Origin: Sulfurimonas sp. hsl 1-7 | Lineage (GTDB): Bacteria; Campylobacterota; Campylobacteria; Campylobacterales; Sulfurimonadaceae | Length of the DNA: 64,000 nt | Reading direction: 5' to 3' | NCBI RefSeq assembly: GCF_030577135.1 | Contig: NZ_JAUIRR010000002.1 | Span: forward strand, 186,001-250,000 | Translations under genes and position numbers: made by a program | Notes under the pieces: model-generated | The model's input: only the letters and a program-made list of their open reading frames with translations | What the model was told of the DNA's origin: nothing | The model's database searches: none | In this document: positions 1-64,000 of the stretch, in pieces | Layout of the letters: each line of letters begins with the position of its first letter | Position numbering within the stretch: position 1 is the stretch's first letter

Positions 1-22
1 TGAAAATTTATCTGCGCTAAAT

Positions 23-547
23 TCAACTTTTCTTCTCTCTTAATTCTCTAATCAGTACACGTTCACGGGCAGTCATATATGATGCCCACTCTTTTTCGTC
101 TCTTTCATGGATACGGGTAAATTTTGCCAAAGTAGGACTCTCTGCCTTAAAAAACACCCCTACATCTCTTTTTGGATGTACAGGCATCTCAATACGCCCA
201 TAGTAAGTTTTTCCAACCTCTAAAGCCGGCTGTTTTAGTTTGAAGTGCTCAAATCCAATCCCTTCAATATCCTCTTGGGTTGTCAACGAAACTCTTTTAG
301 GAGTTTCATTTTTTAAAAATGCTTCAAGTGCATCCACTTTTCTGTGGAGTTCCACCAGTAGATTTAAAAGTACCGGATCACTCTCGGATGCTTCCCCTCT
401 TGCTTTTGCAAGTTTCAGCCATTGACTGATCGGGTCATCATCACTTTCACTTAAACTTTGAAACTCTCTTTCGTAATTTTCAAGATCTAAATCTGCTTCA
501 CTAAAAGAGATACTTATCGGTGCGGGTACTAAACGTGGTTCATTCAT
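23..547 (-). CDS. PilZ-like cytoplasmic protein
   Basis: The 174-residue protein has no signal peptide or membrane segment. An acidic N-terminal half ends in a helix with the pattern LLVELHRKVDALE (about residues 64-76), followed by a beta-rich region (about 88-160). This helix-then-barrel layout resembles PilZ-type c-di-GMP proteins, but I do not see a clear RxxxR plus D/NxSxxG motif, so ligand binding is unproven. Its ATG overlaps the mqnP stop codon (ATGA), so the two genes are probably translationally coupled. The assignment is an inference from layout only. Confidence 0.6.
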   Translation of the reverse strand: MNEPRLVPAPISISFSEADLDLENYEREFQSLSESDDDPISQWLKLAKARGEASESDPVLLNLLVELHRKVDALEAFLKNETPKRVSLTTQEDIEGIGFEHFKLKQPALEVGKTYYGRIEMPVHPKRDVGVFFKAESPTLAKFTRIHERDEKEWASYMTARERVLIRELREKKS

Positions 548-1404
548 GCAAACATCCTATCAAGTACAATTAAGATAAAAAATACAATCCCCAGATAACC
601 GTTAACCGTAAAGAATGCTCGATCAATTTGTGTAAAATCACGGCGTACCAGTTTTTGCTCATACGCAAGAACCAGCCCGCTCCCCGCAGCTGCTAAAAGT
701 GCAAAAAATCCAAGGTCTGCCGCCCAAACGAAAAGGAGCCAAAACAGCACCGCAAGTCCGTGAAAAATTGCCGAGATAAAAAGTGTCGATTCTGCACCGT
801 ATTTTGACGGGATAGAATGCAGACCTTTCTCTACGTCGTACTCCATATCTTGAAGTGAATAGAGCAGATCAAATCCTGCCACCCAAAAGATAACACCAAG
901 AGCAAGAAGTACCGACCAGATAGGGATAGCTGCACTCACCGCAATAACTCCGGCAATTGGAGCAAGTCCCAGTGAAATCCCTAAAATAATATGTGCCATT
1001 GCAGAGAAACGCTTAAAGTATGAGTATGATCCAAGTACTAACAAAATCGGGATAGAGAGTTTGAATGCCAAGGGGTTTATCAAGTATGCTACTACAATAA
1101 AAGCTAAAGCATTTACAGCGATAAAAATCAGTATTGCGCTTGCATCAAGTCTGCCGTCAACATTTGGACGGTTTGCAGTACGAGGATTGTGTGCATCGAT
1201 ATCTCGATCGGCATAACGGTTTACACCCATTGCAAAGTTTCTTGCAGTTACAGCTGCTAACGCTCCTAAAAAAAGAAGTCCGAAACCAAACCATCCGTTA
1301 GCTGCTACTACCATCGCTATAAAAATAAACGGCAGTGAAAATATAGAGTGTTCAAACATTACAAGTTCGTTAAAGTCTTTCAGCTTTTGTTTTAAATCTT
1401 GCAA
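544..1404 (-). CDS. mqnP: Menaquinone biosynthesis prenyltransferase (UbiA family, MqnP)
   Basis: This integral membrane prenyltransferase would attach the polyprenyl tail during menaquinone synthesis. The first Asp-rich motif, NRYADRDID, lies near residues 62-70 and the second, DLLYSLQDMEYD, near residue 180; these bind Mg-diphosphate in the UbiA family. About eight to nine hydrophobic helices are visible and the length is normal. MqnP is preferred over UbiA because the window also holds mqnC of the futalosine route and these bacteria lack ubiquinone. The start is a TTG with a GGTGAG ribosome site just upstream. The gene is divergent from miaA and overlaps the next gene by four bases. Confidence 0.88.
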   Translation of the reverse strand: MQDLKQKLKDFNELVMFEHSIFSLPFIFIAMVVAANGWFGFGLLFLGALAAVTARNFAMGVNRYADRDIDAHNPRTANRPNVDGRLDASAILIFIAVNALAFIVVAYLINPLAFKLSIPILLVLGSYSYFKRFSAMAHIILGISLGLAPIAGVIAVSAAIPIWSVLLALGVIFWVAGFDLLYSLQDMEYDVEKGLHSIPSKYGAESTLFISAIFHGLAVLFWLLFVWAADLGFFALLAAAGSGLVLAYEQKLVRRDFTQIDRAFFTVNGYLGIVFFILIVLDRMFA

Positions 1405-1473
1405 ACTCTCACCCTTTTTGTATAATTTAAGCTATTTTATCCAAACTTGCTTTAAAATGATATAACTCAATGG

Positions 1474-1479
1474 TATAAT
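1474..1479 (+). promoter_or_regulatory. -10 element of miaA, close to the start codon
   Basis: A perfect TATAAT ends six bases before the miaA ATG. A second weaker box, TATAAC, lies at 1460-1465. No purine-rich ribosome site is visible before the ATG. If the first box is used, the transcript would begin at or next to the start codon. Confidence 0.55.
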
Positions 1480-1485
1480 TCTAAA

Positions 1486-2394
1486 ATGAAACAACTCGCA
1501 ATCATAGGTCCGACCGCATCAGGAAAAAGTGATCTCGCAATCAAAATAGCACAAAAAATAGATGCCTATATACTCTCTATCGACTCACTAAGTATCTATA
1601 AAGAGATCGATATCGTATCTGCTAAACCCTCAAAAGAGGAGCTCTCTTTAATAAAGCATTTTGGCATAAATGAACTCTCCCCAAATGAGTACTTTAGTGT
1701 CGAGATACTTATCAAGATCTATCAAGATGTTGTAAAACGATGTCGACAAGATCAGAAAAACCTCGTAATTGTAGGGGGGACCTCTTTTTACCTGAAATCT
1801 TTACTCGATGGCTTATCCCAATTACCCGATATCTCGGAGGAGATAACATATAAAGTCCAGAAAAAACTTAAAAACCTCCAAGAGTCTTATGAGTGTCTTA
1901 GTAAAATAGATCCCGATTATATGAAAAACATCGCTCAAAACGATCGCTACAGAATTGAGAAAGCGCTTTTGATTTATGAAGCTTCAAAGATCTCACCAAG
2001 CGAATGGTTTAAACAAAATCCTCCAAAACCTGTCATAAAAGATTTAGAGGTTTTTAATATCGATGTTGAAAGAGAAGTGCTTCGCGAGAGAATCAACAAG
2101 CGTACATCTAAAATGGCTGAGATGGGGCTCATTGATGAAGTAGCTTATCTCGAGCAAAAATATACGCGTAGTCCCAATGCAATGGCGGCGATCGGCATCG
2201 TTGAAGTACTTGATTACTTAGATGGAAAAATAGAAAAAGATGAGATGATACAACTCATTGCGATCCATACGGCTCAGCTTGCCAAAAGGCAGCAGACGTT
2301 TAATCGCACTCAGTTTGAAAATATAACGAGTGCGAAACTTGAAGATCTCGAGGAGATTATTTTAAATCATAACTTTTTATTCCAAAACTCCTAA
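1486..2394 (+). CDS. miaA: tRNA dimethylallyltransferase
   Basis: MiaA transfers a dimethylallyl group to N6 of adenosine 37 in tRNAs reading codons that begin with U. The N-terminal P-loop GPTASGKS (residues 8-15) and the following DSLSIYK segment fit the family, as do the VGGTSFYLKSLLDG motif near residue 97 and the C-terminal FNRTQF segment. The length of 302 residues is usual. The gene stands alone, divergent from mqnP, with a -10 box unusually close to the ATG and no clear Shine-Dalgarno sequence. It marks the left edge of the accessory block. Confidence 0.95.
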   Translation: MKQLAIIGPTASGKSDLAIKIAQKIDAYILSIDSLSIYKEIDIVSAKPSKEELSLIKHFGINELSPNEYFSVEILIKIYQDVVKRCRQDQKNLVIVGGTSFYLKSLLDGLSQLPDISEEITYKVQKKLKNLQESYECLSKIDPDYMKNIAQNDRYRIEKALLIYEASKISPSEWFKQNPPKPVIKDLEVFNIDVEREVLRERINKRTSKMAEMGLIDEVAYLEQKYTRSPNAMAAIGIVEVLDYLDGKIEKDEMIQLIAIHTAQLAKRQQTFNRTQFENITSAKLEDLEEIILNHNFLFQNS

Positions 2395-2419
2395 AGATTT
2401 GAGAGAATTTAGACTTTTA

Positions 2420-2460
2420 TAATTATGAATACTTTTTGGAACATGTGTAACTCATAATTA
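2420..2460. repeat. 9-bp inverted repeat downstream of miaA
   Basis: TAATTATGA at 2420-2428 is repeated inverted as TCATAATTA at 2452-2460 with a 23-base loop. There is no U-tract, so it is not a convincing terminator. The rest of the gap between miaA and the next gene is AT-rich with no ORF of note. Confidence 0.4.
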
Positions 2461-2540
2461 CCAATATACTCCAAAATCTAAGCATTCTAAGACAAGTGAG
2501 TTATTTGACAACTTATAATATTTTAAAATCAACAACCATG

Positions 2541-2564
2541 ATATAGTCATTGACTTGACTATAT
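2541..2564. repeat. Perfect 9-bp hairpin near convergent gene ends
   Basis: ATATAGTCA (2541-2549) and TGACTATAT (2556-2564) form a perfect stem around a six-base loop. It lies 21 bases beyond the stop of the minus-strand gene that ends at 2586. No run of U follows on either strand, so it could be a weak terminator, an RNA-stability hairpin or an operator. Confidence 0.45.
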
Positions 2565-2585
2565 TACAGTTTTAAGATATTTGAA

Positions 2586-2987
2586 TTATTGTAATATTCT
2601 TCTTACTTGTTCACAACTTTTATTTGGATATTTTTTCTTTAATGTAAATGGAGTTAACCCCAGATCTTTACATTTTTTAATTTCTTTATTTTCAACTATA
2701 TCTAAATCTAACCAACCATCATACTCTTTAACAGTTAAAACATTTATTCTTAATAACCTTGTAATCGCAACTTCATAATATGAGTCCAACCATCTTTGTA
2801 TTTCATAGGGATTTTTTTGTCCTAAATCATACATTTCATAAATAAAGGAAGTTTTATGTTTATTTCCTTGATATTGTGGAAAATATTTCAATAAAGAAGC
2901 TCTATTTACATTTTTATTCATTTCCAATGCTGTTTCAGCAGCAAAAAGACTTAAACTTAATCCAATTATTAATAAAATTTTTTTCAC
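2586..2987 (-). CDS. Small exported protein of unknown function
   Basis: The 133-residue product starts with a clear Sec signal peptide: MKK, then a hydrophobic run ending AAE at about residue 17. The mature part is polar, Lys- and Tyr-rich, and holds two Cys (in KKCKDLG and KSCEQV) that could form a disulfide. I do not recognise a family. A purine-rich ribosome site, AAAAGGAAAAG, precedes the ATG. The start faces the first TGACA-N5-TGTCA operator at 3073, so that site could also affect this gene. Confidence 0.65.
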   Translation of the reverse strand: MKKILLIIGLSLSLFAAETALEMNKNVNRASLLKYFPQYQGNKHKTSFIYEMYDLGQKNPYEIQRWLDSYYEVAITRLLRINVLTVKEYDGWLDLDIVENKEIKKCKDLGLTPFTLKKKYPNKSCEQVRRILQ

Positions 2988-3072
2988 ACTTTTCCTTTTT
3001 CAGTGTACTATTAAATAATCAACCTTAAAACAGCTTAAAAAATCTTAATAAAATACTAAGCATTTTATTCTA

Positions 3073-3087
3073 TGACATAACTTGTCA
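3073..3087. promoter_or_regulatory. Operator candidate 1: TGACA-N5-TGTCA
   Basis: The sequence reads TGACA TAACT TGTCA, a perfect palindrome with five central bases, so the half-sites are one helical turn apart. Forty bases separate it from the ATG of the lipoprotein gene at 3128. A candidate -10, AATACT, starts 12 bases after it. The same arrangement occurs upstream of the gene at 3851. Confidence 0.6.
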
Positions 3088-3127
3088 CAATACCATGAAA
3101 TACTTCTTGAATCAAAAAGGAGTACAC

Positions 3128-3580
3128 ATGAAAAACAACAGCTATATTAGTTTTGAGGAAAGAACACAGATGATACCATTTAGAGCAAGATTATTCATAT
3201 GGGTGTGTTTTTTCGCTTTAGTAATCTTTACTGCTTGTGATACGCCTTTGGTTCAAAGTGTAAAAGAGACGAAATATGCTAAAGGAATTACTATAGCAGA
3301 ATTATTCGAAGATTCTGATTATTGTAGTTCAGTGGATTGGTTAGAGGTAGAATACAGCACTAATAAAAAATTAGTAAAGGTAGAGTGTACTCTTCTAGAG
3401 GACAGTATATTTTATAAAGACTTTGATGTTTTAGTCTATCATTTTGAAAAGTTCAAGAATCATGCAGCAATTTATAATTCATATTATCAAAATGATAAAG
3501 AACAGATAGTAGAGAGATCTGGATGGGAAGCCAAATATTTATTAGATTCTTCTATGGAAGATATTCTAAAGAACAAATAA
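3128..3580 (+). CDS. Small lipoprotein, paralogue of the one at 4265
   Basis: The product is a predicted lipoprotein of unknown function with lipobox FTAC at about residues 33-36. Its mature part is closely similar to the product at 4265-4669: both share KGITIAELFEDSD, two later Cys and LVYHFEK/LLYHFEK. The start at 3128 is chosen because AAGGAG lies seven bases upstream; a longer frame from 3095 has no ribosome site. Residues 1-12 resemble the N-terminus of the RDD protein at 3851, and the signal-peptide part begins only at Met14, suggesting a fusion by deletion after duplication. Confidence 0.72.
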   Translation: MKNNSYISFEERTQMIPFRARLFIWVCFFALVIFTACDTPLVQSVKETKYAKGITIAELFEDSDYCSSVDWLEVEYSTNKKLVKVECTLLEDSIFYKDFDVLVYHFEKFKNHAAIYNSYYQNDKEQIVERSGWEAKYLLDSSMEDILKNK

Positions 3581-3795
3581 TTAAAAAAAAACGCTGTTGC
3601 TAATTACGCAATAACAATAAACTTATATACTCATATTGCTTTAATTAAATCACTTTTATAAAACCTTGAGCATTTCTAAACGATAGAATATAATTATTTA
3701 TTGTTTCATTGTATTTTTTTATAAAACTAGATAATATTTTGTTTCGTTAATGAAAAACAGCATTTTAAATTAGTGAAACTAACACTTTGTCTTTT

Positions 3796-3810
3796 TGACA
3801 CAATATGTCA
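3796..3810. promoter_or_regulatory. Operator candidate 2: TGACA-N5-TGTCA
   Basis: The sequence reads TGACA CAATA TGTCA, a perfect palindrome. As at 3073, exactly 40 bases separate it from the next ATG (3851), and a candidate -10, AATAAT, starts 12 bases after it. Preceded by T, its left half also reads TTGACA, but the spacing to the -10 is too short for a normal -35 role. The rest of the 270-base gap 3581-3850 is AT-rich with no ORF. Confidence 0.62.
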
Positions 3811-3850
3811 CTATTATTTGAAATAATGTTTCAAACACAAAGGAGTAGAA

Positions 3851-4264
3851 ATGGAAAACGAAAAGTTTATTGGTTTTGGAAAAAGATTAGGTGCATTTAT
3901 GATAGATGCAATTATTATCTTTGTAGTGTGGCAGTTCTTAATGGGTTTACTATTTGGTTTAGGCCTTAGGGGTGAGGAAACAATTGGTAAAGTAGTTGTG
4001 ATAGTTTATTCATTAATTTATTTTAGTTACTTCATATTTTTAGAAAGTTCTAAAAAACAGGCAACGTTAGGAAAAAGAATATTCAAGATAAAAGTTGTAA
4101 ATCATGAAGGTGAAAGACTTTCTATTGCGAATTCTGCAGGAAGAAATTTTGGTCGAATTTTGTCGGGACTAATTTTAGGAATAGGCTATTTAATGGTACT
4201 TTTTACACCAAAGAAGCAAGCTTTACATGATAAACTTGCTAAAACATATGTAGTAGGGAAATAA
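3851..4264 (+). CDS. RDD-family membrane protein
   Basis: The 137-residue protein fits the RDD family: an N-terminal GFGKRLGAFMIDAII segment with the Arg and Asp that name the family, two hydrophobic helices, then KKQATLGKRIFKIKVV, a third helix and FTPKKQALHDKLAKTYVV at the C-terminus. RDD proteins are small inner-membrane proteins, some linked to ion transport; no substrate can be assigned here. AAAGGAG precedes the ATG. The stop codon directly abuts the ATG of the lipoprotein at 4265, so the two form one unit behind operator 2. Confidence 0.85.
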   Translation: MENEKFIGFGKRLGAFMIDAIIIFVVWQFLMGLLFGLGLRGEETIGKVVVIVYSLIYFSYFIFLESSKKQATLGKRIFKIKVVNHEGERLSIANSAGRNFGRILSGLILGIGYLMVLFTPKKQALHDKLAKTYVVGK

Positions 4265-4669
4265 ATGAAATTATTTGTGATTAAAATTTTTGTATTAGTT
4301 GGTTTGTTTAGTGTATTTACAGGATGTGATACTGCCTTGGTTTCTGAAGTAAAACAAACAAAGTATGGTAAAGGAATTACTATTGCAGAATTATTTGAAG
4401 ATTCTGATTTTTGTGATTCCGTTGATTGGTCAGAAGTAGAATATGAAAAGGGTCAAAAATTAGTATTGATGGAGTGTCAACTTCCTGAAGAAGGTATAGC
4501 ATACAAAGGTTTTGATACCTTACTATATCACTTTGAAAAAACAAAAAACGATGTAGACGTTTATAACTCATTTTACGAAAACGACAAAGAAGAATTAATA
4601 GAGAGGTCGGCGTGGGAAGCAAACTTGTTATTACGTGCTTCTATGGAATATATATTAAAGAATAGATGA
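4265..4669 (+). CDS. Small lipoprotein, paralogue of the one at 3128
   Basis: The 134-residue product has a short signal peptide ending in lipobox FTGC (Cys21) and a mature domain closely matching the protein at 3128-3580. The conserved core is KGITIAELFEDSD-C-SVDW, a second region with Cys, and a C-terminal helix ending ILKN. I recognise no named family. Its ATG follows the RDD stop codon without a gap. Two conserved Cys beyond the lipid-anchored one could pair. Location in the periplasm, attached to a membrane, is inferred from the lipobox. Confidence 0.72.
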   Translation: MKLFVIKIFVLVGLFSVFTGCDTALVSEVKQTKYGKGITIAELFEDSDFCDSVDWSEVEYEKGQKLVLMECQLPEEGIAYKGFDTLLYHFEKTKNDVDVYNSFYENDKEELIERSAWEANLLLRASMEYILKNR

Positions 4670-4781
4670 TAGAATAAAAAATACCGTTAATGAAAAAACT
4701 ATATTGGGTGATGATTAAACTTTTATCATAAGTTTAAAGCATCAACCAATATTACACAAGTTATATAATACTAAAGTGTGA

Positions 4782-5200
4782 TTATTTTTTATGCCAACTA
4801 ATATATGGAGACTGGTTTCCCGTAGGTGTTGTCATTGATGTACATTTATATTCAACATCTTCTATTTTTAAAGTACCACTGGTACCAGCACCTCCTTGAA
4901 TCACCCTAGAAAACTCAGCAGCTGTAATACATCCAGCAAGGTTCTCTCCCATCTCATTTTTAATTCTTTCTTCTGTAAAATAATCCTTCATATTAGTATC
5001 ATTGATTTTAGCATCCATAAAACTTTTTGACCAAATTGCTGGTAATATAGTACGATTTAGTGTTCCAATAATTCCATTACATTGTTCTTCTTTCCATGTA
5101 GAATAACTTACTTTACCTACACATTGCTTATTATACTTGTGCACGTTTTTATTAAAGTCAACCCTGAAACAATGATTTTATAATACCTTTTATTCTTCAT
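4782..5200 (-). pseudogene. Degraded pseudopilin, paralogue of the gene at 62840
   Basis: The open frame 5144-4782 starts only at GTG and encodes 120 residues. Its segment IIGTLNRT...IWSKS matches FIGTLNRT...MWSES of the pseudopilin at 62840-63268. The prepilin leader and hydrophobic helix needed for assembly are absent. A strong ribosome site, AGGAG, lies before an ATG at 5200 in another frame; that frame runs 27 codons (MKNKRYYKIIVSG...) and stops at 5117, overlapping the downstream frame. This looks like a frameshift or recombination near the 5' end. A functional protein with a replaced N-terminus is less likely. Confidence 0.6.
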
Positions 5201-5310
5201 TTCAACTCCTATAAAATCATAATATATAACTAAAAAAATGAATATTTATAATGATATAGAAATTTTTCATATTCATTTTATATTATTTTTGACAGTATAA
5301 AAAAAGCTTT

Positions 5311-5325
5311 TGATACATCATGTCA
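5311..5325. promoter_or_regulatory. Operator candidate 3: TGATA-N5-TGTCA
   Basis: The sequence reads TGATA CATCA TGTCA, one mismatch from the palindrome at 3073 and 3796. It lies 84 bases before the TTG start of the CHASE2 gene that opens the caspase operon. An AAATAT stretch about 12 bases downstream could be the -10. The rest of the 5201-5409 gap is AT-rich with no ORF; a separate TTTGACAGTATAA stretch lies at 5288-5300. Confidence 0.5.
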
Positions 5326-5409
5326 CACAGCTAAGAGAAAATATGACAAAAGAGCTATATAAGTAAAATAACAATAGAATGCTTTTTAATAAAAAAGAAT
5401 AGGTATAGT

Positions 5410-6738
5410 TTGATAAAAGAATCATTGATAAAAGCTTCGATAAGTGCACTGTTAACATTTATAATTTATCAATTTTATAATGTAGAGTTTATTCGTGCAA
5501 CGATAGAAGATGCGGCCTTCGATACTACAAGTTGGTTCGCTCTTTCTAAGACATCTACAGATACAAATCAAAGCAATGTGTTTATTTTAATGCTCGATGA
5601 TAAGTATTTGAATTCAAAAAAACTTTTAGATGACAACAATGAAACAAACTATGGATATATTCTCCCGCGCGAATATTTAGCAGAGATAATCTCAAATCTT
5701 GATCTTTTGGTTGAAGATATTGATGAAGAAAATTATCCTTCTGCTCTTTTTTTAGATTACGATCTTTCATATTTAAGTGATCCCCACAACAAAACAGCAA
5801 GTGCCGGGGATATAGAACTTTTAGAAGTTTTAAAACATCCTCGACCATACATTATTTACCTACCAATCACATCGAACTATAACTATATATATTATTCAGC
5901 CGACAAAGAGATTCAAAAACTTATTGATATTGGTAAGATCAAATTTATCTCTGTGGGCTTAACGTCAGCAAGTGACAATGTAAGTAGAAGATATTACCCT
6001 TATGAGCTTTATAGAGATAGAGAAAATAAAGAGCAAAAGTTTATGAATGTCGCCATAGAACTTTATGTAGATCAAAATCATTTAAAGAAAAATATCTTTG
6101 ATACTTTTTCACAAACAGGTTCAGCACTTGTTGAGAATAGAATTATTTTTAAAGACTTTAATGTGTTGGAAGATACTAATGATTATACGACTTATCAGAG
6201 TAATTGGAAAAAACTTTCTGCAATGTCAGCCAATTATCCGCTTGATACAATTTATGAAGATGACTTAAAAAATGCTGTTTTTTTTGTTGGAGCTGCGCAT
6301 AGTGCCAGTGATGACACTTTTGAGATAGATGCTTATTCCAGGCAAGTTAGTGGGATAGAGATGCATGCTAACGCACTTATGACACTTAATTATCTCCAAG
6401 GAAAGCTCAAACGGTTACCTCTTTACATAAGTAGTTTAATTGTATTTTTTGTTATCCTATTCGTAGACTTGATGCTATCACTACTCTATGAAAAACTGAT
6501 GCAACTAAAAGAGTCTATACAATCACAAAAAGTGAAAAAATGTATGACATTCTTTATCCACGATGAAAAAGACGATTTTCATGAAATGTGGTTAGTTGTA
6601 ATCTCTTTAGGGATAATGTTCCTCATCTCATACAACCTATTGTTATCGACACAGCACTATTGGTTTAACTGGATGATACCAGCCTTAATGTATCCACCAT
6701 ATCTTGTTTTGATGGGATTTAAAAAATTTATTAAATAA
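5410..6738 (+). CDS. CHASE2-domain membrane sensor without an output domain
   Basis: The product is predicted to sense an extracytoplasmic signal at the inner membrane. After one N-terminal helix (about residues 8-24) comes a periplasmic CHASE2 domain (about 25-335) with an LMLDDKYL strand and the family's C-terminal signature FFVGAAHSASD...SGIEMHANAL. Three more membrane helices follow (about 337-360, 395-413, 418-438). CHASE2 proteins usually continue into a kinase, cyclase or GGDEF domain; this one ends after the last helix (GFKKFIK). The start is a TTG with a weak AGGTA site. It is the first gene of a tight four-gene unit. Confidence 0.85.
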   Translation: MIKESLIKASISALLTFIIYQFYNVEFIRATIEDAAFDTTSWFALSKTSTDTNQSNVFILMLDDKYLNSKKLLDDNNETNYGYILPREYLAEIISNLDLLVEDIDEENYPSALFLDYDLSYLSDPHNKTASAGDIELLEVLKHPRPYIIYLPITSNYNYIYYSADKEIQKLIDIGKIKFISVGLTSASDNVSRRYYPYELYRDRENKEQKFMNVAIELYVDQNHLKKNIFDTFSQTGSALVENRIIFKDFNVLEDTNDYTTYQSNWKKLSAMSANYPLDTIYEDDLKNAVFFVGAAHSASDDTFEIDAYSRQVSGIEMHANALMTLNYLQGKLKRLPLYISSLIVFFVILFVDLMLSLLYEKLMQLKESIQSQKVKKCMTFFIHDEKDDFHEMWLVVISLGIMFLISYNLLLSTQHYWFNWMIPALMYPPYLVLMGFKKFIK

Positions 6739-6750
6739 AAAGGAATGTAA

Positions 6751-7365
6751 ATGTTGAAAATAGTTACTTGTATCTGTTTAGTGAATTCTCTCTTCGCTGT
6801 TGAAATGACAGTAAAAAAAGATGATGTAATCGTAAGTATTAATACTCAAAAAACTACGTTAAAAAAAGGGCAAAAACAAGAGCTGACAGAGGGAAGCACA
6901 ATCTGTTTTGTTGACGGTAAAGGAAAGGTTGTTATACCTGCATTAAAAAAGCAGCTTAAAAAACCGGGAAGATGTTTAATGGTACCACTCTCTGAAGGGA
7001 CTGTAACAAGTTACATGGCAGATATGAAACATAAAGCAACAATAGCATTATGGGATTCGAGTGAAAGTGTTCGTCATGGTACAGGAACTAAAGGACAAAC
7101 AGAATTTAATAATGATGGGGCATTTATTTTAACTCCAGAACAAAAAGAGTTAGTTATCTATGGTAAAGAGTTTGGACCTCTTCCTGTTGTTGTACACCTT
7201 TTAGATGCTAATGGAGGAGAAGTGATGAGCTTTGAGAATGAAGAGAGTGAAACAACCTTAGTTCGTATAGGAAAGCAAAATCTAAAAACTGGTATGACGG
7301 TAGAAGTTTATAATGGATTTGAAGAATTAATGTTGAGTAAAAAAGTTATCGTCAAGGGATTGTAA
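6751..7365 (+). CDS. Secreted protein of unknown function in the caspase operon
   Basis: The 204-residue protein has a Sec signal peptide ending near NSLFA (residue 16). The first half is beta-rich with a repeated Lys/Gly pattern and two Cys (TICFVDG, GRCLMVP) that may pair; this half faintly resembles FecR-like periplasmic domains, which I cannot confirm. The second half has LVIYGKEFGPLPVVVHLLD and further strands. AAAAGGAATG precedes the ATG, 12 bases after the CHASE2 stop. Its stop overlaps the caspase gene start by one base (TAATG). It probably works in the periplasm with its neighbours. Confidence 0.7.
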   Translation: MLKIVTCICLVNSLFAVEMTVKKDDVIVSINTQKTTLKKGQKQELTEGSTICFVDGKGKVVIPALKKQLKKPGRCLMVPLSEGTVTSYMADMKHKATIALWDSSESVRHGTGTKGQTEFNNDGAFILTPEQKELVIYGKEFGPLPVVVHLLDANGGEVMSFENEESETTLVRIGKQNLKTGMTVEVYNGFEELMLSKKVIVKGL

Positions 7366-10300
7366 TGTTCAAGAATAAAATTATTTACATTCTAATAGTA
7401 AGTTTCAGTATAGTTTTTAGTGGATGCACGGCTAAAGATTTGGCATTGGTTTTTGTGCCTGGCATGACTTATGACAAAGCTAAGAATCTTTTTCCTGAAA
7501 AGCAAAATGATAGTGAGTTTTTAACACCAATAGAAGACCAATTTTCAACTAAGTTAAGAGCAAATTATTTTAAAAAAAGTCACTGGACTGGTTATTTTAT
7601 AGCTGAGAATAAAGTTTTTTATTTTATGGTAAAAGTTCAAAATTCTAACCTAAAAAACAAACCTGTGAGAATAGTGATTTTTGATGAAAATGGTCATCAA
7701 GTTAACAATTATTATGATGCAGTCATGGAGTCCTTTAACGGAGTATTATTTGTTTTAGCACCTACAAAAAAATGGGTCAATGAACACAAAAATACAGATA
7801 TCTATACCTTCTCATTTTGGAGAAGTGATATAAATCATAATATATTAACTGGAGATGTAGATTTAATAAAGTCTAATACTGAAAAAGCCAACAGCGTTGG
7901 CTTTTTTAATTTAGTACGTTCGGATGAATATAAGCTGCCTACATCCACATTTGAGAATCCATATAGCAGTTCATTAGGTGAACAACAACTAACAACATAT
8001 GAAAAAAACAATGATTCCAAAATTTATCTTAGAACTGATAACAAAGCCCATTCTGACATGATTAATAATCTAATAGTAACAAAAGATAAAAAACATTTTA
8101 TTACCTCTAGCAAAGATAAAACAATTCGTGTATGGGATAGCAATACTGCTACAAGTCAAAGAAAGATCATAGGACAAATTGGAAAAAGCATGATAGGAAA
8201 AATCAATAGCATTGCAGTAAGCCCAAATCAAAAACTTTTATGTTCTACTGGTTATTTTGATGGTCCTACAAGAAGAGATGTTACTAAAATCCGAATTTTT
8301 GATTTTAAATCAGGAAAACTTTTACATACTCTAAAAGCACATCAAAATTCTGTTTCAGACATGCAGTTTAGCAAGAATGGGAAATATCTGTACTCTATAG
8401 GACAAGATTATACTTTAAAAATTTGGGATACAAAAACTTTTAAACTCATTGATAATATATCATTTTACAATGGTGTTAAAGTAGATCCAACTACCTTACA
8501 ATTAAGAGAGATAGAAAATTCTAAGTTACATCAAATAGTTATAACATATGGTAAAGAAGTTGCTATTTATGATCTAGACACAAAAAAGTTTTCTAACAAA
8601 TATATTAATAATTATCCAATACATGGCTTAGCAGTAAATGGTTTAGATATTGCAATCTCTGGTTATGGTGAAGAAGAAAGAGCCAATCCAAAAGGAAAAA
8701 GAAATATTGTAATATTGGATTATGGATTACATCTATTAGCATCATTAGTATATAAAGGTTATCAAGTACCAACAAAATTAGTTTATAATGAAAAAGGAAA
8801 TAAATTAGCTGTATTGGCATTTGATAAAATTGTAATTTATAATAGGTCAAAAGGTTATCATTTAGAATATGAATATACTAATAAAGATTTTGCTCGTTAT
8901 ATCAATACAATAATATTTTTAACTAATAAAAAACTACTTTTTACAGACATATATAATAAGATTGCTGTTTTAGATATAAATACCAAAAAAGTAATACAAA
9001 AAAATCTTGGAGGTTTTAAAGAACTTAAAGTAAGTTTTCAAGGACATACTATTGCCTGGAATAAATTTTCTAATAATAAAAAGAAAAGAAAATTCTTAAA
9101 AAGAAGAGCATTAGATATATTGAATGGAAAATTTGTTACTGGTATCCCTTCTGAAACAGAGTTACCAAGAAGTAAAGGTAATCTCAGTTTAAAAACTAAT
9201 GCAATGCATAATGAGCTCTTTATAATGAAAAATGATAAAGTCATTAAAACAATTATTCAAGACAGATTTATGGGGATAGAACATGGAGTTTTTGGATTTT
9301 ATAAACACTATATCCTTTCTGCGGGTCATGATGTTATCAGTATATATAGTTTAAATGGTGACCTAATAACTCGTTTAGTCGGACATAATGGAATAATTTA
9401 TCAATTGGCCCTAGACCAAGATCGTTTAGTAAGTATTGCAACAGATCAAAGTATTAAGGTTTGGGATCTTTCAAAAATAGGATCACAATCCCTACTTGAA
9501 CCTTTAGTTAGTATACATTTAAACACTTCGTTAGACGAATGGATAATGTGGACTCCAGAAGGTTTTTTTAATTCCTCAGAGCATGGACTACAAGATATTG
9601 GTTTTCATTTGAATAAAGGAATAGATAAAGAAGCACAATGGGTTTCTATGGATAAATTATATGATCATTTTTTTAGACCAGATTTAGTAAAAATGAAATT
9701 AGAAGGAAAAGATATTAGTAAATATACTGGTGGTCTAACATTTAAAGATGTACTTAAAAGTCCACCTCCGACTGTGAGCATTGAAGAAGTTGCTAAAAAT
9801 GGTATAGATAAGAGAAAAAGAACTCTAAAACTTTCTTTCAAGGTTCAAGAAACAGATGCTGGTGGAATTGGTATTATACGTGTTTACCAAGAAGGAAAAC
9901 TTGTTAAAACTATTGGTGAAGGAAAAATAAACCGTGCTATAGCAAATGCAGATGAAAAGTTAAGAGAAGAAAAATTAAATGAACTTTCCAAGCAAAGACA
10001 AAAAGAGTATTTAGCTCAACTGGAAACTAGTGTATCAAAGTCTGTAAACGGTACATTGAATGACTCTGAATTGATAGGTGATGTAGAGATAGAAGAACTA
10101 AACAATAAAGCTGGTGAATACACAATAACACTTCCTATAAAAGCTGGAAAAAACAACATTGCGGTTGAAGCTTTTAACAAAACAAATACTGTCGCAAGTT
10201 ATAGAGCCAGCATAGATGTAGACGCTAAACTAAAAGAACGTCAACCTACAATATATGTACTTGCAGCAGGGGTTAATCAATTTGAGCAGAACAATGTAAG

Positions 10301-10955
10301 CACATTAAAATATTCAGAAAATGATGCAAAAAGCATAGCTAAAGAGATCAAAAATGCTACAAAATATAAAACAGAAGTAACTCTTTTAACAGGTAAAGAA
10401 GTTACAAAAGAAAATATTTCTACAGCTATAGAAAATATAAAAAAGAAAGCTCATCTTGAAGATAAAATCGTGTTTTATATCTCTACACATGGTAAATCTG
10501 CTCGTGGACGATTATATTTGGTACCGCAAAACAATAAAAAACTAAAAAATTGGCTAAACTTTGAAGATCTTTTTAAAGAGATACAGTCTATTTCTGCACT
10601 TGATCAGATATTTATTATTGATGCTTGTGAATCCGGTCAAGCGAGTGAAATCATGTCCGCTGTTTATGATGCTAAAGCTTCTGTTCTTGCTAAACAATCT
10701 GGAGTACATGTTTTAATGGCTACTACTAAAGGGACTTTTGCGTTTGAAAGTGCAGATAAAAATGCCAAGCATGGAGTTTTTACAAACAATATTTTAAAAG
10801 CTTTAAATGATAAGCATACAGATAAAAATAGAGATAAGCAAATATCTATTATAGAGTTATCGGATGCCTTAAAAGATCCAAAATATAGTGTAGAACATCA
10901 ATTTCCAATCATTAGAAATGTTGGTGAAGATACAAAAGTGAAACAATTGAGATAA
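7365..10955 (+). CDS. WD40-repeat caspase-like lipoprotein
   Basis: This 1196-residue lipoprotein (lipobox FSGC, Cys21) combines a beta-propeller with a C-terminal peptidase C14 domain. WD40-like blades are clear near residues 232-262 (DKTIRVWD), 275-365 (KIWDTKT) and 655-706 (IKVWDLS). A WIMWTPEGFFNSS segment and an RPDLVKMKLEG stretch follow, a linker typical of bacterial WD40-caspase proteins. Two Ig-like strand-rich stretches precede the caspase fold (about 985-1190). The catalytic pair is intact: His1042 in YISTHGKS and Cys1088 in IIDACESG. An acidic-ligand pocket or Lys/Arg specificity cannot be read from sequence. The lipid anchor places the peptidase outside the cytoplasm, an unusual site for a caspase homologue. 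Confidence 0.88.
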   Translation: MFKNKIIYILIVSFSIVFSGCTAKDLALVFVPGMTYDKAKNLFPEKQNDSEFLTPIEDQFSTKLRANYFKKSHWTGYFIAENKVFYFMVKVQNSNLKNKPVRIVIFDENGHQVNNYYDAVMESFNGVLFVLAPTKKWVNEHKNTDIYTFSFWRSDINHNILTGDVDLIKSNTEKANSVGFFNLVRSDEYKLPTSTFENPYSSSLGEQQLTTYEKNNDSKIYLRTDNKAHSDMINNLIVTKDKKHFITSSKDKTIRVWDSNTATSQRKIIGQIGKSMIGKINSIAVSPNQKLLCSTGYFDGPTRRDVTKIRIFDFKSGKLLHTLKAHQNSVSDMQFSKNGKYLYSIGQDYTLKIWDTKTFKLIDNISFYNGVKVDPTTLQLREIENSKLHQIVITYGKEVAIYDLDTKKFSNKYINNYPIHGLAVNGLDIAISGYGEEERANPKGKRNIVILDYGLHLLASLVYKGYQVPTKLVYNEKGNKLAVLAFDKIVIYNRSKGYHLEYEYTNKDFARYINTIIFLTNKKLLFTDIYNKIAVLDINTKKVIQKNLGGFKELKVSFQGHTIAWNKFSNNKKKRKFLKRRALDILNGKFVTGIPSETELPRSKGNLSLKTNAMHNELFIMKNDKVIKTIIQDRFMGIEHGVFGFYKHYILSAGHDVISIYSLNGDLITRLVGHNGIIYQLALDQDRLVSIATDQSIKVWDLSKIGSQSLLEPLVSIHLNTSLDEWIMWTPEGFFNSSEHGLQDIGFHLNKGIDKEAQWVSMDKLYDHFFRPDLVKMKLEGKDISKYTGGLTFKDVLKSPPPTVSIEEVAKNGIDKRKRTLKLSFKVQETDAGGIGIIRVYQEGKLVKTIGEGKINRAIANADEKLREEKLNELSKQRQKEYLAQLETSVSKSVNGTLNDSELIGDVEIEELNNKAGEYTITLPIKAGKNNIAVEAFNKTNTVASYRASIDVDAKLKERQPTIYVLAAGVNQFEQNNVSTLKYSENDAKSIAKEIKNATKYKTEVTLLTGKEVTKENISTAIENIKKKAHLEDKIVFYISTHGKSARGRLYLVPQNNKKLKNWLNFEDLFKEIQSISALDQIFIIDACESGQASEIMSAVYDAKASVLAKQSGVHVLMATTKGTFAFESADKNAKHGVFTNNILKALNDKHTDKNRDKQISIIELSDALKDPKYSVEHQFPIIRNVGEDTKVKQLR

Positions 10956-10976
10956 CAATTTAGGAGAAGTTATAAA

Positions 10977-11621
10977 ATGGAAAAAGTAGGAAAAATACAT
11001 TTTTATGCGAGCGGATGGACTGCATATTCTGCTGTAGATATCTACTATGATGGGCAAAGATATATGATAGACTTAGGCTTATTTGGAGAAGACTCCAAAT
11101 ATGGCAAAAGTGTTGAAGAACTTGCCAGCTATTTACGACGTTATTATGCAAAAGATGAAAAGTTTGAGATTAAAAAAATAGATCTTGATCTCTCACCATA
11201 TCATGATAAAATTGCTGCTCAAGAAGCTGAAAAGTTTCAAAAACAAGAACAAAAACAGCGTGAACGTGAAGAACTTGATAGAAAAAAACAACAGGACAAA
11301 GTTGAAGATAATCAAAAATATCAAGACGAATTGAATGATATACGAGAAGAAAGAGCTGCACACAAGGAAAAGATAAAAAATCTTCAAGGCAGTTTATTTA
11401 TGAAGATAGTAAAGTTCTATCTATTATCAGTTGTAAGTTTAGTAAAAAATCTTTTTATGGCATTGCTAAATAGCCTATATGGTGCTGTGTCAACTTCATC
11501 TCGATTTAATAAATTAGTAAATCGCTATTATTTTGCAGCTATTAAAGATTCTCTTATAGTATTGACTCCGATAGTTGCTATTCTTTATATAATAGAATTT
11601 ATTCAACAAACATTTTCTTAA
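10977..11621 (+). CDS. Coiled-coil membrane protein closing the caspase operon
   Basis: The 214-residue product begins without a signal peptide. A small alpha/beta head (residues 1-75; GKIHFYASGWTAYSAVDIYYDG) is followed by a very charged, Gln/Lys/Glu-rich helix likely to be a coiled coil (about 78-140), then two hydrophobic helices (about 143-170 and 190-210). I recognise no family. AGGAG lies 10 bases before the ATG, 21 bases after the caspase stop. The layout suggests a cytoplasmic head and stalk anchored at the inner membrane, possibly the cytoplasmic partner of the periplasmic proteins in this unit; that role is an inference. Confidence 0.65.
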   Translation: MEKVGKIHFYASGWTAYSAVDIYYDGQRYMIDLGLFGEDSKYGKSVEELASYLRRYYAKDEKFEIKKIDLDLSPYHDKIAAQEAEKFQKQEQKQREREELDRKKQQDKVEDNQKYQDELNDIREERAAHKEKIKNLQGSLFMKIVKFYLLSVVSLVKNLFMALLNSLYGAVSTSSRFNKLVNRYYFAAIKDSLIVLTPIVAILYIIEFIQQTFS

Positions 11622-11666
11622 ATCAACTGTTCTGAAGATTTCTCATGCTTTATTAAAAAATTGTGT

Positions 11667-12278
11667 TTAACTTTTATAAATGACTTGAAAACTCTCGACT
11701 ATTATTCCTGAAATGGAATGTTCTATTTCTATAAGTTCAAAATCGGTTATTTGAGAAATGCAGGAAGCAGCTTGTTGGGAAATCAAGATCTCATGTTCAC
11801 CTGCGAGATCTTCCCCAAGTTTACTTGCGATATTAACAGGTGTTCCAAAAAAATCATTGTTATCGAGTAAAAGAATTTCTCCATAATCAATGCCAATGGA
11901 AATCTTTATATCATGTTCGTCTGGTTTCGATATATTTGCTGCCTTTAACTGAGTATTTAAAGCGATCGAAACACTAATAGCATCTATAGTTTCATCAAAA
12001 ACTGCAAATACATTATCTGCTTCCATTTTTACAACTACACCGTTACTACTATTTATAAGTTCAATAGCTTGTGTCTGCATCTCTTGAATCATGGCGAGAT
12101 AGTGTACTGTTCCATATTGTTTAGTGATTCTACTAAAACCTGACATATCGATTACCAAAACAGCTTTTTTTTGCCCAAACTTTTTCCATATCTCATGTTC
12201 TAAAGCTTTTCGATCCTCTTCATATAAGGCACTAGAATATTTAACTAACAATCTATGTAGTTCATGTTTATCGTTCAT
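11667..12278 (-). CDS. Stand-alone class III adenylate/guanylate cyclase domain protein
   Basis: The 203-residue soluble protein is essentially one cyclase homology domain. Both metal-binding Asp residues are present (DMSGF near residue 44, KMEADNVFAVFD near 110). The Lys in VVVKMEAD and the Asp in NNDFFG match positions that favour ATP over GTP in class III enzymes. In the transition-state motif N-x-x-S-R the Arg is replaced by Lys (VNIASKLGED). A short helical region with no recognised domain precedes it. It is convergent with the caspase operon, 45 bases from its end. Activity is plausible but the Arg-to-Lys change lowers certainty. Confidence 0.82.
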   Translation of the reverse strand: MNDKHELHRLLVKYSSALYEEDRKALEHEIWKKFGQKKAVLVIDMSGFSRITKQYGTVHYLAMIQEMQTQAIELINSSNGVVVKMEADNVFAVFDETIDAISVSIALNTQLKAANISKPDEHDIKISIGIDYGEILLLDNNDFFGTPVNIASKLGEDLAGEHEILISQQAASCISQITDFELIEIEHSISGIIVESFQVIYKS

Positions 12279-12284
12279 TTATCT

Positions 12285-12298
12285 CACTTTATAAAGTG
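12285..12298. promoter_or_regulatory. Perfect 14-bp palindrome at the cyclase start
   Basis: CACTTTATAAAGTG is fully self-complementary and ends six bases before the cyclase ATG. It overlaps the expected ribosome-binding region and contains a TATAA core, so it could be an operator, a -10 region, or both. Confidence 0.5.
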
Positions 12299-12392
12299 TA
12301 GTGTTCTATAAAATTTATTTCATATCTTAATTAAATCCCCCTTAATAGACTTTGATATTAGGACTACAAGAGTGCCTTTAAAGATGATTCTG

Positions 12393-12398
12393 TATAAT
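12393..12398 (+). promoter_or_regulatory. -10 element of the WYL regulator gene
   Basis: TATAAT preceded by TG fits an extended -10. It is 49 bases before the ATG at 12448 and 115 bases from the divergent cyclase start. Confidence 0.5.
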
Positions 12399-12447
12399 TG
12401 TTAAACTACTAATCTAAGATAATGTCAATAATTGAATGGAGTTAGAA

Positions 12448-13374
12448 ATGGCAACATCACAACATGATAAATTCTTTGCAAGATCAATTTTACTTTTACA
12501 AGAGCTTTCTGAGTGTGGCAGCAAAAACATAAGTGAATTAGCAGAGATGTTTGGAGTGAATAAACGTACAATCTATAGAGATATAGAGAGACTTCATTTC
12601 TTTCCCATAGAGCTTGAAAAGGGAAAAGGTATTGTACGTATAGCTGAAGGCTTTGCACTGGAAAATCCAAAACTACAGGATTTGGAACTTTTAGTTGCTG
12701 AACTTGCTTTTAGTTCTATTCGTAATATTGATCACAATACAGACAGGCATCTATCTTCAATCCGTGCAAAAATTTCAAATCCTATGTTCTTTACTCCTTA
12801 CGATATTAAACCAGAATCATATGAAGAAATAAATATGGATTCTGAACTCTCAAATAAAATTGAAGATGCTATCACTAAAAGAAATGTCTCTAAAGTAAAA
12901 AACAATGAGCAGTTTTCAGTCGTTGAACCATATAAAATGGTTGCTTTTGATGGATTTTGGTACTTGTTAGCAAAAGATAGAGCAGATAATAAAATCAAAA
13001 CCTATATGTTAGCAAATATGCAAGACTTTCATGCGACAACAGAAGTATTTGACACTACTTATACAGATGTAGATAAACTACTTCAAAATGTTCATAGTGC
13101 TTGGTTTGATGATGGAAACAGTTTTGAAGTTCAAGTAAAAATTAAACCAGAGGTTTCACAATTTTTTGAACTAAAAAAACATCTTTCATCTCAAAAAGTT
13201 TTAAAAAAATATGATGATGGTTCTTTACTTGTTTCATTTGAGGTAAGCCATGATGAAGATGTAGATAATCTGATCAAAGCATGGCTACCTTATATAGAAA
13301 TTATTTCCCCTAAACGCTTACGCAATAAACTGGTAGAAGAGTTAGAAAACTATATCGCACAAATCAAGGAATAA
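12448..13374 (+). CDS. WYL-domain transcriptional regulator
   Basis: The product has an N-terminal helix-turn-helix (about residues 10-60; MFGVNKRTIYRDIERL) of the DeoR/HTH_11 kind followed by a WYL-type ligand-sensing region (about 130-200; EPYKMVAFDGFWYLLAKD) and a C-terminal extension ending ISPKRLRNKLVEELENY. WYL regulators often sense nucleic-acid or nucleotide ligands and frequently sit beside defence or stress genes. The start at 12448 is chosen because GGAG lies seven bases upstream; an ATG at 12436 has no such site. It is divergent from the cyclase and is a candidate regulator of the block; no DNA target is known. Confidence 0.85.
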   Translation: MATSQHDKFFARSILLLQELSECGSKNISELAEMFGVNKRTIYRDIERLHFFPIELEKGKGIVRIAEGFALENPKLQDLELLVAELAFSSIRNIDHNTDRHLSSIRAKISNPMFFTPYDIKPESYEEINMDSELSNKIEDAITKRNVSKVKNNEQFSVVEPYKMVAFDGFWYLLAKDRADNKIKTYMLANMQDFHATTEVFDTTYTDVDKLLQNVHSAWFDDGNSFEVQVKIKPEVSQFFELKKHLSSQKVLKKYDDGSLLVSFEVSHDEDVDNLIKAWLPYIEIISPKRLRNKLVEELENYIAQIKE

Positions 13375-13378
13375 GACC

Positions 13379-13915
13379 ATGAAAATAATAGTTTTTTTGA
13401 TTATATTCTTAGCTATGACTTTAGATGCTGATATATATAATTTAGATAGTAATGTAGATAATGAGTATTTAGTCAAACAACTAGGACAAAATAAACAAAT
13501 TAAATTAAAAAAAAGATATGAAAATTTAAAATTTACGAATTTAATAGATGATAGTCATAGGTCAGAAACAAGGACTAAAAATAATTGTAAGTATACAGAC
13601 ATAAAAAACAACCATATCACTTTTTTATTTTATGAAAATAAATTAAAAGTTTTGGAGAATGCTAATAGTAATAACAATAACATTTTAATATGTTTCTCAA
13701 GCTATGAAGAATATTTATTGTTAAAACATGAAATTCAAATAGCATTTTACAAAGAACTCAAGAATATTAAAGATCCTTATTTTATGAAAAAAAGAGAAGA
13801 AGTTGCAAAAGAGATAAACATAACAGAAAAAGAGATTATGAAACCGTACAGCATGAAAAAAGATACGACAAAATTACACGAAGATATCAACTTTTTATAT
13901 AAGCAACTTCAATAA
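13379..13915 (+). CDS. Small exported protein downstream of the WYL regulator
   Basis: The 178-residue product begins with a hydrophobic signal sequence ending LDA at about residue 17. The mature part is very rich in Lys, Asn and Glu, largely helical towards the C-terminus, with two Cys (NNCKYTD, LICFSSY). No family is recognised. It starts four bases after the regulator stop, so it is probably co-transcribed. Composition is AT-rich like the rest of the block. Confidence 0.55.
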   Translation: MKIIVFLIIFLAMTLDADIYNLDSNVDNEYLVKQLGQNKQIKLKKRYENLKFTNLIDDSHRSETRTKNNCKYTDIKNNHITFLFYENKLKVLENANSNNNNILICFSSYEEYLLLKHEIQIAFYKELKNIKDPYFMKKREEVAKEINITEKEIMKPYSMKKDTTKLHEDINFLYKQLQ

Positions 13916-13956
13916 AATTTTATGCAGCTTTTGATTCTATTCTTCAATATGAACAT

Positions 13957-14097
13957 TTAGTCGAAAATATATCCATTAGCTAAAATATCGCAAAAGCTTG
14001 CTATATAAGCCATATCTTTCAGCAGTTTAGCCTCCCTGTTTTCATAATATTCTCTATAAATCAATTCTTTGATATTTTTAATAGTATGGAATGTTCC
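13957..14097 (-). pseudogene. Possible gene remnant in the gap before aguB
   Basis: A 46-codon open stretch reads HTIKNIKELIYREYYENREAK... and ends DILANGYIFD before a stop. The composition looks protein-like, but there is no ATG near its beginning (only an internal TTG and a late ATG) and no ribosome site. It may be the 3' end of a lost gene at the right edge of the accessory block. The rest of 13916-14163 shows nothing definable. Confidence 0.25.
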
Positions 14098-14163
14098 TTA
14101 TAAGCTAGACTGTTACTAAAACAGTTCTTTTTGGAACGTGACTTCTACTGAGAGGTCCGTCCT

Positions 14164-15009
14164 TTATTTACAGAGTTTTGAATAAGCAGCAGGTCTACGA
14201 TCACGAATCAGTCCCCAGTACTCTCTTTGTTTTGCATTTTCTGTAAAATCAAATTCACCGTAGATGATCTCCTCTTTGTCACGGCTCGCTTCAGCTATCT
14301 TCTCACCCGTATAATCAGTTATAAACGATGAACCGTAAAAAGTAAGCTCACAGCTTTCACCTTTTTCTGTACCTATTCTGTTTGCAGCAACTACAGGGAT
14401 AGTATTTGTCGCAGCATGCCCCATCTGAACACGTTGCCAATGTTCTTTAGAATCTAAGTGGATCTCAGGCTCGCTTCCAATCGCAGTCGGATAGAAAATA
14501 ATATCTGCACCCATAAGTGTAAGAGCGCGTGCAGTTTCACAAAACCACTGATCCCAGCAGATCCCCACGCCCACTTTTCCAAACTCTGTCTCATACACTT
14601 TAAAGCCTGTATCACCCGGAGTGAAATAGAACTTTTCTTCATATCCAGGACCGTCTGGAATATGTGTTTTACGGTAGTTATCCATCACTGTTCCGTCCGT
14701 ATCTATGGCAACTAAAGAGTTGAAGTATTTATCTTCTGTTTTTTCAAAATAGCTCACCAAGATCACAACATGATGCTCACGTGCAAGTGGAATAAACTCT
14801 GCAATTACCGGATTATTTTCCAGTGGCTGTGCCCAAGAAAAATATTTTTTATCCATATCTTTACAAAAATAGTACCCCTCAAAAAGCTCCGGTAAAAGTA
14901 TAATATTTGCACCGTTATTTGCCGCTTCTTTGACAAACTCCTTTGCCTTGGCAACATTTTTACTTTTATCTTCACCCATTTGCATCTGAATCGCTGCAAC
15001 TTTTACCAT
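14164..15009 (-). CDS. aguB: N-carbamoylputrescine amidase
   Basis: This nitrilase-superfamily enzyme converts N-carbamoylputrescine to putrescine, carbon dioxide and ammonia. The catalytic triad is visible: Glu in LLPELFEGYYFC, Lys in YRKTHIPDG and Cys in GVGICWDQWF. The segment THIPDGPGYEEKFYFTPGD is typical of AguB rather than other amidases. The start at MVKVAAIQ (15009) is chosen because GGGGAA lies upstream; a longer frame from 15027 has no advantage. The partner agmatine deiminase gene lies at 48548. Confidence 0.92.
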   Translation of the reverse strand: MVKVAAIQMQMGEDKSKNVAKAKEFVKEAANNGANIILLPELFEGYYFCKDMDKKYFSWAQPLENNPVIAEFIPLAREHHVVILVSYFEKTEDKYFNSLVAIDTDGTVMDNYRKTHIPDGPGYEEKFYFTPGDTGFKVYETEFGKVGVGICWDQWFCETARALTLMGADIIFYPTAIGSEPEIHLDSKEHWQRVQMGHAATNTIPVVAANRIGTEKGESCELTFYGSSFITDYTGEKIAEASRDKEEIIYGEFDFTENAKQREYWGLIRDRRPAAYSKLCK

Positions 15010-15052
15010 GGTATTCCCCCACTTCAAATAATTGAGGAAATTTTACTACATT

Positions 15053-16576
15053 TTATCTGAATAAATCCTCTGTATTTATCTGTTTGTTTTTCGTACATTT
15101 TGCTCTAAGTGCATCTATTTTCTCTTTACGTGCTTCGATCTCTTGATATTTTTTATCGCTCATTTGTACTTGCGGTACGGCCAAGATAGCAGTTTTATAC
15201 TTTCCGCTAAAACCTCTTACCTTTTTTCCAAACATTGCAGGGATAGTATCGGCATTAAAACCGCCAGAACTGCCACATGTTAAAATGCCGTTAGCTATAC
15301 ATTTGCATTCCTGTTCTCTTTTAGTTTCAAGACCGCTTTTATAACCGCGTCCAACTGGATAATCGGTAAAAAATATTTTGCTCTTTTTCAGATCGCCGCT
15401 GATTGAAGAGACCATTGAAGTTGAATTTGCCACTATCGCTTTTATATCTATATTATAGTCATTGATAATGTTCCACGTTACCATTCTATGTGACTGTAAC
15501 ATCAACACAACAGGTTTATCAGACTTTTGAATACGAAGTGTAATATCGTTCCCTTTACGTTCACTCTCATATACACCCACGTACCAAAACTGAGTTTGCT
15601 TACTAACTAACGGTTTTAATGCCTCTTGCAACTCATTTCTAGTGTATTTTTTCACAATAGGGAGAATTTTTACAAGAAGATTTGTAGTATGCCATCTGTT
15701 AAGATGCTCAACCTCTATAGTATGGACCCCTTTTTTAAATTCATATGGAATCTCTGCTGAATTTGTTCCGTCATAAATAATATATCCGTCAACTATAATT
15801 CTAGTCGTCGCTTGACTCTGGTAGATCGTAATGTTTTGTTTCGTGTCTTTGTCAAACTTTACTTTTCCAACCCAGTATCCCCCGAAATTTGCCGAGTTTA
15901 TGTTATGAAACTGATCGTACGGATAGTTCACACTTACAGTATCGACACTTTCTGAATAGATAACTTTTTTCGGTTCGCGCGTATCGATATAATAAGCTTG
16001 AAATGCTCCAAGAGGGATCTTGTTGTTAGGATTGAGATATTTTCCCCAGGTTTTTTCCGCTTTTTTCAGTCCGCCGCTTTTAACAAACTCTAAAGCGTGT
16101 TTATCGACTCTTTGTTTTTGTTTTTTTGCAAGCTCTATATACTTTTTATAGGTATCGATAGCCTGCGTTCTCATTTTCCCCTTATCTCTGTAGTAGTTTT
16201 GGGAGAAATAGTTGTTTTCGTAAGCATTTGCAAGATAAAGTAGAAAATTGGGACGGTTAGGATATTTTTTTACAAACTCCTCCAACACCCTTACATTTCT
16301 AGAATTTCTTGTACTTTTAGCACTGTAAAAAGCATATTTTTCTAAATAAGAGAGATACTTCTTTTCAGTCATACAGTCAGGTTTTCGATAGGTGATATTT
16401 CTGAAATCGCTACCGTTGAGGAGCACTAGCGCATTTGTAGGATCATCAAATTTTTTATATATAAAGTTTGCCTCTTCAACTGCTTTGTCAACATTTACAC
16501 AAACTTCTTGGGGTTCATAGCCTCTGGCTAGGAGAATTGTACCTAGTAGCAATAGTGAAAAAATCAAAGTTCTCAT
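15053..16576 (-). CDS. Exported protein with PA14-like region, unknown function
   Basis: The 507-residue product has a signal peptide ending near LLARGYEP. The N-terminal half is helical with TPR-like spacing (about residues 30-170). The middle contains a strand pattern (VGKVKFDKDTKQNITIY...IIVDGYIIYDG) followed by KKGVHTIEVEH, which resembles PA14/carbohydrate-binding folds. A Cys-rich stretch (ECKCIANGILTCGSSGG) lies near residue 425. I do not recognise a named family. It stands alone on the minus strand between aguB and the LOG-family gene. Confidence 0.65.
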   Translation of the reverse strand: MRTLIFSLLLLGTILLARGYEPQEVCVNVDKAVEEANFIYKKFDDPTNALVLLNGSDFRNITYRKPDCMTEKKYLSYLEKYAFYSAKSTRNSRNVRVLEEFVKKYPNRPNFLLYLANAYENNYFSQNYYRDKGKMRTQAIDTYKKYIELAKKQKQRVDKHALEFVKSGGLKKAEKTWGKYLNPNNKIPLGAFQAYYIDTREPKKVIYSESVDTVSVNYPYDQFHNINSANFGGYWVGKVKFDKDTKQNITIYQSQATTRIIVDGYIIYDGTNSAEIPYEFKKGVHTIEVEHLNRWHTTNLLVKILPIVKKYTRNELQEALKPLVSKQTQFWYVGVYESERKGNDITLRIQKSDKPVVLMLQSHRMVTWNIINDYNIDIKAIVANSTSMVSSISGDLKKSKIFFTDYPVGRGYKSGLETKREQECKCIANGILTCGSSGGFNADTIPAMFGKKVRGFSGKYKTAILAVPQVQMSDKKYQEIEARKEKIDALRAKCTKNKQINTEDLFR

Positions 16577-16620
16577 ACGATACCTTTCAATATTTTTTCA
16601 CTATTGTACACTATTTTAAA

Positions 16621-17532
16621 TCATTGTACTAACGGCATACCTTTTTCTTTATACCAGTTGAGTATATATTCCCACGCTTCATTGGCGTTATCTACAAACT
16701 TGAATATCTCCAAATCTTCAGCTGCTATTACACCCTCTTCTTGTAAAAAAGCAAAATTTAAAGCTCTCTCCCAAAAACTTTTTCCAACAAGCACAATAGG
16801 GATAGGAGTTGTCTTTTCTGTTTGTATAAGTGTCAGTGTTTCAAAAAGTTCGTCAAACGTTCCAAAACCGCCCGGATATACCACAAGTGCTTTGGCACGA
16901 TTTAAAAAGTGCATCTTTCTCACGGCAAAATAGTGAAACTGAAAACAAAGTTCCGGCGTAATATAAGGGTTTGGAAACTGTTCGTGAGGTAGTAAAATAT
17001 TAAGCCCGATAGTTTTTGCACCTACATCGTAAGAACCGCGATTTGCAGCTTCCATGATACCGGGGCCACCACCTGTCATAACTGTAATTCTACAATCATC
17101 AGGATTTTTTCCGCTCTCCCCTACGAGTCGGCCGAACCTGCGTGCATCTTCATAGTAGATACTCTTTCCGATCATACGCTCGGCAACATACAGTTCACGT
17201 AATAAAACTCTATCATCCGGTGCTTTTTCAAGCTTCTCTTCCACTTCGTTAAATCGAGCTATCGCAGTCTTTGGCTCTACTATTCTCGCACTTCCGAAAA
17301 CAACAATAGTGTGCTCGATTCCCAGTCTTCTGATCTGTAATTCAGCTTTTAAATAGTCAAGCTCTAAACGTACGCCACGAGCTTCACTCGATTCTAAAAA
17401 CTCACTGTCTTGAAAAGCCAGTTTATATGTCGGACTCTTTACCAATCTATCAATGAGTTCAGATGCTTTTGGATCTTCTTTTGACGACTTGGGATCCTGC
17501 CAAGGAAATCTTACTCTTTTTTCATTTTCCAT
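16621..17532 (-). CDS. LOG-family / TIGR00730 Rossmann-fold nucleotide hydrolase
   Basis: The 303-residue protein carries the LOG-family signatures GGGPGIMEAANRG and PGGFGTFDELFE, with the Arg-x-x-His region (VRKMHFLNRA) between them. Family members release the base from nucleoside 5'-monophosphates, and bacterial ones may act on AMP or modified nucleotides; the exact substrate here is unknown. The start MENEKRV at 17532 follows GGTGG six bases upstream. A longer open frame to 17628 would overlap the helicase gene and lacks a site. Older annotations call such genes lysine decarboxylase, which is misleading. Confidence 0.85.
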   Translation of the reverse strand: MENEKRVRFPWQDPKSSKEDPKASELIDRLVKSPTYKLAFQDSEFLESSEARGVRLELDYLKAELQIRRLGIEHTIVVFGSARIVEPKTAIARFNEVEEKLEKAPDDRVLLRELYVAERMIGKSIYYEDARRFGRLVGESGKNPDDCRITVMTGGGPGIMEAANRGSYDVGAKTIGLNILLPHEQFPNPYITPELCFQFHYFAVRKMHFLNRAKALVVYPGGFGTFDELFETLTLIQTEKTTPIPIVLVGKSFWERALNFAFLQEEGVIAAEDLEIFKFVDNANEAWEYILNWYKEKGMPLVQ

Positions 17533-17573
17533 ATCTGACCACCTTTGCATTATTATACTATTTTCTCCCTTTT

Positions 17574-19814
17574 TCAATTTAACTCCAATAAAACTGTATC
17601 TCTTTTTGTACTCTCTACTCGTCTGCACGCATTTTCAAACGCTCCGCTTTCACCGATTATTATACATCTGTGTTTTGCTCTTGTGATCGCGGTATAGATG
17701 AGTTTCGTATTGTGCATAATATAGTGTGAAAAGCTCATAGGGATCACAACTATATCATACTCCATCCCCTGCACTTTATGTATTGTAAGTGCATAGGAGA
17801 GCATTAGGTAGTTTTTCGCCTCATCAAACTCGTACTGCACTACGATATCTTCATTCGGATAGTATACGAACAGTTGTTCATCTTCGTCTTCTATCTTAAA
17901 CAGCAGTCCGCTCATCCCGTTAAAGATACGTCTTTGAGCAGAATCTTCCCCCATCTTAAAGCCGTCCGAACTCCATGAGGTCATGTTTTCATTTTTGGTG
18001 TGTACCACCTTATCCATCAAGCGAAACTCTACATTCCCTTTTTTAAAACACTTTTTCGGGTTGGGATTAAAATACTCCTGCAAAATGGTATTGAGATTTG
18101 TAGTACCGAGTGTCCCGCCCTTCATAGGAGTGATCACTTGAAAATAGTTCAGGTACTCTTTTATCTGTTTGTTGTTAAGTCGATAACGCGCTTTTTCAAT
18201 CGACTCAATAACTTTATGCAACATCTCTGCAATAATATCTTGAGAGTTTTTCTCACGAAGATCTTTTAACTCATCTTGGGAGAGCTGATTTTTCAAAGCG
18301 TAATAGTTTGCAATACTCACATCTATAAACTCAAAATCCTCATACTTTGCGCGATACTGCGGTACTTGTGCCTGACGGATATCGTTGGCTATAAGTGTGA
18401 TCGCCTGATCTTCACTTTGACGGTAGATCTGTGTCAGCTTTACTATCGGGGCAAACTGTAACTCCAACATATCACTCAGTACATTTCCAGCGCCTATTGG
18501 AGGTAACTGTGCATCATCCCCAACTACGATCACTATAGCACCGTTTGAGACTTTCCCCATCAATCGGGCAAAAAGGGAGGAGTTTATCATACTCGCCTCA
18601 TCGATGAGTACTACCGAATATGGGAATTTATCCGATTCTTCATGTTTTACCAAGAGTGATTGAATAGTCGCACTCTCATACCCCGTCGTATCACTGATAC
18701 GCTGCGATGCAATACCGCTGAGTGCACAGGTGATGATCTCTTTTTTATCGTAACGTGTATTTAGAAGATTTAGGATTGTTTTTGAAGTGGTTGATTTACC
18801 CGTACCTGCATATCCGACCAAAAAGAGCAGACTCGCACCTTGGTTGATCGACTCTACCGCTTTTCTCTGCTGCTCTCCCAGTTTTAATTCCTGATCAGCT
18901 AAAAAAACGTCAAGGTCTTTTACAAAACCGCCATTATCTAGTTTTGAGCGTTTAGAGAAGGTATCGTATAAGAACTTTTCCGCATCGTACAGTCTTGCAG
19001 GAGATACTCGATCATGTTTCATAAGTACGATGCTTTGCTCTGCTACACGTTCGATTAAAATAGCCTCATAAAGATTCTCTTTGTTAAAAAATCCAAGCAG
19101 TTCATCAAGAGCAGAAAAAAGGATCTGTTTTGCTATACAGCTGTTTCCGTTTGCTTCGCAGTACTCTAAAAGTACATAGTCCATTGCCGAACTCAAACGG
19201 TTTTCATCCTCGGCTGCTACACCCATTTTAAGAGCTAGCTCATCAGCACGTTTAAAACCAATGCCAGAGATGTTTGTAAGTACGTAAGGGTTTTCTTTAA
19301 TCTTTGTACACGGTTCCTGTACATCTTTCATCGCGTTTGCGATTGTAGTAAGTAGTGCGGGGGAGACATCAAAAGGGCTTAAAAACTCCCCCAGATTTCT
19401 CATAGAGCGAAACTGTTTCCAAGAGGATTGGATCTTTTTGAGACGTTTCTCTTTGATCCCTTTAAACTCTAAAAGTCTCTCTATATCATTGTCTAAAATA
19501 TCTACTAAGGCTTCAGAACCGAAATGTTCGATCAGATCGGCTGAGAGTTTTTTCGTAAAACCTTTTATTATTTTGTTTAAAAAGAAAAAGAGCTCGTTTT
19601 GGTTCACTTTAAGAGATTCAAATTTAAAAGTACGCCCGTACTTTTTATGCTCCTCCCACACCCCTTTTAGAGTAACGGCAGAACCTTTGATACTCTCGAT
19701 ACTACTCTCATAGTATGTACCGCTTACTTTCTCTCCACTCTTAAGCACAGCGATAACAAATCCGTCATCTTCAAAAAGGATCCTATCGATCTGCCCTATA
19801 AGTGTTTGTGTCAT
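17574..19814 (-). CDS. recD2: RecD2-like ATP-dependent DNA helicase
   Basis: The 746-residue protein is a superfamily 1B helicase. An N-terminal OB-like region is followed by helix-hairpin-helix segments (LEFKGIKEKRLKKIQ, NISGIGFKRADELALKMG) as in RecD2. Helicase motifs are visible: Walker A VGYAGTGKST (about residue 330), motif II LIDEAS, GDDAQLPPIG, LTQIYRQ, and the C-terminal TIHKVQGMEYD and YTAITRAK. No recB or recC genes are adjacent, supporting a RecD2 role in DNA repair outside a RecBCD complex. It lies between the M16-like gene (7-base gap) and the LOG-family gene. Confidence 0.88.
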   Translation of the reverse strand: MTQTLIGQIDRILFEDDGFVIAVLKSGEKVSGTYYESSIESIKGSAVTLKGVWEEHKKYGRTFKFESLKVNQNELFFFLNKIIKGFTKKLSADLIEHFGSEALVDILDNDIERLLEFKGIKEKRLKKIQSSWKQFRSMRNLGEFLSPFDVSPALLTTIANAMKDVQEPCTKIKENPYVLTNISGIGFKRADELALKMGVAAEDENRLSSAMDYVLLEYCEANGNSCIAKQILFSALDELLGFFNKENLYEAILIERVAEQSIVLMKHDRVSPARLYDAEKFLYDTFSKRSKLDNGGFVKDLDVFLADQELKLGEQQRKAVESINQGASLLFLVGYAGTGKSTTSKTILNLLNTRYDKKEIITCALSGIASQRISDTTGYESATIQSLLVKHEESDKFPYSVVLIDEASMINSSLFARLMGKVSNGAIVIVVGDDAQLPPIGAGNVLSDMLELQFAPIVKLTQIYRQSEDQAITLIANDIRQAQVPQYRAKYEDFEFIDVSIANYYALKNQLSQDELKDLREKNSQDIIAEMLHKVIESIEKARYRLNNKQIKEYLNYFQVITPMKGGTLGTTNLNTILQEYFNPNPKKCFKKGNVEFRLMDKVVHTKNENMTSWSSDGFKMGEDSAQRRIFNGMSGLLFKIEDEDEQLFVYYPNEDIVVQYEFDEAKNYLMLSYALTIHKVQGMEYDIVVIPMSFSHYIMHNTKLIYTAITRAKHRCIIIGESGAFENACRRVESTKRDTVLLELN

Positions 19815-19821
19815 ATGTTAC

Positions 19822-21105
19822 TTATTTTTTTGTCACGATCGCAAAGCTTAATTGCAGTATCTCTGTATGTTTCTTTATAAACTCGTTTAAATCATCAAGT
19901 TGCAGCGCTTCGATCTTTTGTAACTCCTCTTTAGAGTGGTCAAGTTTAAACCCTTTGTAGTACTCCATAAATGTACGGTTTAGTCTTTGACTCATTGTCT
20001 CAACTCTAAGCGGTTCGCTTCCAAGTAAAAACTTCTTCGTCTGCTCTAGTTCATCTTGTGTCACGCCGTTTTTAACAAAGTCTGAGAACACCTCTTTTAC
20101 AGTTGCTTTTGCTTCATCGCTTGAGTCTATTTTTGTTTGAAGGTATCCTGTTAGGTATGAGCGAGATTTTGTCACTTCGACTCTTGCATATGCACTGTAA
20201 GCCAAACCGCGTTTCACACGAATCTCTTCCATTAAACGGCTTCCAAAACCGCCAGTTCCCAAGATAAAAGTAGCTACTCTTGCTTTGTAGTAATCCTCAT
20301 CGCTTACATCCATATTGTACGGAGAACCGAAATAGATATACGCCTGTTGTGTCTCTTTGTCTAACACATTCTCTTTTGGCTCTGCTCTTACTTCAAAGTG
20401 CTCTAACTCTTCAGCTTTCCCTTTAGGAAGTGTTTTTAAAACTTTTTTGATCTGTTTTTTTACATCCTCTAAAGTCACGTCTCCGCCAACCACTACGATT
20501 GCACGAGATAGACAGATATGCTCATTTACAAACTCTTTTACATCTTTGAGTTTGATCTTTTTAAGTGTTTCGATCTCACCGCTGCTAGGTTGTGCGAGTA
20601 CCGTCCCTTCAAAAAGAACTTTGTTTAACTCAACTGCCGCAACATAGTCAAAGTCGTTTGCTTTTCTTGAAAGTCCGCCTATCATAGTCGTTTTTACTTT
20701 TTGAAGTGCATTTTCACTGTAGTTTGGATCGTTTAGTAGCTCTTTTAGATACTTCATAGAGTTTGCATACTGCTCTTTTAAAGAACTTACTTCGATCACA
20801 AAAGTCTCTTTGCCGCAATTTGAAGAGATATGGATAGCACGAGATTCTAACTCCTGTGCGAAACCGTCAGAACCTAATTTTTTCGTCCCCTCATTTAAGA
20901 TACGAGACGAAAATTTTGCAAGACCTGCTATCTTTGTATCACCGATGCTTCCCGAGTTTGTAAATACAAACTGCGTTGTCACAATGGGGAGTCTTGAATC
21001 CTCTTCAAAAATTACGGGAACGTCTATACCCTTTACCTCTATACTCTCAATCTTTGCTGCCATTACAATCTGTCCTAATAAAAAAAGTGCTAGAAAAAAC
21101 TTCAT
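19822..21105 (-). CDS. M16-family protein lacking the zinc motif
   Basis: The 427-residue exported protein (signal peptide ending VMAA) has the two-domain M16 peptidase fold. Where active members have HxxEH, this one reads LAKFSSRIL, so the two His and the Glu are replaced. The C-terminal substrate-binding signature GFGSRLMEEIRVKRGLAYSAYA is well kept. This pattern matches the non-catalytic partner of two-subunit M16 proteases. An active partner must be encoded elsewhere if the protease works as a pair. The ATG overlaps the mqnC stop codon region by one base, so the genes are co-transcribed. Confidence 0.85.
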   Translation of the reverse strand: MKFFLALFLLGQIVMAAKIESIEVKGIDVPVIFEEDSRLPIVTTQFVFTNSGSIGDTKIAGLAKFSSRILNEGTKKLGSDGFAQELESRAIHISSNCGKETFVIEVSSLKEQYANSMKYLKELLNDPNYSENALQKVKTTMIGGLSRKANDFDYVAAVELNKVLFEGTVLAQPSSGEIETLKKIKLKDVKEFVNEHICLSRAIVVVGGDVTLEDVKKQIKKVLKTLPKGKAEELEHFEVRAEPKENVLDKETQQAYIYFGSPYNMDVSDEDYYKARVATFILGTGGFGSRLMEEIRVKRGLAYSAYARVEVTKSRSYLTGYLQTKIDSSDEAKATVKEVFSDFVKNGVTQDELEQTKKFLLGSEPLRVETMSQRLNRTFMEYYKGFKLDHSKEELQKIEALQLDDLNEFIKKHTEILQLSFAIVTKK

Positions 21106-22154
21106 TAAAAAGTCTCTAAAATATCATACGCCGTATTTCTAATTGCCGGTGTTTCACCTATCTCTTTGATAAGATGTACCATCTCATCTTTTGCCATTCT
21201 AAAACTAGCCCCTGCAGAACTTACAACGTTCTCTTCCATCATAGTTGAGCCGAGATCGTTCGCTCCAAAATGAAGTGCCATCTGCCCGATGTATGGACCT
21301 TGCGTTACCCATGAACTTTGAATATTCGGTACATTGTCTAGATATAGTCTTGCAACCGCTAGAAGTCTTAAATATCTGTTTGATGATGGTTTTGGCATAT
21401 CTGGGATCAGGCGTAAAAGCTCAGTATTTTTCCCTTGGAAACTCCACATAATAAATGCTCTAAATCCGCCCGTTTCATCTTGTAAGTTTCTTACCATATC
21501 GAGGTGATCGATAATATCTTCATCACTTTCAACAGTTCCGTACATCATAGTCGCAGTTGATTTAATGTCAAGTTTGTGTGCCTGTCTATGGATATCTACC
21601 CATACCTCACTGTCGATCTTTTTCGGTGCAATGATGTCTCTTACTTTGTCTGATAGGATCTCAGCTCCAGCACCAGGAATAGATGCCAACCCTTTTGCTT
21701 TTAGGCGAGCTAAAACTTCAGATACCGAGATACGCGAAACTTTAGCGATAAAGTCGATCTCGATCGAAGAAAATCCGTGGATCGTAATGCTAGGATATTT
21801 TGTATGGATATGTTCAACCAAATCCTCATACCACTCGATCTTTAGCTTTGGATGTACTCCCCCTTGAAAAAGGATCTGTGTCCCGCCGATTTCTAAGAGT
21901 TCATCTATCTTTGCATCAATCTCATCAAATGTGAGTACATATGCATCTGCATCTTTTTCATGTCTGTAAAATGCACAGAATTTACAGTCAACCCAACAGA
22001 TGTTCGTGTAGTTAATGTTTCTGTCTATTACAAACGATGTAACACCATCAGGATGTAACTCTTTTTTTCTTTGTGTCGCTAATCTTCCTAACTCTTTGAG
22101 ATCGGCATTTCTAATTAAATCAAGTGCTTCTGCTTTTGTTAGTCTTTTTTGCAT
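21105..22154 (-). CDS. mqnC: Cyclic dehypoxanthinyl futalosine synthase
   Basis: MqnC is a radical SAM enzyme of the futalosine menaquinone pathway that cyclises dehypoxanthine futalosine. The iron-sulfur Cys triad is in WVDCKFCAFYR (with the first Cys at the start of CxxxCxxC spanning ICWVDCKFC, near residue 53), and GGVHPKLKIEWYEDL, GFSSIEI and GAGAEILSDKVR are characteristic. The length of 349 residues is normal. It overlaps the upstream DUF302 gene by 16 bases and the downstream M16 gene by one. It pairs functionally with mqnP at the left edge of the window. Confidence 0.94.
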   Translation of the reverse strand: MQKRLTKAEALDLIRNADLKELGRLATQRKKELHPDGVTSFVIDRNINYTNICWVDCKFCAFYRHEKDADAYVLTFDEIDAKIDELLEIGGTQILFQGGVHPKLKIEWYEDLVEHIHTKYPSITIHGFSSIEIDFIAKVSRISVSEVLARLKAKGLASIPGAGAEILSDKVRDIIAPKKIDSEVWVDIHRQAHKLDIKSTATMMYGTVESDEDIIDHLDMVRNLQDETGGFRAFIMWSFQGKNTELLRLIPDMPKPSSNRYLRLLAVARLYLDNVPNIQSSWVTQGPYIGQMALHFGANDLGSTMMEENVVSSAGASFRMAKDEMVHLIKEIGETPAIRNTAYDILETF

Positions 22155-22582
22155 TGTCCCGCTCTAGTTGTAATTTTATCCATCGCATTATTTACTTTTG
22201 CAATTTTTTCAGGGGCATTTAGAAGATGGTGTTCAGCCAGCCACGTACCATCTCTGTATGCCATGTTTACTTTTCCGTCATTGTTTTTGTACACCAAGAT
22301 ACGAAGTGGAAGATCAAGCCCTGATCTAATATCTTGCTGCATCAATGCAGTTCCAAGTTTAGGGTTTCCAAATATCACTACTTTAGACTCGGCTAGCTCC
22401 ATCCCTACAGCTTTTGCATTTGCACCGTGATCGATAGTAGCAAATACACTGAGACCTTTTTTCTTCACAATATTTTGTATGTTTAAAACTGTTTCATCTA
22501 CACTGCAAGAACTCTCTTTAATGATCAGCTCTGAAGCAAGTAAACTCCAAGAGAGAGTAACTAAAAATAGTAAAATTTTCAT
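22139..22582 (-). CDS. DUF302-family exported protein
   Basis: The 147-residue product has a signal peptide (MKILLFLVTLSWSLLASE) and a single DUF302 domain: a VSVDETVLNIQNIVKKKGLSVFATIDHGANA-like first half, KVVIFGNPKLGTALMQ, and LPLRILVYKN. The start at 22582 is chosen for the GAGGTTGGAA ribosome site; a longer frame to 22693 lies inside the cytochrome gene. The ATG overlaps the stop of the cytochrome gene by one base. The function of DUF302 is unknown; many members sit near redox or sulfur genes, as here. Confidence 0.85.
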   Translation of the reverse strand: MKILLFLVTLSWSLLASELIIKESSCSVDETVLNIQNIVKKKGLSVFATIDHGANAKAVGMELAESKVVIFGNPKLGTALMQQDIRSGLDLPLRILVYKNNDGKVNMAYRDGTWLAEHHLLNAPEKIAKVNNAMDKITTRAGQCKKD

Positions 22583-23853
22583 TATTTCCAACCTCTGTTT
22601 CGTGGGTTTATCGATCTTTTTCTTATGACAGTAGTATAGATTACATATACCAATATTAAAACAACGAATAATACTAAAATAATCTGAAACCAAGCACTCA
22701 TATTGAGTATGCGTTTAAGAATCGTTTGATGCTGTTTTTCATCAATCCCAATCGAAACCATCTGTGTTATATGAGAGATTGCAGAGATCGCTAAATTTCC
22801 ATTTGGAATTGTTTCATGACATGATAAACAAACACCTCTGCGATCAAGCTTATCCCTTTGAAGATCATTTAAAACTTTAGATAGATTAAAGTGTGTGATG
22901 TTTGTATCTTGAAACATCCCCCCATCAACACTTCCGTTTAAAACCTTAGAAGAGGTATGGCAAGACTCACAACTTCTTGCTTTTTTCCCAATCGTATGAG
23001 GGCTCAGCGGTTGTAAGAGATTCTCATCTTTTACAATCGTGCTATTTCCCTTAGGATCAATAACTACTACTTTAGCAGGTGTTTTTGGTACTGCCGGGCT
23101 AATCTTTCCATCTTTGTTTTGTACTAAAAACGGTTCCTCCCATCTCATGAACGAACTGTTTTTTACTACATTTTGTGTTTTGTTTCTCAGCTCTTTTCTC
23201 GTTAGTGTAGAACCGTAAAATTGAGGTGCCCATGCAGCATGACAACTTGCACACTCTAAACTTTTTGCATGTCCTTCAATATTTTTCATAGCTACACATG
23301 CTGCTTTAGAGAGGGCATTGCTTCTTTTTAAAAGTTTCAGAGGTTTGAGTTCTATAGTTTTATTAGATGCTAAATTGAAAAAAAGGCTATCCCCTTGTCG
23401 CTCAGCTTTAATATCTGAGTGATTTTCCAATTCCCAAGGGTATGCTTCGATCGTTCCGTGACAATCTTGACACTTAATCTTACTCGTTTGCTTTGCTTGC
23501 CAAAAACCGTCACTGTGGAGCTCTTTTGAACTATGACAATCTTGACATATCATCCCTTTTTGAAAATGGACGTCACCTTGCATGTGAAAATATTCTGAAG
23601 AACCGTAGTTTTTTTGAAGAAGTCCCTGGTAAGAGAGTATGATCGGTTGATCATCATTAGAAAAATGTTTATAGTTTGTAAGTGTAACCGGAGATGTTTT
23701 TTGCAGATTATCTTTTAAATGTGGCTTAGTATCTACATGACAAGTTGTACATTCACTTGTCATATATTTTGTTTGTTCTTGGTGACAAGAACTACATTCA
23801 TTCGATCCAAAAAGATTTAAAGCAAACGCTAGTACGAGTGCAAGAGTCCTCAT
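22582..23853 (-). CDS. Membrane-anchored heptahaem c-type cytochrome
   Basis: The 423-residue protein has a signal peptide and seven CxxCH haem sites: CSSCH, CTTCH, CQDCH twice, CASCH, CESCH and CLSCH. A single C-terminal membrane helix (about residues 388-411) ends in a basic tail (RKRSINPRNRG), so the haem domain faces the periplasm. It probably moves electrons between the quinone pool and soluble carriers or a reductase; the substrate cannot be read from sequence. It precedes DUF302 and mqnC in one tightly packed unit and follows nusB by four bases. Confidence 0.85.
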   Translation of the reverse strand: MRTLALVLAFALNLFGSNECSSCHQEQTKYMTSECTTCHVDTKPHLKDNLQKTSPVTLTNYKHFSNDDQPIILSYQGLLQKNYGSSEYFHMQGDVHFQKGMICQDCHSSKELHSDGFWQAKQTSKIKCQDCHGTIEAYPWELENHSDIKAERQGDSLFFNLASNKTIELKPLKLLKRSNALSKAACVAMKNIEGHAKSLECASCHAAWAPQFYGSTLTRKELRNKTQNVVKNSSFMRWEEPFLVQNKDGKISPAVPKTPAKVVVIDPKGNSTIVKDENLLQPLSPHTIGKKARSCESCHTSSKVLNGSVDGGMFQDTNITHFNLSKVLNDLQRDKLDRRGVCLSCHETIPNGNLAISAISHITQMVSIGIDEKQHQTILKRILNMSAWFQIILVLFVVLILVYVIYTTVIRKRSINPRNRGWK

Positions 23854-23857
23854 AAAA

Positions 23858-24259
23858 CTACTTTTTGTCTTTAGAGATTGCGTCTAATACACCGTTAATA
23901 AATTTTGGAGACTGTTCAGTTCCAAAAGCTTTTGTGATCTCAACAGCTTCATTAATAATAACGGCATTGTCAAGTTCGCTAAATAGGATCTCATATGCTG
24001 CAAGTCTAAGTGTCGCTCTCTCAATAGCACCAAGACGCTCAAAATCCCACTCTTTTAGATGTTCGATGATTGCACTGTCACATTCCGGTAGTTTTTCCAT
24101 TACACCTTCGTATAAATTAAGTGCAAAATCTTTTTGTTTATTACGGATCTTTTTCTCTTCTAAGATCTCATCTGTGTGTTCAGCGATATTACCGTTTCCT
24201 AAATCGTAAGCGTATAATAAACTTACAACTGCCATTCTTGCGTGATGTCTAGTCGCCAT
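23858..24259 (-). CDS. nusB: Transcription antitermination factor NusB
   Basis: The 133-residue protein is all-helical and carries the NusB pattern RHHARMAVVSLLYAYDLGN at the start and NAVIINEAVEITKAFGTEQSPKFINGVLDAI at the end. NusB binds boxA RNA with NusE (S10) to support rRNA antitermination. Its ATG overlaps the ribH stop (TAATG). The order kdsA-ribH-nusB is a conserved operon in Campylobacterota. Confidence 0.94.
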   Translation of the reverse strand: MATRHHARMAVVSLLYAYDLGNGNIAEHTDEILEEKKIRNKQKDFALNLYEGVMEKLPECDSAIIEHLKEWDFERLGAIERATLRLAAYEILFSELDNAVIINEAVEITKAFGTEQSPKFINGVLDAISKDKK

Positions 24260-24726
24260 TACAGTACCTCGTAAAGGTCAAGCATTTCAAGTACAACAGT
24301 CATTGCTTCAAAACCTTTGTTTCCTGCTTTTGTCCCCGCTCTCTCAATTGCTTGCTCGATCGTATCCGTTGTTAAAAGACCAAACGATACCGGTTTTTGG
24401 TATTTTAAACTCATTGATGCGATCCCTTTTGTCGCTTCAGCAGATACATAATCAAAGTGTGGAGTTGAACCGCGGATCACTGCACCTAATGCACATACAC
24501 CGTCATATTTTCCACTCTCTAAAAGTTTTTGAACAACCATCGGTAATTCAAATGCACCCGGTGCTAACACGTGTGTTAAATTACTCTCTTCACCGCCGTG
24601 TCTTAAGAATGCATCTTTTGCACCCTCTACAAGTCTGTCAACTACAAAGTGATTCCATCTTGTACTTACGATTGCAACTTTTTTACCCTCAACGGCTCTT
24701 AATTTACCTTCAATAACGTTCATCAT
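24259..24726 (-). CDS. ribH: 6,7-dimethyl-8-ribityllumazine synthase
   Basis: RibH condenses the ribityl-diaminouracil and dihydroxybutanone phosphate to form lumazine, the penultimate step to riboflavin. Signatures seen are [46 protein letters not shown] (with the catalytic His) and [17 protein letters not shown]. The length of 155 residues is normal. It sits 11 bases after kdsA and overlaps nusB by one base. Confidence 0.95.
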
Positions 24727-24737
24727 TTTCCTTTAAT

Positions 24738-25529
24738 CTATATCGCTTGAATCTTTTTGATTTTTTCTATTAAATCATTTAATTGGTCTAATTTTACCAT
24801 ATTTGGCCCGTCACTCAAAGCAACGCTTGGATCGAAGTGTGTTTCAAAGAAGAAACCATCAACCCCTATTGCCGCCGCTGCACTTGCCAGGTAAGGTACC
24901 ATCGAACTGTCTCCACCTGTTTTACCGTCTTGTGCTGTCGGCATTTGAACCGAGTGTGTAGCATCAAAAATTACAGGTGCATAATTTCTCATAATCACAA
25001 GATTTCTCATATCTACTACAAGATTGCCATAACCAAAAGAGTTCCCGCGTTCACAAAGATACACTCCGTGTTTTTGAGAATTTTCATAAGTCGCTTCATC
25101 ACATCCACGAGTTTGCAGCACTTTTAAAAGCGGGTACTTCATAGCGTCTGCTGAAAGAAACTGCCCTTTTTTAATGTTAATCTCTTTATCTGTCTGTGCA
25201 CACGCTACAAGTAAATCTGTCTGGCGACATAAAAATGCCGGAATCTGTAACATATCTACAACCTGTGCAACTTTTTCAACCTGATAAGTTTCATGTACAT
25301 CTGTAACAATTTTATATCCGAATTCATCTTTTACTTTTTGTAAAATACGAAGCCCTTCATCGATTCCTAGACCGCGAAAAGACTCTAACGATGTACGATT
25401 TGCTTTGTCAAAACTCGCTTTGAAATAAAAATCTATACTATCATCTTCATGATACTTTTTTAATTCTGCAGCAATTTTTAAAATATTTTCTTCACTCTCT
25501 ATGACACATGGTCCCGCAAGTAATTTCAT
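24738..25529 (-). CDS. kdsA: 3-deoxy-8-phosphooctulonate synthase
   Basis: KdsA joins phosphoenolpyruvate and arabinose 5-phosphate to make KDO 8-phosphate for lipopolysaccharide. The N-terminal AGPCVIES has Cys8, which marks the metal-dependent class (metal-independent enzymes have Asn there). Other signatures are [26 protein letters not shown], and [10 protein letters not shown]. The length of 263 residues is normal. It opens the kdsA-ribH-nusB operon. Confidence 0.94.
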
Positions 25530-25613
25530 AACATCTTCTTTAATAGAAATTTTTATAATTATACCGTTTTGTTGTAAATCTACACTTATGCTATTTTCGA
25601 GAAACTTAAAAGA

Positions 25614-26129
25614 TTAGTCAAAGTCAGCATACAGGCGTGATTCTTTATTTTCAAGAAGATCTTTTAACATCTCCAAAATAACGAAGTTTTTACTTGCAAT
25701 GTAATCATTTGAATCTGTTTGCAAGTACTTTTCAAGCTCTTCGTAGGTTCTATAAACATCCTCTTTATATCTTTGAAGATCATCCCCTTTGAGTTCAGCA
25801 ATCACTTTACCTTCATCATATTCACCACTTTCAAAAAGCAAGGCATCTCCCGTATTGCTTATTATGTAGCTCTCACCGTTAAAACCGCTCCACCCTTCGT
25901 AGCAAGTAAGTAGACTCAATATACTTGGAGAGTTCAACTGCACATTCATAAGTCTGCTTTCCTCTGCTATGGCACTAATTACCAGGCGATAATCTAGTGT
26001 AACACTATAATTATCCAGATACTCCTCTTCATCTTCGTCATCATAATATTCCCCAAGCAAAGCATCAACATATTTGCTCTTATCTATCTTTGACTCTGAA
26101 TAATATCTTACAGTTAAATCAAGACTCAT
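25614..26129 (-). CDS. Acidic cytoplasmic protein of unknown function
   Basis: The 171-residue product has no signal peptide and is strongly acidic (DDEDEEEYLD near residue 30). The middle (GWSGFNGESYIISNTGDALLFESG) looks like a small beta sheet, and the C-terminus is helical. I recognise no family. Its ATG overlaps the stop of the EamA permease gene (ATGA), so it is the second gene of that unit. Confidence 0.65.
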   Translation of the reverse strand: MSLDLTVRYYSESKIDKSKYVDALLGEYYDDEDEEEYLDNYSVTLDYRLVISAIAEESRLMNVQLNSPSILSLLTCYEGWSGFNGESYIISNTGDALLFESGEYDEGKVIAELKGDDLQRYKEDVYRTYEELEKYLQTDSNDYIASKNFVILEMLKDLLENKESRLYADFD

Positions 26130-27013
26130 TTTGCCCTCGCCACCATAATTCCTGCAACAATAATAAGTACGATTCCGATCGTAGTGCTCATACTTGGAAA
26201 GGCATCCCCTAACAACATCCCTACACAGATTGAGAAGACAATGTTACTGTAACTAACAGTCCCGACAATTCCTGCCTTTGCATATCCATATGCTTTTGTC
26301 ATCAACAGTTGTGAAATGGTTGCAAATACGCCCATAGCCAGTACATAAAACCACACTATCCCTTGCGGCAGTACAAATTCCCCAAGCATAAAGTCAAGTT
26401 CCGGTATTTCTAAAAACGGAGATATTAAAAACAGAATCACGGGCCCTACTGTACCTACACCCATAAAAGAGAGTACTATGCTTCTTGTATCATAGTAGTT
26501 TTTTAACTCTCTGATCGAAGTGTATGCAAGTGCAGCACCCACACCTGAGAAGATTCCAAGTAAATCGTACTTTGTAAATCCGACTTCCGTCGGCTGTGTA
26601 ATAAACACTATTCCCACAAACCCAAGTCCGATCGCACCCCATGCTTTAAGACTTAACTTCTCTTGTAAAAACATCCATGCAAATATTGCTGTGAAGATAG
26701 GGGATGTTTTTGAGTATGTCATCGCATCACCGAGTGGGATATGGGCTATATTGTAAAAGAAAGCAAGAAGTGCGACAAACCCCATGAATCCTCTAAAAAA
26801 GAGTAAAAAAGGTTTTCCCCCTTTGTTTTTTAAAGGTCTTTTCCAAATCGCAAGGCCCACTAAAATAACACCCGCTATATTTCTAAAAAAAACAACCTCC
26901 AAAGAGCTCATGTGATCTGATGCCAGTTTTGCAAATGCACCCATGATCGCAAATGTAAAAGATGCGATGAGCATATAGAGTACACCCTTATTTATTTCTA
27001 AAATTCTTTTCAT
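26126..27013 (-). CDS. EamA / DMT-superfamily permease
   Basis: The 295-residue protein has ten hydrophobic helices in two repeated halves, as in EamA permeases. Typical features are EVVFFRNIAGVILV in the first half, MTYSKTSPIFTAIFAWMFLQEKLSLKAWGAIGLGFVGI at the repeat junction, and the QLLMTKAYGYAKAGIVGTVSYSNIVFS segment in the second half. It is expected to export a metabolite; the substrate is unknown. The gene overlaps the downstream unknown gene by four bases. Confidence 0.88.
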   Translation of the reverse strand: MKRILEINKGVLYMLIASFTFAIMGAFAKLASDHMSSLEVVFFRNIAGVILVGLAIWKRPLKNKGGKPFLLFFRGFMGFVALLAFFYNIAHIPLGDAMTYSKTSPIFTAIFAWMFLQEKLSLKAWGAIGLGFVGIVFITQPTEVGFTKYDLLGIFSGVGAALAYTSIRELKNYYDTRSIVLSFMGVGTVGPVILFLISPFLEIPELDFMLGEFVLPQGIVWFYVLAMGVFATISQLLMTKAYGYAKAGIVGTVSYSNIVFSICVGMLLGDAFPSMSTTIGIVLIIVAGIMVARAK

Positions 27014-27042
27014 AATTGAAATTCTACTTACATTAACCTCTT

Positions 27043-27056
27043 TTTTGTATTATAAT
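27043..27056 (+). promoter_or_regulatory. Promoter of the TerB-DnaJ gene
   Basis: TATAAT at 27051-27056 is preceded by a T-run and TG (TTTTTTGTAT), close to the Campylobacterota housekeeping promoter pattern, which relies on an extended T-rich -16 region instead of a -35 box. The ATG follows at 27090 after AGGAG. Confidence 0.6.
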
Positions 27057-27089
27057 TTATAAATAATCTATACCAACAGGAGACAATTG

Positions 27090-27845
27090 ATGTCTTATAT
27101 AATAATTACTTTACTTACCGGTGTACTTTTTTACTACGTATTTAGAAGTTATTCAACATATGAAGCATATACGGCTGAAACTATGAAAAAGTATGCAGCT
27201 ACACCCGAAGCTATTGAAAATAGTGACCTTGGACTTTTTGTAGCTCTTGTAGCAAAAGTTGCAAAAGCTGACGGAAAGGTGGATAATCTTGAAGCAGAAC
27301 TCGTAGGACTAATGTTTGACGATGTTTCTTCTGTGTTTCCAGAACCTCAAAAAACGCGCGAAATTCTCAAAGATATTTTTGCAAGAGAAAAAGATCGAAG
27401 CGATAATGTTAAAGAGATCGCACAAAGATTAGGGGATGCTACACATAAAAATACTACCCAGCAAGAAAAATTTATGGGCTTTTTAATCCAGCTTGCTTTT
27501 GCAGACGGTCAAGTAAGTAAAGAAGAAGAGGAGCTTTTACAGATCATTGCTGAGACAATGAGAGTAAATCCGGGAGTTTACCATCAAATCTTTGATCATT
27601 TTGAAGAGATGATTAAAAATATTCAACCACAACACACTGTAAAAAATGCTTACAATATTTTAGGTGTATCTGAAAATGATGATATGCAGACAATTAAAAA
27701 AGCGTATAGAAAACTTATACGAAAATACCATCCGGATATTATTGCATCACAAACTCATTCTGAAAAGCACATGGAAGATGCAACTAAAAAAACACAAGAG
27801 ATCAATCAGGCGTATGAACTGATTAAAAAAACAAGAGGAGAGTAA
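27090..27845 (+). CDS. TerB-DnaJ membrane-anchored co-chaperone (DjlA-like)
   Basis: The 251-residue protein has an N-terminal membrane helix (residues 1-18), a TerB-like helical domain (about 45-165; VAKVAKADGKVDNLEAELV and LAFADGQVSKEEEELL are its two acidic repeats), and a C-terminal J domain (about 185-250) with the HPD motif in RKYHPDII. This is the DjlA layout, with the J domain in the cytoplasm to stimulate DnaK. The ATG at 27090 follows AGGAG; a TTG at 27087 is in frame just before it. Confidence 0.87.
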   Translation: MSYIIITLLTGVLFYYVFRSYSTYEAYTAETMKKYAATPEAIENSDLGLFVALVAKVAKADGKVDNLEAELVGLMFDDVSSVFPEPQKTREILKDIFAREKDRSDNVKEIAQRLGDATHKNTTQQEKFMGFLIQLAFADGQVSKEEEELLQIIAETMRVNPGVYHQIFDHFEEMIKNIQPQHTVKNAYNILGVSENDDMQTIKKAYRKLIRKYHPDIIASQTHSEKHMEDATKKTQEINQAYELIKKTRGE

Positions 27846-27847
27846 TT

Positions 27848-28297
27848 CTACTCCTCTGTGTAATCAGCTTCCCAGAAAAAATCTATCCACATTTTTGCCT
27901 CTTTAATCCAAAAAGTAGGCTCATATTTTGAAGTATGTTTATAAAACAGTGTAGCTGAAATAAACTCTATATTTTCAAAATTATTTTGAAGGTACTCCAT
28001 TACAAACTTTAGTGTCTCACCGCTGTCTGATATATCATCCACTACCAAAACTTTTTTATGTTGTTCAAATTTACATTCCCCAAAAAGTTTGATAGCATCA
28101 CGTTTCGTCGTATCGTCATATAACTCTGTACGTATCGTTTGAACATCTCTTAAATCAAGACCTTCAGCCAAACAATGTCCAAGTGTCAGACCACCCCGTG
28201 AGATCGCAACAATGCCGTCAGGCTTTTGTGTTTCAACTTGTTTGAGTAACGCTTTTGTATCGGTTCTAAACTCTTCATATGTGTAATAGTGTTTCAA
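27848..28297 (-). CDS. Phosphoribosyltransferase (xanthine/guanine type)
   Basis: The 149-residue protein has the PRPP-binding signature KVLVVDDISDSGETL (about residues 78-92) and the AISRGGLTLGHCLAEGL loop of type I phosphoribosyltransferases. The C-terminal FWIKEAKMWIDFFWEAD fits the purine-salvage Gpt-like group in this phylum. It probably salvages xanthine or guanine, though hypoxanthine use cannot be excluded. It is convergent with the TerB-DnaJ gene, with two bases between their ends. Confidence 0.82.
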   Translation of the reverse strand: MKHYYTYEEFRTDTKALLKQVETQKPDGIVAISRGGLTLGHCLAEGLDLRDVQTIRTELYDDTTKRDAIKLFGECKFEQHKKVLVVDDISDSGETLKFVMEYLQNNFENIEFISATLFYKHTSKYEPTFWIKEAKMWIDFFWEADYTEE

Positions 28298-28358
28298 AAT
28301 ATTCCTATAGATTTAAATTTTCCAACGTTGCATAATATTTGCTAAAGAATTTTGCTAG

Positions 28359-28364
28359 TATACT
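28359..28364 (+). promoter_or_regulatory. -10 element of the LPP20-type lipoprotein gene
   Basis: TATACT is preceded by TTTTGCTAG, similar to the extended -10 pattern of this phylum. The ATG at 28395 follows AAAAGG. Confidence 0.5.
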
Positions 28365-28394
28365 ATATCCATAAATAAAATAAAAGGTCATACA

Positions 28395-28979
28395 ATGATG
28401 AAAAATATCTCTAAGATTGCTTTATCTTTAACGCTTGCAGCTTTCGTATCTGCTTGTGGTGATAAAAAACCAGAGCCTCAAGATCAGCTTCCAACTGATT
28501 TTCAGTGTAAACAAGAGAATGTTCTTGCACCTACTTGGACTTGTATCCCTGATGTACCGGGTTACTATTCAGGTGTTGGTGTAGCTGATAAATCTGCTGC
28601 AGGTATTGCACACATGAGAAGAGTTGCTGTTATGAACGGTAGAAGTGACCTAGCGCAACAGATCCAAACACAAGTAAAAGACAAAGTAGAAGGTTTTACT
28701 CGTGCTACTGGTAACGGTTCAGCTGAAACTGTAGATATGGTTACAACTGCAGTAACAAAACAAGTTGCAAAAGTTGATCTAAAATCTTCAAAAGCTGTAA
28801 ATATGTGGCAAGCACCATCAGGAGCTATCTATATGCTAGTTACTGTTCCAGAAGGTGAAGTAAACAAAGAGGTTAAAAAAGCTGTAAAAACTAGCTTCAA
28901 AAACGACGAAGCTTTATGGCAACAATTCCAATCTAAACAAGCTCTTGAGCAATTAGATAAAGAGTTCCCAACAGAGTAA
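28395..28979 (+). CDS. LPP20-family lipoprotein
   Basis: The 194-residue product has a lipobox (VSAC, Cys near residue 21) and the LPP20 domain seen in Helicobacter pylori Lpp20: YSGVGVADKSAAGIAHMRRVAVMNGRSDLAQQIQTQVK, then a helical stretch and a VNMWQAPSGAIYMLVTVPE strand. It is expected at the outer membrane; its role is unknown. Two tandem ATG codons are possible starts. A bidirectional terminator follows directly. Confidence 0.88.
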   Translation: MMKNISKIALSLTLAAFVSACGDKKPEPQDQLPTDFQCKQENVLAPTWTCIPDVPGYYSGVGVADKSAAGIAHMRRVAVMNGRSDLAQQIQTQVKDKVEGFTRATGNGSAETVDMVTTAVTKQVAKVDLKSSKAVNMWQAPSGAIYMLVTVPEGEVNKEVKKAVKTSFKNDEALWQQFQSKQALEQLDKEFPTE

Positions 28980-28985
28980 TCACTC

Positions 28986-30230
28986 TTAAAAAAGTCTCCC
29001 CTGCTTCGGGGAACTTTTTGTAAAAAAACTCTCAAAATATTTGATCCACGATCGAATACTTTGCATTCGTCTCTCTATAGTACTTCCACTTAAATTATAT
29101 GCTTGAAAATCTTCTTCGTTTTGCTCTAACTTTTTCAACTGCGCAAAACATATAGGTTCAGAAAAAATAATTCTAGCAAACTCTTCTAACCTTTTTTCGA
29201 TGTTTAAAGTAAGCAGGCGCTCTCCACGCTCTGTTAAAAAGATCTCTGAATCACGCTCTTGACATACCCTCATCCATTTTAAAACATTTAGATAATAATC
29301 GTATTGCCTTGAGACAATATCAAACTCATCAGTTACACTGGTTTTTGTAGGATGTTCCTCTTTGGCGATATTTAAAAAGATTGCATGTACTTTCTCAAAA
29401 TCGTTTGCCTGAGGAAACGGAATCGTCCGATCAACTAAAATGGTTTTATTTTTCTCTAACAGATCGAGTCTAAAAGAGCTTTTACGATCAAAGACAAATG
29501 CCTTCTCTTGATCATGCAAAGCCGTAATTATATTGCCGTCATAATAAAAAGGGATAAATCGAAAGATATCGTCTTGGTAATAAAAAACAAAACTTCTGAC
29601 CTCTTTTCTCTGCCCTTTGAGTTGGGTTTTCCAAAAGAGCTCCGGGTATAACAGCTGTCTGATGTTGATGTTATTTCTATAGCCTATTTTGGCTTCTACC
29701 AAATTAACGCTGTTTTGCCCTTCATAACCGCCGTCAACCTCTATTTGCACCCCTTCAATATCATAGGGTACCGAGTCTAAACAAAAAGATAGTTTCCCTC
29801 GTAATCTTCCGCGGATAGTTAAGTTTGTCGCTTCACCGAAAACTTCATCCAACATTCCAGATATGCTTGCTATATCTAACGCTGCCGATTCACTTTTAAG
29901 ATTAAGTGGATCAAGCGTTGTAATATCTACAGGTTGTTTAATCGTTTTTATTTCACACTGCGGCTCTTTTTCTATATAGATAAAAGGGTCTGTTTTTGCA
30001 ATTCTGTAAAGTCCGTTTTCAATTGCCAAAATCGATAAAGAGTTTTCCTGCATCACTACAGGAAGGTGTTCTTTGTGATCCGTCTTGGTCATTAGTCTGG
30101 CTTCTTTGCCGTCTCTTTTTTTTATCTCTTCGGCCGAGATGTCAAAATAACCGTTTGTCTTAATATGTTCTAAGATATCAAGATCATCAAAGATGTGGTT
30201 CCATGCTTCATTGTTAGAGACTTTTTGCAT
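28986..30230 (-). CDS. Type II restriction endonuclease
   Basis: The 414-residue protein follows a Dam-type methyltransferase gene by eight bases, which is the main reason to call it a cognate nuclease. A likely PD-(D/E)xK core is visible in VDGGYEGQNSVNLVEAKIG (about residues 167-185), followed by NNINIRQLLYPELFWK. The C-terminal third looks like a helical DNA-binding region. The recognition site is inferred to be that of the methyltransferase, possibly GATC. No frameshift is seen, so the gene looks intact. Confidence 0.78.
   Translation of the reverse strand: MQKVSNNEAWNHIFDDLDILEHIKTNGYFDISAEEIKKRDGKEARLMTKTDHKEHLPVVMQENSLSILAIENGLYRIAKTDPFIYIEKEPQCEIKTIKQPVDITTLDPLNLKSESAALDIASISGMLDEVFGEATNLTIRGRLRGKLSFCLDSVPYDIEGVQIEVDGGYEGQNSVNLVEAKIGYRNNINIRQLLYPELFWKTQLKGQRKEVRSFVFYYQDDIFRFIPFYYDGNIITALHDQEKAFVFDRKSSFRLDLLEKNKTILVDRTIPFPQANDFEKVHAIFLNIAKEEHPTKTSVTDEFDIVSRQYDYYLNVLKWMRVCQERDSEIFLTERGERLLTLNIEKRLEEFARIIFSEPICFAQLKKLEQNEEDFQAYNLSGSTIERRMQSIRSWIKYFESFFTKSSPKQGRLF
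28989..29019. terminator. Bidirectional terminator
   Basis: AAAAAGT and TCCCC on the left pair with GGGGA and ACTTTTT on the right around a six-base loop, with one bulged C. The stem ends in T on the plus strand and in T on the minus strand, so it can end both the LPP20-type gene and the restriction gene, whose last codons it overlaps. Confidence 0.8.
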
Positions 30231-30238
30231 AATGAACC

Positions 30239-31051
30239 TTAGTAGTTTGTTACAACCACTTCTGTAATCTTGCCTCTTTTTGAAGCGTTAGAGTTAATAT
30301 TTCTCGTCGCTTTTACTTCATGGATAGTGTAGTCTTTATAGAGTTTATAGACATATTCTGCAGAAGAGTTTGAGAGCATAAAATATGCTCCTACATTATC
30401 GATATATTCACATAACTCTTTTAATCGAAACTGCATATCTTCATCAAACCCCTGATCTGTATAGCCCGTAAAACTTGAAGTCGCATTTAACGGAACGTAA
30501 GGAGGGTCAAAATAGACAAAATCCCCCTCTTTTACATGCTCTTTGATAGACTCAAAATCTCCGTTATTGATTTGTGTATTTTTTAAAAGCTCACTACACG
30601 CTTTTATATTTTCACTGTCACAATATTTTGGATTTTTATATCTTCCAAACGGGACGTTACACTCCCCTTTTGAATTTACTCTGTATAAACCGTTAAAACC
30701 GGTTTTGTTTAAATAGATAAAGCGGCTTGCTCTTTGAATACTGTTAAGTTTGTCAAACACTTTTTTATCTCGATCGAGTGCTCTTGTTTCATAATAATAA
30801 TCCGATTCATTTTTATGTTTTGCCAAATCTTTGATCAATTCATCAGGATTGTCTCTAATTGTTTTATAAAGGTTTGTAAGTTCTGTATTGTAATCGTTTA
30901 TAAAGGCATTTTGCGGTTTAAGTTCAAAGAAAAGTGCCCCGCCTCCGATAAAAGGTTCGAAGTATCGATTGTACTGTTTTGGCATCAATCGTTTGAGATC
31001 GGAGAGTAGCTGTCTTTTTCCACCTACCCATTTTATTATTGGCTTACACAT
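30239..31051 (-). CDS. DNA adenine methyltransferase (Dam / D12 class)
   Basis: The 270-residue protein methylates N6 of adenine. Motif X and I are KWVGGKRQLLSDLKRLMP and EPFIGGGALFFEL; the catalytic motif IV is DPPY in GDFVYFDPPYVPL; FNGLYRVNSKGECNVPFGRYK is typical of the Dam/DpnM group, which mostly recognises GATC. It is first in a two-gene unit with the nuclease gene. Specificity is an inference. Confidence 0.9.
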   Translation of the reverse strand: MCKPIIKWVGGKRQLLSDLKRLMPKQYNRYFEPFIGGGALFFELKPQNAFINDYNTELTNLYKTIRDNPDELIKDLAKHKNESDYYYETRALDRDKKVFDKLNSIQRASRFIYLNKTGFNGLYRVNSKGECNVPFGRYKNPKYCDSENIKACSELLKNTQINNGDFESIKEHVKEGDFVYFDPPYVPLNATSSFTGYTDQGFDEDMQFRLKELCEYIDNVGAYFMLSNSSAEYVYKLYKDYTIHEVKATRNINSNASKRGKITEVVVTNY

Positions 31052-31159
31052 CTTCTACCTTCATTTAATATACAGAATCTTACTACGTCAAAAACACATT
31101 TTTTAAAAATATGTCAAAATGCAATTTGGCATTATATTTAAAGGTAGCTCAAATTTAGA

Positions 31160-31165
31160 TATAAT
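31160..31165 (+). promoter_or_regulatory. -10 element of der
   Basis: A perfect TATAAT lies 35 bases before the der ATG. The rest of the 31052-31200 gap is AT-rich and serves as the divergent promoter region with the methyltransferase gene. Confidence 0.55.
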
Positions 31166-31200
31166 TCCAAAAAAAATATACTTCTTTTAAGGTACATCTC

Positions 31201-32676
31201 ATGAAAAAAATCGCCATTATCGGTCGTCCGAATGTTGGAAAAAGCTCACTATTTAACAGACTAGTCAAGAAACGTGATGCAATCACATCCGATCTGGCAG
31301 GTACTACAAGAGATATTAAAAGAAAAGTAGCCATTATAAATAATAAACAGGCAGAGCTTTTAGATACCGGTGGTCTTGACAAAGGTTGTGAACTATATGA
31401 CAAGATCAAAGAGATGAGTTTAAAAGCAGCATATGCAGCAGATATCATTCTCTATATGGTTGATGGTAAAGGTTTACCTGAAGAGGAAGATAAAAAGCTT
31501 TTTTATGAGCTCCAAACTCTTGGAAAAGATGTAGCTCTTGTTGTTAACAAAATCGATAATGACAAGATGAAAGAGAAACTTTGGGACTTTTACGAATTTG
31601 GAACTGATGCTATTTTTGGAATATCTGTAGCACATAACAGAAATACAATTGCTCTACTCGATTGGCTATATGAGAGAATCCCTGATGAGGATATCATTGT
31701 CGAAGAGGAGGAACAAGAGGTTGTTTCTGTTGATGAAGAGGAACTTAGTGATGAAGAGTTCTTTATGGAAGATAAAAGCGATGATGAAGAGGATGGCTAC
31801 TACTACTGGGATGCAGATGATGAAAGCAATTTTGAAGATGATTCAATCTTTGCAGAAAATGACAACATCAAAGAGTATGATCCAGAAGATGACAACCATA
31901 TAAAAATCGCTATTATCGGGCGTACAAATGTCGGTAAAAGTTCACTTTTAAATGCTCTTTTACATGAAGAACGTTCAGTTGTTAGTAGTGTAGCAGGGAC
32001 AACTATAGATCCTATTGATGAGACTATCGTTTACAAAGACAAACAACTCACATTCGTAGATACTGCCGGTCTTCGCCGTCGCGGTAAAATTGTAGGTATC
32101 GAGAAGTATGCTCTGCTTCGTACGAAAGAGATGCTTGAAAATGCAAATATGGCCTTAATCGTTTTAGATGCAAGTGAACCTTTTAAAGACCTTGATGAAA
32201 AGATTGCGGGACTTGTAGACTCGAATCGTCTGGCTGCTATTATCGTACTTAACAAATGGGATATCTCAGATAAACAAGAGCACGATAAAATCATCCAAGA
32301 GGTACGCGACAGATTTAAATTCTTGGCATACGCACCGATCATTACTCTCTCGGCAAAATCGGGGCAGCGTGTTGATAGACTTCACGACATGATTCTGAGC
32401 ATCAATGAAAACTATACACAAAGAATTCCAACTTCACAACTCAACGAAGTATTACAGCGTGCACTTAGACGCCACACACTTCCAAGTGTAAGCGGACAGG
32501 TAATTCGTATCTACTATGCGACACAGTATGAAACAAGACCACCGAAAATTGCACTCGTTATGAATAAGCCAAAAGGTTTACACTTCACATATAGAAGATA
32601 TTTGGCAAATAAATTTAGAGAAGCATTTAATTTTGAGGGGACACCTTTACTGTTTAAGGCGAAGAAAAGAGGGTAA
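31201..32676 (+). CDS. der: GTPase Der (EngA)
   Basis: Der is a double-GTPase needed for 50S ribosome assembly. The first G domain has P-loop GRPNVGKSS (residues 7-15) and DTGGLD; the second has GRTNVGKSS and DTAGLRRRGK with NKWD. The C-terminal KH-like domain ends in FRPFxG-like FNFEGTPLLFKAKKRG. Between the G domains (about residues 165-235) lies an unusually long acidic linker with runs such as VEEEEQEV and SDDEEDGYYYWDADDE. Total length 491 is longer than the usual 440-460. Confidence 0.95.
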   Translation: MKKIAIIGRPNVGKSSLFNRLVKKRDAITSDLAGTTRDIKRKVAIINNKQAELLDTGGLDKGCELYDKIKEMSLKAAYAADIILYMVDGKGLPEEEDKKLFYELQTLGKDVALVVNKIDNDKMKEKLWDFYEFGTDAIFGISVAHNRNTIALLDWLYERIPDEDIIVEEEEQEVVSVDEEELSDEEFFMEDKSDDEEDGYYYWDADDESNFEDDSIFAENDNIKEYDPEDDNHIKIAIIGRTNVGKSSLLNALLHEERSVVSSVAGTTIDPIDETIVYKDKQLTFVDTAGLRRRGKIVGIEKYALLRTKEMLENANMALIVLDASEPFKDLDEKIAGLVDSNRLAAIIVLNKWDISDKQEHDKIIQEVRDRFKFLAYAPIITLSAKSGQRVDRLHDMILSINENYTQRIPTSQLNEVLQRALRRHTLPSVSGQVIRIYYATQYETRPPKIALVMNKPKGLHFTYRRYLANKFREAFNFEGTPLLFKAKKRG

Positions 32677-32727
32677 GGTAGCGTTCCTTTGGAACAACCT
32701 TATCCCCTATTTTCAAGGGAGAAGGTT
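32675..32727. terminator. Two competing hairpins between der and hemJ
   Basis: Hairpin A pairs AAGG with CCTT (32675-32678 and 32698-32701) and GTTCC with GGAAC (32683-32687 and 32691-32695). Hairpin B pairs AACCTT (32696-32701) with AAGGTT (32722-32727) and CCCT (32705-32708) with AGGG (32716-32719). They share 32698-32701 and so exclude each other. No U-run follows, so termination is likely but unproven. Confidence 0.5.
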
Positions 32728-33148
32728 AAAACGGTTTTATTACTACCATTGCAACAATTACCAACATCAATAATGTTGGAATTTCGTTGTACATTCTAAA
32801 GAATTTTCCACTTTTTGTACATCGATCAGCTTCAAAATCTCTGCGAAACTTCTCTAACGACACAAAATAGATCACTAAAAATACAACAAACAAGATTTTT
32901 GCATGTAACCAAGCGTTACCGCTAAAACCGAGACTGTATGCCAGATAACCACCACTTAAAAGTGTAGCCCACATTGCAGGAACACCGATATACTTAAAGA
33001 GTTTATACTCCTGAATTTTCACAACCTCTACAAAACCTTTGTTCTCGATGTTCTCTGCATGATATACAAATAATCGAGGAAGGTAGAATAAAGCGGAAAA
33101 CCAAGATATAAACGAGAGTACATGAAACCATACTACCCAGTCATACAT
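32726..33148 (-). CDS. hemJ: Protoporphyrinogen IX oxidase HemJ
   Basis: The 140-residue protein has four membrane helices and the HemJ pattern: WFHVLSFISWFSALFYLPRLFVYH at the start, GGYLAYSLG and WLHAKI in the middle, and RMYNEIPTLLMLVIVAMVVIKPF at the end. HemJ oxidises protoporphyrinogen to protoporphyrin in haem synthesis in bacteria without HemG or HemY. The conserved His in helix 1 and Lys in helix 3 are present. It is co-directional with the outer-membrane gene upstream by 11 bases. Confidence 0.9.
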   Translation of the reverse strand: MYDWVVWFHVLSFISWFSALFYLPRLFVYHAENIENKGFVEVVKIQEYKLFKYIGVPAMWATLLSGGYLAYSLGFSGNAWLHAKILFVVFLVIYFVSLEKFRRDFEADRCTKSGKFFRMYNEIPTLLMLVIVAMVVIKPF

Positions 33149-33159
33149 CTTTGTATCCT

Positions 33160-33768
33160 TTAAAAGTTTTTCTCTAAATAGATAGAGTTATAGTTTGAAC
33201 CACCGTGAACACCGCTAAAAGTTCCAAATATCCCTGAACGATGTTTCATTACAACACCTAAGTAGAGTTCCTCCAAAGGTTTTGATCCTATAAGTTTTCC
33301 AAGATCAAAATCTATACTAAGATCAAGATAATTTAAAAATTTGGAAGTTGGAGAAGTTTTAAGCTCTGCATCAAGTTCTTCAATTTGTAACAGTCTTGTT
33401 GTATAGGAGAGTCCTTCACCAAGACCTAAACGAACACGATTATCCAAAAAATCAAGGTTCCAAAATGCTTTGATGTAAACATCTGCACCATAACAATCTT
33501 CAAAGTTGTTTTCATTGTAATAAACAAAACCAGCTTTAGCGTAAAGATCTATAGGCCACTCATTTACGTTACTATACAATAACTTACCAGCATCAACAGA
33601 ATAAAGCTTATACTCTTTATGATCTGGATCTACGTCACCTAATAAAATATCCCCAAGATCTTTAACTGAAGACCAACCATAAACACCACGAATTGAATAT
33701 TGATTTTCACTAGCAGATAAGCTAGTGAAAAATAGCAGTAGAATACTTAAAAAAAATATTTTATGCAT
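33160..33768 (-). CDS. Outer-membrane beta-barrel protein
   Basis: The 202-residue protein has a signal peptide ending SLSASE and alternating strands typical of a small beta barrel, ending in Phe. Near the C-terminus it has a His-Arg-Ser-Gly (MKHRSGIFG) and a GGSNYNS segment, which recall the His/Ser pair of PagL-type lipid A deacylases; that is a tentative resemblance. The ATG at 33768 lies inside the last codons of hpf (overlap of 8 bases), so it is likely coupled to hpf. Confidence 0.65.
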   Translation of the reverse strand: MHKIFFLSILLLFFTSLSASENQYSIRGVYGWSSVKDLGDILLGDVDPDHKEYKLYSVDAGKLLYSNVNEWPIDLYAKAGFVYYNENNFEDCYGADVYIKAFWNLDFLDNRVRLGLGEGLSYTTRLLQIEELDAELKTSPTSKFLNYLDLSIDFDLGKLIGSKPLEELYLGVVMKHRSGIFGTFSGVHGGSNYNSIYLEKNF

Positions 33769-34090
33769 CAACCACTTCTAAGTCTTTTAATGACTCAGCA
33801 CCATGAGAAACAACTCTTTCATGTAAACGACGAAGTGCTTTTGTAGCACGCTCAACTGCAAGATCGATTGCAGCATCTAAATCTTCATCATGTTGTGTAA
33901 TAATTACAGGGTTAGCGTGAGCAACTTTAATATTGAACTCTACCATTACACCTTTTTTCTCAGATGCTACAACACAGTCAATACTTGTAATATCTAGTGA
34001 ATATTTTCTAAATGCTTCAACAGCGTTTCCAATGTGGTCTTTTGTATTGTCAGTTAATGTAATATCTTTTGCACGAATTTGTAAATTCAT
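33761..34090 (-). CDS. hpf: Ribosome hibernation-promoting factor (HPF/YfiA family)
   Basis: The 109-residue short-form HPF has the MNLQIRAKDITLTDNTKDHIGNAVEAF start and a beta-alpha-beta-beta-beta-alpha layout ending LRRLHERVVSHG. It would bind the 30S decoding region in stationary phase. The start at 34090 follows AAAGGA; a longer frame to 34216 would overlap trpS on the other strand and is rejected. Confidence 0.88.
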   Translation of the reverse strand: MNLQIRAKDITLTDNTKDHIGNAVEAFRKYSLDITSIDCVVASEKKGVMVEFNIKVAHANPVIITQHDEDLDAAIDLAVERATKALRRLHERVVSHGAESLKDLEVVDA

Positions 34091-34162
34091 AACATATCCT
34101 TTATATAGGGCTTTTATACCCTTTAATTTACTCAAATAATAGCAAAATAAAGCTAAGATGAG

Positions 34163-34168
34163 TATAAT
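34163..34168 (+). promoter_or_regulatory. -10 element of trpS
   Basis: TATAAT lies 24 bases before the trpS ATG, giving a short leader that still contains AGGAAGAG. Confidence 0.55.
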
Positions 34169-34192
34169 ACGAAAAAAAATAGGAAGAGATGT

Positions 34193-35158
34193 ATGAGAGT
34201 TTTTACAGGAATTCAACCATCAGGAGATCTGCATTTAGGGAATTACTTCGGTTCCATTAAGCAGATGGTTGATGCACAAGAACAAAATGAGACTTTTGCA
34301 TTTATTGCAAACTACCACGCTATGACATCACTTAATGACGGAGATCGTCTTAAAGAGTTAACGATGCAAGCGGCAACTGATTTTTTAGCACTTGGAATTG
34401 ATCCTTCTAGATCAACGTTCTGGGTACAATCAGATGTTAAAGAGGTATTAGAGCTTTATTGGGTACTTTCATCTTTTACACCTATGGGATTATTGGAGCG
34501 TGCGCACAGTTATAAAGACAAAACTGCCAAAGGGATCGCAGCAAACCATTCACTATTTTCTTATCCTGTATTAATGGCAGCAGATATATTACTATTTTCT
34601 CCGGATGTTATTCCTGTTGGAAAAGATCAGATACAACACGTTGAGATCGCACGTGATATTGCTATCAAGTTTAACAATGAATACGGTGAAATATTTAAAC
34701 TTCCTGAGTATCAAGTTGCTGAAAATGTTGCAACTGTACCCGGTACAGATGGGCAAAAAATGTCAAAAAGTTACGGGAACACTGTAAATATTTTTGGTGA
34801 AGAGAAAAAACAGCTTAAAACGATCAAAAAAATCGTAACGGAAAACGTACCGATGGAAGCTCCAAAAGAGTATGAAGAGTGTAATGTTTACAATATGGCA
34901 AAACTCTTTTTAAATGAAAATGAGTGCCAACTGCTTCAAGAAAGATATCAACGAGGCGGAGAGGGGCACGGCCACTTCAAACTTTACCTTCACGATGTAA
35001 TTTGGGAGTATTTTAGACCATACAGAGAAAAGCGTGAATATTTTGAAACACATCAGGATGAAGTGAGAGAGATTTTAAATGCCGGTGCTGATAAAGCAAG
35101 AGCCGTAGCCTCTGAACTTATTGAAAAAGTTAGAAGCGTTACGGGAATCAAATACTAA
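34193..35158 (+). CDS. trpS: Tryptophan-tRNA ligase
   Basis: This class I aminoacyl-tRNA synthetase charges tRNA-Trp. The HIGH-like motif is in GIQPSGDLHLGNYFGS (residues 5-20) and the KMSKS motif in GTDGQKMSKSYGN (about 188-200). The length of 321 residues is normal. AGGAAGAG precedes the ATG. It is divergent from hpf and convergent with soxZ across a hairpin. Confidence 0.96.
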   Translation: MRVFTGIQPSGDLHLGNYFGSIKQMVDAQEQNETFAFIANYHAMTSLNDGDRLKELTMQAATDFLALGIDPSRSTFWVQSDVKEVLELYWVLSSFTPMGLLERAHSYKDKTAKGIAANHSLFSYPVLMAADILLFSPDVIPVGKDQIQHVEIARDIAIKFNNEYGEIFKLPEYQVAENVATVPGTDGQKMSKSYGNTVNIFGEEKKQLKTIKKIVTENVPMEAPKEYEECNVYNMAKLFLNENECQLLQERYQRGGEGHGHFKLYLHDVIWEYFRPYREKREYFETHQDEVREILNAGADKARAVASELIEKVRSVTGIKY

Positions 35159-35185
35159 AAGGTAAAATTATTTAATTTTACCTTT
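35158..35185. terminator. Terminator between trpS and soxZ
   Basis: AAAGGTAAAATT (35158-35169) and AATTTTACCTTT (35174-35185) form a perfect 12-bp stem with a four-base loop. It overlaps the soxZ stop codon. On the minus strand it is followed by TTTTAG; on the plus strand by TTTACCTTTT. Confidence 0.7.
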
Positions 35186-35482
35186 ACCTTTTAAAGTGTT
35201 ACCTTTTCTATCAACAGCAACCATCTCTAGAGAGTCACCTTTAGCACCGATACCTTTGATATCGAATTTAAAGATTGGGTTTTTAGATAGGTATTGAGAA
35301 GTAGACATCTCCATTACAGTTTCACCGTTAACAGTAGCAACAACGTGAGTAATGAAGTTAGCATTTTCTCTGTCACCAGTTTTTTTCTCCGCCATGTTGT
35401 ATGTAGACATCTCATGTTTAGCCATTGCTTTAACAGAAACTACGCCGCCTTTTAATTTTGCTTTTACTTTAATATCAGCCAT
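35168..35482 (-). CDS. soxZ: Thiosulfate oxidation carrier protein SoxZ
   Basis: SoxZ pairs with SoxY to form the carrier of sulfur intermediates in the Sox pathway. The 104-residue protein is all-beta and matches SoxZ with KVKAKLKGGVVSVKAMAKHEM at the start, FITHVVATVNGETVMEMSTSQYLSKNP in the middle and GAKGDSLEMVAVDRKGN near the end. It lacks its own signal peptide, as usual; it would travel with SoxY through Tat. It follows soxY after a 125-base spacer. Confidence 0.92.
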   Translation of the reverse strand: MADIKVKAKLKGGVVSVKAMAKHEMSTYNMAEKKTGDRENANFITHVVATVNGETVMEMSTSQYLSKNPIFKFDIKGIGAKGDSLEMVAVDRKGNTLKGKGKIK

Positions 35483-35544
35483 TTTTTATCCTTATATTTT
35501 TTCTTATTCATTCACTATCTGCCTTTTATAAGACAAGCTTTAGT

Positions 35545-35557
35545 CGCCAAAGTGGCG
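35545..35557 (-). other. Hairpin in the soxY-soxZ spacer
   Basis: CGCCA (35545-35549) and TGGCG (35553-35557) form a short stem in the unusually long gap between soxY and soxZ. There is no U-run. It may stabilise or process the message; otherwise the gap 35483-35607 holds only the soxZ ribosome site (AAGGAT). Confidence 0.35.
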
Positions 35558-35607
35558 CAAACGTAGCCAATTTTGGAGCTTTGCTTCAATGGCGTACATA
35601 TAAATCT

Positions 35608-36087
35608 TTAACCTTCACATCCACCAAGTGCAACATCTAAAGTTTGTTTAGCAGCATAAAGTTTACCGTCAGTACCTTCAGCTACGATAGTAATAGTACC
35701 AGATTTAGCCATTTTGATTTTAATTGAATAATCCATAACATCGTATTTAGATACAGTGTAAACACATACAGCAGCTTCTGGGTTAGCATCTTGGAATACT
35801 GCTACAGTTTTAGCAGGAACAGATACTGAAAAATCTACTGGAATTGCACCACCGTTAGATGCAACAGCTTTTTTAGGGCTGTCAGATGCAACTTTAGCAG
35901 CAGTTAATTTAACATTACTCATAGTGAGGTCTTTTTTACCATACATTGCCATGATAGCATCATCAACAGTGTGTGCAGTCCATACAGCTGGTTTAGATTT
36001 TCTGAAATCCTCAGCTCTTACGCTTGCAGGTACAACAGCTAAAGCTAATGCACCTAAAGTCATACTTAAAAATTGTCTTCTTTCCAT
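35608..36087 (-). CDS. soxY: Thiosulfate oxidation carrier protein SoxY
   Basis: SoxY carries sulfur substrates on a C-terminal Cys. The 159-residue protein has a Tat-type leader (MERRQFLSMTLGALALAVVPASVRA) and the SoxY beta fold with IPVDFSVSVPAKTVAVFQD and VYTVSKYDVMDYSIKIKMAKSG. The carrier Cys is near the C-terminus as expected, but the tail reads GGCEG instead of the usual GGCGG. The gene lies between the small cytochrome c and soxZ on the same strand. Confidence 0.9.
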   Translation of the reverse strand: MERRQFLSMTLGALALAVVPASVRAEDFRKSKPAVWTAHTVDDAIMAMYGKKDLTMSNVKLTAAKVASDSPKKAVASNGGAIPVDFSVSVPAKTVAVFQDANPEAAVCVYTVSKYDVMDYSIKIKMAKSGTITIVAEGTDGKLYAAKQTLDVALGGCEG

Positions 36088-36135
36088 AATCTTTTCCTTA
36101 CTTTGAAATTAAATATTATTGTATAATGTGTTAGC

Positions 36136-36432
36136 TTATTTTAAACCCTCTATATGTTGAGCAAGTGCTTTCATATCAGCTTCGTTTAATTTTGCCACTT
36201 GACCTTTCATCACACCTTTCATAGGACCACCGTATGTTCCATCTTTATATCCTTTTAAAGCAGCAAGAGTTTTCTCTGCTTTCCAACCTTGAATCACTTG
36301 TGATTTTCCTAAAGCTTTTTTCTCACCGTTTGCACCGTGACACGCTGTACATTTTGCAAAGTTAGCGTCTGCACTTAAAGCTGCCGCACCTAAAATTCCT
36401 AACGCGATGATTGTTTTTAATAAAGTTTTCAT
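36136..36432 (-). CDS. Small class I cytochrome c
   Basis: The 98-residue protein has a signal peptide ending LSADA and one haem site CTACHG, with a likely Met ligand in PMKGVMKGQVAKL. It resembles c553-type electron carriers. Its place directly before soxY suggests it accepts electrons from sulfur oxidation; it is too short and too c553-like to be called SoxX with confidence. AAAGGAG precedes the ATG. Its promoter carries an 11-bp direct repeat. Confidence 0.82.
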   Translation of the reverse strand: MKTLLKTIIALGILGAAALSADANFAKCTACHGANGEKKALGKSQVIQGWKAEKTLAALKGYKDGTYGGPMKGVMKGQVAKLNEADMKALAQHIEGLK

Positions 36433-36463
36433 TTGAAACTCCTTTTTTTATTTTGTTAAGAGT

Positions 36464-36498
36464 AGTATAGAAAATAATTGTGAAGTGATTGTGAAGTG
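36464..36498 (-). promoter_or_regulatory. Cytochrome-soxYZ promoter with an 11-bp direct repeat
   Basis: On the minus strand CACTTCACAAT occurs twice without a gap (36498-36488 and 36487-36477), then seven bases, then the -10 TATACT (36469-36464). Two 11-bp repeats in place of a -35 box are the usual layout of an OmpR/PhoB-type activator site. A regulator of that family is encoded at 37652. Confidence 0.65.
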
Positions 36499-36507
36499 GA
36501 TTCAGAT

Positions 36508-37695
36508 TTAAAATGTAATGGTAAAAGCTGTATATTTCTCTTCAACAGAATCGACGCTGATCCCAAATCCATACTCATCTACAATAGATTTTACAATATG
36601 CAGACCTATCCCAAATCCACCCGTAGAGTTTGTAAATCTAGCATAACGTGTGAAAAGGTTCTCCAAGTTCTCTTTGGCTATCCCTATGCCGCTATCTTTA
36701 ATAGTTAAACTCTTTTGATTAACTGCTATCTCTATTGTTCCGTTAATAGTATTGTATTTAATAGCGTTTGAAAGAAGATTATCAATTACCTTTATAAGTT
36801 TTTTCCGATCAATGTTTAAAACAATCTCTTCTTGAAAATTCTCAATTATCTCAATATTTTTTATTTTTGCCAAAGAGTTGAAATACTCTACTCTCTCATC
36901 TAGGACTTCATTGAGTATAAGCTTTTCATCGTGTGATACAAGTTTATGCTTGAGTACTAAAAAGGTAAGATCATCATAGATGTTTGAAAGTGTTTTTGCC
37001 CCTATCTCAATTCTGTTTATCACCTTTTGAGAGAACTTGTTTTGCTCCTGAGTTTGAAGCAGTTCAATGTTTGTTAAAATCGTACTAACAGGTGTATTTA
37101 ACTCATGTGTCGTATCTTTGATAAATCTATCAAGTAGATAGAGTGTATCCTTCATAGGACTCAGTAAAAGTCTGAGTAAGAAATATCCTACACTCAGCAT
37201 AAATATTAAGAAGATACTGGCAAACAAAACTATCGTACGTAACAGTGAAGATTCAAAATTTTCATCCCCTGCCATCTCAACTATAATATACTGCGCTCCC
37301 AAATAATATTCATCACTGTTTTTCAGATAGCGTGCTATCATATTTTGCGTCATCTGCAGAGCACTCAAATCAAGCGTAGGATTTTGTTTTGTTGAATATA
37401 GAAGTTTATAATCTTTGTCGTAAAGGGTAGTTTTAAACTTTTTATCCCAAGGATAGAGTAACTCGTTTGTCGTATCGTTTTTCAGATCTTTGAGTTTTAG
37501 AGTTAATTCATTGGCATAATCATTTAAAGCGACCAACTGCTCTTGATTATAGATCTCTTTTTGTGAACTGTAATAAAGATATACACCTAGTCCCGTGATA
37601 ACCAGTGTAAAAAAGATATAGAGTAATAAAAAGTTTCGAAGCGTTTTCTTGCTACTTTTGGATAAATTTATATCCAGATTTTTTAATACTGACAA
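36508..37695 (-). CDS. Sensor histidine kinase
   Basis: The 395-residue protein has a membrane helix (about residues 23-45), a periplasmic sensing region of about 90 residues, a second helix (about 133-157), a dimerisation/phosphoacceptor segment with His in DTTHELNTPVS, and a catalytic ATPase domain with KVIDNLLSNAIKYN, DSGIGIAKENL and GGFGIGLHIVKSIV. It pairs with the response regulator upstream. The TTG start, with AGGAAAGGA before it, lies within the end of the regulator gene (overlap 44 bases). The signal is unknown. Confidence 0.88.
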   Translation of the reverse strand: MSVLKNLDINLSKSSKKTLRNFLLLYIFFTLVITGLGVYLYYSSQKEIYNQEQLVALNDYANELTLKLKDLKNDTTNELLYPWDKKFKTTLYDKDYKLLYSTKQNPTLDLSALQMTQNMIARYLKNSDEYYLGAQYIIVEMAGDENFESSLLRTIVLFASIFLIFMLSVGYFLLRLLLSPMKDTLYLLDRFIKDTTHELNTPVSTILTNIELLQTQEQNKFSQKVINRIEIGAKTLSNIYDDLTFLVLKHKLVSHDEKLILNEVLDERVEYFNSLAKIKNIEIIENFQEEIVLNIDRKKLIKVIDNLLSNAIKYNTINGTIEIAVNQKSLTIKDSGIGIAKENLENLFTRYARFTNSTGGFGIGLHIVKSIVDEYGFGISVDSVEEKYTAFTITF

Positions 37696-38320
37696 TTGTA
37701 TCCTTTCCTAAAATTTGACGCAGATGTTTAATGTACGTTCGTACGGCACTCTCACTGCTCTCTTCATCATATCCCCACAATCTGTTCTCAATCACTTCAT
37801 GACTTACTAATTCATTTTTATGCTGTAAAAAAAGTTTTAAAAGTTGCAGTTCCTTATTCGCTAGTGATATTAAAACACCGTTTTGTTTTAATGTATCATT
37901 GCCTGTATCAAAACTGCATCCATTTGGCAGCGTTACTTCATCACTTTTATTATGGTAAAACTCTCTTTTTAAAAGTGTTTCAACTCTTAGTTGCAACTCT
38001 TTGAGTGCAAACGGCTTTTTTATATAGTCATCACATCCGCTATCATAGCCACTCTCTAAGTCTGCTATACCACTCAAAGATGTAATAAAGATGGCAGGTG
38101 TTTCATTTTGTCTGTCTCTTATTTCACTTAAAAGTTCAAAACCGCTCATTTTAGGGACATTTACATCAAGTAGAAGTAGATCAAAATTATTTTCGTAGGC
38201 CTTTTCACCGGCATCTTCTCCGTCAAAACTGCTGATCACTTCATACTCTAAAGATTCTAAAAAATCTTTAACGGTTTCATGCAATGCCATGTCATCTTCA
38301 AGAAGTAATATTTTTTTCAT
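37652..38320 (-). CDS. OmpR-family response regulator
   Basis: The 222-residue protein has a receiver domain (about residues 1-115) with the acidic pair in LLEDD and phosphoacceptor Asp in LLLLDVNVPKMSG, conserved Thr/Ser (FITSLSG) and Lys (YIKKPF). The C-terminal winged-helix domain (about 130-220) has ESAVRTYIKHLRQILGKD and IKKSGYKF. It would bind 11-bp direct repeats, such as those in the cytochrome-soxYZ promoter next door. The link is an inference. Confidence 0.9.
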   Translation of the reverse strand: MKKILLLEDDMALHETVKDFLESLEYEVISSFDGEDAGEKAYENNFDLLLLDVNVPKMSGFELLSEIRDRQNETPAIFITSLSGIADLESGYDSGCDDYIKKPFALKELQLRVETLLKREFYHNKSDEVTLPNGCSFDTGNDTLKQNGVLISLANKELQLLKLFLQHKNELVSHEVIENRLWGYDEESSESAVRTYIKHLRQILGKDTIVSIKKSGYKFIQK

Positions 38321-38434
38321 ACTTAAATTATAACATTGTCTGTAAATATATAAATTGTTTTTGGAGATAGAAGCAAGAAGAGGTGCTTCTAAAGTGATTG
38401 GAGTCTAGCAATTATAAGATACTAAAAATGTATC

Positions 38435-39622
38435 TTATAACTTTTTAGTTGCTTTTGTTATAGCAAACTTTTTACTCCAGATAGGATCTTTTAAATCTAA
38501 AAGACCTTTTATCTCGTCATTTACTAATCTGTAACTTAAGTTTACTTCAACTTTTTTAGCACCAGGCAATTTATCAACTTTCAAGACTTTTTTCCCTTTT
38601 GCAGGAATACTCATATCTTTAGATTGTTTTCTTGCCATATGAGGCGTACTCTCTTTCCCTTTTCTTCTCGTGTACGTAGTAGTTAAAGAGATAGTTTTAT
38701 TTTCTATAACTTTGTCTCCGGTATCTTTATAAACTACATCTAAAACTAATTCTCTTCCACCAAAACCGCTAGGGATATTGTGAGGTTGAGGGTTTGTTAT
38801 AGTGATAAGAAGCTTATTCTGCTTTGTTGACAATGAAAGTTTTAATGCATCTTCCCACATCGCTGAAGAGTGAGCACCCATAAAACCATGATTTCTTACA
38901 GTTCTGATTTTTTGTTTTCCATTAATGCTAAATGTTGCAGCGACATCTTGTTTCTGTGGTCCCATATGACATGTCACACATGCCTGGTCCCCTTTGTACT
39001 CAGCTTCCATATTTGTAAAGACTAAGCCTTTTTTCACACTTCTGTCATTTGCATGACATACGAAACAAAGTCTGTTAGGTGTTTTATCCATAAAATCGTG
39101 GTGTATAGTTTTATGATATGGAGATTGAGCATCATCATATGGTCCCGTCATAGTTCCAGACGGTGTCCATTCAACTCTATCCATTCCACGTTTTTTCTCA
39201 TCGTATTCATCATGGATTTTATCTACATTATGACATACGACACAATTGATCCCCTCACTGATAGCATTATCGTTAACTGCTTTGTTAACATTACTACCTT
39301 TATCAAGGCCCATAACAGCTGCTATCTCATAATCAATACCGGTATCTGTTACTGAAATTCGAGGATTGTGGCATGTTGCACACTCAATTTTTACACTATT
39401 AAGACTTTTTCTTGTTTTTCTACTTACATACTCTATACTTTTTCTAAAGTACTCATCATTTTTAAAGTGGCTTTTTGCATGCCAAGAGTTGCTCCACTCG
39501 TCCACTATTCTTTTGTGACACGTTTTACAACTTGTAGACTCTTGATACTTTTCATCTACCTTAACAACTTCAGCACCATAACTAAAACTAACTGCGAGTA
39601 AAAAAACTAGAAAAATCTTCAT
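38435..39622 (-). CDS. Pentahaem c-type cytochrome (c554-like)
   Basis: The 395-residue exported protein (signal peptide ending SYGAE) has five CxxCH sites: CKTCH, CATCH, CVVCH, CFVCH and CVTCH, all in the first 210 residues. The C-terminal half is beta-rich (PHNIPSGFGGRELVLDVVYKD) without haem motifs. It resembles cytochrome c554-type proteins. It is probably a periplasmic electron carrier or oxidoreductase; no substrate can be assigned. It stands three bases downstream of argF on the same strand. Confidence 0.82.
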   Translation of the reverse strand: MKIFLVFLLAVSFSYGAEVVKVDEKYQESTSCKTCHKRIVDEWSNSWHAKSHFKNDEYFRKSIEYVSRKTRKSLNSVKIECATCHNPRISVTDTGIDYEIAAVMGLDKGSNVNKAVNDNAISEGINCVVCHNVDKIHDEYDEKKRGMDRVEWTPSGTMTGPYDDAQSPYHKTIHHDFMDKTPNRLCFVCHANDRSVKKGLVFTNMEAEYKGDQACVTCHMGPQKQDVAATFSINGKQKIRTVRNHGFMGAHSSAMWEDALKLSLSTKQNKLLITITNPQPHNIPSGFGGRELVLDVVYKDTGDKVIENKTISLTTTYTRRKGKESTPHMARKQSKDMSIPAKGKKVLKVDKLPGAKKVEVNLSYRLVNDEIKGLLDLKDPIWSKKFAITKATKKL

Positions 39623-39625
39623 ATG

Positions 39626-40549
39626 TTATCCTCTTTGTTTATCTAACCAGACCATAAGCCCTTTTTGAGCATGTAATCGATTTTCAGCTTCAGAAAAAAC
39701 TATCTCACTATGCTCTTCTAAAACTTCTTCACTTACCTCTTGACCACGATATGCCGGTAAACAATGAAGAAATTTTGCACCTTTTTTTGCTAAACACATC
39801 ATAAGACCGTCTACAATGTAACCGTCAAAATCTTTAATACGTTGCTCTTTTTCATCCTCTTGCCCCATAGATGCCCAAGTATCTGTCGTTACAATTGTGG
39901 CATCCGTAATAGCCTCTTTTGGATCATTGCTTACTTTAATAACAGCCCCGCTCTCTTTTGCAAGTTCGTAAGCCTCTTTAAGTACATCGCTATCTACCTC
40001 ATACCCTTTTGGTGTTGCTATACGAAGCTCAAATCCGAGTTTTGCAGCTAACATCAACCAAGAGTGAGTCATATTGTTACCATCTCCCACATATGCAACT
40101 ACAAGATCTTTTTCCATACCGTATTCAAGTATAGTCATATAATCTGCAAGAAGTTGTACAGGATGGTATGAATCTGTAAGACCGTTTACTACAGGAACCT
40201 TAGAGTATTTTGCAAACTCTTCGATCATTGAGTGTTCAAAAGTTCTAATCATAACCATGTCACACATTCTGCTAATAACACGCGCAGTATCTTTAACGGG
40301 TTCACCGCGACCTAAGTGGATATCACGGTTTGATAAAAAGAGGGCATGTCCACCGAGTTGGAACATTCCGGTTTCAAAACTTACACGAGTTCTTGTTGAA
40401 CTTTTCTCAAAAATCATCGCTAAAGTTTTGTTTTCCAGCTCTTTGTTATATATACCGTTTTTCAAATTTTTTTTAATACTAAGACCTAGATCAATAATCT
40501 CTAATATCTCTTCTTTACTAAAGTCTTTTAGTGTTAAAAAATGTCTCAT
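39626..40549 (-). CDS. argF: Ornithine carbamoyltransferase
   Basis: ArgF makes citrulline from ornithine and carbamoyl phosphate. The carbamoyl-phosphate site SSTRTR (about residues 52-57), [11 protein letters not shown] and the ornithine-side [12 protein letters not shown] are all present. The length of 307 residues is normal. It lies between hemB and the pentahaem cytochrome gene, all on the minus strand. Confidence 0.95.
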
Positions 40550-40585
40550 TCTCTGTCCTAAATTTTTAAATAAGCATCAATTATA

Positions 40586-41557
40586 CTATTTTTTTAGAAG
40601 TTTTGCTACTTCTTTGGCGTGATATGAAATAATTATATCGGCACCTGCACGTTTGAATGCTACCATAGTTTCCATCATCACACGATCATAGTCGATTAAA
40701 CCTGCCGCTCCGGCATGTTTTAACATTGCATATTCACCGCTTACATTATATACGGCTAACGGTTTTGTTGTGTTGTCTTTAATCTCACGTACAATATCAA
40801 GATAAGCAAGAACCGGTTTTACCATTAAAATATCTGCACCTTGTGCCTCATCTTCGATCGATTCAGCGATCGCTTCACGACGGTTTGCAGGATCCATCTG
40901 GTAAGAGCTTCTGTCTCCGAAACTCGGTGTAGATTCTGCCACGTCACGGAAAGGTCCATAGTATCCTGAAGCAAATTTCGTTGAGTAACTCATGATTGGA
41001 AGGTCTTCATAGCCTGCCTCATCAAGTGCATCTCTAAGTGTTTCAATAATACCGTCCATCATCCCTGAAGGTGCGATCATATCAACACCCGCTTTTGCAT
41101 GAACAACAGCTTGTTTACCCGAAAGCTCTAAAGTTGCATCATTAACAACCGTTTCTCTCTCTTCATCGATAATTCCACAGTGTCCGTGATCAGTGTATTC
41201 ACAAAAACAAAGATCAGTTACTACAAACATATCTGGATGTTCAGCTTTGATCGCTTTTACCGCACTTGCAATAATTCCGTGCTCGCATAATGCATCACTT
41301 CCAACCGAATCTTTCGTATCGGGGATACCGAATAGTATAATAGAGTAGATCCCTAACTCTTTTAACTCTTCACACTCTTTGACAGCAACATCAATACTCA
41401 TCTGATACACGCCCGGCATAGATGCTACTTCAGTCTTAATCCCTTCCCCACTTCTTACAAATAATGGATAGATAAAATCATCAACACTCACTTGTGTTTC
41501 TCGTACTAATGCACGTAAATGTTTGTTTAAACGTGTTCTACGAAATCTTTGGAACAT
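40586..41557 (-). CDS. hemB: Delta-aminolevulinic acid dehydratase
   Basis: HemB condenses two aminolevulinate molecules to porphobilinogen. The Schiff-base lysines are in [15 protein letters not shown] and [14 protein letters not shown] Cys-x-Cys...Cys cluster ([13 protein letters not shown]) marks a zinc-binding form. The length of 323 residues is normal. It is divergent from ribA. Confidence 0.96.
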
Positions 41558-41577
41558 AGTTTTTAACCTTTTTTGCT

Positions 41578-41583
41578 ATAATT
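41578..41583 (+). promoter_or_regulatory. -10 element of ribA
   Basis: TATAAT preceded by TTTTTTGC fits the phylum's housekeeping promoter. The ATG follows at 41615. Confidence 0.55.
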
Positions 41584-41614
41584 GTGATTATTTTACCATT
41601 ATAAAGATTAATAA

Positions 41615-42178
41615 ATGAATATAGAGATATCAGAAGTAGCAAATTTACCCTCACGTTTTGGCGACTTTAAAGTCAAAGCATTTAAAGAGGGACATAAAGA
41701 ACATTTAGTTATCTATTCAAAAAATTTAGATGATATTCCCATCGTACGAGTACACTCGGAATGTTTAACCGGAGATGCGATCGGCAGCCTAAAATGTGAC
41801 TGTCGCGATCAACTCGAATATGCTTTAGAGATGGCAAATGAAACAGGTGGAATGGTGATTTATCTTCGTCAGGAAGGAAGAAATATTGGGCTTCTTAATA
41901 AAGTGAATGCTTACGCTCTGCAAGATCAGGGTTACAATACCATAGAGGCTAATCATCAACTTGGGTTTTCTGCCGATGAAAGAAGCTATGAGATAGTTAC
42001 ATTTATATTAAACCACTTTAATATTGAAAAGATCAAACTTCTTACAAACAACCCTGCTAAAGTCAATTCTATTAGCGGAGTTGAGATTGTTGAGAGGATC
42101 CCTATTGTGATGCAATCAAATAAACATAATGAAGGTTATCTCAACGTCAAACGTGATGAGATGGGACACCTCATATAA
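41615..42178 (+). CDS. ribA: GTP cyclohydrolase II
   Basis: RibA opens GTP for riboflavin synthesis. The zinc-binding Cys residues are in ECLTGDAIGSLKCDCRDQL, and YLRQEGRNIGLLNKVNAYALQD carries catalytic residues. The length of 187 residues is that of a stand-alone RibA, with no RibB fusion. There is no strong ribosome site before the ATG. The PAS-GGDEF-EAL gene starts 14 bases downstream, so they may be co-transcribed. Confidence 0.95.
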   Translation: MNIEISEVANLPSRFGDFKVKAFKEGHKEHLVIYSKNLDDIPIVRVHSECLTGDAIGSLKCDCRDQLEYALEMANETGGMVIYLRQEGRNIGLLNKVNAYALQDQGYNTIEANHQLGFSADERSYEIVTFILNHFNIEKIKLLTNNPAKVNSISGVEIVERIPIVMQSNKHNEGYLNVKRDEMGHLI

Positions 42179-42192
42179 AGTAAGGTATAGAG

Positions 42193-44658
42193 ATGGTAAT
42201 AAGTATAGAAGAAGATAATTTAAATAGTGCCATCAACAAACTCAAAGCACGAGAAGATATTCTTCACGAATTTAGTACCCTCTCCGGATTTGGAAGTTGG
42301 GCTATAGATTTACAGACTCAGTCTACAGAGTGGTCTGAAAATCTATACAACATCTATCAAATCCCAAAACATACACCTATCAACTTCGAAACCTTTTTAA
42401 ATATTATCTTACCTGAATATGTCGAAGAAGCTAAAAAGATTATAGCACTGTCTAGAACATCAAGAGAGATTTTCACCTTCCAAGCAAAAGCGAAACGGGG
42501 AGATGGAGAGATAATAGACATACTTATCAATGGAAAAACTCTCTTTGATGAAGATGGTACACCTCTAAAGTTTATAGGCTCCACACAAGACATTACAGAT
42601 ATTATAAAACTCCAACAAGAAGCAAAAGAGTTATCGGAACTTGTAGAGCAATCATCCAATGAGATATATATTGTTGATTTTAATACGTTAGAGTATCTTT
42701 ACGTAAACGAGGGTGTAACAAAAGCACTTGGTTACACTAAAGAAGAGTTGTTACAGATGGGTATTAAAGATGTCAATCCTTATCTCAAAAACTCTGAAAT
42801 TAAAAATCTAAAACAGTTACTAGAGAATAATGGACATATCCTTAATAAAACTATCCATCAAAGAAAAGACGGTACTTTATACTATGTACAATCATATTTA
42901 CATATTATAGAGTACAAAAATAAAAAAGCGTATGTTATCTTCGATACCGATATTTCTCAAATAATAGAACTCGAATCAGAGTATAAAAAACAAGCTAAAA
43001 TCTTAGAAAATATTCACGACTCCGTTATTAGTACAGATAACTGCGGCAATATCATCACATGGAACAAAGGAAGTCAAAGACTTTTTGGTTATGAAGCACC
43101 AGAGGTGATCGGACAGAATATCAAAATCATCTATAGTAAAAATAATAAAGTCAGCCTCTCTGAATGTTTTGAAAACATCAATAACGGTAAAAACCTCAAT
43201 GAAGAGTTTTTGATGATTAAAAAAGATGGTACGGAGATTATATGTGATATATCTCTGAGCGTATCAACCGATACTCATCACAATATAAACGGTTATATAG
43301 GATACATACAAGATATCACTAAACAAAAAGAAACCCAAAAGATGCTTGATATCCAGACTGAAAAGCTACGACATCAAGCGCATCATGATATGCTTACAAA
43401 TCTTCCAAACAGAGTTTTATTTAGAGACAGACTCAATCAAAACATAGCTACTGCAAAAAGATATGACAAAAAATTTGCACTTTTATTTATCGATCTCGAT
43501 CAGTTTAAAAATATCAACGATTCCCTGGGGCACCATATTGGTGATGAAGTTTTAATTGAAGCTTCAAAACGTTTAAGCAGTGTAATTCGTGAAGAGGATA
43601 CCCTTGCAAGACTCGGCGGTGATGAATTTACCATTATCCTAAAAGATATAAAAGATGCAAAAAGTGCTACCGTTGTTGCACAAAAAATTATAGATGTTTT
43701 AAAAGATCCCATCATTATTCAAGAGCTTGAACTCTACGTCTCTTCAAGTATAGGGATCGCTGTTTATCCCGACGATACTAAAGAGGGGGATAACCTTTTA
43801 AAGTATGCAGATGCTGCTATGTATAAAGCAAAAGATGAAGGTCGTAACAACTATCAGTACTATTCATCAGAGATGACCGAATCTGCATTTGAGCGCGTTA
43901 TTATGGAGCAGAGTCTGCGTGTTGCAATCCAGCAAGAGAACTTCCTTGTATATTATCAACCTCAAATTGATTCAGAAAATAAAAAAGTTGTCGGGATGGA
44001 AGCACTTGTAAGATGGGAACATCCCGATGTCGGAATCGTATCACCCGCAAACTTTATCCCTTTAGCTGAAGAAACGGGGATGATCATCCAAATAGACCTT
44101 ATTGTTCTTAAAAAAGCGATGACACAGTTTAAACAATGGTATGAGCAAGGATTTGTTCCGGGGAAACTCTCTTTGAACTTATCGGCAAGACAGATAGAAA
44201 ACAGTAATTTTATTGAGATACTTTCAGAGACTATGCAGACATTGGCATTTGATCCAAAATGGCTTACATTAGAGGTAACCGAGAGTCAAATTATGAAAAA
44301 TCCGGAAGACTCGATTCAAAAGCTCAAAGAGATCAATGCACTTGGAATCGAAATTGCGATTGATGATTTCGGTACGGGGTATTCATCGTTAGCATATCTG
44401 AAAAAACTTCCTCTAAATAAACTTAAAATCGATAAAGCCTTTGTAGACGGATTGCCTCATGATGAGGAGGATATTGCAATCTCTAAAGCGATTATTGCAC
44501 TTGCTAAAATTTTAAATCTAGATCTTATTGCAGAGGGTGTTGAGACAAAAGAGCAACAAGAGTTTATGCTTGAGAATGGATGTAATGTTATTCAGGGATA
44601 CTATTACTCCAAGCCTATCGACTCAAGTAATATGGAAAAATTTTTACTTGCTAATTAA
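42193..44658 (+). CDS. PAS-GGDEF-EAL cyclic-di-GMP enzyme
   Basis: The 821-residue soluble protein has three PAS domains (about residues 20-135, 145-265 and 270-390), a GGDEF domain with intact GGDEF at about residue 474, and an EAL domain with EALVRW near residue 602 and DDFGTGYSSL near 724. It could both make and break cyclic di-GMP. No membrane segment is visible, so the PAS domains sense a cytoplasmic cue. AAGGTATAGAG precedes the ATG. Confidence 0.93.
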   Translation: MVISIEEDNLNSAINKLKAREDILHEFSTLSGFGSWAIDLQTQSTEWSENLYNIYQIPKHTPINFETFLNIILPEYVEEAKKIIALSRTSREIFTFQAKAKRGDGEIIDILINGKTLFDEDGTPLKFIGSTQDITDIIKLQQEAKELSELVEQSSNEIYIVDFNTLEYLYVNEGVTKALGYTKEELLQMGIKDVNPYLKNSEIKNLKQLLENNGHILNKTIHQRKDGTLYYVQSYLHIIEYKNKKAYVIFDTDISQIIELESEYKKQAKILENIHDSVISTDNCGNIITWNKGSQRLFGYEAPEVIGQNIKIIYSKNNKVSLSECFENINNGKNLNEEFLMIKKDGTEIICDISLSVSTDTHHNINGYIGYIQDITKQKETQKMLDIQTEKLRHQAHHDMLTNLPNRVLFRDRLNQNIATAKRYDKKFALLFIDLDQFKNINDSLGHHIGDEVLIEASKRLSSVIREEDTLARLGGDEFTIILKDIKDAKSATVVAQKIIDVLKDPIIIQELELYVSSSIGIAVYPDDTKEGDNLLKYADAAMYKAKDEGRNNYQYYSSEMTESAFERVIMEQSLRVAIQQENFLVYYQPQIDSENKKVVGMEALVRWEHPDVGIVSPANFIPLAEETGMIIQIDLIVLKKAMTQFKQWYEQGFVPGKLSLNLSARQIENSNFIEILSETMQTLAFDPKWLTLEVTESQIMKNPEDSIQKLKEINALGIEIAIDDFGTGYSSLAYLKKLPLNKLKIDKAFVDGLPHDEEDIAISKAIIALAKILNLDLIAEGVETKEQQEFMLENGCNVIQGYYYSKPIDSSNMEKFLLAN

Positions 44659-45097
44659 ACTTGCTCTCTTGTAAAGCTGTGATTCTACGAATTGCAGTAT
44701 CTGCTTCTCTAAAAAGTTCCTCTGTAATTTGTGTGAGCTCTTTATAGTATAGTTTTAATTTATCGTATTCTAAAGCATCCATATTTTTATTTAGAATTTT
44801 AGAGAAGAAACCACTCTTTCTTTGTTTTTGATTTTGATAGATCTCGTACACTCTGCTATAATCTTTATGCCATCTTTCATGTGTTCTATCCAAACGCTCA
44901 AACAGTTGATGACCTAAGATTTTTTTCATCATATCTTCATTGGCATAAAACCATTGACCGCAAGCACATTCCATTTTGCCAAGTGCCGTTGGTTCTTCTA
45001 CGCTTTTGCCTTTTATGATACTCTCAATCTTCTCCATCTCTTTTTTATGAATATCTTTTGCAGCCTCCACAGCCTCTAACATCTCTGTCTTTGTCAT
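44651..45097 (-). CDS. CZB zinc-binding domain protein
   Basis: The 148-residue helical protein resembles a stand-alone chemoreceptor zinc-binding (CZB) domain: an N-terminal His (DIHKKEMEKIE), a Cys-containing segment (MECACGQWFYANED) and later His residues (GHQLFERLDRTHERWH). The usual order of CZB zinc ligands is His, Cys, His, His, which fits. CZB proteins often modulate diguanylate cyclases or chemoreceptors. The gene ends 8 bases inside the convergent GGDEF-EAL gene. Confidence 0.75.
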   Translation of the reverse strand: MTKTEMLEAVEAAKDIHKKEMEKIESIIKGKSVEEPTALGKMECACGQWFYANEDMMKKILGHQLFERLDRTHERWHKDYSRVYEIYQNQKQRKSGFFSKILNKNMDALEYDKLKLYYKELTQITEELFREADTAIRRITALQESKFN

Positions 45098-45200
45098 TCT
45101 TATTCTCTTTTGCCTTAAAATTTATAAATTATATACTAATTACAAAAAATTAACAAATAAAGTTATATAATTAAATTAATTTTTTTAAAAGGATTAGTAT

Positions 45201-45764
45201 ATGGCACGTCCAACTCCAATAGATAAAGAGAAAGTATTAAATCCAAAGAAATACATTGTTTCAAAAACAGATCCTAAAGGGATCATAGAGTATGGAAACG
45301 ATTATTTCGTCGAAATTTCCGGCTATACAGAAGCAGAACTCATAGGAAAACCTCACAATATTATCCGCCATCCAGATATGCCAAAAGTTGTTTTTAAAAT
45401 GATGTGGGACAGAATCAATCGTGCCCAAAACATTATGGCTGTTGTAAAAAATCTTGCAAAAGACGGAAGCTACTATTGGGTTGTGACGGAATTTGAACCT
45501 AAAGTTGATCCTATTACAAACGAGATCATCTCCCATACGGCTTTTAGAAAAGCTGCACCAAAAAAAGCGGTTGAAACGATGGAGCCGATCTACCAAAAAC
45601 TTCTAGAGATCGAGAAAGACGGCGGAGTTGAAGCAAGTGAAAAATATCTTCGCGGCTTTTTGGAAGAAAAAGGTGTAACATATGATGAGTTTATCAATGA
45701 TCTCGTAGGAAACAAAGGGATTTTTAAAATATTTTTCACAGCTATGAAAAAACTCTTTTCGTAA
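45201..45764 (+). CDS. Aer-like PAS domain protein
   Basis: The 187-residue protein has an Aer-type PAS domain (about residues 20-120) with TEAELIGKPHNIIRHPDMPKVVFKMMW, the segment that binds FAD in Aer and CetB homologues. The C-terminal part is helical and lacks a receptor signalling domain. It probably works with a separate receptor in energy taxis, as CetB does in Campylobacter. AAAAGGA precedes the ATG. Confidence 0.85.
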   Translation: MARPTPIDKEKVLNPKKYIVSKTDPKGIIEYGNDYFVEISGYTEAELIGKPHNIIRHPDMPKVVFKMMWDRINRAQNIMAVVKNLAKDGSYYWVVTEFEPKVDPITNEIISHTAFRKAAPKKAVETMEPIYQKLLEIEKDGGVEASEKYLRGFLEEKGVTYDEFINDLVGNKGIFKIFFTAMKKLFS

Positions 45765-45807
45765 AAAACACTTTTTTAGATAAAATATCCTTTTTGAAAA
45801 GGATGTT

Positions 45808-46395
45808 TTGTTGAATCTACAATCGAAACTGCAAGAACTACAATTACCGGATAATTTTTTTACTAATGTTCAAAAATACAAAGAACACCTCAATAAATGG
45901 AATAAGATCCATAACCTTACAGGTGCAAAGGATGAGCAAACTTTAGATGAGTTTATCTTTGATGCTGTTTACCCTGTAAGCTTTTTACCTAAAGTTAACT
46001 CTTTAATGGACATAGGAACAGGTGCAGGATTTCCAGGCATGATCTTAGCCCTTGCCCTTCCTGACACTCAAGTCACTTTAGTAGAACCGCTCGCTAAACG
46101 TGCAAGTTTTTTACAATTTATCAAAGCGAATTTAGGACTTGATAATGTAAGAGTTGTGAAAAAAAGAGTAGAAGAGATGGAGAGTGAAGTGTTTGATCTT
46201 ATCACTTCACGTGCAGTAACCGATACAAAAATGCTTTTAAATTTAAGCAAAAACCATAGAGATTCCCATACAAAACTCTTTTTCTATAAAGGTGAAAAAG
46301 TTTTTGATGAAGTGAATGATGTTGTAGAAAATATGCAATATAAAATTATCGAAACACAAAACAGACATTACTTACTTTTAGGAGAACAACTATGA
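45808..46395 (+). CDS. rsmG: 16S rRNA (guanine527-N7) methyltransferase
   Basis: RsmG methylates G527 of 16S rRNA. The SAM-binding motif is [11 protein letters not shown] (about residues 70-80), with [13 protein letters not shown] before it and [24 protein letters not shown] after it. The start is one of two adjacent TTG codons (45808 or 45811) after AAGGA; no ATG is available in frame. It overlaps the next gene by four bases. Confidence 0.93.
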
Positions 46396-46616
46396 TATTG
46401 AAAATTTTACTAGTTATCGGTGTAATTGCCGTCGTATACTTTATGTTTATCAAAAAAAAGCCGATTAGTTCTAAGAGTGAAAAGAAAGACACTAAACTAC
46501 AACCTAACGACATGATCGAATGTGCAAGTTGTGGAGTTTACGTTGAAGTAGATGAGGCAATTCTGAGTAGTGGTAAATATTACTGCTCTCAAGAGTGTGT
46601 AGATAAGGACAAATAA
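46392..46616 (+). CDS. PP0621-family small membrane protein
   Basis: The 74-residue protein has one N-terminal membrane helix and a C-terminal Cys cluster ([16 protein letters not shown]...KYYCSQEC) that probably binds zinc. This matches the PP0621 family of unknown function. It overlaps rsmG by four bases and the next gene by one base. Confidence 0.82.
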
Positions 46617-47005
46617 TGTTACTCTTTGGCCACCGTTTTATAGAAAGTGAGAATTTTTATCATATCTCTGATATAGATGATATTACTCATACGCCACCGT
46701 CATCTAAACTATATCTCGCATTTCATGAAGATAACCTAGATATTATCAACTATCTTCAAACAAACAGCATCGTTTTTGCACTCAATGTGCAAAATATAAC
46801 AGAGATCATTTATGCTTCAGCACTCGGTGCACACTACATTGTAGTGCCGAAAAGTTTGGCAAAAACAGCGCAGAACATTGCCGAAAACTATCTTTTCGAT
46901 TCAAAAATCCTAGTCCATATAGAGGATGAAGAGGAGATAGAGGAGTTGGCACTGCTAGGTGTTGACGGCGCCCTGTTTGCAGAGGCAATAGTAAAGATAA
47001 GCTAA
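46616..47005 (+). CDS. Conserved-looking protein of unknown function
   Basis: The 129-residue product has no signal peptide. It has an alternating strand-helix pattern (SSKLYLAFHEDNLDIINYL, HYIVVPKSLAKTAQNIAENY, KILVHIEDEEEIEELALLGVDGALF), like part of an alpha/beta barrel. No family is recognised. It overlaps both neighbours by one base, suggesting an operon from rsmG to the NlpC/P60 gene. Confidence 0.65.
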   Translation: MLLFGHRFIESENFYHISDIDDITHTPPSSKLYLAFHEDNLDIINYLQTNSIVFALNVQNITEIIYASALGAHYIVVPKSLAKTAQNIAENYLFDSKILVHIEDEEEIEELALLGVDGALFAEAIVKIS

Positions 47006-47523
47006 TGCCTTTTTTACTCTTTGTCGTAACATCGCTTCTTCTTTTGAGTGGATGTTCCGGCAAGTCACCGCAAACGAAACAATATGCAAATTTAACACCC
47101 TATTCCCCTCCCTTACAACAAGAGCTTTCTTATAAACTACACAATAAAACCCCTATAACACTTACGATCTATGAACAATACAAAAAGTGGGTAAATACCC
47201 CTTATAAATATGGAGGAACTACCTGTTACGGGATAGACTGTTCCTCGTTAGTACAACAGGTTTACAAAGATGGTTTTGGATTAAATATTCCAAGAGATAC
47301 GAAACATCAGGCTAAAATTGGAACTTATGTGAAAAAACCTGAAATAAAAGAGGGGGATCTGCTTCTTTTTAAAACCGGCTATAGTTCAAGACACTCTGGA
47401 GTTTACCTTGAAGCCGGAAATTTTTTGCACACCTCAACAAAACACGGTGTGACAATATCTAACCTCAATAATCCCTACTGGAGGGAAAAGTATTGGCAGG
47501 CAAGACGTATTCTGAATTACTAA
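47005..47523 (+). CDS. NlpC/P60 lipoprotein peptidase
   Basis: The 172-residue lipoprotein (lipobox LSGC) is a cell-wall peptidase. The catalytic Cys is in GIDCSSLVQQVY, and the His residues are in SRHSGVYL and FLHTSTKHGV. It would cleave peptidoglycan stem peptides in the periplasm, as Spr/MepS-type enzymes do. It is the last gene of the rsmG unit and convergent with alr, overlapping it by four bases. Confidence 0.9.
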   Translation: MPFLLFVVTSLLLLSGCSGKSPQTKQYANLTPYSPPLQQELSYKLHNKTPITLTIYEQYKKWVNTPYKYGGTTCYGIDCSSLVQQVYKDGFGLNIPRDTKHQAKIGTYVKKPEIKEGDLLLFKTGYSSRHSGVYLEAGNFLHTSTKHGVTISNLNNPYWREKYWQARRILNY

Positions 47524-48533
47524 ACTATTTTTCTCGGTATGTATGATTTTAACGATGTTAAAAGTTCATATGAAATGGTACCTGCAAACTTTGCTATATC
47601 TCTGGCATCGCTAAAGATCAGTAACTCCTCCTTATCACTTAAAAAAGAGCTGTTATCCATAGAAATTCTACCTGCAATACTTACATTTTCCGGTGTTTTA
47701 TAGATGTTTGAACAAGCACGTAAAAAGCCGTCCCCGTAACCAAAGTCGTAATTGCTTACAACCTGTTTTTTTGTACTTTTAAAACTAGCGCCATACCCGA
47801 CACAATCACCCTCTTTGACTACTCTTGAGGAGTTTTTTTTAGCATAAACACTCAGTACAGGTTTAAGATCCGGTTGCTCCATGCTGGCAGGAAACTCTAA
47901 ACATCCATATGTTGCGATCCCTATTCTTACCATATCTTCATCAAAATTCTCTTCTCGAAATAGTGCCGCTGAGTTTGCCGAATGAAATGCGAGTGTGTAT
48001 CCGTACTCCTCTGCCAACTCTTTTGATTTTTCTTTAAACAAGGCGAAGTTCTGCTTTTGAAAAGAGAAGTAATCCCCCTCTTCATCCGCAGAAGAATGGT
48101 GTGTAAAAACACCTTTTAGCTCTAAATTATTTTGTTTGATCATTGCAAAACTATTTTCAAGCTCCTCTAATGAAACACCGTTTCTGTTCATGCCGCTGTT
48201 TACTTTAAGTTCTACTTTTGTCCCTTCTGGAAACTTACTAATCAGCTTCATGTCATTAACAGTATAGTGAATTTTCTGATCTGCTTTTTGTGGAATTTCG
48301 GCAAGTACTAAAATATATTCAAAATAATCATAAATAGCCTCTGCTTCGGCGTGTGATCGAACTACCGCTTTGCTGATTCCGTATTCTTGTGCCATTTTTG
48401 CAATTTCACAAAGTCCATGTCCGTATGCATTATCTTTTAAAACAACGGCAACTTTATCTTTGCTTTTAGTTTTATCTGCGATAATGTCAAAATTATAAAA
48501 AAGATTGTTTTTATTGAGAGTTATATAAGCCAT
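47520..48533 (-). CDS. alr: Alanine racemase
   Basis: Alr interconverts L- and D-alanine with pyridoxal phosphate. The PLP Lys is in VVLKDNAYGHG (about residue 33). The later catalytic Tyr is in VGYGASFKST and the family's RIGIATYGCLEFP is present. At 337 residues it is slightly short, as is typical of the Campylobacterota enzyme. It is divergent from aguA with 14 bases between the starts. Confidence 0.92.
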   Translation of the reverse strand: MAYITLNKNNLFYNFDIIADKTKSKDKVAVVLKDNAYGHGLCEIAKMAQEYGISKAVVRSHAEAEAIYDYFEYILVLAEIPQKADQKIHYTVNDMKLISKFPEGTKVELKVNSGMNRNGVSLEELENSFAMIKQNNLELKGVFTHHSSADEEGDYFSFQKQNFALFKEKSKELAEEYGYTLAFHSANSAALFREENFDEDMVRIGIATYGCLEFPASMEQPDLKPVLSVYAKKNSSRVVKEGDCVGYGASFKSTKKQVVSNYDFGYGDGFLRACSNIYKTPENVSIAGRISMDNSSFLSDKEELLIFSDARDIAKFAGTISYELLTSLKSYIPRKIV

Positions 48534-48547
48534 GGAGAAATTATACT

Positions 48548-49537
48548 ATGTTAATACCAGAATTTGAGAAACAAAGCTTCACTCAAGTTGTTTTTCCTCA
48601 TAAAAATACAGATTGGAACTGTTGTTTAGAGGATGCTAGAAAAAATTTTGTAAATATCATCAATGCGATCAGAAATTTTCAGCCATGTTTAGTTGTTTGT
48701 TATGACATAAAAGAGGTACAAAGCTATTTTAATGACCATACAAATATAAAGTTTGTAGAGTATACGGCAAACGATACATGGGCACGTGACAGCTCAGCAC
48801 TTGCTGTTGAAAACGACGGTGAGATTAAACTGCTTAATTTCACGTTTAACGCATGGGGCGGTAAGTTTGAGGCAGAACTTGACAATAAAATGTCTCGCGC
48901 TATCGCTTCTGTTTATTCGGTCCCGTTAGAAGATGTAGACCTTATTTTAGAAGGTGGCGGTGTTGAAAGCAACGGTGAGGGACTCATCCTTACAACATCG
49001 GAGTGTATGCTCAACCCAAATAGAAATAAAGAGTTGACAAAAGAGCAAATGACACAAAAGTTAAAAGAGTGTTTTGGAGCCAAAGAGGTCTTATATCTTA
49101 ATCACGGTTACCTTGCAGGGGATGATACAGATTCCCATATAGATACGCTTGCACGTTTTATCTCAAAAGACACGGTCATGTATGTAGCGTGTGATGACCC
49201 ACAAGACGAGCACTACGAAGCATTAAAAATGATGGAGGATGAACTCAAAGAGTTTGTAATTGAACATAAACTAAAACTGATCAAACTTCCTATGAGTTCT
49301 GCTGTTTATGATGAAGATGAAAGACTCCCTGCAACTTATGCCAACTTTTTACTTGTAAACGGAGGAGTTTTAGTTCCAACTTACAATGTAAAAGAGGATG
49401 CAGAAGCTCTGGAGATCTTTAAATGGGCGTTCCCTGATCGCAAAATAGTTGCTATCGATTGTTCAACACTGATCCGTCAACACGGTTCACTTCACTGTGT
49501 CACTATGAACTTCGCTAGTGGAATTACTCTCTTGTAA
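48548..49537 (+). CDS. aguA: Agmatine deiminase
   Basis: AguA converts agmatine to N-carbamoylputrescine. The guanidine-binding and catalytic residues fit the family: ANDTWARDSSAL, LEGGGVESNGEG, DDTDSHIDTLARF, and the nucleophilic Cys in HGSLHCVTM near the C-terminus. The length of 329 residues is normal. With aguB at 14164 it completes the agmatine-to-putrescine route. No strong ribosome site precedes the ATG. Confidence 0.94.
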   Translation: MLIPEFEKQSFTQVVFPHKNTDWNCCLEDARKNFVNIINAIRNFQPCLVVCYDIKEVQSYFNDHTNIKFVEYTANDTWARDSSALAVENDGEIKLLNFTFNAWGGKFEAELDNKMSRAIASVYSVPLEDVDLILEGGGVESNGEGLILTTSECMLNPNRNKELTKEQMTQKLKECFGAKEVLYLNHGYLAGDDTDSHIDTLARFISKDTVMYVACDDPQDEHYEALKMMEDELKEFVIEHKLKLIKLPMSSAVYDEDERLPATYANFLLVNGGVLVPTYNVKEDAEALEIFKWAFPDRKIVAIDCSTLIRQHGSLHCVTMNFASGITLL

Positions 49538-49642
49538 TTCCTCTTGTTCCAATATTGCCATACCACTTATTATCAAATATGTGGCAAGGGCAAAACCTAT
49601 CGCTATCATTACCGTTCGTTTCAATTTTTCCATTTTTGTCAT
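49487..49642 (-). CDS. Possible 51-residue small membrane protein
   Basis: A minus-strand frame encodes MTKMEKLKRTVMIAIGFALA and a helix continuing to about residue 30, then an acidic Ser/Glu tail. A basic start followed by one membrane helix is typical of small membrane proteins. It overlaps the 3' end of aguA by 51 bases and has no strong ribosome site, so it may be chance. Confidence 0.3.
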   Translation of the reverse strand: MTKMEKLKRTVMIAIGFALATYLIISGMAILEQEELQESNSTSEVHSDTVK

Positions 49643-49726
49643 AATAAAATTGTATCAAATACTCTCTTAACACTTTTGTAACATTATTTGATTAGAATAG
49701 GTAAATTTTAGTTTAGAGGGTTATAT

Positions 49727-51721
49727 ATGAAGAAAATCATTCCATTATCATTACTTGCCGTATCGTACCTTGTTGCAAACGATCTACAAGTAGATACGAT
49801 TAACGTTGAATCTACAGTAATTTCAGAAGTTGCAGAGAATGCACAAACTTCAGCTGACGTTGCAAAAGCACTTAGCGATAAAGTACCAAGTATCGATATG
49901 AATAGAAGAAGCGGTATCGCTAACGACATCTACATCCGTGGTCAAAAAAGGGATAACATCGTTGTAGAAGTTGACGGCACAAAAGTTTGCGGTGCATGTC
50001 CAAACAGAATGGATCCGCCGACATCACACATCGTTGCAAATCAAGTTGACAAGATAACGGTTATTGAAGGTCCTTACGATGTTGAGAGCTTTGGAGTTCT
50101 TAGCGGTGGTGTAAAAATCGAAACTAAAAAACCGACAAAAGATCTTAAAGGTTCAATTAACTTAGGTTTTGGTGCATGGAACTACAGAAAATTCGGTGCT
50201 ACTGTAAGCGGTGGAAATGATTTTATCAGAATGATCGCAACTGTATCGGATGAATCTAGTGATCAGTATAAAGACGGAAACGGTGATACTCTAGCAGAGC
50301 AAGTTGATAATTACGGCACATCTACATATTTACCTCAATATCATGACACCCTTGCATACAAGAAAAAAAGTGCAATGGCAAAAGCCTATATCTCCACTTT
50401 TGAGAATCAAGAATTACGTCTTAGTGTAACTGCAAACAGAAGTGATAATATCCTTTATCCTAGTTCAAAAATGGATGCAAAATATGATGATTCAAATATT
50501 TACAGTGCCGAATACAATATTGACTCAATTAATGACAACTTTACAAATCTAAATCTTCAATATTATCATTCAGATGTTGACCACCCAATGGATACAAGAT
50601 TCAGAACAACAACACCTATGTATATGACGAATCACTTAAAAACAAATATGGATGGTCTTAAACTTAAAAATACATTTGATATTACTGGACATGAGTTACT
50701 CTTAGGTCTCGATACTAGCAAAAGAACTTGGGAAGGTGAATACTACAGAACAAGTACTATAACAGGTGTAGACACTCCTCATACTTATCCTGTTTCTATT
50801 CCTAAAACAGAAACAGAAAATGCTGCTATCTTTGCAAAACTAAAAAAAGCATATGGAGACTTCAATGTTGAATTAGGTGCTAGATACGATAATACAAAAA
50901 TAACAAATAATGGTGGTTATACTAATAATGACTACTCAGGTTTTAATGCTAATGTAATAACAACTTATAATATCAATAAAGAAAATAAGATTTTTGCCGG
51001 TTTTGGACAAGCTTACCGTGTTCCTGATGCAAGAGAACTCTACTTCATTTCATCAATGACTGGTAACTTAGTAGGATCAGAAACTCTGGAGCAAACAAAA
51101 AATCAAGAGGTAGATTTAGGTTATGAAACAGATAATCAATACTTCAAACTAAAAGCGAAAGCATTTTATTCTATGCTAGATAATTATATTTATTATCAAA
51201 AACAAATTAATGGTACAGCAATAATGATGAATAACTTTAAAAACATTAATGCATCAATTTATGGTGCAGAGTTAAGTGCATCAATATATGCTACTGATGA
51301 TATCACAATCGATATGGGTGCTTCATATAAGGTTGGTAAAAAAGACGAAGCTTTAATAGGACAAACAGATACTGATCTTGCAGATATTGCTCCTTTACGC
51401 GGGAATATAGCAGTAAACTATGAGTATATAAACAATTCTATGGCAACTTTAGAAGTTCAAGCAAGTGATAGATGGGATAAAATAGATAGTGATAACGGTG
51501 AGCAAGAAATCGCTGGCTGGGCAGTTGTTAATGCGAAAGTAAAACATGCAGTAAATAAAAAGTTCGATCTTACAATCGGTCTTAACAATATCTTTGATGT
51601 AACATATGCTGTAAACAATACTTACGCAGACTTAACTCTTTTAACAGGTGGGGCAACTGATATAATGATTCTAAACGAACCGGGTCGTTACTTCTATACA
51701 AACTTAGACTTCAAATTCTAA
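49727..51721 (+). CDS. TonB-dependent copper receptor (OprC/NosA type)
   Basis: The 664-residue outer-membrane receptor has a signal peptide, a plug domain (about residues 40-145; PSIDMNRRSGIANDIYIRG) and a 22-strand barrel ending in Phe. Its plug has CPNRM (Cys91-x3-Met95) in CGACPNRMDPPTSH, and the barrel has HPM (His286-x-Met288). CxxxM plus HxM is the copper-binding set of the OprC receptor, and the surrounding PNRMDPPT is shared with NosA-type receptors. Copper uptake is therefore the best call. A second Cys (Cys88) lies close by. AGAGGG precedes the ATG. Confidence 0.85.
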   Translation: MKKIIPLSLLAVSYLVANDLQVDTINVESTVISEVAENAQTSADVAKALSDKVPSIDMNRRSGIANDIYIRGQKRDNIVVEVDGTKVCGACPNRMDPPTSHIVANQVDKITVIEGPYDVESFGVLSGGVKIETKKPTKDLKGSINLGFGAWNYRKFGATVSGGNDFIRMIATVSDESSDQYKDGNGDTLAEQVDNYGTSTYLPQYHDTLAYKKKSAMAKAYISTFENQELRLSVTANRSDNILYPSSKMDAKYDDSNIYSAEYNIDSINDNFTNLNLQYYHSDVDHPMDTRFRTTTPMYMTNHLKTNMDGLKLKNTFDITGHELLLGLDTSKRTWEGEYYRTSTITGVDTPHTYPVSIPKTETENAAIFAKLKKAYGDFNVELGARYDNTKITNNGGYTNNDYSGFNANVITTYNINKENKIFAGFGQAYRVPDARELYFISSMTGNLVGSETLEQTKNQEVDLGYETDNQYFKLKAKAFYSMLDNYIYYQKQINGTAIMMNNFKNINASIYGAELSASIYATDDITIDMGASYKVGKKDEALIGQTDTDLADIAPLRGNIAVNYEYINNSMATLEVQASDRWDKIDSDNGEQEIAGWAVVNAKVKHAVNKKFDLTIGLNNIFDVTYAVNNTYADLTLLTGGATDIMILNEPGRYFYTNLDFKF

Positions 51722-51727
51722 ACCCTC

Positions 51728-51754
51728 TTTAAGCCCGTAAAATACGGGCTTAAA
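51728..51754 (+). terminator. Hairpin after the TonB receptor gene
   Basis: TTTAAGCCCGTA and TACGGGCTTAAA form a perfect 12-bp stem with a three-base loop, seven bases after the stop codon. No real U-run follows, but position and strength suggest a terminator. Confidence 0.6.
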
Positions 51755-51809
51755 ATATGACTTAAAAAATTAACCCCTTTTTTATATCAAACAAGCTAAA
51801 ATCCTTTTT

Positions 51810-52868
51810 ATGATAGAAAGATACCCAACGAAAAAAATATATGTCGGAGATGTCGCTGTAGGTGGAGATGCACCTATATCTGTGCAATCTATGACATACT
51901 CAGATACACACAATGTTGCAGCAACTGTTGAGCAGATCAATCGTCTTCACTTTGCCGGATGTGACATTGTTCGTGTAGCCGTTCCCGATATGGAAGATGC
52001 ACTGGCATTAAAAAGCATCAAAGAGCAGATCTCTCTTCCCCTTGTTGCAGATATACACTTTAACCATAAACTAGCACTCATTGCAGCTGAGTCAGTTGAC
52101 TGTATACGTATCAATCCGGGTAATATCGGTTCTAAAGAGAAAGTTGCCGAAGTTGTAAAAGCATGCCAAGAGCGTAACCTTCCGATCCGAATCGGTGTCA
52201 ATGCAGGAAGCCTAGAGAAAGAGTTCGATAACAAGTATGGTCAAACAGCCGAAGCGATGGTAGCAAGTGCCGAGTACAACATCAAATACCTAGAAGATTT
52301 AGGTTTTACAGATATCAAGATCTCTCTTAAAGCAAGTGATGTACAAAGAACGGTTGATGCCTACAGAATGCTTCGTCCTAAAAACAACTATCCTTTCCAT
52401 TTAGGTGTAACAGAAGCCGGAACACTTTTTCATGCAACTGTAAAAAGTTCGATCGGTCTTGGAGCACTATTACTTGACGGTATCGGTGATACACTAAGAG
52501 TATCTATTACGGGTGAGCTTGAAGAGGAGATCAATGTCGGACGTGCAATCCTTAAAGACAGTGGTGCATTACCCGATGGACTGAACATTATTTCATGTCC
52601 AACTTGCGGTCGTATAGAAGCAGATCTTGTAAGTGCCGTAAGCGAGATCGAAAAAAGAACCGCGCACATAAAAACGCCGCTCAATGTAAGTGTAATGGGA
52701 TGTGTAGTAAATGCGATCGGAGAAGCGGCTCATGCCGATGTTGCGATTGCGTACGGAAAAGGAAAAGGTCTAGTTATGGTTAAAGGTGAGGTTGTTGCAA
52801 ACCTCGATGAAAAAGAGCTCGTTGACAAGTTTGTCGATGAAATTGAAAAAATGGCAGGTCAGGAGTAA
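51810..52868 (+). CDS. ispG: (E)-4-hydroxy-3-methylbut-2-enyl-diphosphate synthase
   Basis: IspG is an iron-sulfur enzyme of the non-mevalonate isoprenoid pathway. [18 protein letters not shown] at the start, RINPGNIG, and the Cys ligands in ISCPTCGR and [11 protein letters not shown] are all present. The length of 352 residues is normal. It is followed by dnaB after one spacer base. Confidence 0.95.
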
Positions 52869-52869
52869 T

Positions 52870-54324
52870 ATGCAAGACAACCTTTATAACTTAGCTTTTG
52901 AACGTAGTATCTTAAGCTCGATCGTTTTTGAACCTTCACAGTTTGATGATCTAAGTGTGATGCTAAAAGTGGATGATTTTTATCTCCCCGCACACCAAGA
53001 TATCTTTAAAGCGATTATGACGCTCTTTCAAAACGACTTACCGATCGATGAGGAGTTTATAAAAAAAGAGCTCAACAAAATGAAAAAGTTTGATGAGCAG
53101 GTACTTTTAGAGATTCTTGCAGCAAACCCTATCTCAAACACTAAAGCGTATGTAGATGAAGTAAAAGACAAATCTTTAAAACGCCATCTCTTAACACTTA
53201 CAACAGAGATTAAACGTGTAACAGTTGAAGAGGAGTTACCCTCAGCCGATGTTGTAGATATTGTAGAAAAAAAGCTCTACGAGATCACTCAGGACAACCA
53301 AACAAGTGACTTCCTTGATTCTCCTACGATGACATTTCAAACGATGGAATATATCAAAGAGATGAAAGCCCGCGGTAACTCTGTACTTGTCGGGGTAGAT
53401 ACAGGCTTTCAAGATCTTAATAAAATGACAACAGGTTTTGGTAAAGGGGACCTTGTTATCGTTGCAGCCCGTCCGGCGATGGGGAAAACATCATTTATTT
53501 TAAATACAGTTCACAATCTTATCATGCAGGATAAGGGTGTGGCATTTTTCTCATTAGAGATGCCGGCTGAACAGTTAATGCTTAGAATGCTTTCTATTCA
53601 AACTTCGATCCCACTGCAAAAACTGCGTGTCGGTGATATGAGTGATGAGCAATGGAGTCAGCTAAACGGTGCAATTGATCAAATGAACAATGCTAAGCTT
53701 TTTGTAGATGATACGGGTAGTGTAAACATTAATCAACTTCGTTCCAAACTGAGAAAGTTAAAAGCACAACATCCGGAAATCGAAATGGCCGTAATTGACT
53801 ACCTACAGATTATGCAGGGGATCGGGAATCAAGACAGACACCTGCAAGTTTCTGATATCTCACGTGGTCTAAAAATGCTTGCCCGTGAACTTGGGATTCC
53901 GATTGTAGCACTTTCACAGCTCAACCGTGGACTTGAAAGCAGAAACGACAAACGTCCTATGCTGAGCGATATTCGTGAGTCTGGTTCAATTGAGCAGGAT
54001 GCCGATATTATCCTCTTTGTATATCGTGATGATGTTTACCTGTACAAGGAAGAAAAAGAGCGTGAAAAAGCTGCCAAAGCGGAGGGGAAAGAGTTTACTC
54101 CAACCTATGTTGAAAAAGAGGAAGAGGATGCTGAGATCATCATCGGAAAACAAAGAAATGGTCCAACCGGGCATGTAAAACTTGTATTTCAGAAAAAGCT
54201 TACACGCTTTGTCGATGCCCCTACTTTCTCTCAGGCTACAGAGTTTGTCTATGAGAATGTCGATACAAAATCGGCTCAAATGGATATCGGCGGAGCTGAC
54301 AAAATAGAGATGCCGACACTCTAA
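52870..54324 (+). CDS. dnaB: Replicative DNA helicase DnaB
   Basis: DnaB unwinds DNA at the replication fork. The N-terminal domain (NLAFERSILSSIVFEPSQFDDL) and the RecA-like domain with Walker A in ARPAMGKTSF (about residue 205) and VIDYLQIMQG are intact, as are LSQLNRGLESR and SDIRESGSIEQDAD. No intein is present. The start at 52870 follows AGGAG, one base after the ispG stop; a longer frame from 52786 lies inside ispG. Confidence 0.95.
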   Translation: MQDNLYNLAFERSILSSIVFEPSQFDDLSVMLKVDDFYLPAHQDIFKAIMTLFQNDLPIDEEFIKKELNKMKKFDEQVLLEILAANPISNTKAYVDEVKDKSLKRHLLTLTTEIKRVTVEEELPSADVVDIVEKKLYEITQDNQTSDFLDSPTMTFQTMEYIKEMKARGNSVLVGVDTGFQDLNKMTTGFGKGDLVIVAARPAMGKTSFILNTVHNLIMQDKGVAFFSLEMPAEQLMLRMLSIQTSIPLQKLRVGDMSDEQWSQLNGAIDQMNNAKLFVDDTGSVNINQLRSKLRKLKAQHPEIEMAVIDYLQIMQGIGNQDRHLQVSDISRGLKMLARELGIPIVALSQLNRGLESRNDKRPMLSDIRESGSIEQDADIILFVYRDDVYLYKEEKEREKAAKAEGKEFTPTYVEKEEEDAEIIIGKQRNGPTGHVKLVFQKKLTRFVDAPTFSQATEFVYENVDTKSAQMDIGGADKIEMPTL

Positions 54325-54328
54325 GATT

Positions 54329-55615
54329 ATGATAGAAAAAGTCGAGCTGCTTCAAACAAAAAAGGAGTGGCTCTCTCTTTTTCTTCTCTTTTTTTTACTT
54401 CTAACTCTTAATCTCTCTTACGAATACTACAAATACAAACAACTTATAAAATTTGACTCAGCCCTTGTAGAGGCTACTGTTTTAAAACAATACGATAAAA
54501 CAAAACTGACAAAGACCGGAAAGACTAAACATTACCAAGTGTTAAAGCTCAAAGCTTCCGAGGGGTATACCTTCTATACTGTTGCAAAAAAAGAGCTTCC
54601 TGACATCAGCTCTAAAAAGATACGCCTTGAGATCTTTACCGGTGAGATTGGAAATATTAGTTTTACAGAGTATATCAAAGGATTTTTTGCTTTTAGTAAA
54701 ATTTTAAATATTGACGACTCCACTACAACAAAAGAGAAACTTTCACGCTTTATAGAAAAGCAACACCAAAGTCCTGAGATTACAGCACTCTACAAAGCGC
54801 TCTATCTTGCAAAATCATTACCGTCAGAGCTCCAGACAACATTTTCCACTTTAGGGTTATCTCACCTTATTGCAATTAGCGGTTTTCATCTAGGGGTACT
54901 CTCAGCCCTGCTCTATTTCCTTCTCAAATACCCCTATAGAGTTTTTCATAATAACTACTTTCCCTACAGAAGTTATAAAATAGACAGTTTCTTCATTATT
55001 GCGACTGCTTTGCTGCTCTATACACTCTTTTTAGAATCACCACCCTCATTGCTTCGTGCTTTTGTAATGTTAGTGATAGGATTTTTTCTATACGATCGGG
55101 GAATTAAGATTATCTCTATGCAGACACTGCTCTTTACCGTATTGTTAATTTTGGCATTTTTTCCACGCCTTTTTTTTAATATTGGTCTATGGTTGAGTGT
55201 AGCGGGAGTATTTTATATATTTCTGTTTCTTATCTACTTTCAAAAACTAGGCAAGGTGTATCAGTTTTTACTGCTACCTCTCTTTGTCTACCTGATGATG
55301 CTTCCTTACTCTCTAAGCTTCTTTGGGAACTTCTCGTACATACATCCCCTCTCAATCATCCATACGACACTCTTTACACTTTTCTATCCGTTTTCATTAG
55401 TGTTGCATATAGTTGGATTGGGAAGTCTATTTGATCCACTTTTAGTAATGCTATTAAAGAGTGCAGATTTTGGAACTGTTGTAATTCTTGATCAGAAAAT
55501 ATTATGGCTGTTTATCGGTGTATCACTCGGCAGTATCTACAACAGAGTTCTGTTTTACATTCTCAATATCTTTGCTTTGTCTATTTTTATATATGCTGTC
55601 TATAATGTGACATAA
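54329..55615 (+). CDS. comEC: ComEC/Rec2-family DNA uptake channel protein
   Basis: The 428-residue membrane protein has an N-terminal OB-like region (about residues 40-120) and the ComEC competence domain with LSHLIAISGFHLGVLSALL and SPPSLLRAFVML, followed by several hydrophobic helices. It lacks the C-terminal metallo-beta-lactamase-like domain of longer ComEC proteins, as is common in this phylum. It would carry single-stranded DNA across the inner membrane. It follows dnaB by four bases; its 3' end overlaps the convergent YihY gene by 93 bases. Confidence 0.88.
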   Translation: MIEKVELLQTKKEWLSLFLLFFLLLTLNLSYEYYKYKQLIKFDSALVEATVLKQYDKTKLTKTGKTKHYQVLKLKASEGYTFYTVAKKELPDISSKKIRLEIFTGEIGNISFTEYIKGFFAFSKILNIDDSTTTKEKLSRFIEKQHQSPEITALYKALYLAKSLPSELQTTFSTLGLSHLIAISGFHLGVLSALLYFLLKYPYRVFHNNYFPYRSYKIDSFFIIATALLLYTLFLESPPSLLRAFVMLVIGFFLYDRGIKIISMQTLLFTVLLILAFFPRLFFNIGLWLSVAGVFYIFLFLIYFQKLGKVYQFLLLPLFVYLMMLPYSLSFFGNFSYIHPLSIIHTTLFTLFYPFSLVLHIVGLGSLFDPLLVMLLKSADFGTVVILDQKILWLFIGVSLGSIYNRVLFYILNIFALSIFIYAVYNVT

Positions 55616-56386
55616 TTTCAGACCGTATAAGAAGATGATCCAAGAGACATAGATCCATAGAAACAGAAACATAACGATTGCGAAAGAACCGTACATCGTA
55701 GCGTATGATTTATTTAAAAATACATAATAGATAAAACCGTTTTTACTGATGCTAAATATCACTGATACGATCAATGAGCTGATCGCTGAAGCACGAGGGT
55801 TTATCTTTGCGTTTGGTCCTATTTGAAAGATTAAAAAGAATACTCCCCATATAATTATGTATGGAATAAGCGGAAGAATATTAAACCCGGATGTCAGCTC
55901 ATTTGAAGCCATAAGAGCAGCAATCTTACCCGTAATGTAAAACGACACCCCAAGTCCGATAGGTGTGAGTGTCATCATAGTCCAGTAGGTAGTTATAGAC
56001 TCCCATAATCCTCTGGGTTTTGCATGAAAGATCTTATTTGCGATATATTCGAAGTTTTTGAAAAAGAGCAGAGATGCCACTAAAACGGCAGCTAAACTCA
56101 TAATCCCCATCTTTGCAGAGTTTGCTAAAAACCCGTCTATTTTACTTATTATCACCTCTGATTGTACAGGCATAAGGTTTGAGAATATAAACCCTTTAAT
56201 ACTTTCGTAGTACTCTTGAAAACTCGGTAATGATGTAAGCAATGACATCATGATGATAAGTAAAGGGATGATCGTAAAAATAGTATAAAAACTAAGTGAT
56301 GCAGCAAAAAGAGTGAGCTCTTTATCTACAAACGATAAAACAAAAAGTCTTACCTGCTTGTAAAGTTCAGAAGCTCGGAAGTTCAT
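55523..56386 (-). CDS. YihY/BrkB-family membrane protein
   Basis: The 287-residue protein has six to seven membrane helices and the YihY pattern: ELTLFAASLSFYTIFTIIPLLIIMMSLL near the start, LFKNFEYIANKIFHAKPRGLWES in the middle, and YATMYGSFAIVMFLFLWIYVSWIIFLYGLKL near the end. The family function is unclear; older annotations as ribonuclease BN are wrong. Its ATG lies one base from the stop of glcD. The last 31 codons overlap comEC on the other strand. Confidence 0.88.
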   Translation of the reverse strand: MNFRASELYKQVRLFVLSFVDKELTLFAASLSFYTIFTIIPLLIIMMSLLTSLPSFQEYYESIKGFIFSNLMPVQSEVIISKIDGFLANSAKMGIMSLAAVLVASLLFFKNFEYIANKIFHAKPRGLWESITTYWTMMTLTPIGLGVSFYITGKIAALMASNELTSGFNILPLIPYIIIWGVFFLIFQIGPNAKINPRASAISSLIVSVIFSISKNGFIYYVFLNKSYATMYGSFAIVMFLFLWIYVSWIIFLYGLKLCHIIDSIYKNRQSKDIENVKQNSVVDTAE

Positions 56387-56387
56387 T

Positions 56388-57773
56388 TTAGTTAAGTCCC
56401 ATCTTCGCAGGATTTAAAATGTTGTTTGGGTCAAACGCTTGTTTGATCGACTTAAAGAGTGCCATCTCTTCAGGTGTAAATGCCATAGACATATACGGTG
56501 CTTTTGCAAGCCCGATTCCATGCTCACCAGAAAGTGTCCCGCCAAGATCAACCGTTGCCTGGAAAACCTCTTCGATCGCTTGGTATGCGATCTTCACTTG
56601 TTCAGGATCGCTACCGTCAACCATAACGTTTGTATGTACATTTCCATCACCTGTATGGCCAAAACACGGAATATTTACATTGTACTTTTCTGCAATCGCA
56701 TAAAACTTCTCTAGAAGTTCAGGAAGAACCGCACGAGGGACCGTTACATCTTCGTTGAGTTTTTTACTTCCGTACACACTTAGTGACGGAGAAGCATTAC
56801 GGCGAGCAAACCAAAGGTCAGCTGCTTCTTTAGCATCTTTTGCTATTTTAAACTCGCTACAACCGTTCTCTTTGAAAACTTTCTCGATCTGCTCTAACTG
56901 GAAGTTTAGATCATCTTCTAAGTTGCCGTCAACGTCCGTTACAAGTAAAGCTCCCGCATCTACCGGAAGACCTTTATGAAATGTCTGCTCAACTGCACGG
57001 ATAGTTAAGTTATCTAAAAATTCCATCGCAACAGGCGTTACACCGCTTGCCATAGTTTTATAAACCGCATTCATAGCTTCCGTTACACTAGGGAAGATAC
57101 CCATTGCAGTTTTTGTCATTTTCGGTTTTGGAATAAGTTTAAGCGTAATCTCCGTAAGAACCGCCAGAGTTCCTTCACTTGCGATTAAAATACCGCTGAT
57201 GTTATACCCTGCAACATCTTTAATCGTTCTTTTTCCCGCTTTAATGATGTCACCGTTTGGAAGAACCGCACGAGTAGCCATTACGTAATCTTTTGTGATC
57301 CCGTATTTCGCAGCTCTCATACCGCCTGCATTTTCACTTACATTCCCACCAATAGTTGAGTAGTCTTGGCTTGCCGGATCCGGCGGATAAAAAAGACCTA
57401 CCTCCTCTACCGCTTTTTGCAAGTCCATATTTACAACACCCGGCTGAACGATCGCTACCATGTTTTTCATATCGATCTCTAAGATCTTGTTCATATGTTT
57501 TTCCATAGCCAATACGATTCCGCCGCTACTAGGTAGTGCACCGCCTGTAAAACCGCTTCCAGCTCCACGAGGTACGATCACTATTCTTTGCTCGTTACAA
57601 TATTTTAAAATATCACTAACATCTTGCTCATTGCGCGGAAAGATAACTGCATCAGGTTCAAAATGCTCACGAGTTGCATCGTAAGAGTAGGCAATAAGGT
57701 GTGCCTTGTCACTATAAATATTATCATCACCAACTATTTTTGTAAAATGTTGTATATGTTTTGTATCTAACAT
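56388..57773 (-). CDS. glcD: FAD-linked 2-hydroxy acid oxidase (GlcD-like)
   Basis: The 461-residue flavoprotein has the PCMH FAD-binding segment IVPRGAGSGFTGGALPSSGGIV (about residues 58-80), GGNVSENAGGMRAAKYG, and the C-terminal GHTGDGNVHTNV and GGTLSGEHGIGLAK of the glycolate/lactate dehydrogenase group. It probably oxidises glycolate or D-lactate and passes electrons to the respiratory chain. No glcE or glcF is adjacent, so lactate is as likely as glycolate. The pgbA-like gene ends one base before it. Confidence 0.88.
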   Translation of the reverse strand: MLDTKHIQHFTKIVGDDNIYSDKAHLIAYSYDATREHFEPDAVIFPRNEQDVSDILKYCNEQRIVIVPRGAGSGFTGGALPSSGGIVLAMEKHMNKILEIDMKNMVAIVQPGVVNMDLQKAVEEVGLFYPPDPASQDYSTIGGNVSENAGGMRAAKYGITKDYVMATRAVLPNGDIIKAGKRTIKDVAGYNISGILIASEGTLAVLTEITLKLIPKPKMTKTAMGIFPSVTEAMNAVYKTMASGVTPVAMEFLDNLTIRAVEQTFHKGLPVDAGALLVTDVDGNLEDDLNFQLEQIEKVFKENGCSEFKIAKDAKEAADLWFARRNASPSLSVYGSKKLNEDVTVPRAVLPELLEKFYAIAEKYNVNIPCFGHTGDGNVHTNVMVDGSDPEQVKIAYQAIEEVFQATVDLGGTLSGEHGIGLAKAPYMSMAFTPEEMALFKSIKQAFDPNNILNPAKMGLN

Positions 57774-58574
57774 CTATTCTCCAATCTTAAATTGTTCAAC
57801 TAAAGAGTTTACCTCTTCATTTTTACTATTTTTTACTGTCTCATATAAAGTTTTGTTTGTATTGTTGTTTTTCACTAAAAGTTCATAATAATGAGGTTCG
57901 TAACTTTCCATCTCATCACTACCCTCTCCAAACCATGAATCTTCTATCGTCTCTACTCTTGAGTAGAAAGGTAGTTGCACTTTGTCTTGTGTAAGCGCGG
58001 CATCACTCACATATAAAATTTTAAAACTTTTACTGTCTACAGTGTAAAGCTTTTGCTCTAAATAGATAAATACCAATCCCGCACTTGAAGCTGTAGCAAT
58101 ATCGCTAAAATCTTCTTGCAATGGTGTTGGATGTCCATGCATTGATAAAAGAGTTGCAAAAATATCAGGATGAACCCACTGAGTATTTACAGACTTTGAG
58201 ATCTGATAATATATCTCTTCGCTCGGTGCGATTAAGAGTGAGCGTGTATATCCAAAAGCGAGTTCTACACTGTCACCTACTTCAACTTTCCATTTCCCCT
58301 TCGGTAGAGCATTGTTTTTTAAAAGATCAAACTCTTTCATCTCTACAACTGCTGTTTTTGTTTGAGGATCAAAACTTTTTACAACACAACTTTTTAAGAT
58401 ACTGCTATGTTCTGGAGTAAGATGATGCACAACATAACCGCTTACACCTACATCAACCTTATCTATATTTATCGTTGCAGTCCCTTGTTCTGAGTCAAGA
58501 TTTACAATCTTTGAACTTAATAAACCTGCAAATAGGTTCAGCTGTATTAAAAACGCTAAAAAAATATATCTCAT
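57774..58574 (-). CDS. PgbA-like plasminogen-binding family protein
   Basis: The 266-residue exported protein (signal peptide ending LFAG) matches the N-terminal domain of Helicobacter plasminogen-binding proteins PgbA/PgbB, with TATINIDKVDVGVSGYVVHHLTPEHSSI and VELAFGYTRSLLIAPSEEIY. It lacks the long Lys-rich C-terminus that gives plasminogen binding in Helicobacter, so that activity is unlikely; an ancestral envelope role is more plausible. It abuts glcD without a spacer. Confidence 0.78.
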   Translation of the reverse strand: MRYIFLAFLIQLNLFAGLLSSKIVNLDSEQGTATINIDKVDVGVSGYVVHHLTPEHSSILKSCVVKSFDPQTKTAVVEMKEFDLLKNNALPKGKWKVEVGDSVELAFGYTRSLLIAPSEEIYYQISKSVNTQWVHPDIFATLLSMHGHPTPLQEDFSDIATASSAGLVFIYLEQKLYTVDSKSFKILYVSDAALTQDKVQLPFYSRVETIEDSWFGEGSDEMESYEPHYYELLVKNNNTNKTLYETVKNSKNEEVNSLVEQFKIGE

Positions 58575-58677
58575 TGAACTTCTCTTTTGTAATATATTTG
58601 AGATTATATCAAATAAACCTCAGACTAAGCCAAAATTTGCTAATCTCTCACAATTATTTATTATAGGTTTATATTTA

Positions 58678-59874
58678 ATGATACGATTTTTCATACTACT
58701 TTTTATTACACTCTTTTTCTCGAGTACACTGCTCGCTTCCCACGTGGAACGATACAGATGGCAAAATGGAGAAACTTATTTAGTCTTTTTAGAGAAGTTA
58801 AACTTGCCTGTCAGACAACTCTACTACAATTTAGATAAAGATGATCAACGTCTTACGGAAGAGATGAGAGCAGGTGTTCATTATCAGATTCTAAAAGATA
58901 CTCAAAACAATATTTTGCAAATCTTACTTCCACTCAATGACGAGCTTCAGATCCATATTTATAAAAACGGTGACGGGTATGCATTTGAAGCGATTCCTAT
59001 CATCAGTACAACTAAAAAAGAGGTTTTATATACACAGATAAACTCCTCACCTAACTATGCAATTCTGAAAAAAACGGGAAGCCGAAAACTTGCAGGTGTT
59101 TTTGTTGCTGCATTTAAACACTCCCTTAACTTTAAAAATGACATTCGTAAAGGGGATGAGCTTGTGATGCTTTACTCTCAGAAGTATCGTCTGGGACAAC
59201 CTTTTTCTATGCCGACACTTGAATCAGCCATGATCGAAATGGGTTCAAAAAAGCACTACATCTATCTTAATGATGACGATAGATATTACGATGAAAAAGC
59301 ACATGAGGTTGAAGGCTTTTTACTTGCACGACCTGTTAGAGCCAGAATATCCTCTTACTTTACAAAAAGAAGATACCACCCTGTACTGCATAAATGGAAA
59401 GCACACCTTGGAGTTGATTACGCAGCGCGTCGCGGGACACCTATTGTTGCAGCAGGAAGCGGTACAATTATCTATGCAGCCCGCATGGGTAGCTACGGTA
59501 ACTTGATAAAAATTCGTCACAGTGACGGATATGAGACACGTTATGCCCACCTCAAATCATTCCGCCGAGGGATCTATAGAGGTAAATATGTTAAAAAAGG
59601 GCAAACTATCGGTTATGTAGGTTCAACGGGACGATCAACTGGTCCACACCTCCATTTTGAACTACGTAAGCGCGGTGTTGCGATCAATCCGCTAAGAGTT
59701 GTTCAAGTAACTACGAAAAAACTCGCAGGAAAAGAGAAAACAGCGTTCTTGCAACTTAAAAACAACTTTGATGAACGTATAGCTTTACATCTAAATAACA
59801 AAACCGAGTATACAAAACCATCACGCTTTGAAGATATGTGTTATATCTATATGATGGATGATCAAAATGGATAA
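58678..59874 (+). CDS. M23-family peptidoglycan endopeptidase
   Basis: The 398-residue exported protein has a signal peptide ending LLASH, a long N-terminal region, and a C-terminal M23 domain (about residues 235-345) with HLGVDYAARRGTPI and the HxH motif in GPHLHFELRKRG, so zinc ligands are intact. It would cut peptidoglycan cross-links, and homologues in helical Campylobacterota affect cell shape. It overlaps the NUDIX gene by eight bases. A TATTATA box lies shortly before the ATG. Confidence 0.9.
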   Translation: MIRFFILLFITLFFSSTLLASHVERYRWQNGETYLVFLEKLNLPVRQLYYNLDKDDQRLTEEMRAGVHYQILKDTQNNILQILLPLNDELQIHIYKNGDGYAFEAIPIISTTKKEVLYTQINSSPNYAILKKTGSRKLAGVFVAAFKHSLNFKNDIRKGDELVMLYSQKYRLGQPFSMPTLESAMIEMGSKKHYIYLNDDDRYYDEKAHEVEGFLLARPVRARISSYFTKRRYHPVLHKWKAHLGVDYAARRGTPIVAAGSGTIIYAARMGSYGNLIKIRHSDGYETRYAHLKSFRRGIYRGKYVKKGQTIGYVGSTGRSTGPHLHFELRKRGVAINPLRVVQVTTKKLAGKEKTAFLQLKNNFDERIALHLNNKTEYTKPSRFEDMCYIYMMDDQNG

Positions 59875-60427
59875 AATAACCTGTGTAAAAGCGCTTGAAG
59901 AACCACAATATATACAGCCTATAGAGATCCACTACACACAAAATGAGCAAAAGAAAAAATGGGAGGCTATCATCTCTCATGATTCTGTGGCAATTTTATT
60001 GTGGCACAAAGAAAAAGATGCTTTTATCATAGTAAAACAACTTCGTCCCCCTGTTTTTAACCTCCATAAAGATGGCTATATGCATGAGCTATGCGCTGGA
60101 ATAGTCGACAAAGAAACATCACTTATACAAATTGCAAAAGAGGAAGTTCAAGAGGAGTGCGGTTATGATATTCCTACCGACAACTTGCACTATATTACAA
60201 GCTTTTTTACCTCTGTAGGCATCTCAGGAGCAAAACAAACACTCTATTACGGAGAAATCGATGAGAGTATGAGAGTTCATGACGGCGGCGGTATCCATGA
60301 GGAAGAGATCGAGGTTATAGAACTAAAAACAGATGAAGCCAAAAAGTTTATGTTTGATGAGAGTTTTCAAAAAACTCCGGGGATGATGATGGCTTTTTAT
60401 TGGTTTTTTGAAAATATAAAAAACTAA
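59867..60427 (+). CDS. NUDIX hydrolase (NUDT14-like)
   Basis: The 186-residue protein has a NUDIX box in ELCAGIVDKETSLIQIAKEEVQEECGYD. The EExxEE core is present, but the first Glu and the Arg of the standard box are replaced, as in NUDT14-type UDP-sugar diphosphatases, whose AGIVDK pattern it shares. It may hydrolyse UDP- or ADP-sugars. The ATG at 59867 is preferred to 59858 because GGATGA lies at a better distance. It is convergent with priA. Confidence 0.85.
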   Translation: MDKITCVKALEEPQYIQPIEIHYTQNEQKKKWEAIISHDSVAILLWHKEKDAFIIVKQLRPPVFNLHKDGYMHELCAGIVDKETSLIQIAKEEVQEECGYDIPTDNLHYITSFFTSVGISGAKQTLYYGEIDESMRVHDGGGIHEEEIEVIELKTDEAKKFMFDESFQKTPGMMMAFYWFFENIKN

Positions 60428-60442
60428 AAAGAAGAGAATATT

Positions 60443-62284
60443 TTAAGCAAAATCGATTGGGTCCATATCGATCTCTGCCATAGAGTTTTTACACGATTTT
60501 ACAGCCTTGATGAGATCTGTCGCCTTATCGGAACGAAGTAAGATCTCAAATCTATACTTATTTGCCACCTTTTCAACTGCACATTTTTTTGCACCTACAA
60601 CTTCGATCGTGACAAACTTTTTGAGGCACTCCTCCATCTCACGCATCTTCTCTTGAGCTTTAAGTCCGTTTTTATCGGCAAATAGTACCCGACACAATTT
60701 TTTATATGGTGGGTATAAACCTTCACGAAAAATTTTCTCATATTCTAAAAAATCTTCATAGTTCTCAATATATGCTTTAATAAACTCTTCGTTAAATGTT
60801 TGTACCAGGACCTTGGCATCACTTGCCCTTCCGCTTCTACCTGCAACCTGGATCAGAGATGAGAGCGCTTTCTCGCGTGCACGATAATCAGCAATACTAA
60901 GCATATTATCAACCCCTAAAATAACCGCTAGTTCCACATCGTGATAATCATGCCCTTTTGAAAGCATCTGGGTGCCAACTAAAATATCCACCTCTCTATC
61001 GTTAAAACGTTTCAGCGCTTTTTTTAGCTTATTTGCAGTGGTGATCGTATCTCTGTCAAACTGCTCAACTTTTACATCTTGCATCTCTTCTTCGATCTCT
61101 TTTAAAGCCTCTGCCGTACCTATGCGTGAACTTGATAGATGTTCACTTCCACACTCTGCACACTGTTTTGGAATCATTTGCATATAGTTACAATAGTGAC
61201 ACTTTATCGCATTTGCTTTATGGTGAATACTCATCCCCACACTACAATACGGGCACTTATAAGTTGCCCCACAATCCTTACATACCAGATACTTAAAATT
61301 TGCCCGTGTAGGTAAAAACACGATTGCCTGTTTCTCTTGCTGAATCGTGCTTTTTAGATAATGAAAAATAAGAGGTGTTAAACTCTCTTCTCTTGCCTCA
61401 TAGACAAATTCACGCTTTGCACTGAAATGCCCACCTTTCAGTCTTATGTATGGATACTTTACATACGAGTTAAGTGAAGGTGTAGCACTTCCAAGTACAA
61501 CAGGAATATCATATAGTTTTCCCATATAAACTGCCAAATCTCTAGCATTGTAACGCGGTCGTGATGAAGATTTGTAACTGTCGTCATGCTCCTCGTCTAC
61601 TACAATTAAACCCAAATCTTTTATAGGTAAAAAGAGGCTTGAACGTGCACCGGCTATGATCTTGGCTCTGCCGTAATACACTTTCTCTAAAGCCTCTTTT
61701 TTTTGTTTTGGAGTGAGTTTTGAATGCCACATGATAAATTGCTTACCAAAATGCTCCTCCAACCGTTTAGACATCTGCGGTGTTAATGAGATCTCCGGCA
61801 TCAAAAATATAACCCGTTTCTTTTGTTCAATAATTGACTCAAAATACTTCATATAGATCTCAGTTTTTCCACTTCCGGTATCACCAAAAAGTAAAGCAAC
61901 TCTATTTTTTTGTAAAAAAGACAGTGCCTGATTCTGTTTTTCAGAGAGTACTATCTGTGACTCTTTAGCTTCAAAACTATTATCTTGATCCACATCATTT
62001 TGAAACGGAAGCATCAGAGCAAATGCTTCTCCCAAAGAACAGATATAATATCCCGCTATAAAATTTGCAAGTTCATACTGTTTTTTTGAGTAGTATTGTG
62101 TAGTAAGCTCTAAAATCTCAAGTGTTTTAAAATCCGGCTGTGTTGTTTCTTCTACCACAACACCTTTTTTTTCTTTATTGTTTAATAAAACGGTAACTTG
62201 GGAATAAAGAGAGATATTTTCTTCTGATTGGTAAGTTAAAGGCTCTAAAAGCGAGCCTATTATGGAGATTTTGTAATAATACAA
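60443..62284 (-). CDS. priA: Primosomal protein N' (PriA helicase)
   Basis: PriA reloads DnaB at stalled forks. Walker A is LFGDTGSGKTEIY (about residue 133), the DEEH box is in IVVDEEHDDSYK, and paired zinc-binding Cys are in CKDCGATYKCPYC and CHYCNYMQMIPKQCAECGS. At 613 residues it is shorter than the enterobacterial protein, mainly in the N-terminal DNA-binding part. The pseudopilin gene ends one base upstream. Confidence 0.94.
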   Translation of the reverse strand: MYYYKISIIGSLLEPLTYQSEENISLYSQVTVLLNNKEKKGVVVEETTQPDFKTLEILELTTQYYSKKQYELANFIAGYYICSLGEAFALMLPFQNDVDQDNSFEAKESQIVLSEKQNQALSFLQKNRVALLFGDTGSGKTEIYMKYFESIIEQKKRVIFLMPEISLTPQMSKRLEEHFGKQFIMWHSKLTPKQKKEALEKVYYGRAKIIAGARSSLFLPIKDLGLIVVDEEHDDSYKSSSRPRYNARDLAVYMGKLYDIPVVLGSATPSLNSYVKYPYIRLKGGHFSAKREFVYEAREESLTPLIFHYLKSTIQQEKQAIVFLPTRANFKYLVCKDCGATYKCPYCSVGMSIHHKANAIKCHYCNYMQMIPKQCAECGSEHLSSSRIGTAEALKEIEEEMQDVKVEQFDRDTITTANKLKKALKRFNDREVDILVGTQMLSKGHDYHDVELAVILGVDNMLSIADYRAREKALSSLIQVAGRSGRASDAKVLVQTFNEEFIKAYIENYEDFLEYEKIFREGLYPPYKKLCRVLFADKNGLKAQEKMREMEECLKKFVTIEVVGAKKCAVEKVANKYRFEILLRSDKATDLIKAVKSCKNSMAEIDMDPIDFA

Positions 62285-62285
62285 A

Positions 62286-62726
62286 TTAATATATCATCTG
62301 TCTACAATATTTTTGTGCTTGTGTTGAACTTCCTGATGTACAAGTAAAAGTACCTGTTGATGAATTATAATCAAACTGAACATTCGTCCCATCTATATTA
62401 TACTGGTATGTACCTGAACCGGTAGTAGCTGCATACCAATTTCCCGATGTATTTGAGTTTTGCTTTGGATATGTAAGCACTCCTCCAAATAATCCACCAT
62501 TATCTAAATTCGACGCAGTTATATAATTCTTCTCACCTCTTATGAGTCTTTCTTGTCGTTCAGATATAATAGCTGAACGTATAGCCATTACGTCAGCTTT
62601 TCCACTTGCTATCCTAGCTTGTGTACCAGTAGACGTAAATTTAGGCAATGCAATTGCAGACAATATACCCAGTACGATAATAACAAATATTAATTCAATT
62701 AAAGTAAAAGCTTTTGAGTTTTTCAT
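62286..62726 (-). CDS. Type II secretion / type IV pilus pseudopilin
   Basis: The 146-residue protein starts with a prepilin leader and helix: KAFTLIELIFVIIVLGILSAIALPKF, with cleavage before Phe and Glu at +5. The C-terminal part is a small beta domain with two Cys (FTCTSG, KYCRQM). It is a likely component of a pseudopilus or pilus used for DNA uptake or secretion. It follows the pseudopilin at 62840 across a terminator and ends next to priA. Confidence 0.87.
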   Translation of the reverse strand: MKNSKAFTLIELIFVIIVLGILSAIALPKFTSTGTQARIASGKADVMAIRSAIISERQERLIRGEKNYITASNLDNGGLFGGVLTYPKQNSNTSGNWYAATTGSGTYQYNIDGTNVQFDYNSSTGTFTCTSGSSTQAQKYCRQMIY

Positions 62727-62743
62727 AATAAACCTATTCTCTA

Positions 62744-62783
62744 TTTTTTAACTAAACAATTCTAAAATAATTTAGTTAAAAAA
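62744..62783 (-). repeat. 13-bp inverted repeat upstream of the pseudopilin gene
   Basis: TTTTTTAACTAAA (62744-62756) and TTTAGTTAAAAAA (62771-62783) form a perfect inverted repeat with a 14-base loop. The right arm is also the U-tract of the terminator at 62784-62816, so the two structures overlap. Confidence 0.55.
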
Positions 62784-62816
62784 TTTAGCTTCTCCGCTTT
62801 TAGCGGAGAAACTAAA
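62784..62816 (-). terminator. Strong intrinsic terminator after the pseudopilin at 62840
   Basis: On the minus strand a stem of TTTAG and TTCTCCGC pairing with GCGGAGAA and CTAAA has a five-base loop and one internal mismatch, and is followed by TTTTTTAAC. This is a classic intrinsic terminator between the two pseudopilin genes. Confidence 0.85.
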
Positions 62817-62839
62817 TAATATATGTAGTAAAATACTTA

Positions 62840-63268
62840 CTATTGTTTTGTCCAAGTCCATCTTGGTGAATTACTTAAGTTACCCTCTGTAAAGTTTATA
62901 TCGTAAGTACTTGTACCAAATGAAACAGATGTACCTGTTCCTGTAAATAGTAAACTTTTAGCATCTGCATCACTTGTTGGTGCTGTTGCTGTATCACCGA
63001 AACATTCAAATGGGATATCTTCTAATGCAATATGATCATTAACAGTAATATTATTATCATTTACTTTACCCTTAGCACCTTCAGCGATAGACTCTGACCA
63101 CATAGATGCACCAATCGTACGATTTAATGTACCAATAAATGCTTCACATTTTCCAGCTCTTGCTTGATCAGAAACACCAATAAATTTCGGTAAAGCAACT
63201 GCTGAAAGAATACCTAAAATAACGATAACGAAGATCAATTCGATCATTGTAAAACCAGCTCTTTTCAT
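62840..63268 (-). CDS. Pseudopilin, paralogue of the broken gene at 4782
   Basis: The 142-residue protein has the prepilin start RAGFTMIELIFVIVILGILSAVALPKF, cleaved before Phe with Glu at +5. The C-terminal domain contains EAFIGTLNRTIGASMWSES, which is repeated in the degraded gene at 4782-5200. AAGGAG precedes the ATG. It is separated from the following pseudopilin gene by a strong terminator, so they may be expressed at different levels. Confidence 0.9.
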   Translation of the reverse strand: MKRAGFTMIELIFVIVILGILSAVALPKFIGVSDQARAGKCEAFIGTLNRTIGASMWSESIAEGAKGKVNDNNITVNDHIALEDIPFECFGDTATAPTSDADAKSLLFTGTGTSVSFGTSTYDINFTEGNLSNSPRWTWTKQ

Positions 63269-63413
63269 AAGAACTCCTTTTAAGTTAAATAATTTGGATT
63301 ACTCTTGTAACCTTGTCACTAATTATGAGCCTATAAATATTAAAATATGCTTAAACAGCATTTATTTACTATTATCTTAGATATCCCTTACCTTAATTAT
63401 CACATTTCATATA

Positions 63414-63433
63414 TTTGGAATAGAAAATGCTTG
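63414..63433 (+). promoter_or_regulatory. Sigma-54 promoter of flgBC
   Basis: TTTGGAA, then GG-N10-GC spacing (GG at 63417-63418, GC at 63429-63430) and TTG, matches the -24/-12 consensus used by RpoN for middle flagellar genes in Campylobacter and Helicobacter. The flgB ATG follows at 63467. Confidence 0.82.
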
Positions 63434-63466
63434 TTTCATATATAGTAAATTATAAAAGGTGTATTT

Positions 63467-63898
63467 ATGAGTATAGAGATTTCAAAAACACATTCATTAA
63501 TCAAAGATGCTCTTGATTATCGTGCTGCAAGACAAGATATGATCGCTTCAAATATTGCAAATGCAGATACACCTTATTATAAACCTAGAGATATCAGTTT
63601 TGAAAATGCACTTAAAGCAAAAAAAGCGGCACTCTATGCAAAAGATAGTAACGAGTTACAAATGGCTACGACAAATTCCAAACACTTAACGCCAAGTGAT
63701 CAAAACTCTCAAACTAAAGCGACACTATTTTTCAGAGACGGTCATATGGCACGAAATGACGGCAACAGTGTAGATATAGATGTAGAGACAACTGAGATGA
63801 GTAAAAACTCTATTATGTTCAATGCATTAATTCAAGCTAACAAAAAAGATGGTGCTATTTTTAGATCTGTGATAGAAGCATCACAAAAAGTAAGTTAA
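63467..63898 (+). CDS. flgB: Flagellar proximal rod protein FlgB
   Basis: FlgB forms part of the proximal flagellar rod. The signature SNIANADTPYYKPRDISFENAL (about residues 27-48) is clear and the C-terminal half fits the family, with NDGNSVDIDVETTEMSKNSI. The length of 143 residues is normal. AAAAGGTG precedes the ATG. flgC begins 17 bases downstream. Confidence 0.94.
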   Translation: MSIEISKTHSLIKDALDYRAARQDMIASNIANADTPYYKPRDISFENALKAKKAALYAKDSNELQMATTNSKHLTPSDQNSQTKATLFFRDGHMARNDGNSVDIDVETTEMSKNSIMFNALIQANKKDGAIFRSVIEASQKVS

Positions 63899-63914
63899 TA
63901 AAGGTTTTTAACAA

Positions 63915-64000
63915 ATGAGTAATTTTTTAAATAGTTTTGATATTAGCGGATATGGCCTTTCTGCACAACGTGTTCGCGTAAATGTGATCTCGTCAAACAT
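63915..64000 (+). CDS. flgC: Flagellar proximal rod protein FlgC, cut by the window end
   Basis: The first 28 codons (MSNFLNSFDISGYGLSAQRV...) match the FlgC N-terminus, and the order flgB-flgC is standard. The gene runs off the right edge. Confidence 0.85.
   Translation, partial: MSNFLNSFDISGYGLSAQRVRVNVISSN

Follow-up and report, generated by a model that had tools for sequence, protein, structure and literature searches.

A CHASE2 protein, a secreted beta-protein and a caspase- or CHAT-type protease with predicted export: a recurring three-gene unit and putative signalling module outside the inner membrane

We analysed a 64,000-nucleotide stretch of DNA from Sulfurimonas sp. hsl 1-7 (the window), in which an AT-rich island carries genes for a stand-alone CHASE2 membrane protein (gene 1), a secreted protein (gene 2) and a predicted WD40-caspase lipoprotein (gene 3; Table 1). 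Judged from comparison of related loci, CHASE2 protein, gene 2 protein and protease are a recurring unit of three genes, not four. We lean slightly towards the view that genes 1-3 (5410-10955) constitute an island-borne three-component signalling module working outside the inner membrane. The caspase and CHAT proteases of bacteria are known chiefly as effectors acting in the cytoplasm. If our reading is true, the caspase-type switch would be extended to the envelope, with the protease located outside the inner membrane next to its own receptor, and the widespread CHASE2 domain would gain a possible non-cytoplasmic output. With three genes the system is compact and directly testable.

Table 1. 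Positions of the genes, island features and gene 3 protein segments (window coordinates, or residues where indicated).
Feature	Position	Strand	Basis or remark
miaA, left flank of island	1486-2394
AT-rich island	2395..14163	.	between miaA and CN_hydrolase gene, which abut tail to tail in G433 and G454
RDD membrane protein	3851..4264	+	51% identical homologue accompanies gene 4 homologue in G473
Gene 1, stand-alone CHASE2 membrane protein, 442 aa	5410..6738	+	Pfam CHASE2, hydrophobic segments, alignment
Gene 2 (g2), secreted protein, 204 aa	6751..7365	+	ORF, relatives' alignment, AlphaFold2, Deinococcus relatives by profile
Gene 3, predicted lipoprotein, degenerate WD40 propeller and C14 caspase domain	7365..10955	+	profile matches, alignment
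Gene 3, propeller region, degenerate WD40	residues about 220-725
Gene 3, 'WTPEGFF..RPDLV' segment	residues 726-800
Gene 3, Ig-like region with helical insert	residues 801-955
Gene 3, C14 caspase domain	residues 956-1196		dyad H1042/C1088
Gene 4, cytoplasmic-type coiled coil, two C-terminal membrane helices	10977..11621	+	ORF, hydrophobic segments
Class III nucleotide cyclase-like gene, convergent with the operon	11667..12278	-	Guanylate_cyc 7.3e-8; PADLOC PycC 2.6e-9
HTH-WYL regulator	12436..13374	+	60% identical homologue ~1.8 kb from CHASE2 gene of G388
CN_hydrolase gene, right flank of island	14164-15027

An earlier note on this DNA had described four tightly packed genes, and the four co-directional open reading frames are indeed separated by only 12, -1 and 21 nt; scans for promoters and terminators gave results no better than shuffled sequences. 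Its description of gene 4 also holds, the protein showing an apparent coiled coil together with hydrophobic helices at about residues 138-156 and 191-209. The view of all four genes as one unit had to be given up. Genes 1-3 recur together in the relatives, while gene 4 is absent from every CHASE2 relative locus. Among 130 genomes of the genus, the window genome included, gene 4 has a single relative (G473, 31% identical), which stands behind a homologue of the window RDD gene on a short contig with neither CHASE2 nor caspase. A four-gene unit is thus rejected for lack of conservation of gene 4, which we treat as a passenger of the island.

Gene 1, previously read as a CHASE2 sensor, matches PF05226 well above the curated Pfam cut-off (E 1.2e-10; 41.9 bits versus 26.3). 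An N-terminal membrane helix, placed by alignment to relatives, precedes an extracytoplasmic CHASE2 domain of ~300 residues, and C-terminal membrane helices follow (hydrophobic segments at 340-358 and 390-408). CHASE2 is the sole domain found, the protein ends just past the last membrane helix, and an output domain as in CHASE2 cyclases or kinases is missing. The short relatives of gene 1, with 384-475 residues, likewise have their C-terminus at the membrane and leave no room for a cytoplasmic output domain; CHASE2 open frames across the order mostly comprise 600-750 residues, and the one inspected is a cyclase. Since the short proteins end at the membrane, no signal transfer to the cytoplasm via an attached enzyme is expected.

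For gene 2, a signal peptide was seen by inspection. No Pfam family was matched at E<=0.1, PF04773 (FecR) included, and the protein resembles a FecR-like plus an Ig-like arrangement, the FecR likeness being one of motif and architecture only. Two cysteines, C52 and C75, are invariant in the alignment of relatives. The AlphaFold2 model is mostly beta, with two predicted beta domains at a mean pLDDT of 74. A fold search returned no PDB match at E<=0.001; the best matches, complement-type beta domains above this E value, are uninformative.

Gene 3 carries a signal sequence and a lipobox (FSG-C21; IVFSGC21), from which lipidation is predicted, and its homologues in G388 and G057 likewise have a lipobox. 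It matches WD40 repeats (E 5e-22) and Peptidase_C14 (E 5e-17, residues 966-1154, 62.7 bits versus a cut-off of 21.4); its blades are degenerate, with only two stretches passing the curated WD40 model on their own. Residues ~22-219 form an extra N-terminal domain that is missing in relatives. The catalytic dyad is intact, with H1042 in STHG and C1088 in DACESG, and a check for its loss in close homologues found it conserved in G388, G057 and the Deinococcus NW-56 protein. The WD40-caspase lipoprotein with intact His1042 and Cys1088 claimed earlier is therefore confirmed, with a lipid anchor that is predicted. In metacaspases, the Asp of a D-x-C motif points to cleavage after Arg or Lys, and by this analogy the gene 3 caspase, which has such an Asp, probably cleaves after Arg or Lys. 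Structure prediction of the caspase region from a two-sequence alignment gave a fitting strand-helix order at a mean pLDDT of 52, too poor for a fold search. No other C14 gene was found in the window genome. The caspase domain matches NCBIfam NF047832 (3.5e-20) and PADLOC PDLC02987 (2.4e-11), its score with the EACC1-associated model NF047832 being 72.4 bits and thus below the cut-off of 140.

Between the window and G388, the closest relative locus, the caspase domain is 73% and the propeller 33% identical. The propeller thus diverges faster than the protease, as would be expected if it tracks a changing target or ligand. Such divergence would also suit an outward weapon, in which the lipoprotein protease, putatively surface-exposed or released, would cut proteins of phage, neighbour or prey, with the CHASE2 protein and gene 2 serving for control or retention. 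The residues following the lipobox Cys, which are T, G and V and not D, fit outer-membrane sorting by the E. coli rule and point in the same direction; a secretion partner gene was, however, not recognised at the loci, and we regard this reading as very unlikely.

A CHASE2 profile detected five relatives besides the window protein in 397 genomes of the phylum and three more, two of them distant, in 135 genomes of the genus, so that nine short-CHASE2 loci were compared in Campylobacterota (window, G388, G057, G055, G118, G472, G075, G541 and G525). These loci share ancestry, so the adjacency counts that follow cannot be treated as independent. Gene 2 or a likely relative adjoins the CHASE2 gene, within ~0.8 kb, in all nine, with the versions in G541 and G525 matching the gene 2 profile only marginally. 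An adjacent clan-CD protease with predicted export is found at six of the seven loci that can be judged. At the window, G388 and G057 it is a WD40-caspase lipoprotein (whole-protein identity to gene 3 of 48% in G388 and 35% in G057), and at G075, G541 and G525 a TPR-CHAT protein (PF12770, E 1.3e-57, 3.8e-54 and 1.7e-52, respectively), predicted to be a lipoprotein in G075. CHAT we take to be a caspase-like domain of the clan shared with caspase. The seventh locus, G118, has CHASE2 and gene 2, with a protease absent from the contig; the contigs of G055 and G472 break off within the gene that follows gene 2 and encodes an exported product (TPR-like in G055), so that these two loci were not judgeable. 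The sensor beside a protease of caspase type that the earlier note had proposed is thereby found again in relatives, export being predicted for the protease. Since matches to C14 and to CHAT are rare in the order (22 and 12 of 249 genomes, respectively), we estimate chance adjacency of a protease at ~1 in 1000 per locus.

The same counts bear on the reading that there is no functional module, the genes merely sharing a variable island and the caspase acting alone. The island does contain unrelated RDD, gene 4 and cyclase genes, and WD40-caspase and CHAT proteins with predicted export also occur without CHASE2, as does the exported caspase of G053, which stands alone. However, the constant adjacency of CHASE2 and gene 2, the near-constant adjacency of the protease at complete loci, and the re-formation of the arrangement with CHAT and in other phyla all argue against it, and we consider it the least probable of the readings set out here. 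As a further observation, the caspase C-terminus is present a second time in G388, as an 83-residue copy that lies between genes 2 and 3 and is likely a relic of duplication. A search of genome contigs with the CHASE2 alignment recovered three loci, identical to those of G388, G118 and G055, and a search with the caspase protein alone gave no match. Carriage of close relatives by phages or plasmids was considered and rejected, the CHASE2 protein having no relatives in the phages, viral contigs and plasmids searched.

Equivalent trios were found beyond the phylum, on two Deinococcus plasmids, one with a caspase and one with CHAT, and on an Azospirillum plasmid with a CHAT lipoprotein. On the D. 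taeanensis plasmid, a stand-alone CHASE2 protein and a gene 2-like secreted protein adjoin a TPR-CHAT protein without a clear signal peptide, while on the plasmid of Deinococcus NW-56 the corresponding pair is next to a WD40-caspase whose dyad is intact and which apparently has a signal peptide. Both Deinococcus gene 2 proteins display a G-x-x-[VI]-C ... C pattern; their similarity to the gene 2 profile is weak (hmmsearch 3.7e-4 and 4.7e-3 in 424 ORFs; hhalign 1.8e-7). In Azospirillum sp. B510, three consecutive genes encode a CHAT lipoprotein, a CHASE2 protein and, with a FecR-like appearance, a secreted protein that shows no more than a resemblance to gene 2. Together with the Campylobacterota loci, these cases link a like receptor pair to one or the other protease in at least two phyla. 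Beside most of the CHAT or caspase plasmid loci inspected (Tolypothrix, Stanieria, Oscillatoria, A. oryzae, Pseudoroseomonas, Rhizobium and two of Runella) a CHASE2 annotation was absent, and the trio is therefore one arrangement among several. A contig of G116 (C23, L145; GC 62-68%), probably a contaminant of its genome, carries, one after another, genes for TPR-CHAT, stand-alone CHASE2, a secreted protein, CHAT and WD40-caspase, with export predicted for CHAT and caspase; its secreted protein was rejected as a gene 2 relative, having no significant similarity.

The island comprises 11.8 kb with a GC content of 29.5%, versus 36.6% in the right flank, and no integrase was recognised in it. Given the empty sites (Table 1) and the restriction of close CHASE2 homologues to 3 of 135 genomes of the genus, the unit has been gained, or lost, sporadically. 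Either side of the RDD gene, positions 3095-3580 and 4265-4669 encode paralogous small proteins, apparently lipoproteins, without a Pfam match. No Pycsar effector was identified next to the cyclase-like gene.

The vicinity of the relative loci varies. In G057 (L032, 13212-12163), a gene for a CARF-PDDEXK (Card1-like) nuclease overlaps the CHASE2 start by 8 nt (PADLOC E 1.5e-151), which could tie cyclic-nucleotide signalling to the module, and HEC-06 and IetA-like genes are nearby. In G075 (L053), genes for vWA, protein kinase, ankyrin, TrkA_N and DUF4062-AAA proteins lie downstream of CHASE2-gene 2, while the opposite side has genes resembling Vsr and DNA cytosine methylase. In G541 the gene after CHAT encodes an outer-membrane barrel, and on a G014 contig (C47, L161) a caspase lipoprotein gene converges on genes for a CHASE2-cyclase and a FecR-like protein.

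We propose a model in which the CHASE2 protein, which lacks the usual cyclase or kinase output, would be anchored in the inner membrane with its sensor domain facing the periplasm. Gene 2 would provide a small periplasmic beta-protein as co-receptor or adaptor, and both together would sense an envelope signal and control the WD40-caspase lipoprotein, which may be held by its lipid on the periplasmic or outer-membrane side. Upon such a signal the caspase would be released or activated and cut envelope proteins, in what is most likely the damage or arrest response of a conflict system. Export is predicted for gene 2 as well as for the protease, and the CHASE2 protein has no output domain; the simplest reading is a complex or relay on the outer side of the inner membrane.

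The island, the patchy distribution and some of the neighbours suggest a defence or cell-death role, to which the swappable protease also points; we regard this role as plausible and hold it with less confidence than the module itself. Defence genes are present at only some loci, namely G057 and G075. PADLOC recognised no complete anti-phage system in the four genes: gene 3 matched a caspase model and a repeat model, gene 4 gave a weak CorA-like match, and genes 1 and 2 had no match. The main rival to a defence role is envelope or biofilm regulation, in which CHASE2 and gene 2 would correspond to known FecR-CHASE2 pairs controlling biofilm or gene expression and the protease, responding to environmental conditions, would trim specific envelope proteins without killing. 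Operons of FecR-LysM and CHASE2 histidine kinase genes have been tied to biofilm control in Burkholderia (PMC5192318), and the G014 and G541 neighbourhoods fit such regulation, but sporadic island distribution and caspase/CHAT interchange would be unusual for housekeeping, and the CARF nuclease, HEC-06 and IetA-like genes of G057 and the Vsr-like/DNA methylase-like and kinase genes of G075 also speak against it, so that we think it rather unlikely. Extending the proposed module further, the trio might represent a broadly distributed, undescribed extracytoplasmic surveillance, with CHASE2 receptor, secreted adaptor and interchangeable caspase or CHAT protease detecting envelope attack and killing or arresting the cell from the periplasmic side; this we offer tentatively, as a doubtful proposition.

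Among known systems, the two-gene EACC1-caspase conflict systems (Kaur et al. 2020, PMC7159879) are similar in that a membrane partner gene adjoins a gene for a caspase-superfamily peptidase and that membrane-side sensing is proposed to activate proteolysis. They differ in that the EACC1 partner has a single membrane helix in place of CHASE2, and the caspase is N-terminal there, whereas it forms the C-terminal domain of a predicted exported lipoprotein in the window. No EACC1 gene adjoins the window caspase by family match, its neighbours being CHASE2, gene 2 and gene 4. Although models NF047832 and PDLC02987 match the caspase domain, the former below its cut-off, no other component of those systems was matched. 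In Trichodesmium, a CHASE2 receptor is likewise linked with a caspase domain, there fused in one protein with the caspase predicted to be cytoplasmic (PMC3501461), as opposed to separate proteins with the caspase predicted outside. The same paper reports one N-terminal helix, maybe a signal peptide, in 46 of 398 single-domain metacaspases, and the earlier statement that bacterial caspases are mostly cytoplasmic is thus roughly right, with possibly exported homologues already noted. In the BiofilmReg operons of FecR/LysM and CHASE2 histidine kinase genes (PMC5192318), a secreted protein is also paired with a CHASE2 sensor; there, CHASE2 has a cytoplasmic kinase and the operon no protease, in contrast to the window. 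CHAT replaces caspase in G075, G541, G525 and Azospirillum, recalling TPR-CHAT proteases such as Craspase (PMC9729208) and the CHAT genes of cyanobacterial plasmids. Craspase is RNA-guided, whereas the CHAT proteins of the trio are predicted to be exported and no CRISPR effector gene was recognised beside them.

We rate the trio as a variant of caspase-type bacterial conflict or signalling systems previously undescribed in the literature searched, which covered few subscription journals; within this scope no publication joined CHASE2 and the CHAT domain, and those on CHASE2 and caspase, in the passages covered, describe fusions or cytoplasmic systems. In G004 (L154, 6356-7180), a CHAT gene with predicted export is followed by a gene for a secreted DUF928 protein (3.6e-12). 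Pairing of CHAT and DUF928 occurs in cyanobacteria.
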